Assembly (NCBI RefSeq): GCF_015831345.1
Contig: NZ_JADWYS010000001.1
Coordinates: 3,748,618-3,812,617, forward strand
Direction of reading: 5' to 3'
DNA: 64,000 bases
Source: Caenimonas aquaedulcis
GTDB lineage: Bacteria; Pseudomonadota; Gammaproteobacteria; Burkholderiales; Burkholderiaceae_C
Shown here: positions 1 through 64,000 of the stretch, in pieces
How the letters are laid out: each line of letters opens with the position of its first letter
How positions within the stretch are numbered: the first letter of the stretch is position 1
Notes under the pieces: model-generated
Told to the model about the DNA's origin: nothing
Database searches by the model: none
The model's input: only the letters and a program-made list of their open reading frames with translations
Translations under genes and position numbers: made by a program

Positions 1-869
1 TGGTGCCCAAGGTCGGCTCGGTGGTCAACGGCGCGCGCCGCTGGATCTCGCTGGGTTTCATGGGCTTCCAGCCGTCGGAGCTCGCGAAGTTCGCGGTTCT
101 GCTTTATGCGGCCAACTACATGGTGCGCAAGATGGATGTGAAGGAGCGCTTCTTCCGCGCCGTGCTGCCGATGGCCGCCGCCGTCGCGATTGTCGGGCTG
201 CTCCTGCTCGCCGAGCCGGACATGGGCGCCTTCATGGTGATCGCCGTGATCGCGATGGGCATCCTCTTTCTAGGCGGCGTCAACGCGCGCATGTTCTTCC
301 TGATCGCCGCCGTCATGACGGTCGCCTTCATGCTGATGATCGCGCTGTCGGACTGGCGCCGCGAGCGGATCTTCGCCTACCTCGACCCGTGGAACGAGAA
401 GTACACGCTCGGCAAGGGCTACCAGCTGTCGCACTCGCTCATCGCCATCGGTCGGGGCGAGATATTCGGCGTCGGCCTCGGCGGCAGTGTCGAGAAGCTC
501 CACTGGCTGCCGGAGGCGCACACCGACTTCCTGCTCGCGGTGATCGGCGAGGAGTTCGGGCTCATCGGCGTCGTCATCGTGATCGGCCTGTTCCTGTGGA
601 TGACCCGGCGCATCATGCACATCGGCCGTCAGGCCATCGCGCTGGATCGCGTGTTCGCCGGGCTCGTCGCGCAAGGTGTCGGCATCTGGATCGGCTTCCA
701 GGCCTTCATCAACATGGGCGTGAACCTCGGCGCGCTGCCCACCAAGGGCCTGACGCTGCCGCTCATGAGCTATGGCGGTTCGGCGATCCTGATGAACCTC
801 GTCGCTCTCGCGGTGGTGATGCGGGTCGACCAGGAAAACAAGTCGCTGATGCGCGGAGGCCGGGCATGA
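1..869 (+). CDS. ftsW: FtsW, lipid II polymerase of the divisome (5' truncated by window edge)
   Basis: SEDS-family septal peptidoglycan glycosyltransferase of the inner membrane, working with the class B penicillin-binding protein FtsI. Only the C-terminal 288 residues are visible; the reading frame is open to the window edge, so the true start lies upstream. SEDS hallmarks are present: ARRWISLG with QPSELAKF, the loop ending in LPEAHTDF followed by IGEEFG, and the C-terminal LMSYGGSA motif. Several hydrophobic segments alternate with short loops. The stop overlaps the murG start by 4 nt (ATGA), as expected inside the dcw operon. RodA at 16782 is the elongation paralogue; position in dcw makes FtsW the right name here. 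Confidence 0.96.
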
Positions 870-1930
870 CCGCACGCTGCGCGCTCGTGATGGCCGGCGG
901 CACCGGCGGCCACATCTTCCCGGGCCTCGCCGTCGCGGAGGCGCTGCGCGATCGCGCCTGGCGCGTGCACTGGCTGGGCGGCCCCGGCAGCATGGAGAGC
1001 CAGCTCGTTCCGCCGCGCGGCTTCACGTTCGAGACCATCGATTTTTCCGGCGTGCGCGGCAAGGGCATCAAGACACTCGCGCTGTTGCCGCTGCGCCTCG
1101 CGAAGGCGCTTTGGCAAAGCATCGTCGTGGTTCGCCGCGTGAAGCCGGACGTAGTCATCGGCCTGGGCGGCTACATCACCTTCCCGGCCGGGATGGCGAG
1201 CGTCCTGATGCGCAAGCCGCTCGTGCTGCACGAGCAGAACTCCATCGCCGGCATGGCCAACAAAGTGCTGGCGGGCATGGCGGCACGGGTCTTCACTGCC
1301 TTTCCGAACGTGCTGAAGAAGGGCGCGTGGGTCGGCAATCCGCTGCGCGCGGGCTTCCTGCAGCAGCCCGGTCCGCAGGAGCGCATGGGCGCGCGCACCG
1401 GCCCGCTGCGCCTGCTCGTGGTCGGCGGCAGCCTGGGCGCGAAGGCGCTCAACGAGATCGTGCCGAAGGCGCTCGCGATGATCCCGGAAGGAATCCGCCC
1501 CGTGACGCTGCACCAGAGCGGCGCTAAACAGATCGACGAGCTGCGCGCCAACTACGCCGCCGCGGGCGTGCAGGCCGAGCTCACACCCTTCATCGACGAC
1601 ACCGCGCGTGCGTATGCCGATGCCGACGTGATCGTTTGCCGCGCCGGCGCGAGCACGGTGACGGAGATCGCGGCCGTCGGCGCCGCGGCGGTGTTCGTGC
1701 CGTTCCCCGCGGCGGTGGACGACCACCAGACCACGAACGCCAAATTCCTGGTCGATGCCGGCGGCGGCTGGCTGAAGCAGCAGCGCGAACTCACGCCGGA
1801 ATGGCTCGCGGACCTGCTGCGCACGGTCGATCGCGCGGAATTGATCCGCCGCGCGACCGCCGCCCAGCAGATGAAGAAGACAACCGCCACCGACGACGTC
1901 GTGAAGGCCTGCGAGGAACTCGCGTCATGA
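866..1930 (+). CDS. murG: MurG, UDP-GlcNAc:lipid I N-acetylglucosaminyltransferase
   Basis: Transfers GlcNAc from UDP-GlcNAc to lipid I, making lipid II on the cytoplasmic face of the inner membrane. 354 residues, normal for MurG. The N-terminal glycine-rich loop [10 protein letters not shown], the IGLGGY segment and the acceptor-side HEQN are visible. The C-terminal GT-B domain has a second glycine-rich loop (VVGGSLGA), a [13 protein letters not shown]-GlcNAc-binding motif and the [10 protein letters not shown] motif. The ATG at 866 was chosen because it overlaps the ftsW stop and starts the conserved N-terminus; the frame is open further upstream without a plausible start. It overlaps murC by 4 nt. 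Confidence 0.97.
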
Positions 1931-3339
1931 AGCACGCCATCAAACACATCCACTTCGTGGGCATCGGCGGCGCAGGCATGTCCGGCATCGCGGAAGTGCT
2001 CCGCAACCTCGGCTACACGATCTCCGGCTCGGACCTGTCGGACAGCGCGACGCTGCGCCGCCTGCAGGCGCTCGGCATCACGACCTATGTCGGCCACGCG
2101 GCGAGCCAGGTGAAGGGCGCCGACGCGGTCGTCACGTCCACCGCCGTGCAATCGGAAAACCCGGAAGTCATCGCCGCGCGCGAATTGAAGATCCCGATCG
2201 TGCCGCGGGCCATGATGCTTGCCGAACTGATGCGCCTGAAGCAGGGCATCGCGATCGCGGGCACGCACGGCAAGACGACGACCACGAGCCTTGTCGCGAG
2301 CGTGCTGGCCGAAGGCGGGCTGGACCCGACCTTCGTGATCGGCGGCCGCCTGAACAGCGCGGGCGCGAATGCCAAGCTGGGCGGCGGCGACTACATCGTG
2401 GTGGAGGCCGACGAGTCCGATGCCTCGTTCCTGAACCTCATGCCGGTGATGGCGGTGGTGACGAACATCGACGCCGACCACATGGAAACCTATGGGCACG
2501 ACTTCAACCGCCTGAAGGGCGCGTTCGTCGAATTCCTGCACCGCATGCCGTTCTACGGGACCGCGATCCTGTGCGTGGACGACCCCGCCGTGCGCGAGAT
2601 CATGCCCGACGTGCAGTGCCCGATCACGAGTTACGGCCTCAGCGAGGAAGCGCAGGTCCGCGCGGTGGATGTGAAGGCCGTCGGCCCGCAGATGCACTTC
2701 ACGGCGCAGCGCCGCAACGGCGTCACGCTGCCCGATTTGAAGGTCGTTCTCAACCTCGCCGGCATGCATAACGTGCTGAACGCGCTGTCGGCGATCGCGA
2801 TCGCCGTGGAGCTGAACATCCCCGATGCGGCCGTCGTCAAGGCGCTGGCGGAGTTCCGCGGTGTCGGCAGGCGCTTCCAGAGCTACGGCGAACTGCCGGT
2901 CGACGCGGCGCACGGCGGCGGCACCTACACGGTGATCGAGGACTACGGCCATCACCCCGTCGAACTCGCCGCGACGCTCGCGGCCGCGCGCGGCGCGTAC
3001 CCCGGGCGCCGGCTCGTGCTCGCGTTCCAGCCGCACCGCTACACGCGCACGCGGGATTGCTTCGAGGATTTCGTGAAGGTCCTGGGCCAGGCCGACGCCG
3101 TGCTCCTGACCGAGGTGTATGCGGCCGGCGAATCGCCCATCGTGGCGGCGGACGGCCGTTCCCTGGCCCGCGCGATTCGTGTCGCGGGCAAGGTCGAACC
3201 GATCTTCGTTGATGACATCGCCGCGCTTCCGGCCGCGATCCGGGAGATGGCGCGCGACGGGGACGTGGTGATGTGCATGGGCGCCGGCTCCATCGGCGCC
3301 GTGCCCGCCAAGCTGGTCGAGATGGGAGGCGGCGCATGA
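1927..3339 (+). CDS. murC: MurC, UDP-N-acetylmuramate--L-alanine ligase
   Basis: Cytoplasmic ATP-dependent ligase adding L-alanine to UDP-MurNAc, the first amino-acid step of the stem peptide. 470 residues. The N-terminal [17 protein letters not shown]ossmann motif binds the UDP sugar, [10 protein letters not shown] is the Mur-ligase P-loop, and EADESD and the AGMHNVLN motif lie in the central ATPase domain. The C-terminal domain carries DYGHHPVE and FQPHRYTRT. The start at 1927 overlaps the murG stop (ATGA); the stop overlaps the ddl start. Mpl at 26689 is a paralogue with a recycling role. Confidence 0.97.
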
Positions 3340-4370
3340 GCACCGCAAAGAAGAAGCCCGCGCCTGTGAAGCGCGTCGCCGCGCGGCCGGCAAGCGCGGC
3401 TCCTTCGGGCGCCGATTTCGGCAAGGTCGCCGTGCTGATGGGCGGGCAATCCGCCGAGCGCGAGGTGTCGCTCATGTCCGGCAGCGGCGTGCTGAAGGCG
3501 CTGCAATCCAAGGGCGTGGATGCCCACGCGTTCGACCCGGCCGAACGCGATCTCGTGGAGCTCAAGCGCAAGGGCTTCCAGCGCTGCTTCATCGCACTGC
3601 ACGGCCGCTTCGGCGAGGACGGCACGGTGCAGGGCGCGCTCGAGCTGCTCGGCATCCCCTACACCGGCTCGGGCGTGATGGCCTCCAGCATCTCCATCGA
3701 CAAGGTGATGACCAAGCGCGTCTGGCTGGCCGAGGGCCTGCCGACGCCGAAGTACACGCTGCTGCGCCGCGGCGCCTACACGCGCGAGCAGGTGCGCGCG
3801 GTGCCGGACGACCTGTCCCTGCCACTCATCGTGAAGCCCGCGCGCGAGGGCTCGTCCATCGGCGTGGCCAAGGTGCACGGCTATTCGGAGATGGCCGCCG
3901 CGGTGGAGCAGGCCGCCGCGCTCGACGCGGACGTGCTGTGCGAGCAGTTCATCAGCGGCGACGAGGTGACGTGCCCGGTGATCGGCACGGGCGATGACGC
4001 CCGCGCGCTGCCGGTGATCCGCATCGTCGCGCCCGAGGGCAACTACGACTACCAGAACAAGTACTTCACCGACGACACCAAGTACCTGGTGCCCTGCGGC
4101 CTGCCCAAGGGCGAGGAGGAAGCGATCCAGGAAATCGTGCTGAAGGCGTACCGCGTGCTCGGCTGCCGCGGCTGGGGCAGGCTGGACGTGATGATCGACG
4201 GCAAGTCGCGCAAGCCCTACCTGCTGGAGATCAACACCTCCCCGGGCATGACGGGCCATTCGCTCGTGCCGATGTCGGCGCGCGCCGCGGGCGTGAGCTA
4301 CGAAGACCTGTGCCTGCACCTGCTGGCGTCCGCCTCGCTGGACCAGCTGAAAGGACCGGCACGCACATGA
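3336..4370 (+). CDS. ddl: Ddl, D-alanine--D-alanine ligase
   Basis: ATP-grasp ligase making D-Ala-D-Ala for the lipid II stem peptide. 344 residues, longer than the roughly 306 of E. coli DdlB because of a Lys/Ala/Pro-rich leader of about 28 residues before the conserved [16 protein letters not shown]. The start at 3336 is supported by the ATGA overlap with murC. Further motifs: [26 protein letters not shown] (ATP-grasp nucleotide loop) and [14 protein letters not shown] with the metal-binding Glu and Asn. The stop overlaps ftsQ by 4 nt. The basic leader could be disordered or a later true start may exist. Confidence 0.95.
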
Positions 4371-5155
4371 ACGCCGCCATGCCCACGCCCTTCGACGTCA
4401 AGCTGATGAACCTCACCGCGTCGGTGCTGTTCTCGGCGTTCGCCGTCACGCTGCTCGCGGCGGGCCTCTGGTGGGCGGTGCGCCATCCGGTGTTCTCCAT
4501 CGCCGGCATCACGGTGCAGGGCGACGTCGCGCACAACAGCGCCCTGACGCTGCGCGCGAACGTGGCGCCGCGGCTCGCCGGGAACTTCTTCACCGTGAAC
4601 CTCGCGGCCGCGCGCGAAGCCTTCGAATCGGTTCCGTGGGTGCGCCACGCGATCGTGCGCCGGGAGTTCCCCAACCGGCTGCGCGTGCAGTTGCAGGAGC
4701 ACAAGGCCGTCGCGCTGTGGGGCCCCGAGGGCGAGAGCCGCCTCGTCAACGAGTTCGGCGAGGTGTTCGAGGCGAATGCGGGCGACGTCGAGGCGGACGA
4801 CCTGCCGCGCCTGGCCGGCCCGGTCGAGCAGGCGGCCGAGGTGCTGGCGATGTACCGGGCGCTCAAGCCGGTCGTCGAGACGCTCGACCTCGGCGTGGAG
4901 AACGTGACGCTGACGGCGCGCGGCAGCTGGGAGCTGCAGGTGGACAACGGCGCGGTGGTGGAGCTGGGTCGCGGGACGCAGCAGGAAGTGCTGGCGCGGA
5001 CGCAGCGTTTCGTGCAGACGCTCACGCAGGTGACCTCGCGCTACGGCCGCCGGCCCGACGCGCTGGTGTCGGCGGACCTGCGGCATGGCGACGGGTATGC
5101 GGTGAGGTTGCGAGGCGTCGGCACCACGAGTGCGGATACGGCCCCGAAGAAGTAA
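4367..5155 (+). CDS. ftsQ: FtsQ (DivIB), divisome linker protein
   Basis: Bitopic inner-membrane protein joining early and late divisome proteins (FtsK, FtsA side to FtsL/FtsB/FtsW/FtsI). 262 residues: a short cytoplasmic N-terminus, one membrane helix around residues 14-36, then a periplasmic POTRA domain (about 44-113, starting [10 protein letters not shown]) and the FtsQ beta domain with [10 protein letters not shown]. The start at 4367 overlaps the ddl stop and puts the membrane helix near the N-terminus. Position between ddl and ftsA is the canonical dcw slot. Confidence 0.95.
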
Positions 5156-5172
5156 AGGCAAGAGGGAACGCA

Positions 5173-6402
5173 ATGGCAAAAGAGTACAAGGACCTGGTCG
5201 TGGGGCTGGACATCGGGACCGCCAAGGTGATGGTGGTCGTCGCCGAGGTCATGCCCGGCGGCGAGCTCAAGCTCGCCGGCCTCGGCGTGTCCGCGTCCAA
5301 CGGGCTCAAGCGCGGCGTGGTCGTGAACATCGACGCGACGGTGGCGAGCATCCAGCAGGCGCTCAAGGAGGCCGAGCTGATGGCCGACTGCAAGATCACG
5401 CGCGTGTACACCGGCATCACCGGCAACCACATCCGCGGCATCAACTCCAGCGGCATGGTGGCGGTGAAGGACAAGGAAGTGACGCAGGCCGACGTCGGCC
5501 GCGTGATCGAGACCGCGCGCGCGATCAATATCTCCACCGACCAGCGCCTGCTGCTGGTCGAGCCGCAGGAATTCGTCATCGACGGCCAGGACGTGAAGGA
5601 GCCGATCGGCATGAGCGGCATGCGGCTGGAGGCCAAGGTGCACATCGTCACCGGCGCGCAGAGCGCGGCCGAGAACATCATCAAGTGCGTGCGCCGCTGC
5701 GGTCTGGAAGTCGAGCACCTGCTGCTGAACGCGCTCGCGTCCAGCCAGGCCGTGCTGACCGACGACGAGAAGGAACTGGGGGTGGCCCTGGTGGACATCG
5801 GCGCCGGCACGACCGACGTCGCGATCTTCACCAACGGCGCGATCCGCCACACCGAGGTGATCCCGATCGCCGGCGACCTCATCACCAGCGACATCGCGAT
5901 GGCGCTGCGCACGCCGACCAAGGACGCGGAGAACATCAAGGTCGAGAACGGCTACGCCAAGGAGCTGCTCGTCAATCCGGACGAACAGGTCGAGGTGCCG
6001 GGCCTGGGCGACCGCGAGCCGCGGCAGATGGCGCGCCAGGCGCTGTCGTACGTGATCGAGAAGCGCGTCGAGGAAATCTACCTGTGCGTGCGCAACGTGA
6101 TCCGCGACACCGGCTACGAGGAGGTCCTCTCCTCGGGCATCGTCATCACGGGCGGCAGCGCGCTGATGCCGGGCATGGTGGAGCTCGGCGAGGACGTGTT
6201 CCTCAAGCAGGTGCGCCGCGGGCTGCCGCGCTACTCCGGCGCGCTGGCCGACATGGTCACGCAGCCGCGCGCGGCGACGGTGATGGGCCTGCTCGAGGAA
6301 GCGCGCCTCGCGCGCATCCGCGGCTTCAAGGTGGCGCAGAAGAACGGGTCCATGAAGACCGCGTTCGGGCGCTTCAAGGATTTCATCGTGGGGAATTTCT
6401 GA
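5173..6402 (+). CDS. ftsA: FtsA, actin-like membrane tether for FtsZ
   Basis: Actin-fold ATPase that binds the FtsZ C-terminal tail and tethers the Z-ring to the membrane by a C-terminal amphipathic helix. 409 residues. LVVGLDIGTAKVMVVV is the phosphate-1 motif, VALVDIGAGTTDVAIF the phosphate-2 motif, and GIVITGGSALMPGM the adenosine motif. The extreme C-terminus (KTAFGRFKDFIVGNF) has the expected amphipathic character. The start at 5173, 17 nt after ftsQ, is preceded by an AGAGGGA ribosome-binding site; the open frame upstream is an ftsQ shadow. Confidence 0.97.
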   Translation: MAKEYKDLVVGLDIGTAKVMVVVAEVMPGGELKLAGLGVSASNGLKRGVVVNIDATVASIQQALKEAELMADCKITRVYTGITGNHIRGINSSGMVAVKDKEVTQADVGRVIETARAINISTDQRLLLVEPQEFVIDGQDVKEPIGMSGMRLEAKVHIVTGAQSAAENIIKCVRRCGLEVEHLLLNALASSQAVLTDDEKELGVALVDIGAGTTDVAIFTNGAIRHTEVIPIAGDLITSDIAMALRTPTKDAENIKVENGYAKELLVNPDEQVEVPGLGDREPRQMARQALSYVIEKRVEEIYLCVRNVIRDTGYEEVLSSGIVITGGSALMPGMVELGEDVFLKQVRRGLPRYSGALADMVTQPRAATVMGLLEEARLARIRGFKVAQKNGSMKTAFGRFKDFIVGNF

Positions 6403-6552
6403 CCATGCGAAACAGGATCTGGCTCGCACGGGGGAGCCCCCACCGGAAGAGAAAGGAGCGATGGCGGTGCACCGATCCGCCTGCACGACCTTCATGACTC
6501 ACCACCCAACAAATTCGCACACGGCAACTGCAAACGGAATCAGGAGAAACAT

Positions 6553-7794
6553 ATGAGCATCGAAATGATCGAAGTCGAAGAGTTCCACCTCGGAACGCAA
6601 ATCAAGGTGATCGGTGTCGGCGGCGGCGGCGGCAACGCGGTCGACCACATGATCGGCCGCTCGGTGCAGGGCGTGGAGTTCATCTGCGCGAACACCGACG
6701 CCCAGGCGCTCGCGCGTACCGCGGCGCACAAGACCATCCAGCTGGGCGGCAGCGGCCTCGGGGCCGGCAGCAAGCCGGAGAAGGGCCGCGAGGCTGCGGA
6801 AGCCGCCGTGGACGACATCCGCTCCGCCATCAACGGCGCGCACATGCTGTTCATCACGGCCGGCATGGGCGGCGGCACGGGAACCGGCGCCGCGCCGGTG
6901 ATCGCGCGCATCGCCAAGGAGATGGGCATCCTCACGGTGGGCGTGGTGACCAAGCCCTTCGACTGGGAAGGCGGCCGCCGCATGACCAACGCGGACAACG
7001 GCCTCATGGAACTCGAAGCCAACGTCGATTCGCTGATCGTGGTGCTCAACGAGAAGCTGCTCGAAGTGCTGGGCGACGACATCACGCAGGACGAAGCCTT
7101 CGCGCATGCCAACGACGTGCTGAAGAACGCCGTCGGCGGCATCGCGGAGATCATCAACGTCCCCGGCCACGTCAACGTGGACTTCGAGGACGTGCGGACC
7201 GTGATGGGCGAGCCGGGCAAGGCGATGATGGGCACGGCGGTGGCTTCGGGCCCGGACCGCGCGCGCATCGCCGCCGAACAGGCGGTGGCCTGCCCGCTGC
7301 TCGAAGGCATCGACCTGTCGGGCGCCAAGGGCGTGCTGGTGCTGATCACCGCGGCCAAGGGCAGCCTGAAGCTGTCGGAGTCCAAGCTCGCGATGAACAC
7401 TATCCGCGCCTACGCCTCGCAGGACGCGCACGTGATCTACGGCACCGCGTACGACGACAACCTCGGCGACGAAGTCCGCGTGACCGTGGTCGCCACGGGC
7501 CTGTCGCGCCAGGGCCAGCGCCGCACGGCGCCCCCGCTGCAGGTGCTGCGCACCGGCACGGACAACGTCCCGCTGCACATCCCCACCGTGAACAACGCCG
7601 TGGGCGGCCCGGGCGCGATCGTCACGCGCGAGTCCGCGCAGCAGGCGACGCACCAGCCGGACTACCACGGCATGGCCGTGCCGAGCGTGTGGCGCACCAA
7701 CCGCACCCAGGCGGCGGCCAAGGTCGATGCGCTGTCCAACGGCGGCATGGACGATTTCGAGATCCCGGCCTTCCTGCGCAAGCAGGCGGACTGA
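6553..7794 (+). CDS. ftsZ: FtsZ, tubulin-like division GTPase
   Basis: Polymerising GTPase forming the Z-ring. 413 residues. The tubulin signature GGGTGTG lies at residues 106-112, with an intact catalytic T7-loop region after the EALA-type nucleotide contacts (NTDAQAL). The C-terminal conserved peptide, DDFEIPAFLRKQ, binds FtsA, ZapD and others; ZapD is encoded at 55189. The ATG at 6553 follows a strong CAGGAGAAAC ribosome-binding site. A 150-nt gap after ftsA holds no convincing gene and may house an ftsZ promoter; a terminator follows the stop. Confidence 0.98.
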   Translation: MSIEMIEVEEFHLGTQIKVIGVGGGGGNAVDHMIGRSVQGVEFICANTDAQALARTAAHKTIQLGGSGLGAGSKPEKGREAAEAAVDDIRSAINGAHMLFITAGMGGGTGTGAAPVIARIAKEMGILTVGVVTKPFDWEGGRRMTNADNGLMELEANVDSLIVVLNEKLLEVLGDDITQDEAFAHANDVLKNAVGGIAEIINVPGHVNVDFEDVRTVMGEPGKAMMGTAVASGPDRARIAAEQAVACPLLEGIDLSGAKGVLVLITAAKGSLKLSESKLAMNTIRAYASQDAHVIYGTAYDDNLGDEVRVTVVATGLSRQGQRRTAPPLQVLRTGTDNVPLHIPTVNNAVGGPGAIVTRESAQQATHQPDYHGMAVPSVWRTNRTQAAAKVDALSNGGMDDFEIPAFLRKQAD

Positions 7795-7828
7795 AATTCG
7801 AAGAGTGTTCTCCAGGTAGGGAGTGTTC

Positions 7829-7865
7829 GGGGTGGGCTGATGCAAGGGCCCACCCCTTTTTCTTT
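7829..7865 (+). terminator. Rho-independent terminator after ftsZ
   Basis: A 9-bp GC-rich stem (GGGGTGGGC at 7829-7837 with GCCCACCCC at 7848-7856) and a 10-nt loop are followed directly by TTTTTCTTT. It lies 35 nt after the ftsZ stop and 71 nt before lpxC, so it should end the dcw transcript and separate lpxC from it. Confidence 0.9.
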
Positions 7866-7935
7866 GCCCCGCGAACTATCGGGCCCATCGGGAAATCCAA
7901 ACGGCTGGGCCGGCCCATCCATCTAAAATCCACCG

Positions 7936-8859
7936 ATGCTCCAGCAACGCACCCTCAAGACATTGACCAAGGCGGTCGGGGTGGGCCTGCACCGCGGGCA
8001 GCGGGTGGAGTTGACGCTGCGCCCCGCGCAGCCCGACACCGGCATCGTCTTTCGTCGCGTGGACCTGCCGTCGCCGGTCGATATTCCCGTCTCGGCGCAG
8101 GCCGTGACGGACACGCGCCTCGCGTCGACGATTTCCAACGGCGGCGCCAAGGTCCACACGGTGGAGCACCTGATGTCCGCCTGCGCGGGCCTGGGCATCG
8201 ACAACCTGTACATCGACATCACCGCCGAGGAAGTGCCGATCCTCGACGGATCGTCCGCATCCTTCGTGTTCCTGCTGCAAAGCGCGGGCATCGCGTTGCA
8301 GAACGCGCCGCGCCGCTTCATCCGCGTGCTCAAGGCGGTGGAAGTGCGCGAAGGCGAGGGCGACAACCTGAAGTGGGTGCGCCTGGACCCCTACCACGGC
8401 TACAAGCTGAGCTTCGAGATCGACTTCGACCATCGCGTCGTGAGCTCCACGGGCCAGCGCGTGGAATTCGACCTGAGCAGCGGCTCCTATGCCCGCGACA
8501 TCGCGCGCGCCCGCACCTTCGGCTTCACGAAGGACGTGGAGATGATGCGCGCCAACGGCCTCAGCATGGGCGGCGGGCTGGACAACGCGATCGTGATGGA
8601 CGACTACCGCGTGCTGAATTCCGACGGCCTGCGCTACGACGACGAGTTCGTGAAGCACAAGATGCTCGACGCCATGGGCGACCTGTACCTGATCGGCAAG
8701 CCCTTGCTGGCCGCGTACAGCGCGTTCCGTTCCGGCCACGCCCTCAACAACCGCTTGCTGCGCGAGCTGCTGGCGCAGCCCGACGCCTACGAAGTCGTCA
8801 CCTTCGACGACGAAAAGCTCGCACCCGCGGGCTTCGCGCAGCCCGCGCGCGCCTGGTAG
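7936..8859 (+). CDS. lpxC: LpxC, UDP-3-O-acyl-N-acetylglucosamine deacetylase
   Basis: Zinc deacetylase for the committed step of lipid A synthesis, cytoplasmic. 307 residues, the usual length. It opens with QQRTLKT and [17 protein letters not shown] supplies the catalytic Glu77 and zinc-ligand His78; [11 protein letters not shown] holds the further zinc ligands His and Asp; [10 protein letters not shown] holds the general-acid His. It follows the ftsZ terminator. A TAAAAT box at 7924-7929 ends 6 nt before the ATG and no Shine-Dalgarno lies between, suggesting a leaderless or very short-leader mRNA. Confidence 0.98.
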
Positions 8860-8871
8860 CGGCGTCCTCCC

Positions 8872-9048
8872 ATGTTGATCTTCCGCTGGGCGATGCTGCT
8901 GTGCCTGATCGCAGCGGGGGTGTTCTTTGCGTTTTACGCCGGTACGGGGCAGCAGCGGTTCAAGCGCTACGGATTGATCACGCTGAAGTGGACGATCATC
9001 GCGGCGTTCTGCTTCTTCGGGGTGTTGATCCTCGAGCGGATCGCCTGA
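8872..9048 (+). CDS. Small hydrophobic membrane protein, function unknown
   Basis: 58 codons between lpxC and the VOC gene, 12 nt after the lpxC stop and ending 1 nt before the next ATG. The product has two membrane-spanning stretches: residues about 3-23 (IFRWAMLLCLIAAGVFFAFY) and about 35-54 (ITLKWTIIAAFCFFGVLIL), joined by a short polar loop with QQRFKRYG. The tight fit between neighbours and the amphipathic layout support a real gene, although it is below common ORF length cut-offs. No family is recognised; an assembly or regulatory role in the membrane is possible but not shown. Confidence 0.7.
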   Translation: MLIFRWAMLLCLIAAGVFFAFYAGTGQQRFKRYGLITLKWTIIAAFCFFGVLILERIA

Positions 9049-9049
9049 C

Positions 9050-9433
9050 ATGCTTCACCACATCTCATTGGGTGTCGCGGATCTGGAGGTGGCGGGCGCG
9101 TTCTACGACGCGGTGCTGGGCGCGCTAGGCTATCGTCGCGTGTTCGAGGACGCGACGGCCATCGGCTATGGGGTCCACGAGGGGAAGGACAAGCTGTGCC
9201 TGAAGCAGCGCGCCGGGGCGCAAGCGCCGGGTCCGGGCTTCCATCTCGCACTGGCTGCACCGACCCGGGAGGCAGTCGACCGGTTTCACGTAGCCGCGCT
9301 CGCGGCGGGTGGCAAGGACAATGGCCCGGCGGGGTTGCGGCCCGGATACGGGGCGAATTACTATGCCGCGTTCGTCGTGGACCCGGATGGGCATCATGTC
9401 GAAGCGGTCATCAACTCGCCCGATCCTTCCTAA
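9050..9433 (+). CDS. VOC-superfamily protein (glyoxalase/bleomycin-resistance fold)
   Basis: 127-residue vicinal-oxygen-chelate protein. The N-terminal [26 protein letters not shown] is the typical first beta-alpha-beta unit, and the C-terminal [10 protein letters not shown] carries the usual metal-ligand Glu; His3/His4 may be the first ligand. Such short VOC proteins include lactoylglutathione-lyase-like enzymes and antibiotic-binding proteins, so substrate cannot be told. The start is 1 nt after the small membrane-protein stop. Its stop overlaps the convergent ruvC stop. Confidence 0.85.
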
Positions 9434-9978
9434 TACGTCCGCCCCTGCCGGTACATCCCGCTCGTCTTCCTCGCCGTCCCCGTCGCTTCCGCGATGCGAG
9501 CCATCGCCGCCCCGGCATGCGCATGCGTGATCGCGAGGCCCAATGCATCCGCCGCATCCTTGCCCGGCAACCCAGGCAAGTTCAGCAGGCGCTTGACCAT
9601 TTCCTGCACTTGCGGTTTGCCGGCCTTGCCGTGCCCGGCGATCGCCTTCTTCATCTGCAGCGCCGTGTATTCCGCCACAGCGAGGTTGCATGAAACCAGC
9701 GCCGTCACGCACGCGCCGCGCGCTTGTCCGAGCAGCAGCGTCGCCTGCGGGTTCACGTTGACGAACACGATTTCCACCGCCGAGCAGTCGGGCTTGTAGC
9801 GTTCCTGTACTTCGGCGATGCCGTCGAAGAGGGCCTTCAATCGCGCGGGCAAGTCGCCCCGCGCCAGGTGGGTCGTGGTGATCGTGCCGCTGGCCACGTA
9901 GGTGAGGGCGTGACCGGCCACGTCGATCACGCCGAAGCCGGTGGTCTGCAAGCCGGGGTCGATGCCGAGGATGCGCAT
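9430..9978 (-). CDS. ruvC: RuvC, Holliday junction resolvase
   Basis: Dimeric Mg2+-dependent endonuclease that cuts Holliday junctions at the end of recombinational repair. 182 residues. The RNase H-like acidic residues are in place: Asp7 in GIDPG, Glu69 in AVEIVF, Asp141 and Asp144 in GKDAADALG. The start at 9978 was chosen because MRILGIDPG is the invariant N-terminus; the frame runs on upstream without homology. It is last in a minus-strand gene run, 10 nt after the cdsA-like gene. ruvA and ruvB are not in the window. Confidence 0.96.
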
Positions 9979-9988
9979 AGGTGGAAGC

Positions 9989-10975
9989 TTAAGCCCCGAA
10001 GTACCAGCGTGCCGAATGGAAGAAGATCGGCGCCGCAAAACACAGCGCGTCGACCCGGTCCAGCAGGCCGTTGGCGCCCGTCACGGACATGTCGCGCTTG
10101 CCCCAGCGCGTCACGCCGCGGTCGCGCTTGAGCGCCTTCATCACGAGGTGCCCCATCGACCCTGCGACGCAGGCGATGAAGGCCATGACCAGCGCCTGCT
10201 CCGGCCGGAAGGGCGTGATGAAGGACAGCACCGCGCCGACGAAGCTGCCGCCCAGCATGCCCAGCGCCCAGCTGTACCAGTTGAAGCTGCGGCTGACCTC
10301 CGGTGCGCTCGGCGGACGCTTCAACTTGCGGGTGACGATGTGCTGCACCAGCATGCAGGTCTGCACCACGAACACGAGGAAGAACACCATGAAGGCGCCC
10401 TTGCCCTGGTAATTCTTGAAGTCGAGCAGCAGCAGCGCCGGCACGTGGCTCATGCCGTAGATGCAGACCATGATGCCCCACTGCAGCTTCGCGTTGCGCT
10501 CCAGGAAGCGCTGCGTGTCGCCCGCGAGCGCGCTCACGACCGGCACCGCGAGGAAGACGTACACCGGGATGAACACGGTGAACAGGTCGAAATGCTCCGT
10601 GCCCACCAGCCAGAACTGCACCGGCAGCACGACGAAGAACGCGAGCACCAGGCTGCGGTGATCGCCGCGCCGCGTGGGCGAGAGCGTGATGAACTCGCGC
10701 AGCGCGAAGAAGGCGATCAGCGCGAAGAGGACGGTGGCCGCGGTGTCGCCCACCGCCCACGCGATCCAGAACACCACGACCATGAACCAGGAGATGCCCA
10801 GCATCTGGCGGAAGTGCTTGAGCTCCTCATGCCACGCTTCGTCGTGCGAATCCGCGTTCTTGCGGAAGGTGAGGAGGAAAGCCGTCACGCTCACGACGAC
10901 CAGGATGCCGAAGACGATGACGAACAGCGCGGCGACTTGCTGCGAGGCGGTGAGGTTGCGCAGGGATTCGGTCAT
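9989..10975 (-). CDS. CdsA-like phosphatidate cytidylyltransferase
   Basis: Polytopic membrane enzyme of the CDP-diacylglycerol synthase family: phosphatidate + CTP gives CDP-diacylglycerol. 328 residues with roughly eight hydrophobic segments. The C-terminal signature is recognisable ([13 protein letters not shown] then [12 protein letters not shown], keeping the DR-x-D acidic element). Only 3 nt separate it from the upstream acyltransferase gene, implying a two-step phospholipid module. In Burkholderiales the housekeeping cdsA normally sits with uppS, dxr and rseP, which are absent here, so this may be a second copy. I therefore leave the symbol blank. Confidence 0.85.
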
Positions 10976-10978
10976 GGT

Positions 10979-11602
10979 TCAGACATCCCGCAGGGCGACG
11001 ACCGCCTGCCGCGCGCGGTCGAGGAAGGCGCGGCGCTCTTCGCCCGGCTGCAGCTGGATCGGCGCGCCGAAGGTGACGGAGCACAGGATGGGCACGGGCA
11101 CCACTTCGCCCTTGGGCATCACGCGCTGGATGTTGTCGATCCAGGCGGGCACGAGCACGACGTTGGGGAATTTCTCGGCGAGGCTGTACAGGCCCGACTT
11201 GAAGGGCTGCGGTTCTTCCGCGGCGCCGCGCGTACCCTCGGGGAAGATGATGATCGAGTCGCCGTGTTCCAGCGCCTCGATGAGTGGCTCCAGCGGGTCC
11301 TGGTCGCTCGTGCGCGCGCGGTCCACGTAGATCGCGTTGAAGACCGCCGTGGTGATCCACTGCTTGAACGGCGTCTTCGTCCAGTAATCCTTCGCCGCGA
11401 TGGGCCGCGTGATGCTGCGCAATTCCAGCGGCAGCGCGGCCCAGATCATCACGAGGTCGGCGTGGCTCTGGTGGTTCGCGAAATAAATGCGTTGTTCGGC
11501 CTTGGGCGGGCAGCCATACCAGCGAGCCTGCGCGCCCGTCAGCACGCGCACGAGGCCCAGGAGGAAGAAGCTCATCAGCTTGGCTAGCATGGGGCGGATC
11601 AT
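10979..11602 (-). CDS. PlsC-family 1-acylglycerol-3-phosphate acyltransferase
   Basis: Membrane-associated lysophospholipid acyltransferase. 207 residues with a hydrophobic N-terminus (about residues 6-22). The catalytic NHxxxxD box is seen as NHQSHAD and the substrate-binding motif as FPEGTRG; VPAWIDN is the downstream block IV-type element. Together with the adjacent CdsA-like enzyme it would supply phosphatidate and CDP-diacylglycerol. Acyl donor and exact acceptor cannot be read from sequence. Confidence 0.88.
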   Translation of the reverse strand: MIRPMLAKLMSFFLLGLVRVLTGAQARWYGCPPKAEQRIYFANHQSHADLVMIWAALPLELRSITRPIAAKDYWTKTPFKQWITTAVFNAIYVDRARTSDQDPLEPLIEALEHGDSIIIFPEGTRGAAEEPQPFKSGLYSLAEKFPNVVLVPAWIDNIQRVMPKGEVVPVPILCSVTFGAPIQLQPGEERRAFLDRARQAVVALRDV

Positions 11603-11633
11603 AAGCGCGCAAACGGCGCCGTCGCCTTCGTGC

Positions 11634-12389
11634 TCAGGGCAATTCGGCGTCGCGCATGCGCGCGGCGATCGTCGATGCGCGGCTCGCGAGGTAGCCGGAG
11701 TTGGGCAGCTTCTCGAAGTACTTCGGGCGCGGCAGCATCACCGCCAGGCGGGCGGCCTCGTACGCGGTGAGCTGCGATGCGCTCTTGCGAAAGTAGTGGC
11801 GCGCAGCCGCCTCGGCGCCGAATACGCCTTCGCCCCATTCCACGCTATTGAGGTAGATCTCCAGGATGCGCTGCTTGGAGAGCATCTGCTCCAGCTCGAA
11901 GGTCAGCACGATCTCCTGGCCCTTGCGCAGCAGCGTGCGCTCGCCCGACAGCAGCACGTTCTTCGCGAGCTGTTGCGTGATCGTCGAGCCGCCGACGATC
12001 CTGGGTGCGCGCGCGGGCGCCCGCGCAGCGGCTTGCGGCCGTGCCCCGGCGCGTGCTGCGCGCTGCGCCGCCTGCTCCTCGGCCTTCGCGTTCTTCTGCC
12101 AGGCTTTCTCGAGTGCTTCCCAGTCGACGCCGTCGTGGTTGGTGAAGCTGCCGTCCTCCGACGCGATCACCGCGCGCTTGAGGTTGTCGGAGATCCGCTC
12201 GTAGGGAACCCACTGCTCGCTCCAGCGCAGCTGGCCCTTGTCGCGGGCGATGCGAAACGCTTCGGACCGCTGGAAGGTCGTGGACTGCGGATCCACCGTC
12301 GCCATGAGCGCGATGCGCGTGAGGAAGAAGAATTCCAGCGCCAGGCCCGCGATGAGCGCGAGCAGGATCCAGCGCAGGACGCCTTTCAT
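11634..12389 (-). CDS. mtgA: MtgA, monofunctional peptidoglycan glycosyltransferase
   Basis: GT51 enzyme polymerising lipid II glycan chains in the periplasm, anchored by an N-terminal membrane helix (residues about 4-28). 251 residues. Motif 1 is ASEDGSFTNHDGVDW with catalytic Glu78; motif 2 is GGSTITQQLAKN (133-144); motif 3 is RKGQE; motif 4 is EIYLNSVEWGEG. Between motifs 1 and 2 sits an Ala/Arg/Pro-rich stretch (about residues 102-130) with AAQRAARAGARPQAAARAP, longer than in E. coli MtgA. The start overlaps the aroE stop by 4 nt. Confidence 0.95.
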   Translation of the reverse strand: MKGVLRWILLALIAGLALEFFFLTRIALMATVDPQSTTFQRSEAFRIARDKGQLRWSEQWVPYERISDNLKRAVIASEDGSFTNHDGVDWEALEKAWQKNAKAEEQAAQRAARAGARPQAAARAPARAPRIVGGSTITQQLAKNVLLSGERTLLRKGQEIVLTFELEQMLSKQRILEIYLNSVEWGEGVFGAEAAARHYFRKSASQLTAYEAARLAVMLPRPKYFEKLPNSGYLASRASTIAARMRDAELP

Positions 12390-13219
12390 TTCAGCGAAGC
12401 ACGCAGTTCCGCGAGCACCCGGGCGGATGGCGGACGCACGCCGCGCCAGACGAGGAAGGCCTCGGCCGCCTGTTCCACCAGCATGCCCAGGCCGTCACGC
12501 GGCACCGCGCCGTGCTCCTGCGCCCAGGCCATGAAACCTTGCGCGGCAGGCCCGTACATCATGTCGCAGGCGAGTGCGCCCGGCCTCAGGACCGACGCGG
12601 CCACGGGAACGCTTGCACCGGTGAGGCTGCTGGCCGTGGCGTTCACGACGATGTGGAAGCTGCCGGAAATGGTGTCGAGCGCGCTGGCGCCGAGCTCCAC
12701 GCCACGCTGGGCGGCCAGCGCCGCGTGGCGGCCCACGAGTTCATCGGCCCTCGCGCGCGTGCGGTTGGCCACTACGATGCGCCGGGGTGCCGCCTCGAGC
12801 AGGGGCCCCAGCACGCCGGCCGATGCACCGCCCGCACCGACCAGCAGCAGGTCGCGCCCGGCGATGTCGATGCCCGCGTTCTGCCGGATGTCGTCGACCA
12901 GGCCCACGCCGTCGGTGTTGTCGCCGACGATCGCATCGCCTTCGAAGCTCAGGATGTTGCTCGCCTGCGCAAGCTGCGCGCGCGGCGTGAGGCGCGTCGC
13001 GAGGGCGGGCGCCTCGAACTTGAAAGGCACCGTCACGTTGCAGCCCCTGCCACCCTCGGCGCGAAACTGCCGCACGGATTCGGCGAAGGCATCGAGTGCG
13101 ATCAGCCGCTTGACGTAGCGCACGCGTTCGCCGGTCAGTTCGGCAAAGCGCGCATGGATCCACGGCGACTTGCTGTGTTCCACGGGGTTGCCCATCACGC
13201 AATACAGGTCGCCTGTCAT
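12386..13219 (-). CDS. aroE: AroE, shikimate dehydrogenase
   Basis: NADPH-dependent reduction of 3-dehydroshikimate to shikimate in the aromatic pathway, cytoplasmic. 277 residues. Shikimate-binding residues are visible: Ser-Lys-Ser in NPVEHSKSP, the catalytic Lys in NVTVPFK, and the Asp in GDNTDGVG. GAGGASAG is the NADPH-binding loop. The gene starts directly after the stop of the TonB-like gene and overlaps mtgA by 4 nt. With aroG at 23413 it is one of two common-pathway aromatic genes in the window. Confidence 0.96.
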   Translation of the reverse strand: MTGDLYCVMGNPVEHSKSPWIHARFAELTGERVRYVKRLIALDAFAESVRQFRAEGGRGCNVTVPFKFEAPALATRLTPRAQLAQASNILSFEGDAIVGDNTDGVGLVDDIRQNAGIDIAGRDLLLVGAGGASAGVLGPLLEAAPRRIVVANRTRARADELVGRHAALAAQRGVELGASALDTISGSFHIVVNATASSLTGASVPVAASVLRPGALACDMMYGPAAQGFMAWAQEHGAVPRDGLGMLVEQAAEAFLVWRGVRPPSARVLAELRASLK

Positions 13220-14074
13220 CTATCGGCTGGTGAGGTTGGTTTCGAGTGTTTCGTCGCGGGTGAACTTGAAGCGGGAGACGACCACGATCTGGTCCGCGCG
13301 CTTGCGCATCGCATCGCTGAAGCGCCCGAAGGGGCCGGCGTTGCGCGCGATGCTGAGGGCGCGCCGGTCGAGGAGCGAGTTGCCGGAGGTTTCCACCACG
13401 TCCGCATCCATCACGCGCCCGTCGTAGTTCACCGTCACCGTCATCGTCAGCTCGCCATAGAGCTTTCGGCCCCCGGCCTCCGGGAAGTTGTGCGTGCCCT
13501 TGTCCTCGATCTTGCGGCGCAGCGCGTCGTAGTAGATCGCATAGACCTCTTCGCGCGTGGACGGGCTGATGTAGCGTTTCTTGGGCCGCGCGTTCTCGTC
13601 GTTGATGCGCCGCTCGATCTCCGCCAGCAGCTTCATCAGCTGGCGGCGCTTGTCCTCGCTCGCGGCGGCTTCGGGGTTGCTGGTCGGCTGCTTCGGGTCG
13701 GGCGGCGGCAGGGCCGCGAGCATCTTCTTGATCTGGCCGAGCAGCAGCGCCTGCTGCTCCTGCATCGCGTCGATCTTGCGCTGGGCGTCCTCGGCGGCGT
13801 CGCCGAGCTCGGTGAGCGCCGAAGGGGGCAGGGGCGACGTCGCGCGCCCCTTGGCCGCATCGCCGCCGCCGGCGAGCGAGGTCTGCGCGATCGCGTGGGC
13901 CTTGTCCACCTTCTCGTTGGTGCGGGTGTTGACCAGGATCACTTCGAGCGGCGTGTCCTGGAACACGCGGTTGAAGCCTTCGGGGTTGACGAAGCGCACC
14001 GTCAGGAGGACGGCGTGCACGGCGATCGAGACGCCGAGCGCAATCTGCAAGGTGCTGAACGAACGCAGGTTCAC
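13220..14074 (-). CDS. TonB-like energy transducer / C-terminal TonB domain protein
   Basis: 284 residues with one N-terminal membrane helix (about 8-28), a long periplasmic linker with an Asp/Glu/Gln-rich likely coiled coil (about 90-160), and a TonB-type C-terminal domain (about 165-284) containing YGELTMTVTVNYDGRVMDADVVETSGNS split over two strands, then LDRRALSIARNAGPFG. TonB proteins couple the ExbB/ExbD proton-motive engine to outer-membrane receptors, but no exbB or exbD is nearby. The linker lacks the long Pro-Lys/Pro-Glu repeats of classical TonB, so a TolA-like or envelope-linking role is also possible. Conserved between rnb and aroE. Confidence 0.8.
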   Translation of the reverse strand: MNLRSFSTLQIALGVSIAVHAVLLTVRFVNPEGFNRVFQDTPLEVILVNTRTNEKVDKAHAIAQTSLAGGGDAAKGRATSPLPPSALTELGDAAEDAQRKIDAMQEQQALLLGQIKKMLAALPPPDPKQPTSNPEAAASEDKRRQLMKLLAEIERRINDENARPKKRYISPSTREEVYAIYYDALRRKIEDKGTHNFPEAGGRKLYGELTMTVTVNYDGRVMDADVVETSGNSLLDRRALSIARNAGPFGRFSDAMRKRADQIVVVSRFKFTRDETLETNLTSR

Positions 14075-16128
14075 GAAGCGGAATTATCGCCGGATGCGGC
14101 AGCCGTGGCTTCGGTTTCTTCCACGTCCACCGCGATGGCGATCGGGCCGGCCTGCGGTTCGTCCTCGCCGTCTTCCTCGCCTTCCTCGGCCGCCGGCGGC
14201 GCATCGAGGTGTTCGACCACCGTGCCCTTCACGTCCAGCGTGATCAGGTCGATCTCGCCCAGCTTCACGCGCACCTTGGCGCCGCGCGGCAGCTCGTTGC
14301 CGCCCATCACGGGCAGCACCAGCGGCAGGTCGTCCGCGCGCACCAGTCCCTCGCGGAACATCGCGCCCACGAGCTCGGTGATGCCCTGCTGCTGCAGGTA
14401 CTTCAGCGTCCAGAAGCGCTCCATTCCGGCCTGGTGGCCGTTGTAGGCGGAGTAGGCGGCGTCGAAGCCGGAGATGATGGAGAACAGCTCCGCGTCCTTG
14501 GGCTTGAACGGCGCGGCCAGCGCGGCGGTGCGCCCGTGCTTCGCGGCGGCGATGATCTGCCACTGGTTCACGAGGTCGGTGTAGCGGCGCAGGGGCGAAG
14601 TGCTCCATGCGTAACTTTTCACGCCGATGCCGGCGTGCGGCAAGGCCTTGGTGCCCATGCGCACCTTCACGCCCGGCGCGAGGCTCGCCTGGCTGCGGTA
14701 GATCGCGGGCACGCCCAGCTCGCCCAGCCAGCTGCCCCAGGTGCTGTTGGCGAGGATCATCGCCTCGGCGACGATCAGGTCCAGCGGCGCACCGCGGCGG
14801 CGCACCGAAATGCGCACCGCTTCGTCGCCCTGCGGCTCCGCGCCGTCGTTGCCTTCCAGGCGGAAGTTGTAGTCGGGCCGGTTGAAGTTCTCCGGCTTGC
14901 CGCGCACGATCTCGCGCAGCGATTTGAGCTGCAGCGCGAGGCGGTGCAGGAAGGACAGCTGCGGCCGCAGGGCCTCGACTTCCGCCGGGGCGCCGGCGGA
15001 GGGCGACTGCGCGTCCTGCAGCCAGGGCTCGGTGACGACGGCATCGAGCTGGTCGTGGCGCAGGTTGTGCGCGATCGGCACGCGTTCGAGCTTCGTTTCC
15101 GTGCCCTTCAGGAACAGCGTCTCCTCGTCGAAGGTCGCGTAAAGCGAGACGGCGGGGCAGTCGCGCCCTTCCATCAGCGTGTACGCCTGCACCACGTCGT
15201 CGGGCAGCATGGTGATCTTGTAGCCCGGCATGTACACCGTGGACAGTCGGTGCCGGGCGACGTTGTCGACGGGCGTGGCGGGCTGCAGCGCGAGCCCCGG
15301 CGCGGCGATGTGGATGCCGACCGTGACGGTGCCGGTGCCCAGCCCCTGGACGGACAGGGCGTCGTCGATCTCGGTGGTCTGCGAGTCGTCGATGGAGAAC
15401 GCCCGCACCGTGGTGAGCGGCAATTCGTCCGGGATCGCCGGCGCCTGCAGGGGCGGAAAGCCCGTGCCCTTGGGGAAGTTGTCGAAGAGGAAGCGCTTCC
15501 AGTGGAACTGGTAGGGCGAGGCGATGGCGCCCGACTTCTCCAGCAGGTCCAGCGGCGCGGTGTGCGTGTTGCGCGAGGCCTCCACGACGGCCTTGTATTC
15601 GGGCGCGTTCTTGTCCGGCTTGAAGAGGATCTTGAACAGCTGCTCGCGGATCGGCGCCGGGCAGGAGCCCGAGGCCAGCTCCGCGGCCCACGCCTCGATC
15701 TGCGCCTGCACCTGCTTTTTCTTTTCGATCGCGGCGAGCGCCTGCTGCACGATCTCCGCCGGCGCCTTGCGAAAGCGCCCCTTGCCCGCGCGGCGGAAGT
15801 AGTGCGGCGCCTCGAACAGGCGCAGCAGCGCGGCGACCTGCTGGGCCTGGCCGGCTTTTTCGCTGAAATAGTCGCGGGCGAGGTCGGCGAAGCCGAATTC
15901 CTCCTCGGGCGCGAACTCCCACGCGAGCTCGAGCTCGATGGTGGAGGCGAGCGCCTGCGCCTCGCGCAGGAGTTCAGCCGGCGAGGGCTTGTCGAACTTC
16001 AGCAGGATGTTGGCCGCCTTGACCTTGACACGCTTGCCGGACTCCAGCTCCACCTGGGCGGACGACTCGGCCTCGCTCAGCACACGGCCGGCCTGGAATT
16101 TGCCGGCTTCTTCAAACAATACGAACAT
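14071..16128 (-). CDS. RNase II-family 3'-5' exoribonuclease (RNB domain)
   Basis: Processive 3' exonuclease of the RNB family, degrading mRNA in the cytoplasm. 685 residues. The catalytic core motif AFSIDDSQTTEIDDALS contains the four metal-binding acids; further RNB blocks include HIAAPG, LMEGRDCPAVSL and the SPLRRYTDLVN motif. An N-terminal cold-shock-like region precedes the core and an S1-like region follows it. The C-terminus ends in a strongly acidic tail (EEGEEDGEDE) that may be disordered. A GACAAT box lies 7 nt before the ATG. It leads a minus-strand run through to ruvC. Confidence 0.92.
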   Translation of the reverse strand: MFVLFEEAGKFQAGRVLSEAESSAQVELESGKRVKVKAANILLKFDKPSPAELLREAQALASTIELELAWEFAPEEEFGFADLARDYFSEKAGQAQQVAALLRLFEAPHYFRRAGKGRFRKAPAEIVQQALAAIEKKKQVQAQIEAWAAELASGSCPAPIREQLFKILFKPDKNAPEYKAVVEASRNTHTAPLDLLEKSGAIASPYQFHWKRFLFDNFPKGTGFPPLQAPAIPDELPLTTVRAFSIDDSQTTEIDDALSVQGLGTGTVTVGIHIAAPGLALQPATPVDNVARHRLSTVYMPGYKITMLPDDVVQAYTLMEGRDCPAVSLYATFDEETLFLKGTETKLERVPIAHNLRHDQLDAVVTEPWLQDAQSPSAGAPAEVEALRPQLSFLHRLALQLKSLREIVRGKPENFNRPDYNFRLEGNDGAEPQGDEAVRISVRRRGAPLDLIVAEAMILANSTWGSWLGELGVPAIYRSQASLAPGVKVRMGTKALPHAGIGVKSYAWSTSPLRRYTDLVNQWQIIAAAKHGRTAALAAPFKPKDAELFSIISGFDAAYSAYNGHQAGMERFWTLKYLQQQGITELVGAMFREGLVRADDLPLVLPVMGGNELPRGAKVRVKLGEIDLITLDVKGTVVEHLDAPPAAEEGEEDGEDEPQAGPIAIAVDVEETEATAAASGDNSAS

Positions 16129-16169
16129 GCACGGGATTGTCCCATGCGGCCCCGGCCCGCCCCGCGGGC

Positions 16170-16757
16170 TCAGGCGAGGTCCAGGAAGTCGAACACCTCA
16201 TCCATGTGGGCCGGGAAATCGCTGAGCGCATGGTCGCTGCCTTCCAGCAGCTTCACCCGCGCGCCGGCGTACCGCTGTGCCATCTCGCGCCAGTCCAGTA
16301 CCTCATCGCCCTTGGCGATCACGGCGAAGAACCGGTCCGGATGCCGCAGCGGGCCCGGATCGAGCTCGCGCAGCTGGTCCACGAAGCGCGGCTCGAAGAA
16401 AAACCGCTCCTTCGGGTCGTGCCAGGAGGCGTGCTCGCCGATGTGCCGGGCGAGGTCGCGGGCGGGGTCGACGGCGGGGTTGAGCACGACGGCCCTGCAG
16501 CCCGCTTCCTGCGCGACGCAGGTCGTGTAGAAGCCCCCCAGCGACGATCCCACCACCGCCATGCGCTCGCGCGGCCAGGCGGCGATGGCGGCCTCCAGCA
16601 TCTCCATCGCCAATTTGGGCGAGGGCGGCAGCTGCGGGCACCACCACTGGACATGCGGGTGCTGTTCGCGCACGCGCGCGCCGACCTGCCGCGCCTTGGT
16701 CGACTGCGGCGACGAGCGGAAGCCGTGGAGATAGAGCAGGTGGGTCGTGGAAGGCAT
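16170..16757 (-). CDS. YqiA/YcfP-family alpha/beta-hydrolase esterase
   Basis: 195 residues, a compact alpha/beta hydrolase. It opens with THLLYLHGFRSSPQSTKA, typical of the UPF0227/YqiA family, and has the nucleophile elbow GSSLGG and a late DHALSDF His region; an Asp in KGDEVLDW is a likely third triad member. The start at 16757 is taken because MPSTTHLLYLHG begins the conserved fold; the frame extends upstream over rodA without homology. It is divergent from rodA, with 24 nt between the two start codons, and could be co-transcribed with the RNase gene 42 nt downstream. Confidence 0.85.
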   Translation of the reverse strand: MPSTTHLLYLHGFRSSPQSTKARQVGARVREQHPHVQWWCPQLPPSPKLAMEMLEAAIAAWPRERMAVVGSSLGGFYTTCVAQEAGCRAVVLNPAVDPARDLARHIGEHASWHDPKERFFFEPRFVDQLRELDPGPLRHPDRFFAVIAKGDEVLDWREMAQRYAGARVKLLEGSDHALSDFPAHMDEVFDFLDLA

Positions 16758-16781
16758 CGTGCCGCGAAGGATAATCCCGCC

Positions 16782-17936
16782 ATGGCTGCAGTATTCGAAA
16801 AACCCCCTGTGATGCAGCGCCTCGCGCCCATGCTGCAGGGCTTCGACGGGCCGCTGGCCTTTGCCGTCTTCCTGCTGGCCTGCGCCGGCCTGCTGACGAT
16901 GTACTCCTCCGGTTACGACCACGGCACGCGCTTCGTCGATCACGGCCGCAACATGCTGATCGCGGGCGTCCTGCTCTTTGTCGTCGCACAGGTCCCGCCG
17001 CAGCGGCTGATGACCTTCGCGGTGCCGCTGTACACGATCGGGGTCGGGCTGCTGATCGCGGTGGCGGTGTTCGGTGTCACCAAGAAGGGCGCGCGCCGCT
17101 GGATCAACGTGGGCGTCGTCATCCAGCCGAGCGAGATCCTCAAGATCGCGATGCCGCTCATGCTTTCCTGGTGGTTCCAGAAGCGGGAGGGCCAGCTGCG
17201 CCCGCTGGACTTCCTGGTGGCGGCCGTGCTGCTCGTGATCCCCGTCGGGCTGATCGTGAAGCAGCCGGACCTGGGCACCGCGATCCTGGTGATGGTCGCG
17301 GGCTTCGCGGTGATCTTCTTCGCAGGCCTGTCATGGAAGCTGATCCTGCCGCCCGCGGCGCTGGGCATCGTCGCCATCGCGCTGATCATCTTCTTCGAGC
17401 CGCGCCTGTGCGCCGAGGGCGTGCGCTGGCCGGTGCTGCACGACTACCAGCAGCAGCGCATCTGCACCTTGCTGGACCCGAGCAAGGACCCCCTGGGCAA
17501 GGGTTTCCACATCATCCAGGGAATGATCGCGATCGGCTCGGGAGGATTCACCGGCAAGGGCTTCATGCAGGGCACGCAGACCCACCTGGAATTCATCCCC
17601 GAGCGCACCACCGACTTCATCTTCGCGGCCTTCTCCGAGGAGTTCGGGCTGATCGGCAACCTCTGCCTGATCGCGGGCTTCATCTTCCTCGTGCTGCGCG
17701 GCCTCGCGATCGCGCTGGAGGCCTCCACCGTGTTCTCGCGCCTGCTGGCCGGGTCGATCACGATGATCTTTTTCACCTATGCCTTCGTGAACATGGGCAT
17801 GGTGAGCGGCATCCTCCCGGTGGTGGGCGTGCCGCTGCCGTTCATCAGCTATGGCGGCACCGCCATGGCGACGCTGGGGATGGGGCTGGGCATCCTGATG
17901 TCCATCGCCAAGTCGAGGCGGCTGGTGCAGTCCTGA
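16782..17936 (+). CDS. rodA: RodA (MrdB), elongasome lipid II polymerase
   Basis: SEDS-family glycosyltransferase for lateral wall synthesis, partnered with PBP2. 384 residues and about ten membrane helices. Diagnostic motifs: GARRWI with QPSEILKI, KQPDLGTA, the periplasmic loop region around EFIPERTTDFIF then SEEFGLIG, and the C-terminal PFISYGGTAM. RodA rather than FtsW is chosen because FtsW occupies the dcw position and the KQPDLGTA loop is RodA-like. mreBCD and mrdA are not adjacent, which is unusual. A GATAAT box ends 6 nt before the ATG; a second possible start lies 10 codons on. Confidence 0.93.
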   Translation: MAAVFEKPPVMQRLAPMLQGFDGPLAFAVFLLACAGLLTMYSSGYDHGTRFVDHGRNMLIAGVLLFVVAQVPPQRLMTFAVPLYTIGVGLLIAVAVFGVTKKGARRWINVGVVIQPSEILKIAMPLMLSWWFQKREGQLRPLDFLVAAVLLVIPVGLIVKQPDLGTAILVMVAGFAVIFFAGLSWKLILPPAALGIVAIALIIFFEPRLCAEGVRWPVLHDYQQQRICTLLDPSKDPLGKGFHIIQGMIAIGSGGFTGKGFMQGTQTHLEFIPERTTDFIFAAFSEEFGLIGNLCLIAGFIFLVLRGLAIALEASTVFSRLLAGSITMIFFTYAFVNMGMVSGILPVVGVPLPFISYGGTAMATLGMGLGILMSIAKSRRLVQS

Positions 17937-17972
17937 AGCCGTTTTTGCAGTCGAAGTAGAGGAAGGCAAGAC

Positions 17973-18842
17973 ATGAGAAGAGTCGCGATCGTCGGCGTGG
18001 GCAACATGGGCGGCGCGATGGCGCAGCGCATCCTGGACCAGCGCTGGCCGGTGCAGGTCCACGACATCGACGAGGGCCGCATGGCCGCGCTCGCGGCGCT
18101 GGGCGCGGTGGCGCGCCCCGACCCGGCCGCGGCGGCCATTGGCTGCGGCGTGCTGATCGTCTGCGTGGTGGACGCGGCGCAGGTGGAGGAGGTGCTCTTC
18201 GGCCCCAGGGGCGCCGCGCAGGTGATGCGCGCCGGCCAGGCGGTGCTGCTGTGCCCGACGATCTCGCCGCGCGACGTCGAGGATGTCGCGAAGCGGCTGG
18301 CCGAGCAGGGCATCGCGACGATCGATGCGCCGATGTCCGGCGGCCCGGCGCGAGCGCGCGACGGCACCATGAGCCTGATGGTCGCCTGCGAGGACGCGGT
18401 CTACGAGCGCCAGAAGATGGTGATCGACATCCTGAGCAGCAAGGTGTTCCGCGTGAGCCAGAAGCCGGGCGACGGCGCGCGGACCAAGCTGGTGAACAAC
18501 CTGCTCGCGGGCATCAACCTCGCGGGCGCGGCGGAGGCGCTGGCGATGGGCAAGAGCATGGGCCTGGACCTCTCCCGCACGATGGACGTGATCGAGCAGT
18601 CGAGCGGCCAGAGCTGGATCGGCACCGACCGCATGCGCCGCGCGATCGCGGGCGACTACGCGCCGCGCGCGCATGTGACGCTGCTGCAGAAGGACACGCG
18701 GCTGGCGGTCCAGGCCGCTGCGATCGCCGGGTTCACCGGGCCGCTGGGCGCGGCGACGCAAGCGGTCTTCGCGCGGGCGGTGGAAGCGGGGCTGGGCGAC
18801 CTGGACGACGCGGTGCTGTTCAGGTTGCTGGCCGGCAGTTGA
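17973..18842 (+). CDS. Beta-hydroxyacid dehydrogenase family NAD(P)-dependent oxidoreductase
   Basis: 289 residues of the 3-hydroxyisobutyrate/6-phosphogluconate dehydrogenase family. The N-terminal GVGNMGGAMAQ loop binds NAD(P); DAPMSGGPARARDGTM is the substrate-binding block; KLVNNLLAG holds the catalytic Lys. The substrate is uncertain: 3-hydroxyisobutyrate, tartronate semialdehyde or L-threonate derivatives are all handled by this family. A clear AGAGGAAGG ribosome-binding site precedes the ATG. It follows rodA by 36 nt and precedes the hairpin repeat. Confidence 0.88.
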   Translation: MRRVAIVGVGNMGGAMAQRILDQRWPVQVHDIDEGRMAALAALGAVARPDPAAAAIGCGVLIVCVVDAAQVEEVLFGPRGAAQVMRAGQAVLLCPTISPRDVEDVAKRLAEQGIATIDAPMSGGPARARDGTMSLMVACEDAVYERQKMVIDILSSKVFRVSQKPGDGARTKLVNNLLAGINLAGAAEALAMGKSMGLDLSRTMDVIEQSSGQSWIGTDRMRRAIAGDYAPRAHVTLLQKDTRLAVQAAAIAGFTGPLGAATQAVFARAVEAGLGDLDDAVLFRLLAGS

Positions 18843-18853
18843 TCCGAACTTGG

Positions 18854-18964
18854 CCGGACGCAGAATTCGCAGAGGTTACGCAGAAGAAGCCCAGAAAGAA
18901 CCAAAATGCGTTTGCATTGTTCTTGTCTTCTTTCTGCGTAACTTCTGCGGATTCTGCGTCCGGT
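18854..18964. repeat. Long imperfect inverted repeat (REP/MITE-like hairpin element)
   Basis: The left arm (about 18854-18889, beginning CCGGACGCAGAATTCGCAGA) and right arm (about 18927-18964, ending CTGCGGATTCTGCGTCCGG) are complementary over about 36 bp with two mismatches and one bulge. The interior folds further (AATGC GTTT GCATT), so nearly the whole 111 nt can form one hairpin. Each arm also has CGCAGA repeated three times at about 9-11 nt spacing. It is markedly AT-richer than the flanking genes. There is no T tract or ORF. It looks like a dispersed intergenic palindrome rather than a terminator. Confidence 0.75.
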
Positions 18965-19013
18965 TCCCAAGAGGTCGCCGCCTCGGCAACGGCTAAGTAC
19001 ACTGGCATCAACC

Positions 19014-21104
19014 ATGACCCAGATCCTGGTCGTCGAGGACGACGACGCCATTCGCAACAACATCATCCGGCTGCTCAAGCTGGAGGGGTTCGAGATCGCC
19101 TCGGCGATCAACGGGCGCGAGGGGCTGGAGCAGGTGCGACGGGCCAGGCCGGACATCGTGATCTCCGACGTGAGCATGCCGGAGATGGACGGCTTCGAGA
19201 TGCTCGAAGCGATCCGCGCGGACCGTGAGCTTGCGGCCACCTCGGTCATGCTGCTCACCGCCCTCGACGACCGCGCCAGCATGCGCCGCGGGATGACGGC
19301 CGGCGCGGACGACTACCTCGCCAAGCCTTTCACTCGCGTCGAACTGCTGGACGCGCTGCAGGGCCTCATGAAGAAGAAGGGGCGCATCGAGCACTCGATC
19401 GAATCGGCCGTGAAGGCGCGCGAGGATTACCTGCGCCAGGCTTTCACCGAGAGCATGGGCGGGCGAGACGCGCCGGCGGGGCGCTTCGACCTCGGGGCGC
19501 CGCAGGGCGCCGTGGCCGACCAGGTGCTGGGCGCGACGGTGCTCTTCGCCGATATCCGCGGCTTCACCTCCCTGGCCGAAAAGCTCGACTCGCGCGAAGT
19601 GGCCGAGCTGCTGACGCAATATTTCGAACGCGTCTGCGACCCCGTCCTCAAGAACGGGGGGCGGCACCTGAAGTTCATCGGCGACGGCATGATGGCCGTC
19701 TTCGCCGATACCTTGAGCGGGGGCTCGCCCTTGCCGGCCGCGCGGCGGGCGATTTCGGCCGCCCTCGGCATGGCGCTGGCGACGCACGAGTTCCGCGCGT
19801 GGATCGACAGGCGTTTCGACCAGCGCGGACTGCCGCCCTTCGCCATCGGCGTGGGCCTGCATGCGGGCGAGGTGACGATCTGCCGCCTCGGCACCATCCA
19901 GAACAAGGAGACGACACCGATCGGCGAGACCGTGAACGTCGCCGCGCGCCTGGAATCCGCGAGCAAGGAACTGGGCTGGACGGTGGTCGCGAGCAGCGCG
20001 GTCATGTCCGAAGCCGGCGAGGGCATCCAGACGGGCGGCATGACGTCGCTCGCCGTGCGGGCGAACAACGGCTACGTGGACGTGGCCGAGATCATCGGCC
20101 TGGTCACCAACCTGGACGACAAGCGCCACGGCATGGCGACGCTCACGGAGCGCGCCGACGAAGTGCGCGATGCGGTGCAGGTCAACTCGGAGATCACCGC
20201 CCGCGCGGTGAAGGGGGCGCTGCAGTCCAAGCTCTCGGCCTTCAAGGAGCACCAGTTCGAAGCCGGGCAGGAGCCGCCCCGCCTGAAGGGCTACCGGCTG
20301 TCGCGCAAGATCGGCGCGGGCGGCATGACGGAGGTCTACCTCGCCGTGCGCGAGTCCGACGGCCTGCCGGTGGTGCTGAAGGTGCTGGACGCGAGCGGCA
20401 AGGGCGTGAGCGAGCACCTGTCGCGCTTCATCCAGGAGTACACGCTGCTCTCGCGCATCGACCACCCGAACGTGATCCGCATCTACGACCAGGGCTTCAC
20501 GGACGACCACGCGTACATCGCGATGGAATATTTCGAGCAGGGCGACCTGCGCGCGGAGATCACGGCCGGCATGAGCCAGCAGCGCGTGCTGGCGATCGTG
20601 ACGCAGGTCGCGCAGGCGCTCGACGCGATCCACGCGCGCGGCATCATCCACCGCGACCTGAAGCCCGAGAACATCATGCGGCGCGAGGGCGGCCGGATTT
20701 CGCTGGCGGATTTCGGGATCGCCAAGTCGATGCTGCAGGCGGAGAACATGGCGCTCACGCAGACGCGCCACGGCGACGTCGTGGGCACGCCCTATTACCT
20801 GAGCCCCGAGCAGGCGGCGGGGCACCCGATCGGGCCGCAATCGGACCTGTACAGCCTGGGCGTGATGATGTTCGAGATGCTGGTGGGCCACCGGCCCTTC
20901 CGCGCGGAGTCGCTCAACCTGCTGCTCGCGCACCACATCTCGGCGCCGACGCCCGCGTTGCCGCAGGCGCATGCGAGCCTGCAGCCGGTGGTGGAACGGC
21001 TGATGGCGAAGGACCCCGGGGCGCGCTATGCCACCCCGGCGGAGCTGCTCGCGGACCTCGACCAGCGGGCGCTGCTGCAAACTGTTACCGGCCCGGGCGG
21101 CTGA
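19014..21104 (+). CDS. Receiver / class III adenylate cyclase / Ser-Thr protein kinase fusion
   Basis: 696-residue soluble signalling protein with three complete domains. (1) Response-regulator receiver, residues 1-120: acidic pair at 9-11, phospho-acceptor Asp52 in SDVSMPEMDG, Thr82, Lys104 in AKPF. (2) Class III nucleotidyl cyclase, about 170-365: metal Asp180 (LFADIRGFTSL) and Asp224 (FIGDGMMAVF), base-selecting Lys220 and Thr301 as in class IIIb adenylate cyclases, transition-state Asn308 and Arg312. (3) Hanks-type kinase, about 425-690: GAGGMTEVYLA, Lys456, Glu475, HRDLKPEN (546-553), DFG (566-568), GTPYYLSPEQ. No membrane segment. All catalytic residues are present, so phosphorylation, cAMP synthesis and Ser/Thr phosphorylation all look possible. 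No dedicated histidine kinase is adjacent. The output is unknown. Confidence 0.92.
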   Translation: MTQILVVEDDDAIRNNIIRLLKLEGFEIASAINGREGLEQVRRARPDIVISDVSMPEMDGFEMLEAIRADRELAATSVMLLTALDDRASMRRGMTAGADDYLAKPFTRVELLDALQGLMKKKGRIEHSIESAVKAREDYLRQAFTESMGGRDAPAGRFDLGAPQGAVADQVLGATVLFADIRGFTSLAEKLDSREVAELLTQYFERVCDPVLKNGGRHLKFIGDGMMAVFADTLSGGSPLPAARRAISAALGMALATHEFRAWIDRRFDQRGLPPFAIGVGLHAGEVTICRLGTIQNKETTPIGETVNVAARLESASKELGWTVVASSAVMSEAGEGIQTGGMTSLAVRANNGYVDVAEIIGLVTNLDDKRHGMATLTERADEVRDAVQVNSEITARAVKGALQSKLSAFKEHQFEAGQEPPRLKGYRLSRKIGAGGMTEVYLAVRESDGLPVVLKVLDASGKGVSEHLSRFIQEYTLLSRIDHPNVIRIYDQGFTDDHAYIAMEYFEQGDLRAEITAGMSQQRVLAIVTQVAQALDAIHARGIIHRDLKPENIMRREGGRISLADFGIAKSMLQAENMALTQTRHGDVVGTPYYLSPEQAAGHPIGPQSDLYSLGVMMFEMLVGHRPFRAESLNLLLAHHISAPTPALPQAHASLQPVVERLMAKDPGARYATPAELLADLDQRALLQTVTGPGG

Positions 21105-21159
21105 TCCGGCCGCCGACCCCGCGGCGGCGAGGCCGGCCGGGGAAGCCTAGAATCGTCCG

Positions 21160-22620
21160 ATGATCTCCCGCGAACCCACCATCGAGCGCCTCGCCACGGC
21201 GCAGCGGCTCCTCCTCGAGCCTTTCGGCCTCAACGAATCCCATCTCTCCAAAGCCCTGTCCGAAATCGCGACGCATCGCGTGGACGACGCGGACTTGTAC
21301 TTCCAGTACACGCGCAGCGAAGGCTGGAGCCTCGAAGAGGGCATCGTCAAGACCGGCAGCTTCAGCATCGACCAGGGCGTCGGCGTGCGTGCCGTGAGCG
21401 GCGAGAAGACGGCTTTCGCGTACTCCGACGACATTTCCGAGGCGTCGCTGCTGGACGCCGCGCGCACGGTGCGCACCATCGCCGCCGGCACCGGCAAGGG
21501 CCGGGTGAAGGTCGGCGCGCGCAAGATCGCCGGCGCCCGCTCGCTCTACCACGGCCTCGACCCGATCGCCTCGCTCGACAGCACGGCCAAGGTCCAGCTG
21601 CTCGAACGCGCCGAGAAGCTCGCGCGCTCCAAGGACCCGCGCGTCGCGCAGGTGATGGCGGGCCTCGCGAGCGAATACGACGTCGTGATGGTCGCGCGCG
21701 CGGACGGCACGCTCGCCGCGGACGTGCGGCCGCTGGTGCGCCTGTCCATCACGGTGATCGCCGAGCAGAACGGGCGCCGCGAGGTGGGCTCGGGCGGGGG
21801 CGGCGGGCGTTTCGGCCTGGAGTATTTCAGCGACGAGCAGGTGGAGTCGTACGTCGACGACGCCGTGCGCGCGGCGCTCACCAACCTCGAGTCGCGGCCC
21901 GCGCCGGCCGGCGAGATGACGGTCGTGCTCGGCTCCGGCTGGCCCGGCATCCTGCTGCACGAGGCCATCGGCCACGGGCTGGAGGGCGACTTCAACCGCA
22001 AGGGCTCGAGCGCGTTTTCGGGCCGCGTGGGCAAGCGCGTCGCGGCCAAGGGCGTCACCGTGCTGGACGACGGCACCATCGCCGACCGGCGGGGCTCCCT
22101 CAACGTGGACGACGAAGGCAACCCGAGCCAGCGCAACGTGCTGATCGAGGACGGCATCCTGCGCGGCTACATCCAGGATTCGCTCAACGCGCGCCTGATG
22201 GGCGTCGCGCCCACGGGCAATGGCCGCCGCGAGAGCTACGCGCACGTGCCCATGCCGCGCATGACCAACACCTACATGCTCGGCGGCGACAAAGTCCCCG
22301 AAGAAATCGTGGCGAGCATCAAGAAGGGCCTGTACGCGACCAATTTCGGCGGCGGGCAGGTGGACATCACCTCGGGCAAGTTCGTGTTCTCCGCGAGCGA
22401 AGCCTACTGGGTGGAAAACGGGAAGATCCTCTATCCCGTCAAGGGCGCGACCATCGTGGGCAATGGCCCGGACGCACTCACGCGCGTGACGATGGTCGGC
22501 AACGACATGAAACTGGACACCGGCGTGGGCACCTGCGGCAAGGAAGGCCAGAGCGTGCCGGTGGGCGTGGGCCAGCCGACGCTGCGCATCGACGGGCTGA
22601 CCGTCGGCGGCACGGCCTGA
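21160..22620 (+). CDS. tldD: TldD, metalloprotease subunit
   Basis: Catalytic subunit of the TldD/TldE (PmbA) metalloprotease that degrades unfolded peptides and matures microcin-type precursors. 486 residues. The zinc motif HExxxH is seen as [13 protein letters not shown], with downstream GTCGKEGQ and the conserved YSYGG-free TldD core. The partner tldE/pmbA is not in the window, as is common when the two genes are unlinked. A TAGAAT box (21148-21153) ends 6 nt before the ATG and there is no Shine-Dalgarno, suggesting a leaderless transcript. Confidence 0.95.
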
Positions 22621-22645
22621 GCGCGGGCGGGAGGAAGCGGCGAAC

Positions 22646-23203
22646 ATGGCGAGCAAGCCCCGCCTTCCCATCGACCCGACCACCAACCTGCCCAGCATCA
22701 ATTCGTTCGGCGAGCTGAGCAACTTCCTGCGCAGCGCGGTCGCCGACGAGGACAGCCGCCAGCTCTCGGAGAGCATGGGCCAGCTGGCGACGCACGTCGA
22801 GGCGATCATCGCGAGGCTGCGGCTGAACCGCAACCGCACGGCCGTCGCGCCCATGCTGGTCGACATGCTCACGGTGCTGCGCTCGCACCGCAACCTCATC
22901 GTGAACCTCGGCCTGCCCTGGCGCGGGCTGTACGAGTACGCGGGCTACCTGCAGGCGCTCAACAACTTCCGCGTGCTGATCGGGCAGTGGCTGCTCGATG
23001 GCGGTCCGCGCAGCATCGACCTGCTGGTGTCCGCCGAGGATTTCGAGCTCGTCGCGTGGCGCACGCTGGGCGAAGGCACCCTCATGATCGACATGTACGA
23101 ACAGGTGGTGTCGCGCCAGAGCGACGAGCCTTCCACGCTGTTCGACCCGACCCAGCCGCAGGTGGAGCGCGCCGTGCAGTGGTGGAAGAAGTTGCGGCGG
23201 TGA
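22646..23203 (+). CDS. Conserved-looking hypothetical protein after tldD
   Basis: 185 residues, soluble, mostly helical by composition; family not recognised. An N-terminal low-complexity segment (KPRLPIDPTTNLPSINSF) precedes helices rich in Leu/Arg, then a GLYEYAGYLQALNNFRVLIGQWLLDGG block and a C-terminal WWKKLRR. It has a good GGAGGAAG ribosome-binding site and follows tldD by 25 nt, so it is probably co-transcribed with it. It ends just before the aroG leader region. No catalytic motif or membrane segment is visible. Confidence 0.75.
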   Translation: MASKPRLPIDPTTNLPSINSFGELSNFLRSAVADEDSRQLSESMGQLATHVEAIIARLRLNRNRTAVAPMLVDMLTVLRSHRNLIVNLGLPWRGLYEYAGYLQALNNFRVLIGQWLLDGGPRSIDLLVSAEDFELVAWRTLGEGTLMIDMYEQVVSRQSDEPSTLFDPTQPQVERAVQWWKKLRR

Positions 23204-23229
23204 GCCGGGCCTGTGCTACATTCGCATCC

Positions 23230-23301
23230 ATGCATACGACTCGCGCGTATTTTTTTGGCTACTTCTGGCATCTCACGCCCACCGGCGGTCGAGAGATCTG
23301 A
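23230..23301 (+). CDS. Aromatic-rich leader peptide of the aroG attenuator
   Basis: A 23-codon ORF whose core reads AYFFGYFWH: three Phe, two Tyr and one Trp within seven codons, an extreme density. A TACATT box lies 7 nt before the ATG. The last part of the ORF contains CCGGCGGT (23282-23289), identical to the 3' arm of the downstream terminator, so it can pair with the terminator's 5' arm as an antiterminator. Ribosome stalling at aromatic codons would leave this segment free; normal translation to the stop would cover it. This is the classical amino-acid attenuation design, sensing charged tRNA-Phe, -Tyr and -Trp. Confidence 0.85.
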   Translation: MHTTRAYFFGYFWHLTPTGGREI

Positions 23302-23333
23302 GCGTACCCAGACAAACGCGAACGACTCCAACC

Positions 23334-23362
23334 AAACCGCCGGACCCCGGCGGTTTTTTTTT
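23334..23362 (+). terminator. Attenuator terminator upstream of aroG
   Basis: A perfect 8-bp stem, ACCGCCGG (23336-23343) with CCGGCGGT (23347-23354), 3-nt loop, flanking A-T extensions and a run of T to 23362. It lies 32 nt after the leader peptide stop and 50 nt before the aroG ATG. Its 5' arm is also complementary to CCGGCGGT at 23282-23289 in the leader ORF, giving mutually exclusive terminator and antiterminator pairings. Confidence 0.9.
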
Positions 23363-23412
23363 GCCCGACTTTTAGAAACCAGCGATTCTTGAAACCCGTG
23401 AAGGAGCAGCGA

Positions 23413-24534
23413 ATGACAGCCAAGACCACGGCCACCGAGGCCTTTTATGCGCACCCCGTCGACAAGACCAGCCAGACCGACGACGAACGCATCAAGGACA
23501 TCACCGTGCTGCCGCCTCCCGAACACCTGATCCGCTTCTTCCCCATCAGCGGCACGCCCGTGGAAACGCTCATCACCGAGACGCGCCGGGCGATCCACAA
23601 CATCATGGCGGGCCAGGATGACCGCCTGCTGGTGGTGATCGGGCCGTGCTCCATCCATGACCCCGTGGCGGCGCTGGAGTACGCGCGCAGGCTGAAGGAA
23701 GTGCGTGCCAAGTACCGGGACTCGCTGGAGATCGTCATGCGCGTCTACTTCGAGAAGCCGCGCACCACCGTGGGCTGGAAGGGCCTCATCAACGACCCGT
23801 ACCTCGACGAGAGCTACCGCATCGACGAAGGCTTGCGCATCGCGCGCCAGCTGCTGATCGAGATCAACCGCCTGGGCCTGCCGGCGGCCAGCGAGTTCCT
23901 CGACGTGATCTCGCCGCAGTACATCGGCGACCTGATCGCCTGGGGCGCAATTGGTGCGCGCACGACCGAAAGCCAGGTGCACCGCGAGCTGGCCTCGGGC
24001 CTGTCGGCGCCCATCGGCTTCAAGAACGGCACCGACGGCAATATCCGCATCGCGACCGACGCGATCCAGGCGGCGGCGCGCGGCCACCACTTCCTGTCGG
24101 TGCACAAGAACGGACAGGTCGCCATCGTGCAGACCAACGGCAATCGCGACTGCCACGTGATCCTGCGCGGCGGCAAGGCCCCGAACTACGACGCCGACAG
24201 CGTGGCGGCGGCCTGCCGGGACCTGGAGGCCGCCAAGCTGCCCGCCACGCTGATGGTGGACTGCAGCCATGCCAACAGCAGCAAGCAGCACGAGAAGCAG
24301 CTGGACGTGGCGCGCGACATCGCCAGGCAGGTCGCCGGCGGCTCGCGCAGCGTCTTCGGGCTCATGGTGGAGAGCCACCTCAACCCCGGCGCGCAGAAAT
24401 TCACGCCCGGCAAGGACGATCCGGCCCAGTTGGAGTACGGCAAGAGCGTGACGGACGCATGCCTGGGCTGGACGGATTCCCTGCAGCTCCTGGACGTCCT
24501 GTCCGACGCGGTCAAGGCGCGCCGGGCGCGCTAG
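23413..24534 (+). CDS. aroG: Class I DAHP synthase (3-deoxy-7-phosphoheptulonate synthase)
   Basis: First enzyme of the shikimate pathway: phosphoenolpyruvate + erythrose 4-phosphate gives DAHP. 373 residues, class I (AroF/G/H) type. Active-site blocks: VVIGPCSIHDP, EKPRTTVGWKG, GARTTESQVHRELASG, PIGFKNGTDG and VDCSHANSSK. Metal ligands Cys, His and Glu (MVESHL) are present. The ATG at 23413 is preferred because AAGGAG sits 7 nt before it; an in-frame TTG at 23389 lacks such a site. Expression should be controlled by the leader peptide and attenuator upstream. Which aromatic amino acid inhibits the isozyme cannot be told, so the symbol is by family. Confidence 0.95.
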   Translation: MTAKTTATEAFYAHPVDKTSQTDDERIKDITVLPPPEHLIRFFPISGTPVETLITETRRAIHNIMAGQDDRLLVVIGPCSIHDPVAALEYARRLKEVRAKYRDSLEIVMRVYFEKPRTTVGWKGLINDPYLDESYRIDEGLRIARQLLIEINRLGLPAASEFLDVISPQYIGDLIAWGAIGARTTESQVHRELASGLSAPIGFKNGTDGNIRIATDAIQAAARGHHFLSVHKNGQVAIVQTNGNRDCHVILRGGKAPNYDADSVAAACRDLEAAKLPATLMVDCSHANSSKQHEKQLDVARDIARQVAGGSRSVFGLMVESHLNPGAQKFTPGKDDPAQLEYGKSVTDACLGWTDSLQLLDVLSDAVKARRAR

Positions 24535-24557
24535 GAGCGCACATTCACGGCGATTGT

Positions 24558-24586
24558 TTTACAGAAGGTAACAAACCCTCTATATT
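24558..24586 (+). promoter_or_regulatory. Sigma-70-type promoter for the tandem paralogue pair
   Basis: TTTACA at 24558-24563 and TATATT at 24581-24586 are separated by 17 nt in an AT-rich island between aroG and the next gene. Predicted transcription start is near 24593, about 30 nt before the ATG at 24622. This is one of the better promoter matches in the window. Confidence 0.6.
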
Positions 24587-24621
24587 CGCAGCCGATAACC
24601 GTTCCGTCGGGATCGGCCGGC

Positions 24622-25632
24622 ATGACCATCGAACTACCTGTCCTGCGCTTGGGCCTGGCAGGGTTTTCCGCGCAACAGCAGGAGGCCCTGGGCGCAGCGC
24701 TGTCCGACGCGTCGGGCCACCTGCGCTGGGAGATCTCCGCGTTCGAGGAGGCCGATGCATGGTGGGTCAACGGGGCGCGCACCCATCTCGTTGCCGAGGG
24801 AACGATCCGCGTGCGGGCCGCGGCGCCCGGCAGCCGCGCAGTGCAGCTGCACCTCCCGGACATCGACCGGCCCATCGCCTTCGCGCTGCCGCTCGTCGCC
24901 AGCGCGCTGGAGCCCGGCTACAGCTTCGACCCGAAGTCGCCCGAAAGCATCGCGGCCATCCTGGCCGAATTCGAGGGCTGGCTCGCACCGATCACCGCGC
25001 AGTTCTGCCTCGCCTCCGAGATCGTGGAAAACCAGAGCGCGCTCGGCCGCGGCGTCTATGACTTCGGCGTGGGCGGCCGGCTGCTCGCCGTGGTGGACAT
25101 GCATGGCGAAGTGGGCGTGCTGCCGGGGCTCGATCCGAACGAGTTCGAGAATGCCGAGTGGCACCCCCGCACCACCAGGGCGCGCGTGCCGGACAACTTC
25201 ATCCGCACGACGCTGTCGCAGCTCATGTGGCATTACAGCGTCCGCACCCAGCGCGACCTGCTTCCCCGCCACTACCGTACCGGCCTGCTGTACTTCCGCC
25301 GGCCGCCGCGCCTGCCTGCCCGGCTGCTTCAGGACACGCACTTGCTGCTGATGCGCGAGCTCGCGACGGCCCCCGCGAGCTTCGAGGCCCTGCGCATGCG
25401 CACCGGCATGGCCGCGCCGCAGCTCGCGCACGCGCTCGCCGCGCTGTACTTCGTGGGCAGTATCACCTCCAACCCGAAGCGCGCCACGCCGTCGCCCGTA
25501 CGCCGGGACGACACCGAAGGCAGCCTGTACAGCCAGTTGCCCTCCGGGCTGGATTCGGTGTCGCCGGCCGAGCCGCCCCGCCTGCCGCCGATGCAGGATT
25601 TCACGGCGCCTGCGCCGATCGGGCCACGGTAG
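24622..25632 (+). CDS. Unknown protein, first of a tandem paralogous pair
   Basis: 336 residues, soluble; no family recognised. N-terminal region (about 1-55): RLGLAGFSAQQQEAL then RWEISAFEEADAWWVNGAR, a beta-alpha-beta-like order. Middle region (about 60-200) includes DIDRPIAFALPL, GVYDFGVGGRLLAVVDM and LPGLDPNEFENAEWHPR. C-terminal region (about 205-300) with RDLLPRHYR, LLLMRELATAP and GMAAPQLAHALAALYFVGSI looks like a winged-helix unit. The final 35 residues are Pro-rich. The next gene, 19 nt downstream, is a clear paralogue with the same blocks in the same order. Confidence 0.8.
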   Translation: MTIELPVLRLGLAGFSAQQQEALGAALSDASGHLRWEISAFEEADAWWVNGARTHLVAEGTIRVRAAAPGSRAVQLHLPDIDRPIAFALPLVASALEPGYSFDPKSPESIAAILAEFEGWLAPITAQFCLASEIVENQSALGRGVYDFGVGGRLLAVVDMHGEVGVLPGLDPNEFENAEWHPRTTRARVPDNFIRTTLSQLMWHYSVRTQRDLLPRHYRTGLLYFRRPPRLPARLLQDTHLLLMRELATAPASFEALRMRTGMAAPQLAHALAALYFVGSITSNPKRATPSPVRRDDTEGSLYSQLPSGLDSVSPAEPPRLPPMQDFTAPAPIGPR

Positions 25633-25651
25633 GGCGGGAAGCCGCATCGAC

Positions 25652-26692
25652 ATGTCGATCTCCGACCTGGACGACGTGGGCGTGCTGCCGGAGCAGCCGA
25701 TCCTCTGGCTGGGCATGGCGGGTTTTTCGGCGGAACAGCGTGCGCTGCTTCAATCCAGGCTGGTGCTGCCCGACGGCCATGCACGCTGGCGCGTCTGCAG
25801 TTTCGGCGAGGCGGATGCATGGTGGATCAACGGCGCGAAAGCCACGATGGCCGATGGCGGCCTGCGCGTCGCCGGGGGCGCGCCCACCGAACGGCCGCTG
25901 AAGCTGCATCTCGGCGAGGTGGACCGCCCCGTGGCTTTCGCGCTGCCGCTCGCCAGTGCCGGCGTCGACGCGCGCTGCACGTTCGATCCCGCGTCCGAGG
26001 CGAGCATCCAGGGTGCGCTCGCGCAGTGCGAAAGCTGGCTGTGGCTCACGCGCGCGGAGTTCGTGCTCGGCCGGCGGATCGTGCGGCGCGAGCCCGAAGC
26101 ACGACGCGGTGTGTATCACGTGAACCTCGCGGGCAAGCTGCTCGCCGTGATCGACTTCCAGCAGGGCCGCGCGGCCATCCTGCCGCGCGCGCACCCGGTG
26201 GACCTGTGGGAGGCGCAATGGGACAAGCGACCGGTCGGCGCGCACGACCTTCCGGAGAGCTTCATTCCTTCATCGCCCGCGCAGCTCGCGTGGGCCTACG
26301 TGCGTCGCACCGACCATGACCTGCTGCCGCCGCGCTACCGCGCCGACACCATCCACTACCGGCGCGCGCCCGGCGTTCCGCTGCGCTGGTTGCGCGACTC
26401 GCAGCTGATGCTGCTGCGCGAGCTGTCGGTGCAGCCCGCCACGCTGGCGACGCTGCGCCAGCTCACGGGCCTCGCGATGACGCAGATCGAGCACGACCTC
26501 ACCTGCCTGTACTACGCGGGCGCGATCACCACGAGGGCAGGCAAATCCGCGGCGCGGGACAGCGCCCGGCGCGACAGCGAGCCGAACCTGTCGGAGCCCG
26601 GGTTCGAATCCCTGTTGCGCGCCGATGCGCACGTGCAGCAGGCGAGCGACCTGACCGCACCCGCGCGGCTCGAACGCTGGCGTCCCCGCTAG
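25652..26692 (+). CDS. Unknown protein, second of a tandem paralogous pair
   Basis: 346 residues, paralogous to the preceding gene. Shared blocks: LWLGMAGFSAEQRALL, RVCSFGEADAWWINGAK, EVDRPVAFALPLAS, GVYHVNLAGKLLAVIDF, DHDLLPPRYRADTIHYRR and MLLRELSVQPATLATLRQLTGLA followed by YYAGAIT. The paired Trp with Asn-Gly (WWxNGA, 57-62) is the most rigid block. The C-terminal winged-helix-like region suggests DNA or protein binding; this is inference. It converges on mpl, with the stop codons overlapping by 4 nt. No signal peptide or membrane segment. Confidence 0.8.
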   Translation: MSISDLDDVGVLPEQPILWLGMAGFSAEQRALLQSRLVLPDGHARWRVCSFGEADAWWINGAKATMADGGLRVAGGAPTERPLKLHLGEVDRPVAFALPLASAGVDARCTFDPASEASIQGALAQCESWLWLTRAEFVLGRRIVRREPEARRGVYHVNLAGKLLAVIDFQQGRAAILPRAHPVDLWEAQWDKRPVGAHDLPESFIPSSPAQLAWAYVRRTDHDLLPPRYRADTIHYRRAPGVPLRWLRDSQLMLLRELSVQPATLATLRQLTGLAMTQIEHDLTCLYYAGAITTRAGKSAARDSARRDSEPNLSEPGFESLLRADAHVQQASDLTAPARLERWRPR

Positions 26693-28104
26693 CGCCCGCG
26701 CGCGGCCAGCGCCGACAGCAGCTTCGCGTGGAAGCCGCCGAAACCCCCGTTGCTCATGCATAGCACGTGATCGCCCGGCCGCGCCTCCCGCACCACCTCG
26801 CGCACGAGGTCGTCGATCGACGAGGCGACGCGCGCCTTGCCGCCCATCGGCGCGAGCACCTGTGCGGCGTCCCATCCGAGGTTGGCGGCGTGGCAGAACG
26901 ACACGTCGGCCTGCTCCAGGCTCCAGGGCAGCTGCGCGCTCATCGAGCCGAGCTTCATGGTGTTGCTGCGCGGCTCGAACACCGCGAGGATGCGCGCCGC
27001 GCCGACCTGCCGGCGCAAGCCGTCCACCGTCGTGCGGATCGCCGTGGGGTGATGCGCGAAGTCGTCGTAGACGGTGACGCCGTCCACCACGCCGCGCACT
27101 TCCATGCGCCGCTTCACGTTGAGGAATTCGCACAGCGCCCTGGCCGCCGCCGCGGGCGCGACGCCCGCGTGCTGCGCGGCCGCGATGGCGGCGAGCGCAT
27201 TGAGCTGGTTATGCACGCCGCCCAGCGCCCATTCGACCCGGCCCACTTTTTCGCCGCGCTCCAGTACATCGAAGCGGCCGGGCTCGCCCTGCGCGGTGAA
27301 GTCGGAGTTGGCGGCGCCGAAGCTGCGCACCTCGCTCCAGCACCCCATGTGCAGCACGCGCGCGAGGCTCTCCTCGAGGCCGTTGCTCACGATGCGTCCG
27401 CTCGGCGGCACGGTGCGCACGAGGTGGTGGAACTGCCGCTCGATCGCCGCGAGGTCGTCGAAGATGTCCGCGTGGTCGAACTCGAGGTTGTTGAGCACCG
27501 CGGTGCGAGGGCGATAGTGGACGAATTTGCTGCGCTTGTCGAAGAACGCGGTGTCGTATTCGTCCGCTTCGATCACGAACAAGCCGGGCCGTCCCGCTGC
27601 CGGGCCACGCGAAGCGGGGAGCGTGGGGGCGCCTAATCTTGCGGAGATGCCGAAGTTGCTGGGGACGCCTCCGACGAGGAACCCCGGCTGCAGGCCCGCG
27701 TGCTCCAGCACCCAGGCCAGCATCGACGTGGTGGTCGTCTTGCCGTGCGTGCCCGCGACGGCGAGCACGTGCCGGCCCTGCAGCACGTTCTCCGCGAGCC
27801 ACTGCGGACCGCTGATGTAAGGCTGGCCTGAATCCAGGATCGCCTCCATCAGCGGATAGCGCGGCGAGCCATCCGCCTGCCGCGCACGCGAGACCACGTT
27901 GCCGATCACCCATGCGTCGGGCTTCAACGCGAGCTGGTCCCCGCCGAAGCCTTCGATGAGTTCGATGCCGAGTTCGCGCAATTGGTCGCTCATCGGCGGG
28001 TAGACGCCGGCATCGCAACCGGTGACTTTGTGCCCCGCCTCGCGCGCGAGCGCGGCGACGCCTCCCATGAACGTGCCGCAGATGCCTAGGATATGAATGT
28101 GCAT
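26689..28104 (-). CDS. mpl: Mpl, UDP-MurNAc:tripeptide (L-Ala-gamma-D-Glu-meso-DAP) ligase
   Basis: Murein-recycling ligase that joins recovered tripeptide directly to UDP-MurNAc. 471 residues, homologous to MurC but with Mpl features: HIHILGICGTFMGGVA at the N-terminus, [13 protein letters not shown]-loop, IEADEYDTAFFDKRSKFVHY, and DDFAHHPTAI in the C-terminal domain. MurC is separately present at 1927, supporting the recycling role. A GATAAT box ends 6 nt before the ATG with no Shine-Dalgarno. The acyl-CoA ligase gene lies 43 nt upstream on the same strand. Confidence 0.95.
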   Translation of the reverse strand: MHIHILGICGTFMGGVAALAREAGHKVTGCDAGVYPPMSDQLRELGIELIEGFGGDQLALKPDAWVIGNVVSRARQADGSPRYPLMEAILDSGQPYISGPQWLAENVLQGRHVLAVAGTHGKTTTTSMLAWVLEHAGLQPGFLVGGVPSNFGISARLGAPTLPASRGPAAGRPGLFVIEADEYDTAFFDKRSKFVHYRPRTAVLNNLEFDHADIFDDLAAIERQFHHLVRTVPPSGRIVSNGLEESLARVLHMGCWSEVRSFGAANSDFTAQGEPGRFDVLERGEKVGRVEWALGGVHNQLNALAAIAAAQHAGVAPAAAARALCEFLNVKRRMEVRGVVDGVTVYDDFAHHPTAIRTTVDGLRRQVGAARILAVFEPRSNTMKLGSMSAQLPWSLEQADVSFCHAANLGWDAAQVLAPMGGKARVASSIDDLVREVVREARPGDHVLCMSNGGFGGFHAKLLSALAARGR

Positions 28105-28147
28105 GGGGCAATTATCGATGCCCCACCACGGCTCACCTGCGTGCGCG

Positions 28148-29779
28148 CTAGCGAGGGAAGCGCTCGCGCAGTTTCACCTTCCAGAACTTGCCGGTGGAAG
28201 TGCGCGGCACGGCATCGATGAACTCGTAGCGTTCCGGCGCCTGCCACTTGGCAAATCCGCTCTTGAGCAGGTGCGCATTCAATTCGGCCGGGCTTGCTTC
28301 GCGGCCCGGCCGCAGCACCACGCAGGCGAGGGGCCGCTCGCTCCACTTCTCGTCGGGGATCGCGATGACCGCGGCCTCGGCGACCGCAGGGTGCGCCATG
28401 ATCGCGTTCTCGAGATCGACGGAGCTGATCCATTCGCCGCCGGACTTGATGAGATCCTTGGTACGGTCGGTGATGCGCACGAAGCCGAGCGAGTCGACCG
28501 ATGCGACGTCCCCCGTGCGCAGCCACCCGTCGGCCGTGAACTTGTCCGGTGCCACCGGCACCTCGTGATAGCTGCCCGTGATGAACGGGCCGCGCACCTG
28601 GATCTCGCCCACGCTCTTGCCGTCCCATGGCTGCGACGTGCCGTCGTCGCCCCGCACGCGCAGGTCCACGAGCGGCACGGGCACGCCCGCCATCGCGGCG
28701 CGCCGGTAGCGCTCGTCTGCATCCGCGCCGCGCAGCTCGGCGCGCGGATAGGAGATGGTGCATACGGGCGATGTCTCCGTCATGCCCCAGCCCTGGAGGA
28801 TCCAGATGCCGTGCTTGTTGAAGGCGCGGATCAGCGACTCGGGCACGGCCGCGCCGCCCACCAGGGATTTCATCCCGTGCGGCAGCTTCCAGCGCCCGCG
28901 GTTCGGCGAGGCTTCGCCCTGGGCCGCGTCGTAGGTCTGGATCAGCCCCATCCAGATGGTCGGGACGCCCAGGGCGAGCGTGGGGGGCTCCTGCGTGATC
29001 AGGTCGAGCAGGTCGTCGGGGTGCAGGTGCGGGCCCGGGAAGACGAGCTTCACGCCCATCATCACGGCGCCGTAGGGCATGCCCCAGCAGTTGGCGTGGA
29101 ACATGGGCGTGACCGGCAGCACGACGTCCGTGCCGCGCAGGCCCCAGAAGTCGCCCAGGCTGGCGACCAGCGTGTGCAGCACGGTGGATCGGTGCGAATA
29201 CACGACGCCCTTGGGGCGTCCCGTGGTCCCGGAGGTGTAGCACATGGCGACCGGGTCGTTTTCGTCGTGCGGCGCGTACTCGAAAGCATCCGCGTCCGCC
29301 GCGTCGAGCAGCGCTTCGTAGTTCGCGAACTCCCGCGGTACGGCCGCCCCCGAGAAGGGAAACACGATGACCTTCTCGAATGCGTGCAGGTGCGCGAACT
29401 GCCTGTACAGGGGCAGGAGCACGTCGTCCACCACCAGGAAGCGATCGCTCGCATCGCCCGCGATCCACCCGATCTCGTCGGGCGACAGGCGCAGGTTCAG
29501 CGTGTGCATCACGCCGCCCGCGGCCGGGATGCCGAAGTAGCACTCCAGGTGCGCATGGTGGTTCCAGCACAGCGTGGCGACGCGGTCGCCCTTTTCCAGG
29601 CCGAGCTTGCGCAGGGCCGAGGCAAGTGCCCGCGTGCGGCGGTAAAACGCGCCGAAGCTGTGGCGCCGCAGGCTCTTGTCGGGCAGCCGGGAGACGATCT
29701 CGTTTTGCGCGAACAACTGCCCCGCCCTCTCGAGCAGGTGATTCAGCGACAGCGGGACATCCATCATCGTGCTTTGCAT
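28148..29779 (-). CDS. Acyl-CoA synthetase (AMP-forming, medium/long-chain fatty acid type)
   Basis: ANL-superfamily ligase: carboxylate + ATP + CoA gives acyl-CoA. 543 residues. The AMP-binding P-loop [16 protein letters not shown], the GWGMTETSP motif, the TGDVAS Asp and hinge region [15 protein letters not shown], and the C-terminal catalytic Lys in [15 protein letters not shown] are all present. The overall pattern matches FadD3/AlkK-like medium-to-long-chain enzymes; the substrate is not known. A GGAGG ribosome-binding site precedes the ATG at 29779. It is divergent from the gene at 29845. Confidence 0.9.
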
Positions 29780-29844
29780 GTCGGCCTCCAGGTCTTGCCC
29801 ACTGTACGGCCCGCGCGCGGCGGGATGAATGCAGAATCACCCTG

Positions 29845-30438
29845 ATGGACAGCGCGAAATCGGAAATCGCCGCGACCGCGGCGAGGATGGTGGTGGAGGA
29901 AGGACTGGAATACGGGCCGGCCAAACGCCGTGCTGTGAGGCAGCTGGGCCTCAACGCCCGCGCGGCGCTGCCGGACAATGATGCCGTCGAGGATGCCGTG
30001 CGCGAGTACATCGAGCTGTTCTGCGCGGACACGCAGCCGGCCGAGCTCGCCGCCTTGCGCCGCCTGGCGCTGACCTGGATGGAGCGGCTCGGCGAGTTCC
30101 GTCCTCACCTGGCCGGCGCAGTGTGGCACGGCACCGCCACCCGCCTGTCGGACATCTATATCCAGCTGTTCTGCGACGACCCGAAGTCCGCGGAGCTCGC
30201 GATGATCGACAAGGGTGCCGACTACGAGGTGCGCACCGTCACGGGCTTCCAGGGCGAGCAGGTCGATGCCCTGAGCCTTTCCAGCCTCAGCCCGGAGCTG
30301 AAGGAGCACATCGGCGTGCACTTCCTGGTCTACGACCATGACGACCTGCGCGGCGCGCTCAAGCCCGACGCGAAAGGCCGCAAGCCGCGCGGCGACCTGG
30401 CCGCGGTCCGGGCACTGGTGGAAAATCAGCCCGCATGA
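29845..30438 (+). CDS. Conserved hypothetical protein next to TlpA-type thioredoxin
   Basis: 197 residues, soluble. The N-terminal half is helical (KSEIAATAARMVVEEGLEYGPAKRRAVRQLG). The central block has WHGTATRLSDIYIQLFCDD, then LAMIDKGADYEVRTVTGF, and the C-terminal part IGVHFLVYDHDDLRGALK. The G-T/S then Asp-x-x-x pattern faintly recalls a minimal nucleotidyltransferase, but the second acidic residue is Tyr, so catalysis is doubtful. Some Burkholderiales annotations call similar genes UDP-MurNAc-alanine ligases, for which I see no Mur-ligase motif. It overlaps the thioredoxin gene by 4 nt. A CAGAAT box ends 7 nt before the ATG. Confidence 0.75.
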   Translation: MDSAKSEIAATAARMVVEEGLEYGPAKRRAVRQLGLNARAALPDNDAVEDAVREYIELFCADTQPAELAALRRLALTWMERLGEFRPHLAGAVWHGTATRLSDIYIQLFCDDPKSAELAMIDKGADYEVRTVTGFQGEQVDALSLSSLSPELKEHIGVHFLVYDHDDLRGALKPDAKGRKPRGDLAAVRALVENQPA

Positions 30439-30971
30439 CGATCGATGCAAAACGGCGGCGCTGGCTCTTCGGCGGGGTGGGTCTCGCGGCGGCGGCGGCC
30501 GGTGCGGGCTACGGCTGGTGGGAGTCGCATCGGGCCGCCGCGCCCGATACGGACCGCGCGGACATGCTCTGGCCGCTGGACTTCGAGACCCCCGGGGGCC
30601 AGCCCTTGCCCATGCAGTCCCTGCGCGGCAAACCCCTCGTGGTGAATTTCTGGGCGACCTGGTGTCCGCCCTGCGTGGAAGAGTTGCCGCTATTGGACGG
30701 CTTTTTCAGGGAACACTCGGCAAAAGGCTGGCAAGTCATCGGTTTGGCAATCGACCAGCCGTCGGCTGTCCGCAAATTCCTGGCCCGCACGCCCGTCACC
30801 TTTCCGATCGGCATGGCGGGGCTGGGGGGCACCGAACTGGGGCTGGCGCTCGGCAACGCCGGCGGCGGCCTGCCATTCACCGTCGCGCTGGACGCATCCG
30901 GCCGGGTTTTGCAGCGTAAAATGGGGCGCCTCGTGGCGGCGGACCTCGCCCAGTGGGTGGCCCTGGCCTGA
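30435..30971 (+). CDS. TlpA/ResA-family thiol-disulfide oxidoreductase
   Basis: Membrane-anchored periplasmic thioredoxin-like reductase. 178 residues: an N-terminal basic start and hydrophobic anchor (about 10-26, WLFGGVGLAAAAAGAGYGWW), then a thioredoxin fold with the active site WATWCPPCVEELP and a cis-Pro in GGGLPFTVALD. Such proteins keep periplasmic thiols reduced, often for cytochrome c maturation, though no ccm genes are near. Translationally coupled to the upstream gene by an ATGA overlap; accB follows after 147 nt. Confidence 0.9.
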   Translation: MTIDAKRRRWLFGGVGLAAAAAGAGYGWWESHRAAAPDTDRADMLWPLDFETPGGQPLPMQSLRGKPLVVNFWATWCPPCVEELPLLDGFFREHSAKGWQVIGLAIDQPSAVRKFLARTPVTFPIGMAGLGGTELGLALGNAGGGLPFTVALDASGRVLQRKMGRLVAADLAQWVALA

Positions 30972-31066
30972 GCCTGCCAAGCGCCCCGGAGACCGCCTTC
31001 CTTCGGTCCGGCTGTCAAGCCCGGAATCGAAAATAATCTAAAAATGACCGAAGAAACGTTGGATAA

Positions 31067-31088
31067 GCGAATTTTGCTGTAAATTCGC
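31067..31088. promoter_or_regulatory. Inverted repeat in the accB promoter region
   Basis: GCGAATTT (31067-31074) and AAATTCGC (31081-31088) form a perfect 8-bp inverted repeat with a 6-nt spacer, 30 nt before the accB ATG. It lies in an AT-rich stretch with a weak possible promoter just upstream (CTGTCA at 31012, TAATCT at 31034). It could be an operator or an mRNA hairpin in the accB leader. The binding protein, if any, is unknown. Confidence 0.4.
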
Positions 31089-31118
31089 GTTCCTTTCGTT
31101 GCAGGCGTTGGAGAGCAC

Positions 31119-31571
31119 ATGGACTTGCGCAAACTCAAGACATTGATCGACCTCGTGTCGGAATCGAATGTCTCGGAACTGGAAATCACGGAAGCTGAAG
31201 GCAAGGTCCGCATCGTGAAGGGCGGCGGGGCGATGGTGCAGTCGATGCCCGCGCCGCAGGCCATGGTCCCCGCGCCGGCCCCCGCGCCGGTGGCAGCGGC
31301 GGCGCCCGTCGCGGCTGCGCCGGTCGAGGCGCCCGCCGGCCACATCGTCAAATCCCCCATGGTCGGCACTTTCTACCGCTCCTCCAGTCCCGGCGCCAAG
31401 CCGTTCATCGAGCTCGGCTCCGCGATCAAGGAAGGCGAGACGGTCTGCATCATCGAGGCGATGAAGATCCTCAACGAGATCGAAGCCGACAAGAGCGGCA
31501 CCATCACGAAGATCTACTGCGAGAACGGCCAGGCCGTCGAGTACGGTCAACCGCTGTTCGAGATCGAATAA
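31119..31571 (+). CDS. accB: AccB, biotin carboxyl carrier protein of acetyl-CoA carboxylase
   Basis: Carries carboxybiotin between biotin carboxylase and the carboxyltransferase in fatty-acid synthesis. 150 residues: an N-terminal assembly region ([11 protein letters not shown]), an Ala/Pro linker (about 44-74), and a C-terminal biotinyl domain with the EAMKI motif, whose Lys116 is biotinylated, and the family-typical thumb segment [12 protein letters not shown]. Followed 14 nt later by accC. Confidence 0.97.
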
Positions 31572-31585
31572 CGGCGCCGCCCCCC

Positions 31586-32935
31586 ATGTTCAAGAAAATC
31601 CTTGTTGCCAACCGGGGCGAAATCGCGCTGCGCATCCAGCGTGCCTGCCGCGAACTCGGCGTGAAGGCCGTGATGGTCTATTCGGAAGCCGACCGCGAGG
31701 CCAAGTACGTGAAGCTCGCGGAAGAGGCCGTCTGCATCGGCCCGGCGCCGTCGCCCCAGAGCTACCTGAACATGCCCGCGATCATCTCGGCGGCCGAAGT
31801 CACCGACGCCGAGGCGATCCACCCCGGCTACGGTTTCCTGTCCGAGAACGCGGACTTCGCCGAGCGCGTGGAAAAGAGCGGCTTCCAGTTCATCGGCCCC
31901 ACGCCCGAAAACATCCGCACCATGGGCGACAAGGTCTCGGCCAAGCAGGCGATGATCAAGGCGGGCGTGCCCTGCGTGCCCGGGTCCGAAGGCGAACTGC
32001 CCGACGATCCGGTGGTCATCCGCCGCACGGCCAAGGCGGTCGGCTACCCGGTGATCATCAAGGCGGCCGGTGGCGGCGGCGGGCGCGGCATGCGCGTGGT
32101 CCACACGGAAGCCGCGCTCATCAACGCGGTGCAGATGACCAAGGCGGAGGCGGGCGCGGCCTTCGGCAATCCGGCCGTGTACATGGAGAAGTTCCTCCAG
32201 AACCCGCGCCACGTCGAGATCCAGGTCCTCGCGGACAAGCACAAGAACGCGGTGTACCTCGGCGAGCGGGACTGCTCCATGCAGCGCCGCCACCAGAAGG
32301 TGATCGAGGAAGCGCCGGCGCCGGGCATCCCGCGCAAGCTGATCGAGAAGATCGGCGAGCGCTGCGTGGCCGCGTGCAAGCGCATCGGCTACCGCGGGGC
32401 GGGCACTTTCGAGTTCCTCTACGAGGCCGGCGAGTTCTATTTCATCGAGATGAACACGCGCGTGCAGGTGGAGCACCCGGTGACGGAGCTCATCACCGGC
32501 GTGGACATCGTCAAGTCGCAGATCATGGTGGCGGCCGGCGAGAAGCTGCCCTTCACCCAGCGCGACATCGTGATCCGTGGCCACGCGCTCGAATGCCGCG
32601 TGAACGCCGAAGACCCGTACAAGTTCGTGCCATCGCCGGGCCGCATCACGATGTGGCACGCGCCCGGCGGGCCGGGCGTGCGGGTGGACTCGCACGTGTA
32701 CACCAACTACTTCGTCCCGCCGAACTACGACTCGATGATCGGCAAGATCATCGTCCACGGCGACACCCGCGAGCAGGCCCTGGCGCGCATGCGCACTGCG
32801 CTGGCGGAAACCGTGGTGGAGGGCATCAACACCAACATCCCGCTGCACCGCGAGCTGATGGTGGACGCGAAGTTCATGGACGGCGGCACCAACATCCACT
32901 ACCTGGAAGAGTGGCTGTCGCACCATAAGCGGTGA
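31586..32935 (+). CDS. accC: AccC, biotin carboxylase subunit of acetyl-CoA carboxylase
   Basis: ATP-grasp enzyme carboxylating biotin on AccB. 449 residues, standard. It starts [27 protein letters not shown], the glycine-rich loop [30 protein letters not shown], and [16 protein letters not shown] with catalytic Glu and Arg residues are present. The stop overlaps the prmA start by 1 nt. Confidence 0.98.
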
Positions 32936-33816
32936 TGTTCGAACTCGGCCTGCTGTGCCCCGAGCAAAGTGTCGAGGCCCTGAGCGATGCGCTGGATGCG
33001 CTCGACGCGTTGAGCGTCTCGGTGGAAGACGCCGACGCGCAGACCGACGCGGAGCACGCGCTCTTCGGCGAACCCGGCATGCCGCCGCCCGCGGAAGGGT
33101 GGCAGTGCTCCCGCATCCTCGCCCTCTTCGCCACCGAAGAAGCGGCCCGTGAAGCGTCGCGGCTGCTGGAAGTCCAGGACTTCTTCGAAGGCTGCCAGCT
33201 CCTGGGCATCCACCCCGTGGAAGACCAGGACTGGGTGCGCCTCACGCAGTCGCAGTTCGAGCCCGTGGAGATCACGCCGGAGTTCTGGATCGTGCCCACC
33301 TGGCATGAGCCGCCGGCCGCCGCGAAGCAGGTGATCCGGCTCGACCCGGGCCTGGCGTTCGGCACGGGCACGCACCCGACCACCCGCATGTGCCTGCGGT
33401 GGATCGCCGCGCATCCGCCGCGCGGGCAGCGCGTGCTCGACTACGGCTGCGGCTCCGGCATCCTCGCGATCGGCGCCGCGCGCTTCGGCGCGGGCCGCAT
33501 CGACGCCGTCGACATCGACCCCGCCGCGGTGCAGTCCACGAAGGACAACGCGACTGCGAATGCGGTCGAGCTCCATGCGGGCCTGCCGGACGCCGCGCAA
33601 GGGCGGTACGAACTCGTGCTGGCCAACATCCTCGCGACGCCGCTCAAGGTGCTCGCGCCGCTGCTGTGCGGCCATGTGGAGAAGGGCGGGCACCTGGTGC
33701 TCGCGGGCATCCTGGAGCGGCAGGCGGGCGAGTTGACGGCCGCCTACGCGCCTTACGCCGAACTGGCGGTGGGCGACACGCAGGACGGCTGGGTCCTGAT
33801 GACCGCCCGCCTGTAA
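32935..33816 (+). CDS. prmA: PrmA, ribosomal protein L11 methyltransferase
   Basis: SAM-dependent methyltransferase trimethylating ribosomal protein L11. 293 residues: an N-terminal L11-recognition domain and a Rossmann methyltransferase domain with DPGLAFGTGTHPTTRMCL, SAM loop VLDYGCGSGILAIGA, DIDPAAVQST and NILATPL. The ATG at 32935 overlaps the accC stop (TGATG); a GTG one codon earlier is less likely. The accB-accC-prmA order is typical of betaproteobacteria. Confidence 0.96.
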   Translation: MFELGLLCPEQSVEALSDALDALDALSVSVEDADAQTDAEHALFGEPGMPPPAEGWQCSRILALFATEEAAREASRLLEVQDFFEGCQLLGIHPVEDQDWVRLTQSQFEPVEITPEFWIVPTWHEPPAAAKQVIRLDPGLAFGTGTHPTTRMCLRWIAAHPPRGQRVLDYGCGSGILAIGAARFGAGRIDAVDIDPAAVQSTKDNATANAVELHAGLPDAAQGRYELVLANILATPLKVLAPLLCGHVEKGGHLVLAGILERQAGELTAAYAPYAELAVGDTQDGWVLMTARL

Positions 33817-33851
33817 GCGTCGCGCGGGGCGCTCGCTACAATGCCTCGCTC

Positions 33852-34817
33852 ATGAGCCTGATCACGCGATGCCCCGCTTGCGGGACGATGTTCAAAGTCG
33901 TGCCCGACCAGCTCAGGATTTCGGAAGGCTGGGTGCGCTGCGGCCATTGCTCCGAAGTTTTCGACGCCGCCGCGAACATGCAGGTGGAAGAAGCGGCGCC
34001 GATGGAGCCGACTCCTCCCGTCCCGCACGCCCTGGCCGATCTTCCGGAATCGATCTCCGGCGAATCCATCCCGCCGCACGAGGAGGAATTCGGATCGTCG
34101 CTCACCACCGAAGTCGGCGATTCACTGGCCTCCGAGCCGCCCGACTCCACGCAACTCGAAGCGGAAGCGCGGGCACTGGCCGAAACCCCGCTGGACCGGC
34201 CGTTCTCGCTCATGCGCGCCGACACGTCCGACGCTGTCGAGGCGCCGCCTCCCGCGGAGGCCCGGCCGCGGCCCGAACCCGAACCGGAACTCCACGAAAT
34301 CCCGTTCGTGCGCCAGGCGCGACGGGAGGAATTCTGGCGCAGCCCCGGCATGCGGGTGCTCCTGGCGCTGGCGGCCCTTGCCCTTGCCGCGCTGCTGGTG
34401 GCGCAGGTGGCCATTCACGACCGGGACCGCATCGCCGCCATCGAGCCCGCGCTGCGTCCCTGGCTCGCCCGCCTGTGCGAGCCGCTGGCGTGCCGCGTCG
34501 GGCCGCCACGCCAGATCGACACCTTGTCCATCGACAGCTCCTCGTTCAACAAGCTGCGCGGCGACGCCTACCGCCTGAACTTCACCCTGAAGAACCAGGC
34601 GCCCACCGAAGTCGCGATGCCCTCGCTGGAACTCACCCTCACCGACGGGCAGGACCAGCCGGTCGTGCGCCGCGTACTGACCCCCGCGGAATTCACGAAC
34701 AGGCCGCCTGTCCTGCAGGCTGCATCGGAGTGGTCCGGCTCGGTGGCGCTGGCCGTGAACACGGCGACCCTCGGCGAGCGCATCGCGGGGTACCGCCTGC
34801 TCGCTTTCTATCCCTGA
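33852..34817 (+). CDS. Zinc-ribbon and DUF3426 domain membrane protein
   Basis: 321 residues. The N-terminal zinc ribbon (MJ0042 type) has Cys7, Cys10, Cys30 and Cys33 in CPACGTMF and RCGHCSEVFDA. A Pro/Glu-rich linker (about 45-150) leads to one membrane helix (about 167-187), followed by a DUF3426 C-terminal domain in the periplasm (NKLRGDAYRLNFTLKNQA, MPSLELTLTDGQ). The function is unknown; the layout suggests a cytoplasmic metal or nucleic-acid sensor tied to an extracytoplasmic domain. A TACAAT box ends 9 nt before the ATG. The large + strand frame starting upstream is a prmA shadow. Confidence 0.88.
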   Translation: MSLITRCPACGTMFKVVPDQLRISEGWVRCGHCSEVFDAAANMQVEEAAPMEPTPPVPHALADLPESISGESIPPHEEEFGSSLTTEVGDSLASEPPDSTQLEAEARALAETPLDRPFSLMRADTSDAVEAPPPAEARPRPEPEPELHEIPFVRQARREEFWRSPGMRVLLALAALALAALLVAQVAIHDRDRIAAIEPALRPWLARLCEPLACRVGPPRQIDTLSIDSSSFNKLRGDAYRLNFTLKNQAPTEVAMPSLELTLTDGQDQPVVRRVLTPAEFTNRPPVLQAASEWSGSVALAVNTATLGERIAGYRLLAFYP

Positions 34818-34835
34818 ACTTTTGAAAAGACCCCC

Positions 34836-35723
34836 ATGGCAAGCCTGATCTGCGGCTCCCTCGCGTTCGACACCATCATGAGCTTCGAGGGCCGCTTCGC
34901 CGAGCAGATCCTGCCCGAGCAGCTGCACATCCTCAACGTGTCGTTCCTCGTGCCGGCACTGCGCCGCGACTTCGGCGGCTGCGCGGGCAACATCGCCTAC
35001 GCACTCAAGCTGCTGGGGGGCGACCCGGTGCCGATGGCGACGGTGGGAAGCGACGGCGCGGAATACGTCGCGCGGCTGGCTGCGCAGGGCATCGACACGC
35101 GCTTCGTCAAGCAGGTCGGCGACACCTACACTGCGCAGGCGATGATCATGACCGACCGCGACAACAACCAGATCACCGCTTTCCACCCGGGCGCGATGAT
35201 GCAGGCGCACGTGACCCGCATCGAGCCGGGCACGGACGTGAAGCTGGGCATCATTTCACCCGACGGGCGCGACGCGATGCTGCAGCATGCAGCGCAGTTC
35301 AGGGCGGCGGGCATTCCTTTCGTGTTCGACCCGGGCCAGGGGTTGCCGATGTTCGACGGCCCCGAACTCGCGGCCTTCATCGACCAGGCGGACTGGGTGA
35401 CGGTGAACGACTACGAAGGCAAGATGCTCTGCGACCGCACCGGCTGGAGCAACGCGGAGATCTCGAAGCGCGTGCAGGGCCTCGTCGTCACGCTGGGCGG
35501 GGAGGGATGCGAAGTGTGGGTGGGTGGCGAGAAGCGGGTGGTGCCGCCGGTGAAGGCCACGCAGGTCGTCGATCCGACCGGTTGCGGCGACGCCTGGCGC
35601 GGCGCCCTGCTGCACGGCCTGGAGCAGGGCTGGGCGCTGGAGCGATGCGCGGAACTCGGCAACCGCGTCGGCGCGATCAAGATCGCGAGCCGCGGCCCGC
35701 AGAACTACACGCTCAACCCCTAG
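34836..35723 (+). CDS. PfkB-family carbohydrate (adenosine/ribokinase-like) kinase
   Basis: 295-residue ribokinase-fold kinase. The N-terminal GGCAGNIAYALKLLG motif binds substrate; the C-terminal DPTGCGDAWRGALLHG contains the anion hole and catalytic Asp. Compared with adenosine kinase and ribokinase it lacks a clear specificity signature, so the substrate is open (nucleoside or sugar). Eighteen nt follow the DUF3426 gene, suggesting co-transcription. Its stop overlaps the end of the convergent SDR gene. Confidence 0.88.
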   Translation: MASLICGSLAFDTIMSFEGRFAEQILPEQLHILNVSFLVPALRRDFGGCAGNIAYALKLLGGDPVPMATVGSDGAEYVARLAAQGIDTRFVKQVGDTYTAQAMIMTDRDNNQITAFHPGAMMQAHVTRIEPGTDVKLGIISPDGRDAMLQHAAQFRAAGIPFVFDPGQGLPMFDGPELAAFIDQADWVTVNDYEGKMLCDRTGWSNAEISKRVQGLVVTLGGEGCEVWVGGEKRVVPPVKATQVVDPTGCGDAWRGALLHGLEQGWALERCAELGNRVGAIKIASRGPQNYTLNP

Positions 35724-36492
35724 CCAGCGTCACGCCGCCATCCACGACGATGGTCTCGCCCACGACGTAGTCGCCCGCGCGGGACGCGAGGTAGATCGCC
35801 ACGCCGGCCATGTCGTCGTCGACGCCGATACGGCCCGCGGGAATGCGCTTGGCCACCTCGTCGCCATGATCGCGCGCCACGCGGTTCATGTCCGAGGCGA
35901 AGGCGCCCGGCGCAATGCCGCTCACCACGATGTTGTCGCGCACCAGCCGAAGCGACATCCGCTTGGTGAGGTGGATGAGGCCCGCCTTGCTCGCGGCGTA
36001 CGAATAAGTCTCCTGCGGGTTCACCGACACGCCGTCGATCGAAGCGATGTTGATCACCTTCGCCGGCCGGGACTTCGCACCGCTGCGCAGCGCTTCGTGC
36101 AGGGCCTGCGTGAGGAAGAAGGGCGATTTCAGGTTCAGGTCCACGACCTTGTCCCAGCCCTTCTCGGGGAAGGTGTCGAAGTCTTCGCCCCACGCGGCAC
36201 CCGCGTTGTTCACGAGGATGTCCAGCGAACCTTCCCTGGCCATGTACGCGGCGGCCAGGCCCTTCGCGCCCTCCACCGTGGAGACGTCCGCCGGCAGGGA
36301 GATGCAGGTGCCGATCGCCGAGAGCTCCTTCGCGGTGGCGTCGCACGCGTCCGCCTTGCGCGACGAGATGTACACGCGCGCGCCCTGGGCCAGGAAGCCT
36401 TTGGCGATCATGCGGCCGATGCCGCGCGAGCCGCCGGTGACGAGGGCGGTGCGGCCGGCGAGCGAGAAGAGGTCTTTCATGGAGTCGGTCAT
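35713..36492 (-). CDS. Short-chain dehydrogenase/reductase (SDR)
   Basis: 259-residue classical SDR. NAD(P)-binding TGGSRGIGR, NNAGAAWGE, the catalytic Ser in INIASIDG and the YxxxK pair in YSYAASKAG are present; the C-terminus ends VVDGGVTLA, typical of FabG-like and RhlG-like enzymes. The start at 36492 follows an AAGGAAG ribosome-binding site on the minus strand; an upstream in-frame ATG lacks one. The substrate is unknown. It is divergent from the CorA-like gene, with 146 nt between the start codons. Confidence 0.9.
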   Translation of the reverse strand: MTDSMKDLFSLAGRTALVTGGSRGIGRMIAKGFLAQGARVYISSRKADACDATAKELSAIGTCISLPADVSTVEGAKGLAAAYMAREGSLDILVNNAGAAWGEDFDTFPEKGWDKVVDLNLKSPFFLTQALHEALRSGAKSRPAKVINIASIDGVSVNPQETYSYAASKAGLIHLTKRMSLRLVRDNIVVSGIAPGAFASDMNRVARDHGDEVAKRIPAGRIGVDDDMAGVAIYLASRAGDYVVGETIVVDGGVTLARG

Positions 36493-36638
36493 GGCGCTTC
36501 CTTGTTGCGATGGCACAGCGTAGCGCGGACGGGACGCGGCGGCCAATCACCTGCATGACACCCCGCTGGTCATGCGCGCCGGGCGGAGGTAGGATGCGCG
36601 GGCACCTCCCCCCAACCTTCCGTTTCGAGGAGATCCAC

Positions 36639-38297
36639 ATGGGAAGCCCTGAGATGGCGGAGGGCGCCCCGCCCACCGTGCGGCAGCTGCGGCAGGTGCT
36701 CCTGTGGCCGCTGCGCCTCATCCCCGTCGCGCAGTCGCGCAAGGCGCCCTGGGAGATCCTGCGCGACATGGGCGATGCTTCGCCCTGGCGGGAAGTGGTC
36801 GACGAATACACCGGCGAGAGCGGCGACTTCCACGAACGGCATTACCAGGAGTTCACCGCTTTCCTGCCTTACGTGCAGCGCTTCCTCTACGGCGAAGGCC
36901 GCGCGTCGCGGCAATCCAACGACCCGCGCACGGGCTCGCCGATGCGCGTGTTCCGGCGGCGCGACATCGCGCAAGTGCGTGTCCTCGCACGGCCGGGCGA
37001 CACGCCGCTCGTGCTGGACATCGTGCATGCGGACCTCTACTTCTTCTTCGACGTCGACCTGGTCCTGCTGAACCTGGAAGTGAGCGCACGGGACCTGCCG
37101 CTGCGCGCTGCGCAGGAGCAGCTGTACCGCTTCGGCCGGGCTTACCCCGGCGGCTGGGACGACGACGGGCGCGCGCAGCACTGCGCCCAGAGCGTGGAGT
37201 GGCTCGATGCGCAGGGGCGCGTGCTCGCGGCGTCGGACGCGCAGGAGCGCGAGCTCTTCCTCGCGCATGTCTGCGAGCACCGCGCGCCGCGGGTGGCCGC
37301 GCACTGGGCTTTCATGATGCAGCCGCTGGTGAGCGATCATTCCGGCGAGCCGGGCCCGCTGCGCTTTCGCCAGATCGAGTACTACCGCATGCCGGTGATG
37401 GGTTACCTCGCCCTGGACGACCCGCAGGCGCTGTCGCGTGCGGACTTCCTCGCGCTCGGCACGGTGACGGGCGCGACCGACCCGACGCTCACGAACACGC
37501 AGGGCTGGCTCGCGGATTTCGAGCGCAGCCATTGCTACGACCGCTTCTGGGGCCCGGGCGGTGCGGCGCCGTTCACGCGCTACCTGTGCAGCGGGCACTC
37601 GCTGATGGTGGTGGGCGGCGCGCAATCGCATTTCTTCGCCTGCCGCGACCGCGGCGTGCTCGCGCAGTTCCGCCATCAACACTTCCTGCTCTTCCTCATC
37701 GCGCACTTCCAGAAGGCGGCGCTCCTGATGTATTCGGACCGGCTGGTCGAGGCGCTGCGCTCGCTGGAAATCGGCAACCCCGACAGCGTGCGCGCCTTCA
37801 AGCGGGCGATCCGCGCGAGCTTCGAGGGCTTCCTGCGGTTCACGCACCGCTACTGGTTCCACGAGATTTCCGACCAGGCGCAGGTGAAGGCGCTGTGGCA
37901 CCTCACGTCCCGCCACCTCGAGATCGATCCGCTGTACGAGGAGGTGAAGTCGCGCATCGCGGACATGAGCATGTACCTCGAGGGCGACGGGCTGCGGCGC
38001 CAGGCCAACACCATCGTGCGCCTCACGGTGGTGACGATCTTCGGGTTGATCGGCACGGTGACCAGCGGCTTCCTCGGCATGAACCTGATCAACGAGGGCG
38101 ATGCGCCGCTCGCGAAGAAGCTGGTGTACTTCCTGGCGGTCTTCATCCCGACCATCTGGCTCACGTTCTACACGATGGCGAAATCCAAGCGCCTCTCGGA
38201 TTTCCTCGATGCGCTATCGGACGAGCGGCTGAGCGTGTGGCAGAAGACGAAGGTGCTGGCCGCCGTGTGGCGGCCGGGCACGGTGGAGCGCGACTAG
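36639..38297 (+). CDS. Large CorA-like membrane protein
   Basis: 552 residues. The C-terminus resembles CorA-type Mg2+/divalent-cation channels: two membrane helices (about 460-481 and 494-515), the GMN signature at 480-482 (GFLGMNLINE) and a basic tail (MAKSKRLSDFLDAL). Before this lies a helical region (MSMYLEGDGLRRQANTIVRLT) like the CorA stalk. The N-terminal about 400 residues are much longer than in CorA (about 316 in total) and unfamiliar, with HADLYFFFDVDLVLLNLE and WHLTSRHLEIDPLYEE. The ATG at 36639 follows CGAGGAG. It converges on livM with overlapping stops. Ion specificity is not known. Confidence 0.8.
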   Translation: MGSPEMAEGAPPTVRQLRQVLLWPLRLIPVAQSRKAPWEILRDMGDASPWREVVDEYTGESGDFHERHYQEFTAFLPYVQRFLYGEGRASRQSNDPRTGSPMRVFRRRDIAQVRVLARPGDTPLVLDIVHADLYFFFDVDLVLLNLEVSARDLPLRAAQEQLYRFGRAYPGGWDDDGRAQHCAQSVEWLDAQGRVLAASDAQERELFLAHVCEHRAPRVAAHWAFMMQPLVSDHSGEPGPLRFRQIEYYRMPVMGYLALDDPQALSRADFLALGTVTGATDPTLTNTQGWLADFERSHCYDRFWGPGGAAPFTRYLCSGHSLMVVGGAQSHFFACRDRGVLAQFRHQHFLLFLIAHFQKAALLMYSDRLVEALRSLEIGNPDSVRAFKRAIRASFEGFLRFTHRYWFHEISDQAQVKALWHLTSRHLEIDPLYEEVKSRIADMSMYLEGDGLRRQANTIVRLTVVTIFGLIGTVTSGFLGMNLINEGDAPLAKKLVYFLAVFIPTIWLTFYTMAKSKRLSDFLDALSDERLSVWQKTKVLAAVWRPGTVERD

Positions 38298-39250
38298 GCC
38301 CGGGCCCGGCGCCGTTCCAGCCAGGCGTGCACCTCGCCGACCACGCCCTTGCGGAAGGCCAGCACGCACACCACGAAGATCGCGCCGATGATCACGGTGA
38401 CCCAGGCGCCGACCTTGTCGGCCAGCAGGTCCTGCAGGGCGATCACGATGCCCGCGCCGAACACCGGGCCGAAGAAGGTGCCGACGCCGCCGAGCAGGCT
38501 CATGAGGATCACCTCGCCCGACATGGACCAGTGAACGTCCGTGAGCGTGGCGAAGCCCATGACGAGCGTCTTGAGCGATCCCGCGAGGCCCGCGAGGGCG
38601 GCGGAGAGCACGAAGGCGACCAGCTTGTAGCGGTCGACTTCGTAGCCCAGCGAGACGGCGCGCGGCTCGTTCTCGCGGATCATCTTGAGCACCTGGCCGA
38701 ACGGCGAAGTGACAATGCGCGCGATGCCCAGGAAGCAGGCCACGAAGATTGCGAGGATCACGTAATACATCGTCGTGTCGGACGAGAGGTCCAGCAGGCC
38801 GAGCAGCTTGCCGCGCGGCACGCCCTGCAGGCCGTCCTCGCCGCCGGTGAAGGGCGCCTGCAGGCAGATGAAGTACACCATCTGCGCCAGGGCGAGCGTG
38901 ATCATCGCGAAGTAGATGCCTTGCCGGCGGATCGCGATCAGGCCGAAGACGAGGCCGATGAAGGCGGCCACCAGCGTGCCCGCCAGGATGGCGATTTCCG
39001 GCGACCAGCCTTGCGACTTGATGAAGTAGCCGGTGACGTAAGCGGCGAAGCCGAAGAACGCCGCATGGCCGAAGGACAGCAGGCCGGTGAAGCCGAGCAG
39101 CAGGTTGAACGCGCAGGCGAACAGCGCGAAGCACAGCAGCTTCATCACGAAGACGGGGTACAGGCCGATCAGCGGCGCGACGAGCGCGAGGACGAGGATT
39201 CCGATATAGGTCGCGCGAATCAGCTTGGTGTGGTTCGTGCTCATGCTCAT
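38294..39250 (-). CDS. livM: LivM-type branched-chain amino-acid ABC transporter permease
   Basis: Second permease of a HAAT-family importer. 318 residues, many hydrophobic segments, with LLGFTGLLSFGHAAFFGFAAY and the EAA-like loop NEPRAVSLGYEVDRYKLVAF. The start at 39250 gives an ATGA overlap with the livH stop; a second ATG two codons later is possible. The order SBP-livH-livM with livF-livG upstream on the same strand marks one operon. Confidence 0.93.
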   Translation of the reverse strand: MSMSTNHTKLIRATYIGILVLALVAPLIGLYPVFVMKLLCFALFACAFNLLLGFTGLLSFGHAAFFGFAAYVTGYFIKSQGWSPEIAILAGTLVAAFIGLVFGLIAIRRQGIYFAMITLALAQMVYFICLQAPFTGGEDGLQGVPRGKLLGLLDLSSDTTMYYVILAIFVACFLGIARIVTSPFGQVLKMIRENEPRAVSLGYEVDRYKLVAFVLSAALAGLAGSLKTLVMGFATLTDVHWSMSGEVILMSLLGGVGTFFGPVFGAGIVIALQDLLADKVGAWVTVIIGAIFVVCVLAFRKGVVGEVHAWLERRRARA

Positions 39251-40131
39251 GCTTCCTTGCCGAAGAGGCCGGCCGGCCGGATGATGAGCACGATCACCAT
39301 CACGACGAACACCACCACGCTGGAGGCTTCCGGGTAGAACACGCGGGTCATGCCTTCGATCAGGCCCAGAACGAGACCGGTGACGACCGAACCGAGGATG
39401 GAGCCCATGCCGCCGATCACGACGACGGCGAAGACCACGATGATCAGGTTGGAGCCCATGAGCGGCGTCACCTGGATGATGGGCGCGGCGAGCACGCCGG
39501 CCATGGCCGCGAGCGCGGCGCCCGCGCCGTAGGTGAGCATCACCATGAGGGGCACGTTGACGCCGAAGGCCTGCACCAGCTTCGCGTTCTCCGTGCCGGC
39601 GCGCAGGTAGGCGCCCAGGCGGGTGCGCTCGATCAGGAACCAGGTGCCCAGGCACACGACCAGCGATGCCAGCACCACGAACGCGCGGTAGTTCGGCAGG
39701 ATCATGAAGCCCAGGTTGGTCGCGCCTTCGAGCAGCTCGGGCACGGGGTAGGACTGGCCGGAGACGCCGTACTGGTCGCGGAAGATGCCTTCCAGGATCA
39801 GCGACAGGCCGAATGTGAGGAGCAGGCCGTAGAGCGGGTCGAGCCCGTACAGCCGCTTGAGGAAAGTGCGCTCGATCACCACGCCGAGCACGCCCACGAG
39901 GAGCGGGGCGAGGACGAGCGCGAACCAGAAATTGATGCCGAACTTGTCCAGCATGATCCACGCGGCGAAGGCCCCCACCATGTACAGGGCGCCGTGCGCG
40001 AAGTTCACGATGTCGAGCAGGCCGAAGATGACGGCCAGGCCGAGGCTGAGCATGGCGTAGAACGCGCCATTGACCAGCCCCAGCACCAGTTGGCCGAGAA
40101 AGGCCTGCAGGGGGATGCCGAAGATTTCCAA
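39247..40131 (-). CDS. livH: LivH-type branched-chain amino-acid ABC transporter permease
   Basis: First permease of the importer. 294 residues, about eight membrane segments, with GLVNGAFYAMLSLGLAVIFGLLDIVNFAHGA at the N-terminus (read in two parts) and the cytoplasmic loop RTRLGAYLRAGTENAKLVQAFG that contacts the ATPases. It lies 62 nt after the substrate-binding protein gene, with a perfect palindrome in the gap, and overlaps livM by 4 nt. Confidence 0.93.
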   Translation of the reverse strand: MEIFGIPLQAFLGQLVLGLVNGAFYAMLSLGLAVIFGLLDIVNFAHGALYMVGAFAAWIMLDKFGINFWFALVLAPLLVGVLGVVIERTFLKRLYGLDPLYGLLLTFGLSLILEGIFRDQYGVSGQSYPVPELLEGATNLGFMILPNYRAFVVLASLVVCLGTWFLIERTRLGAYLRAGTENAKLVQAFGVNVPLMVMLTYGAGAALAAMAGVLAAPIIQVTPLMGSNLIIVVFAVVVIGGMGSILGSVVTGLVLGLIEGMTRVFYPEASSVVVFVVMVIVLIIRPAGLFGKEA

Positions 40132-40153
40132 GGGGATGCCTCAGGTGGTTGCT

Positions 40154-40177
40154 CCCTCTCCCGCATGCGGGAGAGGG
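40154..40177. repeat. Perfect 24-nt palindrome between SBP and livH genes
   Basis: CCCTCTCCCGCA followed by its exact reverse complement, flanked by GCTC and CAGGGGTGAGGG. It sits inside the liv operon between the highly expressed binding-protein gene and the first permease gene. The sequence type (CCCTCTCCCGC...GGGAGAGGG...GGGGTGAGGG) is a common dispersed intergenic palindrome in GC-rich proteobacteria. It could stabilise the upstream SBP mRNA or damp read-through into livH. Confidence 0.8.
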
Positions 40178-40193
40178 CAGGGGTGAGGGTGCC

Positions 40194-41393
40194 TTACTTC
40201 TTGATCAGCGAGCACTTGGACTCGGCGGGCGTGGTGAACGCCTGGTCGCCCGGGACCTTCGCGACCAGCTTGTAGTAGTCCCACGGCGTCGTCGATTCCT
40301 TCTGGCCCTTGACCTGGAAGAGGTACATGTCGTGGATCATTCGGCCGTCCGCGCGGATCGTGCCCTTGCTGTAGAAGTCGTCGAACTTCATGGACTTGAG
40401 CGTGGCCATGACCTTGTCGCCGTCGGTCGTGCCGGCAGTCTGCACGGCCTTCAGGTAGTTCATCGTCGCGGAGTAGTCGGCGGCCTGCAGGCTGGACGGC
40501 ATGCGCTTGTACTTGTCGAAGAAGCGCTTGGCGAACTTGCGGCTGGCGTCGTCCTGGTTCCAGTACCAGCTGTCGGCCAGTTGCAGGCCTTCGGTGTTCG
40601 ACAGGCCGAGCGAGTGCACGTCGTTGATGAACACCAGCAGGCCGGCGACCTTCATGGTCTTGGTGATGCCGAATTCCTTGGCTGCCTTCATCGCGTTGGT
40701 GAAATCGCCGCCGGCATTGGCCATCGCCAGGATCTGCGCCTTGGAGCCTTGCGCCTGCAGCAGGAAGGACGAGAAGTCCGACGCGTTCAGCGGGTGCTTC
40801 ACGGAGCCGGCGACGGTGCCGCCGTTGGCCTTGATGACGGTGGTGGCGTCCGCTTCGAGCGACTGGCCGAAGGCGTAGTCGGCGGTGAGGAAGTACCAGC
40901 TCTTGTTGCCGGCCTTGATGAGCGCGTTGCCCGCCACCTTCGCGAGCGCGACGGTGTCGTAGGCGTAGTGCACCGTGTAGGGCGTGCAGTCTTCGTTCGT
41001 GAGGCGGGCGGAGCCGGCGCCGATGGAGATGAAGGGGCGCTTCTTCTCCTGCGCGACCTTGGCCATGGCGAGGTTGGTGCCGGAGGACGTGCCGCCGATC
41101 AGCATCGCGAGGTTGTCCTTGTCCATCCACTCGCGGGCCTTGGAGCTCGCGACGTCCGCCTTGTTCTGGTGGTCCGCGGACAGCACTTCGACCGGGCGGC
41201 CCAGCACCTTGCCGCCGAAGTCCTGCACCGCCCACTTCACCATCTCGGCGCCCGCGGGGCCGTCGATGTCGGCGTACAGGCTGGCCATGTCGGTGATCAT
41301 GCCGATCTTGACGGGGCCGGAGTTGGTCTGGGCGAGGGCGCCCATGGTGCCGAGGCCGACGGCCATGGCTGCGACGAGGGTCTTGAGTTTCAT
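40194..41393 (-). CDS. Branched-chain amino-acid/amide-type ABC transporter substrate-binding protein
   Basis: Periplasmic type I binding protein (Peripla_BP_6). 399 residues with a cleavable signal (MKLKTLVAAMAVGLGTMGAL, cut near ALAQ). The mature start PVKIGMITDMASLYADIDGP and the lobe motif IGGTSSGTNLAMAKVAQEKK are typical. The substrate could be a branched-chain amino acid, amide, urea or aromatic acid; LivK is not asserted. It lies 40 nt after livF in the same transcript. Confidence 0.92.
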   Translation of the reverse strand: MKLKTLVAAMAVGLGTMGALAQTNSGPVKIGMITDMASLYADIDGPAGAEMVKWAVQDFGGKVLGRPVEVLSADHQNKADVASSKAREWMDKDNLAMLIGGTSSGTNLAMAKVAQEKKRPFISIGAGSARLTNEDCTPYTVHYAYDTVALAKVAGNALIKAGNKSWYFLTADYAFGQSLEADATTVIKANGGTVAGSVKHPLNASDFSSFLLQAQGSKAQILAMANAGGDFTNAMKAAKEFGITKTMKVAGLLVFINDVHSLGLSNTEGLQLADSWYWNQDDASRKFAKRFFDKYKRMPSSLQAADYSATMNYLKAVQTAGTTDGDKVMATLKSMKFDDFYSKGTIRADGRMIHDMYLFQVKGQKESTTPWDYYKLVAKVPGDQAFTTPAESKCSLIKK

Positions 41394-41433
41394 TGTGGGT
41401 CTCCTGATAAAACTTGGGGGTTGGGGAAGCGGG

Positions 41434-42138
41434 TCAGACGCCGAGGAATTCCTGCAGCATCGCCATGTTGTCCGCGAGCTCGCGCTGCTCGAACTGCTTG
41501 ACGATGCGGCCGTGCTCCATCACGTAGAAGCGGTCGGCCAGCGGCGCGGCGAAGCGGAAGTTCTGCTCCACCAGCACCACCGTGTAGCCCTTCGCCTTCA
41601 ACGTGCGGATCATCTCGGCCAGCTTCTGCACGATGACGGGGGCGAGGCCCTCGGAGATCTCGTCCAGCAGAAGCAGCCGCGCGCCGGTGCGAAGGATGCG
41701 CGCGACGGCCAGCATCTGCTGCTCGCCGCCCGACAGTCGCGTGCCGGGGCTGCCGGCACGCTCCTTCAGGTTGGGGAACATCTCGTAGATCTCCCCCACA
41801 CTCATTCCGCCCGGTGCGATCACCGGCGGCAACATCAGGTTCTCTTCGGCCGACAGGCTCGCGAAGATGCCGCGCTCTTCCGGGCAGTAGCCCACGCCCA
41901 GGCGCGCCACCTTGTGCGGCGGCAGCTTGATCGCTTCCTGGCCATCGATGCGGATCGAGCCCTTGCGTGCGCCGGTCAGGCCGACGATGGCGCGCATCGT
42001 GGTGGTGCGTCCGGCGCCGTTGCGGCCCAGCAGGCAGACGACTTCGCCTTCGTTCACGGTGAGGTCGACGCCGTGCAGGATGTGCGACTCGCCGTACCAG
42101 GCGTTGAGGCCTTCGATCTTGAGGAGCTCTTTGGTCAT
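41434..42138 (-). CDS. livF: LivF-type ABC transporter ATPase
   Basis: 234-residue ATPase of the importer. Signature LSGGEQQMLAVAR, Walker B LLLLDEISEGLAP and a downstream His switch region are present. The Walker A motif reads GRNGAGRTT (38-46): the Lys that normally contacts the ATP phosphates is Arg44. The sister LivG keeps the normal GPNGAGKTT. The start follows livG after 1 nt. Arg may partly substitute, or LivG may do most hydrolysis. Confidence 0.93.
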   Translation of the reverse strand: MTKELLKIEGLNAWYGESHILHGVDLTVNEGEVVCLLGRNGAGRTTTMRAIVGLTGARKGSIRIDGQEAIKLPPHKVARLGVGYCPEERGIFASLSAEENLMLPPVIAPGGMSVGEIYEMFPNLKERAGSPGTRLSGGEQQMLAVARILRTGARLLLLDEISEGLAPVIVQKLAEMIRTLKAKGYTVVLVEQNFRFAAPLADRFYVMEHGRIVKQFEQRELADNMAMLQEFLGV

Positions 42139-42139
42139 G

Positions 42140-42934
42140 TCAGTGAGCCCCTTGGAGTGCCGCGTCCGTCGTGCCCATATAGGCCTCGATCACCAGCGGG
42201 TTGGCGGAGACTTCCGCGTAGGGGCCGTCCGCGATGATCGCGCCGCGCTGCAGCACGGTGATGCGGTCGGCGATCGACGAGACCACCTTCATGTTGTGTT
42301 CCACCATGAGGATGGTGCGCCCGGCCGACACCTTCTTGATCAGTTCGGTGACGCGGTGCACGTCCTCGTGGCCCATGCCCTGCGTGGGTTCGTCCAGAAG
42401 CATCAGCTCGGGCTCCAGCGCCATGGTGGTCGCGAGTTCCAGCGCGCGCTTGCGGCCATAGGGCAGGTTCACCGTCATCTCGTCGCGGAAATCCTGAAGG
42501 TCCACGGCGTGCAGCAGTTCGTCGGCCCGCTGGTGCAGGTGGAACAGGCTGGCTTCGGGCTTCCAGAAGTGGAAGGACGTGCCTTGGCCGCGCTGCAGGG
42601 CGGCGCGCACGTTCTCCAGCACCGTCATGTGCGGAAACACCGCCGAAATCTGGAAGGAACGCACGATGCCGCGCCGCGCAGTCTGCGCGGGCTTCTCCTT
42701 CGTGATGTCGGCCCCGTTGAACGTGATCGAGCCGCGGGTGGGCGTCAGGAATTTCGTGAGCAGGTTGAAGAAAGTCGTCTTGCCTGCGCCGTTGGGGCCG
42801 ATGAGGGCGTGGATGTGGCCCCGGCGCACCTTCAGGTCGACGCTGTTGACCGCGACGAAACCCTTGAACTCCTTGGTCAAGCCCTTCGTCTCGAGAATGA
42901 TCTCAGCAGCCAATTCTTCTCCTTGCATGGACAC
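42140..42934 (-). CDS. livG: LivG-type ABC transporter ATPase
   Basis: 264-residue ATPase, first gene of the liv operon. Walker A GPNGAGKTTF, a LivG-type Q-loop region RGIVRSFQISAVFPHMTVLENV, Walker B LMLLDEPTQGM and switch His in MVEHNM are present. The signature segment reads LPYGRKRALELA, as in LivG proteins. The start may be at 42934 or two codons later at 42928, where the AGGAGAA-like context is not better. 136 nt upstream to icmF hold the likely operon promoter. Confidence 0.93.
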   Translation of the reverse strand: MSMQGEELAAEIILETKGLTKEFKGFVAVNSVDLKVRRGHIHALIGPNGAGKTTFFNLLTKFLTPTRGSITFNGADITKEKPAQTARRGIVRSFQISAVFPHMTVLENVRAALQRGQGTSFHFWKPEASLFHLHQRADELLHAVDLQDFRDEMTVNLPYGRKRALELATTMALEPELMLLDEPTQGMGHEDVHRVTELIKKVSAGRTILMVEHNMKVVSSIADRITVLQRGAIIADGPYAEVSANPLVIEAYMGTTDAALQGAH

Positions 42935-43008
42935 GGGTCGCGCGGCATGGAGGCCTGCGCGACGGGATGGCGAATGCTAGGGAGCGATGCTGCAGCGCGG
43001 TAGGGGGT

Positions 43009-43026
43009 AAAACCTTAGGTAGTTTT
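43009..43026. promoter_or_regulatory. Imperfect palindrome upstream of the liv operon
   Basis: AAAACCTTAGGTAGTTTT has AAAAC/GTTTT ends around a CCTTAGG-like centre, preceded by GGGGGT. It is the only AT-rich patch in the 136 nt between icmF and livG, about 75-90 nt before the livG start on the minus strand, a position suited to a transcription-factor site. No regulator is assigned. Confidence 0.3.
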
Positions 43027-43070
43027 GCTTGGCTGTCAGGCTGTCAGAAGGCTGACTGGCGCTGCCGGTC

Positions 43071-46000
43071 CTACATGTTGCGCCGGTACTGCCCGCCGAC
43101 CTCGAATAGGGCGTTCGTGATCTGGCCCAGCGAGCACACTCGCACGGCGTCCATGAGCACCTCGAACACGTTGCGGTTGTCGATCACGGCCTGCTGCAAG
43201 CGCTGCAGCATCGCCGGCGCTTCCCCGGCGTTGCGCGCGTGGAAGTCGGCCAGGCGCTTGAGCTGGCTCTGCTTCTCGTCCTCGGTGGAGCGGGCGAGCT
43301 CCAGCTTGTCCTGGACCTGGTCGCCATGGGGGTTGCGGAAGGTGTTCACGCCCACGATCGGCAGCTCGCCCGTGTGCTTGAGCATCTCGTAGTGCATAGA
43401 TTCGTCCTGGATGCGGCCCCGCTGGTAGCCCGTCTCCATCGCGCCCAGCACTCCGCCGCGCTCGGCGATACGCTCGAATTCGGCCAGCACGGCTTCCTCG
43501 ACGAGCTCGGTCAGCTCCTCGATGATGAAGGCGCCCTGGTTCGGGTTCTCGTTCTTCGCGAGGCCCCATTCGCGGTTGATGATCAGCTGGATCGCCATCG
43601 CGCGCCGCACGCTGTCCTCGGTCGGCGTGGTGATCGCCTCGTCGAAGGCGTTGGTGTGCAGCGAGTTGCAGTTGTCGTAGATCGCGATCAGCGCCTGCAG
43701 CGTGGTGCGGATGTCGTTGAACTGGATCTCCTGCGCGTGCAGGCTGCGCCCGGAAGTCTGGATGTGGTACTTCAACTTCTGGCTGCGCTCGTTCGCGCCG
43801 TATTTTTCCTTCATCGCCGTGGCCCAGATGCGGCGCGCGACACGGCCCATCACCGTGTATTCGGGGTCCATGCCGTTGGAGAAGAAGAAGGAGAGGTTGG
43901 GCGCGAAGTCGTCCACGTGCATGCCGCGTGCGAGGTAGGCCTCGACGAAGGTGAAGCCGTTGGAGAGGGTGAACGCGAGTTGCGAGATCGGGTTCGCGCC
44001 CGCCTCGGCGATGTGGTAGCCCGAGATCGACACCGAATAGAAGTTGCGCACGTTGTGGTGCACGAAGTACTGCGCGATGTCGCCCATGACCTTGAGCGAG
44101 AACTCGGTGGAGAAGATGCAGGTGTTCTGGCCCTGGTCTTCCTTCAGGATGTCCGCCTGCACCGTGCCGCGCACGTTGGCCAGCACCCATTCGCGGATCT
44201 TCGCGGCTTCCGTATGCGTCGGCTCGCGGCCGTTGTCCGCCTTGAATTTGTCCAGGTTCTGGTCGATCGCGGTGTTCATGAACATCGCGAGGATGGTGGG
44301 CGCGGGGCCGTTGATCGTCATCGACACGGACGTGGAGGGGCTGCACAGGTCGAAGCCCGAGTACAGCACCTTCATGTCGTCGAGCGTCGCGATGGATACG
44401 CCGGAGTTGCCCACCTTGCCGTAGATGTCCGGGCGCGGGTCGGGATCGTTGCCGTACAGCGTGACGGAGTCGAATGCGGTGGACAGGCGTTTGGCGTCCA
44501 TGCCTGCGGAGAGCAGCTTGAAGCGTTTGTTGGTGCGGAAGGCATCGCCCTCGCCGGCGAACATGCGCGTCGGGTCCTCGTTCTCGCGCTTGAAGGCGAA
44601 AGTACCCGCGGTGTAGGGATAGCTGCCGGGCACGTTGTCGAGCATCAGCCACTTGAGGATTTCGCCGTGGTCCTCGTACTGCGGCAGGCTCACCTTGCGG
44701 ATCACCGTGCCGGAGAGGGACTTCGTCGTGAGCGCGGTGCGGATTTCCTTGTCGCGGATCTTCACCACGTACTCGTCGCCCGAGTACGCGCGCACCATGT
44801 CGGGCCACTGCTGCAGCAAGTGCAGCGCGTCCTTGTCCATGCGCGCCTTGCGCTTGCCTGCCAGGTCCAGCGCCGCTTCGGCGGCGGGGGCGCGTTCCGG
44901 CTTGTCGACCTTGAGCATGCGGGCGGCTTCCTGCAGCTGCTGGACTTCGCGTGCGAGCTTCGCCTGTTCGCGCGCGCGCTTCTTGTAGCCGCGCACGGTG
45001 TCGCTGATCTCAGCGAGGTAGCGGGTGCGCGCGGCGGGCACTACCGGTGTCTGGTTGGTGCTGTGGCGAACCGCCGCCACGGGCAGGCGGCCTTCCTTGA
45101 GTGGCAGGCCGAGTTCGGCCAAGCGCGGCAGCAGCGCCTGGTAGAGGGCCGTGACGCCGTCGTCGTTGAAGCGCGCGGCCATGGTGCCGAACACGGGCAT
45201 CTCGTCGGGCCGCTTGCCCCAGGCTTCCTTGTTGCGCTGGACCTGCTTGGCGACGTCGCGCAGCGCGTCGGCGGCGCCCTTCCGGTCGAACTTGTTGATC
45301 GCGATGAATTCGGCGAAGTCGAGCATGTCGATCTTCTCGAGCTGGCTTGCCGCGCCGAACTCCGGCGTCATCACATACAGCGGGATGCCCACCAGCGGCA
45401 CGATGGCCGCGTCGCCCTGGCCGATGCCCGAGGTTTCCACCACGATGAGGTCGAAGCCCGCGGCCTTGCAGGCGGACACGACGTCCGGCAGCGCCGCGGA
45501 GATCTCGCTGCCGAAGTCGCGGGTGGCCAGGGACCGCATGAAGACACGCGGACCCTTTTGCCACGGGTTGATCGCATTCATCCGGATGCGGTCCCCGAGC
45601 AGCGCGCCGCCGCTCTTGCGGCGCGAGGGGTCGATGGAAATCACGGCGACGCGGAAGTTGTCTTCCTGGTCCAGCCGCAGGCGGCGGATCAGCTCATCGG
45701 TGAGCGAGGACTTGCCCGCGCCGCCCGTCCCGGTGATGCCGAGCACGGGGATGTGACGGGCCTGCGCGGCGGTCTTCACCTCCGCCATCAGCTTGCCGTC
45801 CGCGGCGCCGTTTTCCAGCGCGGTGATGAGCTGCGCGAGCGCACGCCAGCCCATCTCGCCATGGCCCTGGATCGCGGCGACGTCCTTCGGGGCGAAGCCC
45901 GAGATGTCCTTGTCGCAGCGCATCACCATCTCGCCGATCATTCCCGCAAGGCCCATGCGCTGGCCGTCCTCCGGGCTGTAGATGCGCGACACGCCGTAGG

Positions 46001-46364
46001 CCTGCAGCTCGCGGATCTCCGGCGGCACGATCACGCCGCCGCCGCCGCCGAACACCTGGATGTGCTCGCCACCGCGCTGGCGCAGCAGGTCGACCATGTA
46101 CTTGAAGTACTCGACGTGGCCGCCCTGGTAGGAGCTGATCGCGATGCCCTGCACGTCTTCCTGCAGGGCGGCGGTGACGACGTCGTCCACGCTGCGGTTG
46201 TGGCCGAGGTGGATCACTTCCGCACCCATGCCCTGCAGGATGCGCCGCATGATGTTGATGGCCGCGTCGTGCCCGTCGAACAGGCTCGCGGCCGTGACGA
46301 AGCGCACCTTGTGGGTGGGGCGGTAGTTGGCGAGCGCCTTGAATTCGGCGGACAGGTCGGTCAT
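43071..46364 (-). CDS. icmF: IcmF, fused isobutyryl-CoA mutase with its G-protein chaperone
   Basis: Adenosylcobalamin-dependent mutase interconverting isobutyryl-CoA and n-butyryl-CoA, with a built-in MeaB-like GTPase that loads and protects the cofactor. 1097 residues: B12-binding domain (about 15-150; Asp30 and His32 in [11 protein letters not shown], later ISSYQGGH and GGGGGVI), G domain (about 205-400; P-loop GTGGAGKSS 212-220, [22 protein letters not shown]), linker, then the TIM-barrel mutase domain (about 550-1090; [32 protein letters not shown]). All domains are intact. A perfect 26-bp palindrome lies 26 nt before its start. Related pivalyl-CoA mutases share this architecture, so substrate range could be wider. 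Confidence 0.95.
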
Positions 46365-46390
46365 GGGAATCTCCAGCAGCCCGCCAGCTT

Positions 46391-46416
46391 AATTGACGTT
46401 TACGTAAACGTCAATT
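46391..46416. promoter_or_regulatory. Perfect 26-bp palindromic operator upstream of icmF
   Basis: AATTGACGTTTAC and its exact reverse complement are fused without a spacer. It lies 26 nt before the icmF ATG and 1 nt after the end region of the TRAP large-permease gene (stop at 46418 on the same strand), so it should act on icmF. The core TTTACGTAAA within TGACG...CGTCA resembles sites described for LiuR (MerR family), which controls branched-chain amino-acid breakdown in proteobacteria. The regulator gene is not in the window. Confidence 0.75.
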
Positions 46417-46417
46417 G

Positions 46418-48358
46418 TCACCCGCCGCCGTAGAGGTAGTTCGGCAGCCACAAGGTCATCCCTGGCCAGATGTACATGAACACCATGCACAGGATGACGA
46501 TCAGCATGTACGGCATCATCCCCGCGAAGATCTGGTTGATCGTCACGTGCGACGGCGACACCCCCTTCAGGTAGAACGCGGACATCGCCACCGGCGGCGA
46601 GAGGAACGCGGCCTGCAGGTTGACGAAGACCAGCACCCCCCACAGCATCGGGTCGATGTGGAAGTGCTGCAGCAAGGGCAGGAAGATCGGCACGAAGATG
46701 ACGATGATTTCCGTCCATTCCAGCGGCCAGCCCAGCACGAAGATGATCGCCTGCGACAGCAGCAGGAACTGGATCGGCGAGAGGTCCAGGCTGAGCACCC
46801 AGTGCTCCACCAGCGCCTGCCCGCCGAGGATCGCGAAGACGGCGGAGAAGATCGCCGAGCCCACGAACAGCCAGCACACCATCGCCGTGGTGCGCGCGGT
46901 GAGGAACACCGCTTCCTTGATGCGTTCCCAGTTGAGCGTGCGGGCCTGCCAGGCCATCAGGAAGGCGCCCGCCGCCCCGACGGCCGCGGATTCGGTGGCC
47001 GTGGTGATGCCGAAGAGGATCACCGCCAGCACGACGAAGGTCAGCAGGCCGAGCGGCATCACCGACGAGGTGAGCATGCGCAGGATCTCGAACTGCTCGG
47101 CGTCGAACTTCCAGTAGTACCAGGCGAGCAAGCCAAGCGTGATCGCCACCGCGATCCAGAAGCCGGTGTAGAAGGCCGCGGGCACGCCGACGGCGGTCTG
47201 CGCATCGGGCGTGTTCATGGACTGGAGCGCCGGCTCGCCGCGGGCGGCAGGCGGTTCCTGCACCGCGGTCGCGCCGGGGGGTTCCTTCACGCCGCCTTCG
47301 CTTGGCGGCTCCTTCAGTCCGCCGCCCTCGGCGGGCGGCTCCTGCAGCCCACCGCTTTCGGCAGGCGGCTCCTGCAGCCCGCCGGCCGCCGGCGCTTCCT
47401 TCAGCGCGGCCGGGGCCGAAGCCTTCTCCGATTGCGACACGGCCACGGGGGCGTCGGTTTCCTGCGAATGGATGACGACGTACCACCAGGTCGCCCCGAG
47501 CGTGGCCACGGCGACGGCCACCGGCACCAGTGCGACCAGCAGGCCGCGCACCAGCATGCCCCAGGTGATCGCGGCGCCGTCGGCCTGCGCGCGCAGCACC
47601 TTGCCCGGCGCGACGACGGCCGCCGCGAGCGCGGGCAGCATGCGCCGCGAATAGGCCGTGCTCACTCGTTGCAGCCACGGGGGAATTTCGACGCGCATCT
47701 GGTCCGCCGGGATCGAGGGCGCGATCTTCGGGTTGATCATCACCCAGCCGATCACGTAGACGAGGTACAGCAGCGCGAGGAAGAAGCCCGGGAACATCGC
47801 GGCCGCATAGAGCTTGACGACGGACTGTCCCGCGACCGCCGCGTAGACGATGATCATCACGGACGGCGGGATCAGGATGCCCAGGGTGCCGCCGGCCGTG
47901 ATCACGCCCGAGGCAAGGCGCACGTCATAGCCCGCGTTGAGCATGGGGCGCATGGCGATCACGCCCATCAGCACCACCACCGCGCCGACGAGGCCCGAGG
48001 CGATGCCCCAGAAGGTGCAGATGATGAGCGTCGTCACCGCCAGCGAACCGGGCACCCGGCGGAAGGCGAGCTGCACGCTGTGGAACATCTTGTCGACGAG
48101 CGCCCCTCGCTCCATCACGTAGCCCATGAGCACGAACAGGGGAATCGAGAGCAAGGTCTCGTTCGTCATCGCGCCGAACGCGCGCTGCACCATGAGGTCG
48201 AAGACCCGGTTGTTCCAGAAGTGGACGGACGGGTCGTAGAAGGCCACGAAGCCGAACATGATGCCCAGCCCCATGAGGGTGAAGGCGGTAGGGAAGCCGA
48301 GCATGATCACCACGACGATCAGCCCCAGCATCGTGAGGCCCAGTGCCGGATCGCTCAT
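46418..48358 (-). CDS. TRAP transporter large permease (DctM family) with central repeat insertion
   Basis: Large membrane subunit of a tripartite periplasmic transporter. 646 residues against the usual 430-460. Both halves of the DctM fold are present: residues about 1-210 (LGFPTAFTLMGLG, IPLFVLMGYVMERG, GGTLGILIPPSVMIIVYA) and about 395-640 (VGAAGAFLMA, PLEWTEIIVIFVPIFLPLL, NLQAAFLSPPVAMSAFYLKGV). Between them is an insert of about 180 residues: an extra hydrophobic helix (about 265-296), then a Pro/Glu/Gly tandem repeat (318-375), then another helix. The reading frame is intact across the insert. It overlaps the small-permease gene by 4 nt. Confidence 0.9.
   Translation of the reverse strand: MSDPALGLTMLGLIVVVIMLGFPTAFTLMGLGIMFGFVAFYDPSVHFWNNRVFDLMVQRAFGAMTNETLLSIPLFVLMGYVMERGALVDKMFHSVQLAFRRVPGSLAVTTLIICTFWGIASGLVGAVVVLMGVIAMRPMLNAGYDVRLASGVITAGGTLGILIPPSVMIIVYAAVAGQSVVKLYAAAMFPGFFLALLYLVYVIGWVMINPKIAPSIPADQMRVEIPPWLQRVSTAYSRRMLPALAAAVVAPGKVLRAQADGAAITWGMLVRGLLVALVPVAVAVATLGATWWYVVIHSQETDAPVAVSQSEKASAPAALKEAPAAGGLQEPPAESGGLQEPPAEGGGLKEPPSEGGVKEPPGATAVQEPPAARGEPALQSMNTPDAQTAVGVPAAFYTGFWIAVAITLGLLAWYYWKFDAEQFEILRMLTSSVMPLGLLTFVVLAVILFGITTATESAAVGAAGAFLMAWQARTLNWERIKEAVFLTARTTAMVCWLFVGSAIFSAVFAILGGQALVEHWVLSLDLSPIQFLLLSQAIIFVLGWPLEWTEIIVIFVPIFLPLLQHFHIDPMLWGVLVFVNLQAAFLSPPVAMSAFYLKGVSPSHVTINQIFAGMMPYMLIVILCMVFMYIWPGMTLWLPNYLYGGG
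47234..47410. repeat. Coding tandem repeat (about 30-nt units) inside the TRAP permease gene
   Basis: Five to six degenerate units encode GLQEPPAESG, GLQEPPAEGG, GLKEPPSEGG, VKEPPGATA and VQEPPAARG (residues about 318-375). On the plus strand two units share GGCGGCTCCTGCAGCCC exactly. Units are multiples of three, so copy-number change would keep the frame. This is a minisatellite-like tract in an otherwise membrane-embedded protein. Confidence 0.85.
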
Positions 48359-49014
48359 GTCTGTCCCCCCGCATGGCGCTGGCGCGCCGACTCGTCGATC
48401 TGCTTGGCCTTGGACATCGCGTCGCGCTTGGCGTCCTCGTCCACGTACGTGCTGCCGGCCAGCTGCTGGTTCACCACGTCGATCTCATCGGCGTCGGCCA
48501 GGCGCGGCGTCCACTCGCCCGTCTTCAGGCACACGATGCAGCGCAGGATCTCCGAGAGGCCCTGCACGAGCACCGTGGCGCCGGCGATCGGGATGAAGAA
48601 CTTGAACGGGTAGATCGGCAGCGGCGTCGCGTTGAACGTCGTTTCGTGGATGGCGAGGGAGTCGCTCGCATAGATCCAGCCGGCCCAGGTCAGCGCGAGG
48701 ATGCCGGGCAGGAAGAAGGCGATGTACAGCACGAGGTCCAGGAACGCCTGGCGGCGCGGCTTCATGCTGCCGTAGAGGAAGTCCCCGCGCACGTGGCCGT
48801 CCTGCGCGAGGGTGTAGGCGCCGCACATCATGAAGAGCGTGCCGTACATCATGTTGTTGACGTCGTATACCCAGGAGGTGGGCATGTTGAGCAGGTAGCG
48901 CTTGCACACCTCGATGCAGACCACCAGCATGAGCGCGACGATGAGCCAGGCGAATGCCTTGCCGATCCAGGTGCTCGCGGTGTCGACCGCGTGCAGCAGT
49001 TTCTGAACTGTCAT
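48355..49014 (-). CDS. TRAP transporter small permease (DctQ family)
   Basis: 219 residues with about four membrane helices, the DctQ fold. The first helix has AFAWLIVALMLVVCIEVCKRYLL (read in two parts) followed by the conserved WVYDVNNMMYGTLFMM. A charged C-terminal tail of about 45 residues (DEDAKRDAMSKAKQIDESARQRH) is longer than usual and cytoplasmic by prediction. It pairs with the large permease, overlapping it by 4 nt, and follows the binding-protein gene by 92 nt. Confidence 0.9.
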   Translation of the reverse strand: MTVQKLLHAVDTASTWIGKAFAWLIVALMLVVCIEVCKRYLLNMPTSWVYDVNNMMYGTLFMMCGAYTLAQDGHVRGDFLYGSMKPRRQAFLDLVLYIAFFLPGILALTWAGWIYASDSLAIHETTFNATPLPIYPFKFFIPIAGATVLVQGLSEILRCIVCLKTGEWTPRLADADEIDVVNQQLAGSTYVDEDAKRDAMSKAKQIDESARQRHAGGQT

Positions 49015-49106
49015 GGGCTTGTTGTTCGTTCGATTTGCGGATCACCATGTAAAAACCGGCCAGCACCGGTTCGATGCTGGCCGGGCCGCTGGAGACGGCA
49101 AAAGCC

Positions 49107-50222
49107 TCAGGTCTTCTTGGCGCCGGCCGCGAAATAGCGGTTCCATGCCATCTTGAAGTCCACCATGTAATCCTGCTGCCACTGGCCGGCGCGCTTGGCG
49201 AAGTCGCGCTGCGAGTCCATGACGCGCTTGAAGAAGGGGTTGTCGACCGATTTCTTGGCGACGACCTTGTCCCAGGCGTCGAGCTGCGCCTTCAGGATCG
49301 CATCGGGCGTCTTGTAGAAGGCGATCTTGTCCTTCGTCTTGAGCTCGATGTAGTCCTTGGAGTTGCGGTCGATGGCCTTCCAGCTGAAGTCGGCGGAAGA
49401 CGCCTGCACCGCGTAGTCGATGATCGACTTGAGCTCCTGCGCGAGGCCGTTGTACTTCGTCTTGTTGAACAGGATCTCGAACTGCTCGCCGGACTGGTGG
49501 AAGCTTTGCAGCATGCAGTTCTTGGCAACGTCCGGGAAGCCCAGCGCGCGGTCGGAAGAGGCGTTGTTGAACTCGGCCGCGTCGATCAGGCCGCGGTCGA
49601 GCGCGGGGACGATCTCGCCGCCGGGCAGCGGGTTCACCGCGGCGCCGAGCTCGGTGAAGATGTCGACGGACAGTCCGACGGTGCGGTACTTCAGGCCCTT
49701 GAACGCGGAGACGTTGGACACCGGCTTCTTGAACCAGCCGAGCGGTTGCGTCGCCATCGGTCCGTACAGGTAGGACACCACGTCCATGTTGATGGACTTG
49801 TAGATCTCCTCCAGCAGCGCCTTGCCGCCGCCGTAGTAGTGCCAGGCCAGCACCATGTTCGGGTCCATGCCGAAAGCCGGGCCCGAACCCCACAGTGCGA
49901 GCGCCGAATTCTTGCCGTAGTGGTAGGCCACCACGCCGTGGCCGCCGTCGAGCGTGCCCTTGTTCACCGCCTCGAGCAGCTGGAAGGCCGGAACGACGGC
50001 GCCGGAAGGCAGCACCTCGATCTTCAGGCGGGAGCCCGCCATGTCGTTCACCTTCTTGGCGAAGTCCTGTGCGAACTCGTGAAAGATGTCCTTGGCCGGC
50101 CAGGTGCTCTGGAAGCGGAACGAGGTGGTCTGCGCGACCGACACGGCTGGCGCCGCGAGCGCGCCGGCGGCGACCGCCGCGCCCTTCAGCAACCGGCGGC
50201 GGGAATTCTTCGGATGGGTCAT
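49107..50222 (-). CDS. TRAP transporter substrate-binding protein (DctP family)
   Basis: Periplasmic solute receptor of the TRAP system. 371 residues with a Tat-type leader: SRRRLLKG, then a hydrophobic stretch and cut near SVAQ. Mature-part motifs include FRFQSTWPAKDIFHEFAQDF, GLKYRT with the substrate carboxylate Arg of the family, and NNASSDRALGFPDV. The FcbT1/YiaO-like pattern suggests a 2-oxo or aromatic acid anion, but this is inference. It is divergent from the FAH-family gene, 160 nt apart, which may act on the imported compound. Confidence 0.92.
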   Translation of the reverse strand: MTHPKNSRRRLLKGAAVAAGALAAPAVSVAQTTSFRFQSTWPAKDIFHEFAQDFAKKVNDMAGSRLKIEVLPSGAVVPAFQLLEAVNKGTLDGGHGVVAYHYGKNSALALWGSGPAFGMDPNMVLAWHYYGGGKALLEEIYKSINMDVVSYLYGPMATQPLGWFKKPVSNVSAFKGLKYRTVGLSVDIFTELGAAVNPLPGGEIVPALDRGLIDAAEFNNASSDRALGFPDVAKNCMLQSFHQSGEQFEILFNKTKYNGLAQELKSIIDYAVQASSADFSWKAIDRNSKDYIELKTKDKIAFYKTPDAILKAQLDAWDKVVAKKSVDNPFFKRVMDSQRDFAKRAGQWQQDYMVDFKMAWNRYFAAGAKKT

Positions 50223-50381
50223 GGCTGTCTCCTGTGGTTGAAATCTCTCATTGATTCCAGATCGTTAGCAAGCTATCTTTGGACGGTCAGGCGCCGCTCA
50301 GTAAGAGGGTTTGTACCGAGCGCCGATGCCCACTCGCAAGGGCACTTGTACTTATGTTTGCGAGCCAACAAGGAGACAGTC

Positions 50382-51167
50382 ATGGACAGAAGGAATTTCT
50401 TCGGGAGCAGCGCGGCGGTCGCGGCCACGGGCCTCGCCGGATGCGCCACGGCGGGCGGCGGCATGGGTGCGGCGAAGACGCCTTTCACGGTGCCGGCGAC
50501 CTACATCCCCGTCGTGGGCTCGGACGAGATGTACCCCGTGCGGCGCATCTACTGCATCGGGCGCAATTACGCGGCGCACGCCCGCGAGATGGGGTCGGAC
50601 CCGAACCGCGAGCCGCCGTTCTTCTTCCAGAAACCCACCGACGCGATCCAGTACGTGGCAGCCGGCACGGTGCCCGACCATCCGTATCCGCCGCTGACGA
50701 AGAATTACCACTACGAGGCGGAGCTCGTGGCCGCGCTCGGCAAGGGCGGTCGCAACATCCCGGTGGCGAGCGCGCTCGACCACGTGTGGGGCTATACCCT
50801 CGGCCTGGACATGACGCGCCGCGACCTGCAGCGCGCCATGGGCGACGAGAAGAAGCCCTGGGAGATCGGCAAGAGCTTCGACCGCTCCGCGCCGATCGGC
50901 GCGCTGCACAAGGTGGCGAGCATCGGCCACTTCACGCAGGGCGCGATCTGGCTCAAGGTGAACGGGCAGGTCAAGCAGAACGCCAACCTGAACCAGATGA
51001 TCTGGTCCGTGGCCGAGCAGATCAGCAAGCTGTCCGAGGCGTTCGAACTTTTCCCGGGCGACATCATTTACTCGGGCACCCCCGAGAATGTCGGCCCGGT
51101 GGTGCGCGGCGACGTGATCGAGATGCACATCGACAAGCTCCCCAACCTCAGCGTGAAGATCGTGTAG
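50382..51167 (+). CDS. Fumarylacetoacetate-hydrolase-family protein with Tat/lipobox-like N-terminus
   Basis: 261 residues. The FAH fold is clear: IGRNYAAHAREMG, FFFQKPTDAI, the metal-binding acids in NYHYEAELVAALGKGG and GYTLGLDMTRRD, and PGDIIYSGTPENVGPV. Relatives are fumarylpyruvate or 5-oxopent-3-ene tricarboxylate hydrolases, normally cytoplasmic. Here the N-terminus is MDRRNFFGSS, an RR-x-FF twin-arginine pattern, a hydrophobic stretch and a lipobox LAGC at 18-21, which would make a Tat-exported lipoprotein. The ATG follows a strong AAGGAGACAG site. It is divergent from a TRAP operon, suggesting linked uptake and catabolism. Confidence 0.9.
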   Translation: MDRRNFFGSSAAVAATGLAGCATAGGGMGAAKTPFTVPATYIPVVGSDEMYPVRRIYCIGRNYAAHAREMGSDPNREPPFFFQKPTDAIQYVAAGTVPDHPYPPLTKNYHYEAELVAALGKGGRNIPVASALDHVWGYTLGLDMTRRDLQRAMGDEKKPWEIGKSFDRSAPIGALHKVASIGHFTQGAIWLKVNGQVKQNANLNQMIWSVAEQISKLSEAFELFPGDIIYSGTPENVGPVVRGDVIEMHIDKLPNLSVKIV

Positions 51168-51208
51168 TTCCCGGGGCGGTTTTACACTGGGGCCTGGGAG
51201 ACGGCCCC

Positions 51209-52321
51209 ATGTACCCACCCATCCAGCTCTTCGACCCCGCCTCCAGCACCTACACGTATGTGCTGCACGACCCCGCCACGCGCGAGGCGCTGATCATCGA
51301 CCCGGTCGACGAGCAGCTCGCGCGCGACCTGGCCGTGCTGCGCGAGCGGGGTCTCAAGCTGCTCTGGACGGTCGAGACGCATGCCCATGCCGACCACGTC
51401 ACGAGCGCAGGCCTGCTGGCCGAGCACGCGGGCGCGCGCACGGCGGCGCCGGAGGGCTGCGGCATCGGCACGGCGGCGGTGCAGCTCAAGCACGGCGACG
51501 TCCTGAAGTTCGGCGGCGAGGAAATGCTCGCGCTGCACACCCCCGGCCACACGGCCGGCAGCATGAGCTACCTGTGGCGCGGCAACGTCTTCACGGGCGA
51601 CACGCTGCTCATCAACGGCTGCGGGCGCACCGACTTCCAGTCCGGGAGCGCCGCCGCGCTCTATCGCAGCGTGACCGAGGTGCTGTTCGCGCTTCCGACG
51701 GAGACCGTCGTCTGGCCGGCGCACGACTACCAGGGCCGCACCCACTCCACCATCGGCGCGGAGAAGGCCGGCAACGCCCGGCTCGGCGGCAAGACGCTGG
51801 CAGAATTCACCGCGATCATGGACGATTTGAACCTGCCCAAACCCCGGCGCATCGATGAAGCGGTGCCCGCCAACCAGAGCTCCGGCTTGCGCCACGACGC
51901 GGGCGGTGGCGGCGCTGAACCGAGGGCCGCGCAAGGCTATGCGGGCGACGTCACGCCGCAGACGGCCTACGAGTGGTGGAAGCAGGGGCAGGCCGTCCTG
52001 GTGGATGTGCGCACCGACGCCGAACGCGAATGGGTCGGCTTCGTGCCCGGCGCCGTGCCCCTGGCATGGAAGCAGTGGCCCGGCATGGCGGTCAACGTCG
52101 CCTTCGATGAAGGGCTGAAGGCCGCCGTACCCCCGGGCAAGAAAGCGCTGCTCATGTGCCGCAGCGGCGTGCGCTCCATCGCCGCGGCGAAGCGCGCGAC
52201 GGAGCTGGGCATCGAGGCCTACAACATCCTCGAAGGCTTCGAGGGCGACCCCGACGAGAACGCCCAGCGCGGCAAGCGCGGCGGCTGGCGCCTGCGCGGC
52301 CTGCCCTGGCGCCAGGGCTGA
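51209..52321 (+). CDS. Persulfide dioxygenase-rhodanese fusion (ETHE1-like, PRF type)
   Basis: 370 residues. Residues 1-240 form a metallo-beta-lactamase fold of the ETHE1 type: THAHADH with His58, Asp62 and His63, His114 in TPGHTAG, Asp131 in FTGDTL, the RTDFQSGS substrate motif, and His172. Residues about 248-370 form a rhodanese domain with the active-site Cys317 in CRSGVRS. The enzyme would oxidise glutathione persulfide to sulfite and swap sulfane sulfur with thiosulfate. Fusions of this architecture are known in Burkholderia. The last codons form part of a terminator hairpin. Confidence 0.93.
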
Positions 52322-52330
52322 GATTTTTTT
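52303..52330 (+). terminator. Rho-independent terminator overlapping the PRF gene end
   Basis: GCCCTGGCGCCAGGGC (52303-52318) is a perfect 16-nt palindrome, followed after TGAGA by seven T residues (52324-52330). The stem lies within the final codons of the persulfide dioxygenase gene. It ends that transcript 27 nt before the argJ ATG, so argJ must have its own start or depend on read-through. Confidence 0.7.
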
Positions 52331-52356
52331 CAACGCAACCCACAAGGCAAGCAAGC

Positions 52357-53595
52357 ATGGCCGTCAACCTGTCCGCGCCCCGCGCGGCCGATCTCTTTCC
52401 CGTTCCCGGCGTGCGCATCGGCGTCGCCGAAGCGGGCGTTCGCAAGGCCAACCGCAAGGACCTCTCGGTGGTGCTCATCGACGAAGGCGCGTCCGTCGCG
52501 GGCGTGTTCACGCAGAACCGCTTCTGCGCCGCGCCGGTGCAGCTGTGCCGCGACCACCTGGATCGCGTGGCGGCATCGGGCGGCATCCGCGCGATGGTGA
52601 TCAACACCGGCAACGCGAACGCGGGCACCGGCGAAGACGGCCTGGTGCGCGCCCGCAGGACCTGCGTCGCGCTGGCACAGAAGCTGGACATCGCGCCGGA
52701 ACAGGTGCTGCCGTTTTCCACCGGCGTGATCATGGAGCCGTTGCCGGTGGAGCGCATCGAGGCGGGGCTGCCCGCGGCGATCGCCGACGCGAAGCCGGAC
52801 CACTGGCTGCGCGCGGCCGAGGGCATCATGACCACGGACACCATCGCCAAGGCTTTCAGCCGGCGCGTGACGATCGGCGGGGTGCAGGTGACGGTGACGG
52901 GCATCAGCAAGGGCGCCGGCATGATCCGGCCGAACATGGCGACCATGCTCGGCTTCATGGCGACCGACGCGACAGTGGACGCCGGCGTGATGAAGCAGCT
53001 GGCCCTGGAACTGGCCGAGGGTTCGTTCAATCGCGCGACCGTGGATGGCGACACGTCGACCAACGATTCCTTCGTCGTGATCGCCACGAACAAGGCGAAG
53101 CACGGGGCCATCACGTCCCTGGACAGCGAGAACGGCAAGGCGCTGAAGTCCGCCATGCTCGAAGTCGCGAGGCTGCTCGCGCAGGCGATCGTGCGCGACG
53201 GCGAGGGTGCGACCAAGTTCATCACGGTGCGTGTGGAAGGTGGCAAGACCGCAGCCGAGTGCCGGCTGGTCGCGTACGCCATCGCGCATTCGCCGCTCGT
53301 GAAAACCGCGTTCTTCGCAAGCGACCCGAACCTCGGGCGCATCCTTGCCGCGGTGGGCTACGCAGGGATCGCGGACCTGGACCAGACGAGGATCGAGCTG
53401 CACCTGGACGACGTGCACGTGGCCACCGGCGGTGGCCGCAACCCGTCGTACCGCGAGGAAGACGGCCAGCGCGTCATGAAGCAAAGCGAGATCACCGTGC
53501 GCGTCGGCCTGGGCCGCGGCAAGGCCGAGGACACCGTGTGGACCTGCGATTTCAGCCATGACTACGTGAGCATCAACGCGGACTACCGGTCGTGA
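52357..53595 (+). CDS. argJ: ArgJ, bifunctional ornithine/glutamate N-acetyltransferase
   Basis: Recycles the acetyl group from N-acetylornithine to glutamate in arginine synthesis. 412 residues; the precursor self-cleaves at Ala195-Thr196 in [16 protein letters not shown], leaving Thr196 as nucleophile. Also seen are [23 protein letters not shown] (oxyanion region) and GDTSTNDSF. Whether it also uses acetyl-CoA cannot be read. The start is preceded by an AAGGCAAGCAAGC stretch, a weak site. Overlaps the DUF815 gene by 4 nt. Confidence 0.97.
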
Positions 53596-54476
53596 ACGAA
53601 AAATTCGAGCATCTCATCGAACGCGCCGCGGAACTGCTCGCCCGCATCGAGGCCATCCTTCCGCAGCCGCTCTCCGCGCCCGACTGGAGCGCGTCCACCG
53701 CCTGGCGCTACCGCAAGCGGTCCTCGGGCCACGGCGCGCTGGAGCCGGTGAAGCACGTGGCGGGCATCCGCCTGTCGGACCTGAAAGAGATCGACGTGCA
53801 GATGGAGAAGATCCAGCGCAACACCCTGCAGTTCGTGCAGGGGCAGCCGGCCAACAACGTGCTGCTCACCGGCGCGCGGGGCACGGGCAAGTCTTCGCTG
53901 ATCAAGGCTTGCCTGAACGAATACGCTGCGCAGGGGCTGCGCCTGATCGAGGTCGACAAGGCGGACCTCGTGGACCTGCCCGACATCGTCGACGTCGTCG
54001 CGTCGCAGCCCGAGAAGTTCATCGTGTTCTGCGACGACCTCAGCTTCGAGGAGGGCGAGCCGGGCTACAAGGCGCTCAAGTCGATCCTCGACGGGTCGGT
54101 CGCGGCCGCGTCGCCCAACGTGCTGATCTACGCGACCAGCAACCGCCGCCACCTCCTGCCGGAGTACATGAAGGAAAACCTCAGCTACACGCACACGGAG
54201 GATGGCGAAGTGCATCCGGGGGAAGTGGTCGAGGAGAAGATTTCCCTGTCCGAGCGGTTCGGGTTGTGGGTAAGTTTCTATCCGTTCAACCAGGAGGAAT
54301 ACCTCGCGATCACCGCGCAGTGGCTGTCGTGGTTCGGCGTCAGCGCTGACGCGATTGCGGCCGCGCGGCCCGAGGCGCTCGTGTGGGCGCTGGAGCGGGG
54401 CTCGCGCAGCGGCCGCGTCGCCTACCAGTTCGCGCGCGACTATTCGGGACGCCACGGCGGCAGCGCCACCCGATGA
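53592..54476 (+). CDS. DUF815-family AAA ATPase
   Basis: 294 residues. Walker A is [13 protein letters not shown] (about 90-102), Walker [22 protein letters not shown], and [13 protein letters not shown] is a sensor-1-type segment. An N-terminal helical region precedes the ATPase core. The family is widespread and conserved next to argJ and the Nudix gene in betaproteobacteria, but its role is not established. Translationally coupled on both sides (ATGA overlaps with argJ and the Nudix gene). Confidence 0.9.
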
Positions 54477-54952
54477 GCGCGAATGGCGTGCTCGTCGCGC
54501 ACGGCGACCGTCCGCGTGAGGGCGGGCCGGATCGCAAGCAGGTCGAAGTCGCGGTGGGCGTGCTGCTGCGTGCCGACGGCGCTTTCCTGCTCACCTCGCG
54601 GCCGCGAGGGAAGGTCTACGAGGGCTACTGGGAATTCCCCGGCGGCAAGGTCGAAGCCGGCGAGACGGTGGAAGCGGCGCTGCGGCGGGAGTTGATCGAG
54701 GAGATCGGCGTCACCATCGGCGCGGTGCATCCCTGGCGCGTCGAAGTGGTCGACTACCCGCACGCACTCGTTCGCCTGAACTTCTGCAAAGTCCACGAGT
54801 GGTCAGGCGAGCTGCACATGCACGAAGGTCAGGCTTTCTCCTGGGAGCAGCTGCCGGTGCGCGTGCAGCCTGTGCTGCCCGGGACGGTGCCGGTGCTCGC
54901 GTGGTTCGCGCAGGAGCGCGGCTTCGAAGGCGCGACCCACGCCGGCGAGTAG
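54473..54952 (+). CDS. Nudix hydrolase, MutT-type (8-oxo-dGTP diphosphatase-like)
   Basis: 159 residues. The Nudix box is complete: GGKVEAGETVEAALRRELIEE plus IGV, read in two parts, with Glu residues for Mg2+ binding. RPRGKVYEGYWEFPGG upstream matches MutT-type enzymes that clean oxidised guanine nucleotides. The start at 54473 overlaps the ATPase stop. It converges on yacG, 18 nt between stops, which fits the known coupling of mutT with yacG and zapD in proteobacteria. Confidence 0.9.
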   Translation: MSANGVLVAHGDRPREGGPDRKQVEVAVGVLLRADGAFLLTSRPRGKVYEGYWEFPGGKVEAGETVEAALRRELIEEIGVTIGAVHPWRVEVVDYPHALVRLNFCKVHEWSGELHMHEGQAFSWEQLPVRVQPVLPGTVPVLAWFAQERGFEGATHAGE

Positions 54953-54970
54953 CGGCGCGGCGGCGAGAGC

Positions 54971-55177
54971 CTACTGCAGCTTCGCGTCGCCGAAGGGCAG
55001 GTCGTCCGGCGGCGTGGGGTCCGGCACGCGGAAGCTCTCGCTCGCCCACGCGCCGAAATCCATGTTCTTGCAGCGTTCGCTGCAGAACGGCCGGAACGGG
55101 TTGTCCCTGGAATAGATGCTGTCGCCGCCGCAAGCCGGGCAGCGCACCACGCGATAGGGGGTGGTCGATTCGTCCAT
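54971..55177 (-). CDS. yacG: YacG, zinc-binding DNA gyrase inhibitor
   Basis: 68 residues. Four zinc ligands Cys13, Cys16, Cys32 and Cys36 in RCPACGG and [14 protein letters not shown] match YacG; the acidic C-terminal tail ([12 protein letters not shown]) is also typical. The protein binds GyrB and inhibits DNA gyrase. The start at 55177 gives the conserved length; the longer frame upstream is a zapD shadow. Eleven nt after zapD, in the pil-coaE-zapD-yacG run. Confidence 0.93.
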
Positions 55178-55188
55178 GACGCTTGGAG

Positions 55189-55944
55189 CTAGGAACAGAG
55201 CGTGAGTTCGAATTGCGAGTTGTCGTTGCTCGCCTGCAGCCGGTCGGCCGCTTCCTGCCGCATGAGCCGGACGGACACCATCAAACGATTGCCGCTGATC
55301 TCCGGGATGAGGCCCAGCGAAGGGTCCAGCCGCAGCCTCAGCAACTGGAAGGTGCGCCCCTGCGGCAGGTTCTGCTGCAGCTGGCCGTGGTTCGCGACGA
55401 CCTTCTGCGGCGTGCCGGATTCGCGCAGCATCTTGAGCAGCATGTGGATGGATTCCGCCAGCGGCGCCAGCGTGGACGCCCACCGTTCCAGGTCCCGCTG
55501 GCGGTCGCGCGCGGTATGGTGCTGCCAGGCGTAATAGGACGGCAGGTCGAATTCGCAGGTGCCGCCGGGGATCCCCACGCGGCTGCGGATGCTCATGAGC
55601 CAGTCGTTCTCCGTGAGCGACTGGCCGGCCTTGCCGGGCAGGTTGTTCAGCGTGGTGAAGCAGGCGTCCAGCTTGCCGATAACTTCGTCGAGCACCGACT
55701 CGGCGATGGCAGGGTTGCCGCGGTAGCCGTTGAGAACCAGCTTCTGCTTGTCCAGGTCCTTCATCACGTCGGACTTCAGGTCCGCGCGGGCCGCCACGTC
55801 CATCACCTCGAAGATGGTGGCCAGGGCGTAGTGGTGGTCGATCGGGTGCTCGCGCGGCACCAGCTCACCGAGCCGGCGAAACAGGTGTTCGAGGCGCAGA
55901 TAGGTGCGGATGCGTTCGTTGAATGGGTATTCGTAAAGAATCAC
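55189..55944 (-). CDS. zapD: ZapD, Z-ring bundling protein
   Basis: Cytoplasmic protein that cross-links FtsZ filaments by binding the FtsZ C-terminal peptide. 251 residues, standard. It starts [21 protein letters not shown], the DUF1342 hallmark, with [18 protein letters not shown] and a C-terminal beta region ending FELTLCS. It lies 37 nt after coaE. Its target FtsZ is encoded at 6553. Confidence 0.96.
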
Positions 55945-55981
55945 GCTGACCGGGCCCTACATACAGCAGCAAAGCGGCCAA

Positions 55982-56587
55982 TCATAGCCCGAAGCGCCGG
56001 GCGGCCTGTACCACTTCGTGTCGCAATTCGTCGAGGGCCAGGCCCTCGTTGCAGATGACGATGTCCGCGGCCGCAAGCCGCAGCGCGCGAGGCGCCTGCG
56101 CCGCGATGATCGCCTCGACTTCGGCGGGCTTCAGGCCGCTGCGTGCAACGACCCGTGCCACTTGCGTTTCGGGCGAACAATCGACGACCAGCACCCGGTC
56201 TACCTGCGAGCGCCAGCGGCCCGATTCGACCAGCAGCGGGATGTCGAAGACGATGCACTTCGCGCCCGAGGCGAGCGCGGCCTCGACCTGCCGCGCGCTC
56301 TCCGCGCCCACGAGCGGGTGGATGATGTCCTCGAGCTGCTTGCGCGCGAGCGGGTCGCGGTAGGCGTGTTCGCGCATGAGGGCGCGATCGAGCGCGCCCT
56401 GTGCATCGATGAAGTGCGCGCCGAAGCGCTGCGCGATGGCGGCGATGGCCGCGCCCTGCGGCGCCGTCGTCGCGCGTGAGATCGCGTCGGCGTCGACGAC
56501 CGCCGCACCCGCCTGCGCGAGCATGGCGAGCACTGTGCTCTTTCCGCTGCCGATGCCGCCCGTGAGGCCGACGCGCAGCGCGGCCAC
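55982..56587 (-). CDS. coaE: CoaE, dephospho-CoA kinase
   Basis: Final step of coenzyme A synthesis: phosphorylates dephospho-CoA. 201 residues. P-loop GLTGGIGSGKSTV; DADAISR holds the catalytic Asp; the CoA-binding HPLV and DIPLLVESGRW motifs follow. The start is GTG at 56587 (VAALRVGLTGG), directly abutting the pilD stop, which supports it. The pilD-coaE-zapD order is conserved in many proteobacteria. Confidence 0.95.
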   Translation of the reverse strand: MAALRVGLTGGIGSGKSTVLAMLAQAGAAVVDADAISRATTAPQGAAIAAIAQRFGAHFIDAQGALDRALMREHAYRDPLARKQLEDIIHPLVGAESARQVEAALASGAKCIVFDIPLLVESGRWRSQVDRVLVVDCSPETQVARVVARSGLKPAEVEAIIAAQAPRALRLAAADIVICNEGLALDELRHEVVQAARRFGL

Positions 56588-57430
56588 CTACAGCCCCACC
56601 ACCTCGAGGATGGACGCCGGCCCGAAGATCATCGCCGTGAGGCCCGCACCGGCGAGGAAAGGCCCGAAGGGGACATAGCCCCCTTCGCGGAGGCTGGAGC
56701 TCATCTTCATGGCGATGCCGACCACGGCGCCGATGACGGATGCCATCAGGATGATGGGGACCAGCGCCTGCCAGCCGAACCAGGCGCCCAGCGCGGCGAA
56801 GAGCTTGAAGTCGCCGTAGCCCATGCCTTCCTTGCCGGTGAGCAGCTTGAAGCCCTTGTAGATCAGCCACAGGGACATATAGCCCGCGATCGCGCCCCAC
56901 AAAGCATCGGTGAGGCGCAGGTTGTTCCAGCGCAGGGCCGCCACGATGAGGCCGGCCCAGACGAGGGGCAGGGTGATGTCGTCGGGCAGCAGGGTGGTGT
57001 CCCAGTCGATCATCGCCAGCGCGACGATCGCCGCGGAAAATCCGCACCATGCAAGCGCATGCGGCGTGACGCCGCCCGTGTAGATGCAGAAGAAGAACAG
57101 CGCGCCGGTGGCGAGTTCCACCAGCGGGTAGCGAATGCCGATCGGCGCGGCGCAGGAGGAACACTTGCCCCGCAGCGCCAGGTAGCTCACCACGGGGATG
57201 TTCTCGTACCAGCGGATCATGTGCCCGCACTGGCGGCAGCGCGATCGCGGCCGCGCCAGGGTGAGCTCCGGCTGCGGCTCCAGCGGCGTGCCGGAGAGCT
57301 CCGCGCACTCCTGGTCCCACTGGCGCTCCAGGATCTTCGGGAACCGGTAGATCACCACGTTGAGGAAGCTGCCCACGAGCAGGCCGAAAACGCCGCCCAG
57401 CGCGGCATCGAACACCGGGGAGATCAACAT
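56588..57430 (-). CDS. pilD: PilD, type IV prepilin peptidase/N-methyltransferase
   Basis: Inner-membrane aspartyl protease that cleaves and N-methylates type IV pilins (and type II secretion pseudopilins). 280 residues. Two CxxC pairs (CRQCG and CSSCA) form the zinc cytoplasmic domain; catalytic Asp residues lie in MIDWDTTLLPDD and GYGDFKLFAALG. About eight membrane segments. The start at 57430 overlaps the pilC stop (TGATG). Confidence 0.96.
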   Translation of the reverse strand: MLISPVFDAALGGVFGLLVGSFLNVVIYRFPKILERQWDQECAELSGTPLEPQPELTLARPRSRCRQCGHMIRWYENIPVVSYLALRGKCSSCAAPIGIRYPLVELATGALFFFCIYTGGVTPHALAWCGFSAAIVALAMIDWDTTLLPDDITLPLVWAGLIVAALRWNNLRLTDALWGAIAGYMSLWLIYKGFKLLTGKEGMGYGDFKLFAALGAWFGWQALVPIILMASVIGAVVGIAMKMSSSLREGGYVPFGPFLAGAGLTAMIFGPASILEVVGL

Positions 57431-58647
57431 CAAACGACCTGGCCGAGCTTGAAGATGGGAAGGTACATCGACACCACGATGCCGCCGATGAGGCCGCCCA
57501 GGAACACGATGATGATGGGCTCCATCAGGCTGGAGAGGCCTTCGACCATGTCGTCCACTTCGGCTTCGAAGAAGTCCGCGGCCTTGCCGAGCATGTGGTC
57601 CAGCGCGCCGGATTCCTCGCCGATCGCGCACATCTGCAGCACCATGGTCGGGAAGACGCCGGCGTTGGTCATGGCGGCGGTGAGGCTGGTGCCGGTGGAG
57701 ACTTCCGTCTGGATCTTCTCGGTCGCGGTCTGGAACACGTAGTTGCCGGAGGCACCGCCCACGGAGTCGAGCGCCTCGACCAGCGGCACGCCGGCCGCGA
57801 ACATGGTCGCCAGCGTCCGCGTCCAGCGGGCGATCACCGATTTGTAGACCAGGTCGCCGAAGACGGGAAGCTTGAGCATCAGGCGGTCCATGAAGATCTG
57901 GACTTTCTCGTTGCGCTTCCAGGCCTGCATGAAGAAGTAGAGGCCGCCGCCCACGCCGCCGAAGATCAGCCACCAGTACTTGACGAAGAACTCGCTCATG
58001 CCGATCACGAAGAGCGTCGGCGCGGGCAGGTCGGCGCCGAAGGAGGTGAACACTTCCTTGAAGGCCGGGATCACGAAGATCATGATCACGGCGACCACGA
58101 CGAAGGCCACGACCACCACGGAGATCGGGTACATCAGCGCCGACTTGATCTTCGACTTGATGGCCTCGGTCTTTTCCATGTAGACCGCGAGGCGGTCGAG
58201 CAGCGATTCGAGAATACCGGCCGCCTCGCCGGCTTCCACCAGGTTGCAGTACAGGTTGTCGAAATACAGCGGGTATTTGCGGAACGCCGCCGACAGCGAG
58301 GTGCCGGTTTCGACGTCGGTGCGGATGTCGTTGAGCAGCTTTGCGACGCTGGGGTTGGCGTTGCCGCGGCCCACGATGTCGAAGGCCTGCAGCAAGGGCA
58401 CGCCGGCCTTCATCATCGTGGCGAGCTGGCGCGTGAAGATCGCGATGTCCTTGGGCTTGATCTTCGCGCCCGAGCGCATGCGGCGCTTCTTGACCTTGGT
58501 GGGCGAAATGCCCTGGCGCCGCAGGGCGGCCTGGACCTGGTTCTCGCCGGCCGCGCGCGTCTCGCCGCGCACCTGCTTGCCGTTGCGATCCTTGCCCTCC
58601 CATTCGAAGACGAATTCGACGACCTTGGTCGCGGTGGCGGTGGCCAT
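57430..58647 (-). CDS. pilC: PilC, type IV pilus inner-membrane platform protein
   Basis: 405 residues with two T2SSF domains, each with conserved FTRQLATMMKAGVPLLQA-like (about 75-95) and ARWTRTLATMFAAGVPLVEAL-like motifs, and three membrane helices. It links the PilB motor to the pilus. The start at 58647 (MATATATK) follows GGAGCTGCC with GGAAAGAGGAG a little upstream on the minus strand; the longer frame is a pilB shadow. Confidence 0.96.
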   Translation of the reverse strand: MATATATKVVEFVFEWEGKDRNGKQVRGETRAAGENQVQAALRRQGISPTKVKKRRMRSGAKIKPKDIAIFTRQLATMMKAGVPLLQAFDIVGRGNANPSVAKLLNDIRTDVETGTSLSAAFRKYPLYFDNLYCNLVEAGEAAGILESLLDRLAVYMEKTEAIKSKIKSALMYPISVVVVAFVVVAVIMIFVIPAFKEVFTSFGADLPAPTLFVIGMSEFFVKYWWLIFGGVGGGLYFFMQAWKRNEKVQIFMDRLMLKLPVFGDLVYKSVIARWTRTLATMFAAGVPLVEALDSVGGASGNYVFQTATEKIQTEVSTGTSLTAAMTNAGVFPTMVLQMCAIGEESGALDHMLGKAADFFEAEVDDMVEGLSSLMEPIIIVFLGGLIGGIVVSMYLPIFKLGQVV

Positions 58648-58682
58648 GGCAGCTCCTCTTTCCCTGTTATATCGAAACGGGC

Positions 58683-60419
<1,737 letters not shown>

Positions 60420-60567
60420 GGAGCGGATGTATCGGATGGAAACAAGGGCGGCCTGCTCATGCACGGCAAACCGGAGTCGATCATCGCTGATTGGCTTGGC
60501 CCTGTAAATCGCCGCCCGCCCAAGCTGCGCAGGACAGTGGGGCGGATGTCACGGTGAAGGGACAAAC

Positions 60568-60644
60568 TGGTCGGGGTGAGAGGATTCGAACCTCCGGCCT
60601 CTACGTCCCGAACGTAGCGCTCTACCAGGCTAAGCTACACCCCG
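60568..60644 (-). tRNA. tRNA-Pro (anticodon CGG), CCA encoded
   Basis: On the minus strand the acceptor arm CGGGGTG pairs with CACCCCG, followed by discriminator A and an encoded CCA (60570-60568). The anticodon stem CTACG/CGTAG encloses the loop TTCGGGA, giving CGG. The T arm GGAGGTTCGAATCCTC has the TTCGAAT loop. 77 nt. It closely resembles E. coli proK in the anticodon arm. CCG is a frequent Pro codon in this GC-rich genome. Confidence 0.97.
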
Positions 60645-60728
60645 ATTGCGGCCCGGGCCGGCGCGCTGAATGTTCAGTGGCGGCCTTGCTGCAGTTAAGC
60701 CCACGATTGTAGCAAACCCACCGAGGTG

Positions 60729-61712
60729 TCAGCTGCGGCGATCGAGGAGCTGCGCCGCCAGTTCGAGCAGCCCTCGCGAATACGGGTTGTCCGGGAGCTG
60801 CTTTGCCGCGTCGACCGCGCGCTGCGCCTCCGACGCGGCGGCGGCGCGCGTCACCTCCAGCGCGCCCGTCCGCTTGACGATGTCGATGATCCGTTCCAGG
60901 TGTTCCGCCCCACCTGTCTGGACCGCATCGCGGATCAACTGGCGCTCCTCTTCGCTGCCCCTGCGCATCGCGGCGATCAGCGGCAGTGTCGCCTTGCCCT
61001 CGCGCAGGTCGTCGCCCAGGTTCTTGCCCATTTCGCCGGCGTCGCCGTCGTAGTCGAGCACGTCGTCGATCACCTGGAATGCGGTGCCCAGCGCCTGGCC
61101 GTAATCCGCGCATGCCTGCTCCAGCGCCGGGGGCGCCCCCGCCAGGACCGCCCCCAGGCGGGCGCTGGCCTCGAACAGCTTGGCCGTCTTCGAGCGGATC
61201 ACGCGCAGGTACGCCTCCTCGTCGAGGGAGGGGTCGTGCATGTTCATGAGCTGCAGGACTTCACCTTCGGCTATCACGTTGGTGGCGTCGGCGAGGATTT
61301 CCATGATCCGCATCCGTCCCGCGTCCAGCATCATCTGGAAGGCGCGCGAGTAGAGGAAGTCGCCGACCAACACGCTGGCCGGGTTGCCGAAGCTTTCGTT
61401 GGCAGTCGCGCGACCGCGGCGCAGCGTCGATTCGTCCACCACGTCGTCGTGCAGGAGTGTGGCGGTGTGGATGAATTCCACCACGGCAGCCAGGTTGAAG
61501 CGCTGCGCATCGTGCAAGCCGAGTGCGCCGCAAACCAGCAGCAGCAGGGCCGGCCGCAGCCGCTTGCCCCCGGCGGAGATGATGTAACGGGAGACCTCGC
61601 CGACCAGGGGAACCGCCGAATCCAGCCGCCGGGCGATCACGGCGTCGACCTCCCGCATGTCGTCGGCGATCAGGGCGAGTACGGAGGCGGTGCTGGAAGA
61701 GGAGGCGGTCAA
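60729..61712 (-). CDS. ispB: IspB, trans-polyprenyl (octaprenyl-type) diphosphate synthase
   Basis: Makes the isoprenoid side chain of ubiquinone by condensing isopentenyl units. 327 residues from a TTG start at 61712. The two Asp-rich motifs are [10 protein letters not shown] and [17 protein letters not shown] binds diphosphate. The TTG is preferred over an in-frame ATG at 61796 because a TATAAT box (61739-61734) lies between them and because conserved IspB sequence begins near [15 protein letters not shown]. Product chain length is inferred (C40 is usual in Burkholderiales). Divergent from rplU. Confidence 0.93.
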
Positions 61713-61733
61713 GGCGAGAGGGTGTTTTGGGCG

Positions 61734-61739
61734 ATTATA
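61734..61739 (-). promoter_or_regulatory. -10 element of the ispB promoter
   Basis: A perfect TATAAT on the minus strand, 21 nt before the TTG start of ispB. A -35 match 17 nt upstream is weak. It excludes the upstream ATG at 61796 as the start for this transcript. Confidence 0.55.
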
Positions 61740-61779
61740 GGAACCGCGCCCCGCTGTCCGAGCGGCCCCGGCGGCCCGC

Positions 61780-61808
61780 TTGTGAGCGACCACCAACTAT
61801 GCTATGAT
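61780..61808 (+). promoter_or_regulatory. Promoter of the rplU-rpmA operon
   Basis: TTGTGA at 61780-61785 and TATGAT at 61803-61808 are separated by exactly 17 nt. The predicted start near 61815 gives a leader of about 45 nt before rplU. It sits in the divergent region shared with ispB. Confidence 0.75.
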
Positions 61809-61859
61809 CGTGGGCTCTGCGGAAATCCGTCCGTGGAGACTCCATTTCAAGAGGTCAAC

Positions 61860-62171
61860 ATGTACGCGGTCATAAAAACCGGTGGCAAGCAGTATCGCGT
61901 TGCTTCCGGCGAAAAAATTAAAGTAGAACAGATTGCTGCGGACGTAGGCCAGGAAATCGTGATCGACCAGGTCCTGGCTGTCGGCGACGGCAGCGGACTC
62001 AAGGTCGGCACACCCCTGGTGTCCGGCGCGACTGTCATTGCCACGGTCGTGGCACACGGCAAGCACGACAAGGTTCGCATCTTCAAGATGCGCCGTCGCA
62101 AGCACTATCAGAAACGCCAGGGCCATCGCCAGCAGTTCACCGAACTGCAAATCGGCGCGATCGCCGGCTAA
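61860..62171 (+). CDS. rplU: Ribosomal protein bL21
   Basis: Large-subunit protein binding 23S rRNA. 103 residues, standard length. It begins [14 protein letters not shown] and contains [16 protein letters not shown], the basic rRNA-binding stretch. The start at 61860 follows an AAGAGGT site. The classic rplU-rpmA-obgE order follows. Confidence 0.98.
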
Positions 62172-62187
62172 CTCGGAGCAATTCGAA

Positions 62188-62445
62188 ATGGCACAGAAAA
62201 AAGGCGGCGGCTCTACGCGAAACGGGCGGGATTCCCAGCCCAAGATGCTCGGCGTGAAGGCTTTCGGTGGTGAACTGATCACCGCCGGCTCCATCATCGT
62301 GCGCCAGCGCGGCACCAAGTTCCATCCCGGCACCAACGTCGGCCTGGGCAAGGACCACACCCTCTTCGCCCTGGTGGACGGCCACGTGTCGTTCGCGGTG
62401 AAGGGTTCCCTGAACAAGCAGACCGTGAGCGTCCTCCCGGCGTAA
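62188..62445 (+). CDS. rpmA: Ribosomal protein bL27
   Basis: Large-subunit protein whose N-terminus reaches the peptidyl-transferase centre. 85 residues: [19 protein letters not shown], then [19 protein letters not shown]. It keeps the Gram-negative N-terminus and lacks the cleavable extension found in Firmicutes. It ends 20 nt before a terminator. Confidence 0.98.
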
Positions 62446-62465
62446 GCGATCAGGCTTTCAGCACG

Positions 62466-62496
62466 AAGGCCCTGCGTTCCCGCGCAGGGCCTTTTT
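62466..62496 (+). terminator. Rho-independent terminator after rpmA
   Basis: An 11-bp stem (AAGGCCCTGCG at 62466-62476 with CGCAGGGCCTT at 62483-62493), a 6-nt loop and a T run through 62496. It separates the ribosomal-protein operon from obgE, 28 nt downstream. Confidence 0.9.
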
Positions 62497-62511
62497 GTTG
62501 GCGCTCACTAG

Positions 62512-64000
<1,489 letters not shown>

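Follow-up and report, generated by a model that had tools for sequence, protein, structure and literature searches.

A family of proteins joining a receiver, a class III cyclase and a Hanks-type kinase in one chain, with a member in Caenimonas aquaedulcis

Results

A gene for a receiver, a class III cyclase and a Hanks-type Ser/Thr kinase in one chain lies in the window, the 64,000-nt stretch of DNA analyzed here. Its open reading frame (ORF) occupies 19014–21104 on the forward strand, from an ATG at 19014 to a TGA at 21102–21104 that is included in these coordinates, and reads as the single 696-residue product described in the original prediction. Its neighbors on the same strand are a gene of the NAD-binding 3-hydroxyisobutyrate dehydrogenase family (17973–18842, +; PF03446, PF14833) and a TldD/PmbA family gene (21160–22620, +; PF01523, PF19289, PF19290), both of which keep this position in relatives. 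Pfam searches of eight neighboring ORFs returned RNB, UPF0227, FtsW/RodA, NAD-binding dehydrogenase, TldD and DAHP synthase, with two ORFs giving no match at E ≤ 1e-5. One source names some relatives after PpkA, the type VI secretion kinase, whose usual context is a type VI secretion gene neighborhood; we rejected this identity, as the eight scanned ORFs include no type VI genes. On the downstream side of the DAHP synthase gene, 24622–26692 holds a pair of ORFs of about 340 aa that lie next to each other and resemble one another. At least one of the pair occupies this place in many relatives, and a Pfam search with the first gave nothing at E ≤ 1e-5.

The 171-bp gap upstream of the gene contains an interspersed repeat. 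This near-perfect palindrome of about 107 bp (18858–18964, no strand assigned) has 68 matches in the genome over both strands, corresponding to 36 distinct places, three of them short and partial, and its folding z-score is -10.8. It occupies the gap that holds a histidine kinase gene in three members of the genus.

All three predicted domains score above their curated Pfam cut-offs. Response_reg (PF00072) matches residues 4–115 with 100.7 bits against a cut-off of 30.2, Guanylate_cyc (PF00211) residues 174–325 with 53.5 against 21.9, and Pkinase residues 427–673 with 175.9 against 31.7. Every catalytic residue named in the original prediction is also in place. The receiver (19023–19358, +) has its phospho-acceptor Asp52 at 19167–19169 together with the acidic pair Glu8/Asp9, Thr82 and Lys104, and thus the full residue set of a response regulator. 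The cyclase domain, which spans residues 170–363 in the structural model (19521–20102, +), carries Asp180/Asp224, Lys220/Thr301 and Asn308/Arg312, which we take to be the metal, substrate and transition-state pairs of a class III cyclase, and we assigned it to class IIIb on the assumption that a Thr at the position of Thr301 marks that class. The kinase domain (20292–21032, +) has the Hanks-type Lys456/Glu475 salt bridge, the HRD Asp548, the DFG Asp566 and the glycine loop. Candidate activation-loop residues are Thr582 and Thr584, the latter invariant in both family alignments (A1, A2).

Solved structures match both catalytic domains. The best match to the cyclase part is 1wc0 (E 2.6e-21), with CyaB 3r5g also good (E 2.4e-20); for the kinase part, StkP and PknB come out best. 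The Asp, Lys, Thr, Asn and Arg positions of the cyclase align with 1wc0, and Thr301 pairs with the Thr of the TAIG motif in 1wc0/1wc1, presumably Arthrospira CyaC. A VIA fold comparison covered mainly the kinase and barely the receiver and cyclase folds.

Long predicted helices connect the domains. An AlphaFold2 model built with 67 sequences (mean pLDDT 79, pTM 0.52) contains three folded domains linked by helices, and its pTM means that it gives no firm relative placement of the three. The first helix, of 40 residues (108–147; 19335–19454, +), extends receiver α5 towards the cyclase, with pLDDT below 50 from about residue 127. The second, of 32 residues (381–412; 20154–20249, +), lies between cyclase and kinase and carries the motif NSEITARAVKGAL, recognized from the model and the alignment. 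The activation loop (568–589) has pLDDT below 50. We considered whether helix 381–412 is lost whenever the receiver or cyclase goes, which holds in two trimmed relatives described below (L187 and L168) and, by eye, in a third (L198); because the motif is also altered in two members with all domains intact (L184 and L226), we did not take helix loss as evidence.

The architecture is far from unique. All three Pfam domains were found in 120 of the 120 best-listed proteins (of 6160 over threshold), the window's own included, and the other 119 are 74–85% identical to it over 97–100% of its length. Around a distant member, 117 of 120 among the matches listed have all three domains, and the other three lack the receiver. 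Source names of the matching proteins include Ramlibacter, Caenimonas and Burkholderiales. With more than 200 listed database proteins sharing the receiver-cyclase-kinase order, the description of three signaling systems "usually kept apart" was too strong. The survey did bear out that no such protein appears to have been characterized: we found none in open-licence PMC papers (subscription papers, bioRxiv and domain-database listings lay outside this scope), and the available portions of PMC2176072, PMC12471899 and PMC9239204 make no mention of the fusion. A domain-database listing of the architecture may possibly already exist.

Receiver-cyclase-kinase proteins are a real family, seen in our genome samples almost only in one order and patchy there. 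Own genome included, matches occurred in 16 of 399 genomes of the family sample at E ≤ 1e-100 (15 near full length), 17 of 399 of the order sample at 1e-90, 2 of 398 of the phylum sample at 1e-90 (the other from the same family) and, at 1e-80, only the window's own of 369 in the class sample; these samples overlap one another, and more divergent members lie under the thresholds. In the genus sample 49 of 60 genomes had a match at 1e-90, own included, many of them a two-domain paralogue rather than a full-length protein; 25 genomes carry a match of at least 63% identity over the whole or nearly the whole length, and one (G1190) has it split over two contigs. The family is apparently sizeable and unstudied. 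A scan of the genome collection with alignment A1 was swamped by ordinary kinases, and only one of the 80 loci kept (L099) spans the query. One genus member, whose own tldD locus is empty, carries a three-domain copy (L066, G1189:C326) that groups with the copy of another genus (L024), reflecting either gene transfer or a mis-binned contig.

Across the genus and its neighboring genera the gene keeps one address, with the dehydrogenase gene on one side and tldD on the other. The two flank it in all 22 syntenic loci (18 of the 24 other full-length genus copies, fetched with flanks, and four from neighboring genera), mostly directly; a few copies are set off by several hundred bases or by one or two intervening genes. 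Where genus members lack the gene at this site, tldD has rodA or the dehydrogenase gene within about 140 bp at 24 of 25 fetched tldD loci, L195 having neither. Genome G1168 (L198) was set apart from these 25, as it carries a trimmed gene.

Four genus members carry trimmed forms at this same locus, each in frame and each with its domain set confirmed by Pfam. L168 (414 aa) and L198 (441 aa) are receiver-kinase proteins without a cyclase, probably through one event, since they are sisters in the tree. L187 is a cyclase-kinase protein without a receiver, whose start codon is uncertain, and L167 (410 aa) is a receiver-cyclase protein without a kinase. Catalytic residues of the remaining domains are intact apart from Lys220, which is Arg in L167. 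Two-domain forms with intact residues indicate that any pair of domains can exist without the third. These counts exclude G1204 (L065/L214), in which neighboring genes are frameshifted too.

All three domains are under purifying selection in the window's clade. Median dN/dS, obtained by a simple method on 15 chosen close sequences, was 0.17 for the receiver, 0.18 for the cyclase and 0.27 for the kinase. The first linker gave 0.39 and the second 0.28, so that the latter is no less constrained than the kinase. Between the window protein and four close orthologues, values were 0.13–0.14 for the receiver, 0.12 for the cyclase and 0.19–0.28 for the kinase. Pfam profiles, conservation and low dN/dS rule out a chance or mis-framed ORF, and the catalytic residues and purifying selection rule out that the cyclase of the window protein is already degenerate. 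The gene is often absent, with rodA or the dehydrogenase gene beside tldD at 24 of the 25 gene-less loci, and four genus members lack a domain, as might be expected of a fusion that is decaying and has lost the joint action of its domains. Such decay is already disfavored by the low dN/dS of all three domains, by trimmed forms that are in frame and otherwise intact, and by the presence of the gene in many genera, and we consider it very improbable.

Elsewhere in the family, catalytic residues of the cyclase are often altered. All six cyclase positions are intact in 21 of 25 full-length genus members, and the other four each have one change (Lys220Arg in L012 and L050, Arg312Gln in L051, Thr301Met in L054). 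Outside the window's clade the cyclase is often altered with the kinase intact (L017–L019, L020, L024, L039, L040, L041). Lys456, Glu475, Asp548 and Asp566 are kept in 58–59 of 60 family rows, the misses being L002, which has no kinase, and L065 for two residues, from an assembly full of frameshifts. This alignment took in 60 of 68 loci, omitting the kinase-only L003 and L004 and the too weakly matching L005–L010; the tree omitted the partial rows L002, L025, L037, L061, L065, L067 and L068 and used four of 20 two-domain paralogues. These paralogues (L188, L235–L253), which lack the receiver, have Asp180, Lys220, Asn308 and Arg312 replaced in 20 of 20, Asp224 kept in 20 of 20 and Thr301 in two, with kinase residues intact and the cyclase-like region still aligned over 97–99% of its length. 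In the one paralogue scanned (L188), Pfam detected no cyclase at E ≤ 0.001.

These losses raise a kinase-centered explanation, in which the Ser/Thr kinase provides the output and the cyclase domain serves chiefly for regulation and dimerization and perhaps as a nucleotide sensor, whether or not it makes cAMP. Near-invariant kinase residues argue for it, as do the cyclases altered outside the clade, the single changes in four of 25 genus members and the paralogues that keep a cyclase-like region with four of its residues replaced. Against it, most genus members (21 of 25) have an intact cyclase, constraint on this domain in the window's clade equals or exceeds that on the kinase, and L167 retained receiver and cyclase without the kinase. 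Because the searches favored kinase-bearing relatives, tilting the count towards this explanation, the sequences are only suggestive of the kinase as the constant part of the family. We judge the kinase-centered explanation unlikely.

No histidine kinase or PP2C_2-type phosphatase was detected in the window, in agreement with the original prediction. No ORF there matched an ATPase profile built from ten neighbors of relatives (E ≤ 1e-6), and none of the genome's three PF13672 (PP2C_2) matches falls there. The further suggestion that the protein is an orphan describes this window but not its relatives, which are linked to histidine kinases at 13 of 17 loci elsewhere and, in three genus members, at the same locus. 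The orphan state of the window's gene therefore looks local and secondary.

Histidine kinase linkage tracks an intact receiver, which supports the predicted gating of the protein by a phosphorelay, by way of its relatives. At sites other than the window's locus, 13 of 17 sampled relatives with an intact receiver have a histidine kinase no more than 700 bp away, 10 of the 13 on the same strand, compared with 0 of 6 whose receiver is dead or missing (Fisher p=0.002, a guide only, the sequences being related). Receiver-less two-domain paralogues likewise had none within 700 bp (0 of 20), and a rough background was 13 matches among 204 distant ORFs of the same stretches, spurious high-GC ORFs included. 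Three loci whose receiver is unreadable in one frame (L225, L229, L234) were set apart; all have a histidine kinase, and counting them as intact gives 16 of 20. One of the 17, L230, has Thr82 replaced by Ala and no histidine kinase within 700 bp. Since ten of the neighbors counted supplied the ATPase profile, kinases of their kind may be detected more easily than others; CheA-type kinases score too weakly for the 700-bp count. By Pfam the linked kinases include PAS histidine kinases (L173, L176, L177, L179, L181, L182, L183) and hybrid histidine kinases (L178, L180, L184). Beyond the 700-bp count, a weak HATPase ORF, CheA-like or other, lies 1.7–2.2 kb downstream of 19 of the 20 two-domain paralogues, on the same strand. 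The scan of one of them (L188) identified this ORF as CheA and showed a second small kinase ORF in the interval.

At the window's own locus linkage is rarer, with a histidine kinase within 700 bp in 4 of 23 receiver-intact loci and none in the other 19, the window included. Three of the four (L150, L155, L157) have the kinase gene between the dehydrogenase gene and the receiver-cyclase-kinase gene, ending 0–19 bp upstream of the latter on the same strand. These kinases are 68–70% identical to one another and about 54% identical to the kinase beside the copy at L173, and that of L150, the only one of the three scanned, is PAS-PAS-HisKA-HATPase. The fourth (L166) is a different kinase and divergently transcribed. 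The three linked members stand apart from one another in the tree, which makes repeated loss of an ancestral kinase partner probable, with repeated gain as the alternative, as some forks are weakly supported.

The window's own genome offers candidate partners. It has 48 histidine-kinase-like matches, none of them close to the linked histidine kinase; the best is 44% identical over part. L254 is a 7TM-PAS-PAS histidine kinase matching the linked kinase at 44% over residues 126–495, and L255 a PAS histidine kinase matching at 49% over 246–495. Neither has a receiver match within 5 kb among the genome matches listed, which makes both candidates to act in trans.

A true orphan, with a receiver driven by small-molecule phosphodonors or by the fused Ser/Thr kinase and no longer by a histidine kinase in this genome, would also fit a window and a genome without a close counterpart of the linked kinase, as well as the probable repeated loss of that kinase across the tree, some of whose forks are weak. 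The receiver is nevertheless still constrained and has all its residues, and the 48 histidine-kinase-like matches make partners in trans plausible. We regard a true orphan as improbable.

Discussion

The reading we favor, at somewhat better than even confidence, is that the protein is a response regulator whose single chain has two enzymatic outputs, switched by phosphorylation-driven dimerization and served in this genome by a histidine kinase in trans. It is the best explanation we can offer of the domains and their residues, the selection on them, the histidine kinase association in relatives, the natural domain absences and the helices between domains. We infer that both enzymes are active, that dimerization is the switch and that a partner exists in this genome. 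Counted against the proposal were the model's pTM of 0.52, the 19 of 23 syntenic loci without a histidine kinase, and a best own-genome kinase match of only 44% over part. So were the cyclase residues lost in relatives with an intact kinase and changed in 4 of 25 genus members, and the weak HATPase ORF downstream of 19 of 20 receiver-less paralogues.

Dimerization would couple the input to both outputs. It is established separately as the switch for response regulators, class III cyclases and PknB-type kinases. In the proposed sequence of events, a PAS-type histidine kinase would phosphorylate Asp52, and the phosphorylated receiver would dimerize, its long α5 helix pairing with that of its partner. 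The paired helices would set the cyclase domains as an active homodimer, yielding cAMP. The dimer would also bring the two C-terminal kinase domains together for mutual phosphorylation of their activation loops (Thr582/Thr584), and the activated kinases might then phosphorylate downstream proteins. In this genome the histidine kinase would act from elsewhere, with L254 and L255, which have PAS domains and similar cores, as candidates. Possible readers of the cAMP are present in the genome as 20 cyclic-nucleotide-binding matches that pass the cut-off, including one on the C-terminal side of a Hanks kinase.

A bolder extension, which we hold only tentatively, is that one Asp phosphorylation leads by dimerization to both cAMP synthesis and Ser/Thr phosphorylation, with the cyclase gating the kinase and surviving as a regulatory pseudo-cyclase in several lineages and paralogues. 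Such gating would turn around a familiar arrangement. Animal receptor guanylyl cyclases have a kinase-homology domain followed by a cyclase in one helix-joined chain, with the kinase-like domain regulating the cyclase. The window protein has the reverse order with kinase residues intact, and it is the cyclase that looks inactive in some of its relatives.

Parts of the architecture are already known. A receiver-controlled class III cyclase is likewise found in 1wc0 and in the CheY-AC response regulators, a named class in Galperin's census (PMC1183210); CheY-AC regulators end in the cyclase, whereas the window protein continues into a Hanks kinase. The TOMM system kinase/cyclase fusion (TIGR03903) by its name joins a Hanks kinase and a cyclase in one chain, but the window protein has the cyclase before the kinase and a receiver in the lead, and it scores 140.4 bits on this profile against a cut-off of 705.75, through the kinase part only (profile positions 6–243 of 1267). 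Compared with the PASTA kinases PknB/Stk1, it is receiver-led and has no PASTA match, and its kinase part alone matches the PknB PASTA kinase profile (NF033483), at 249.9 bits against a cut-off of 450. Signaling-helix proteins likewise have a helix between a receiver and the catalytic domain that follows it, and the predicted helices 108–147 and 381–412 may or may not be S-helices; the signaling-helix survey reports no S-helix preceding a eukaryote-type Ser/Thr kinase (PMC1592074). Receiver-cyclase regulators and kinase/cyclase fusions are thus already known, and for all three domains in one chain open-licence PMC papers yielded no characterized example.

If both outputs are real, one phosphorylation event would drive two effector chemistries in a fixed ratio and directly link two-component, cAMP and Hanks-kinase signaling. 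The relatives form a natural series, with members that have no receiver, no cyclase, no kinase, a dead cyclase or a dead receiver, and with or without a linked histidine kinase, so which domain gates which can be tested without designed constructs. The locus further lends itself to asking how response regulators come to part with a linked histidine kinase.

Other genes of the same genome combine some of these parts. L002 (G000:C1:2675776-2676888) is a receiver-cyclase paralogue without a kinase, about 36% identical and with five of six cyclase positions changed; it sits near a large receiver/histidine-kinase ORF. L219 (G000:C1:2641289-2645946) is a cluster in which a Hanks kinase ORF accompanies matches to a cyclase and to PP2C. 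L218 (1534–2841 on the minus strand, approximately G000:C1:218533-219840) encodes 436 aa from the start chosen, a Hanks kinase followed by a cyclic-nucleotide-binding domain, and as judged from this domain order it is possibly a cAMP-regulated Ser/Thr kinase in one chain.
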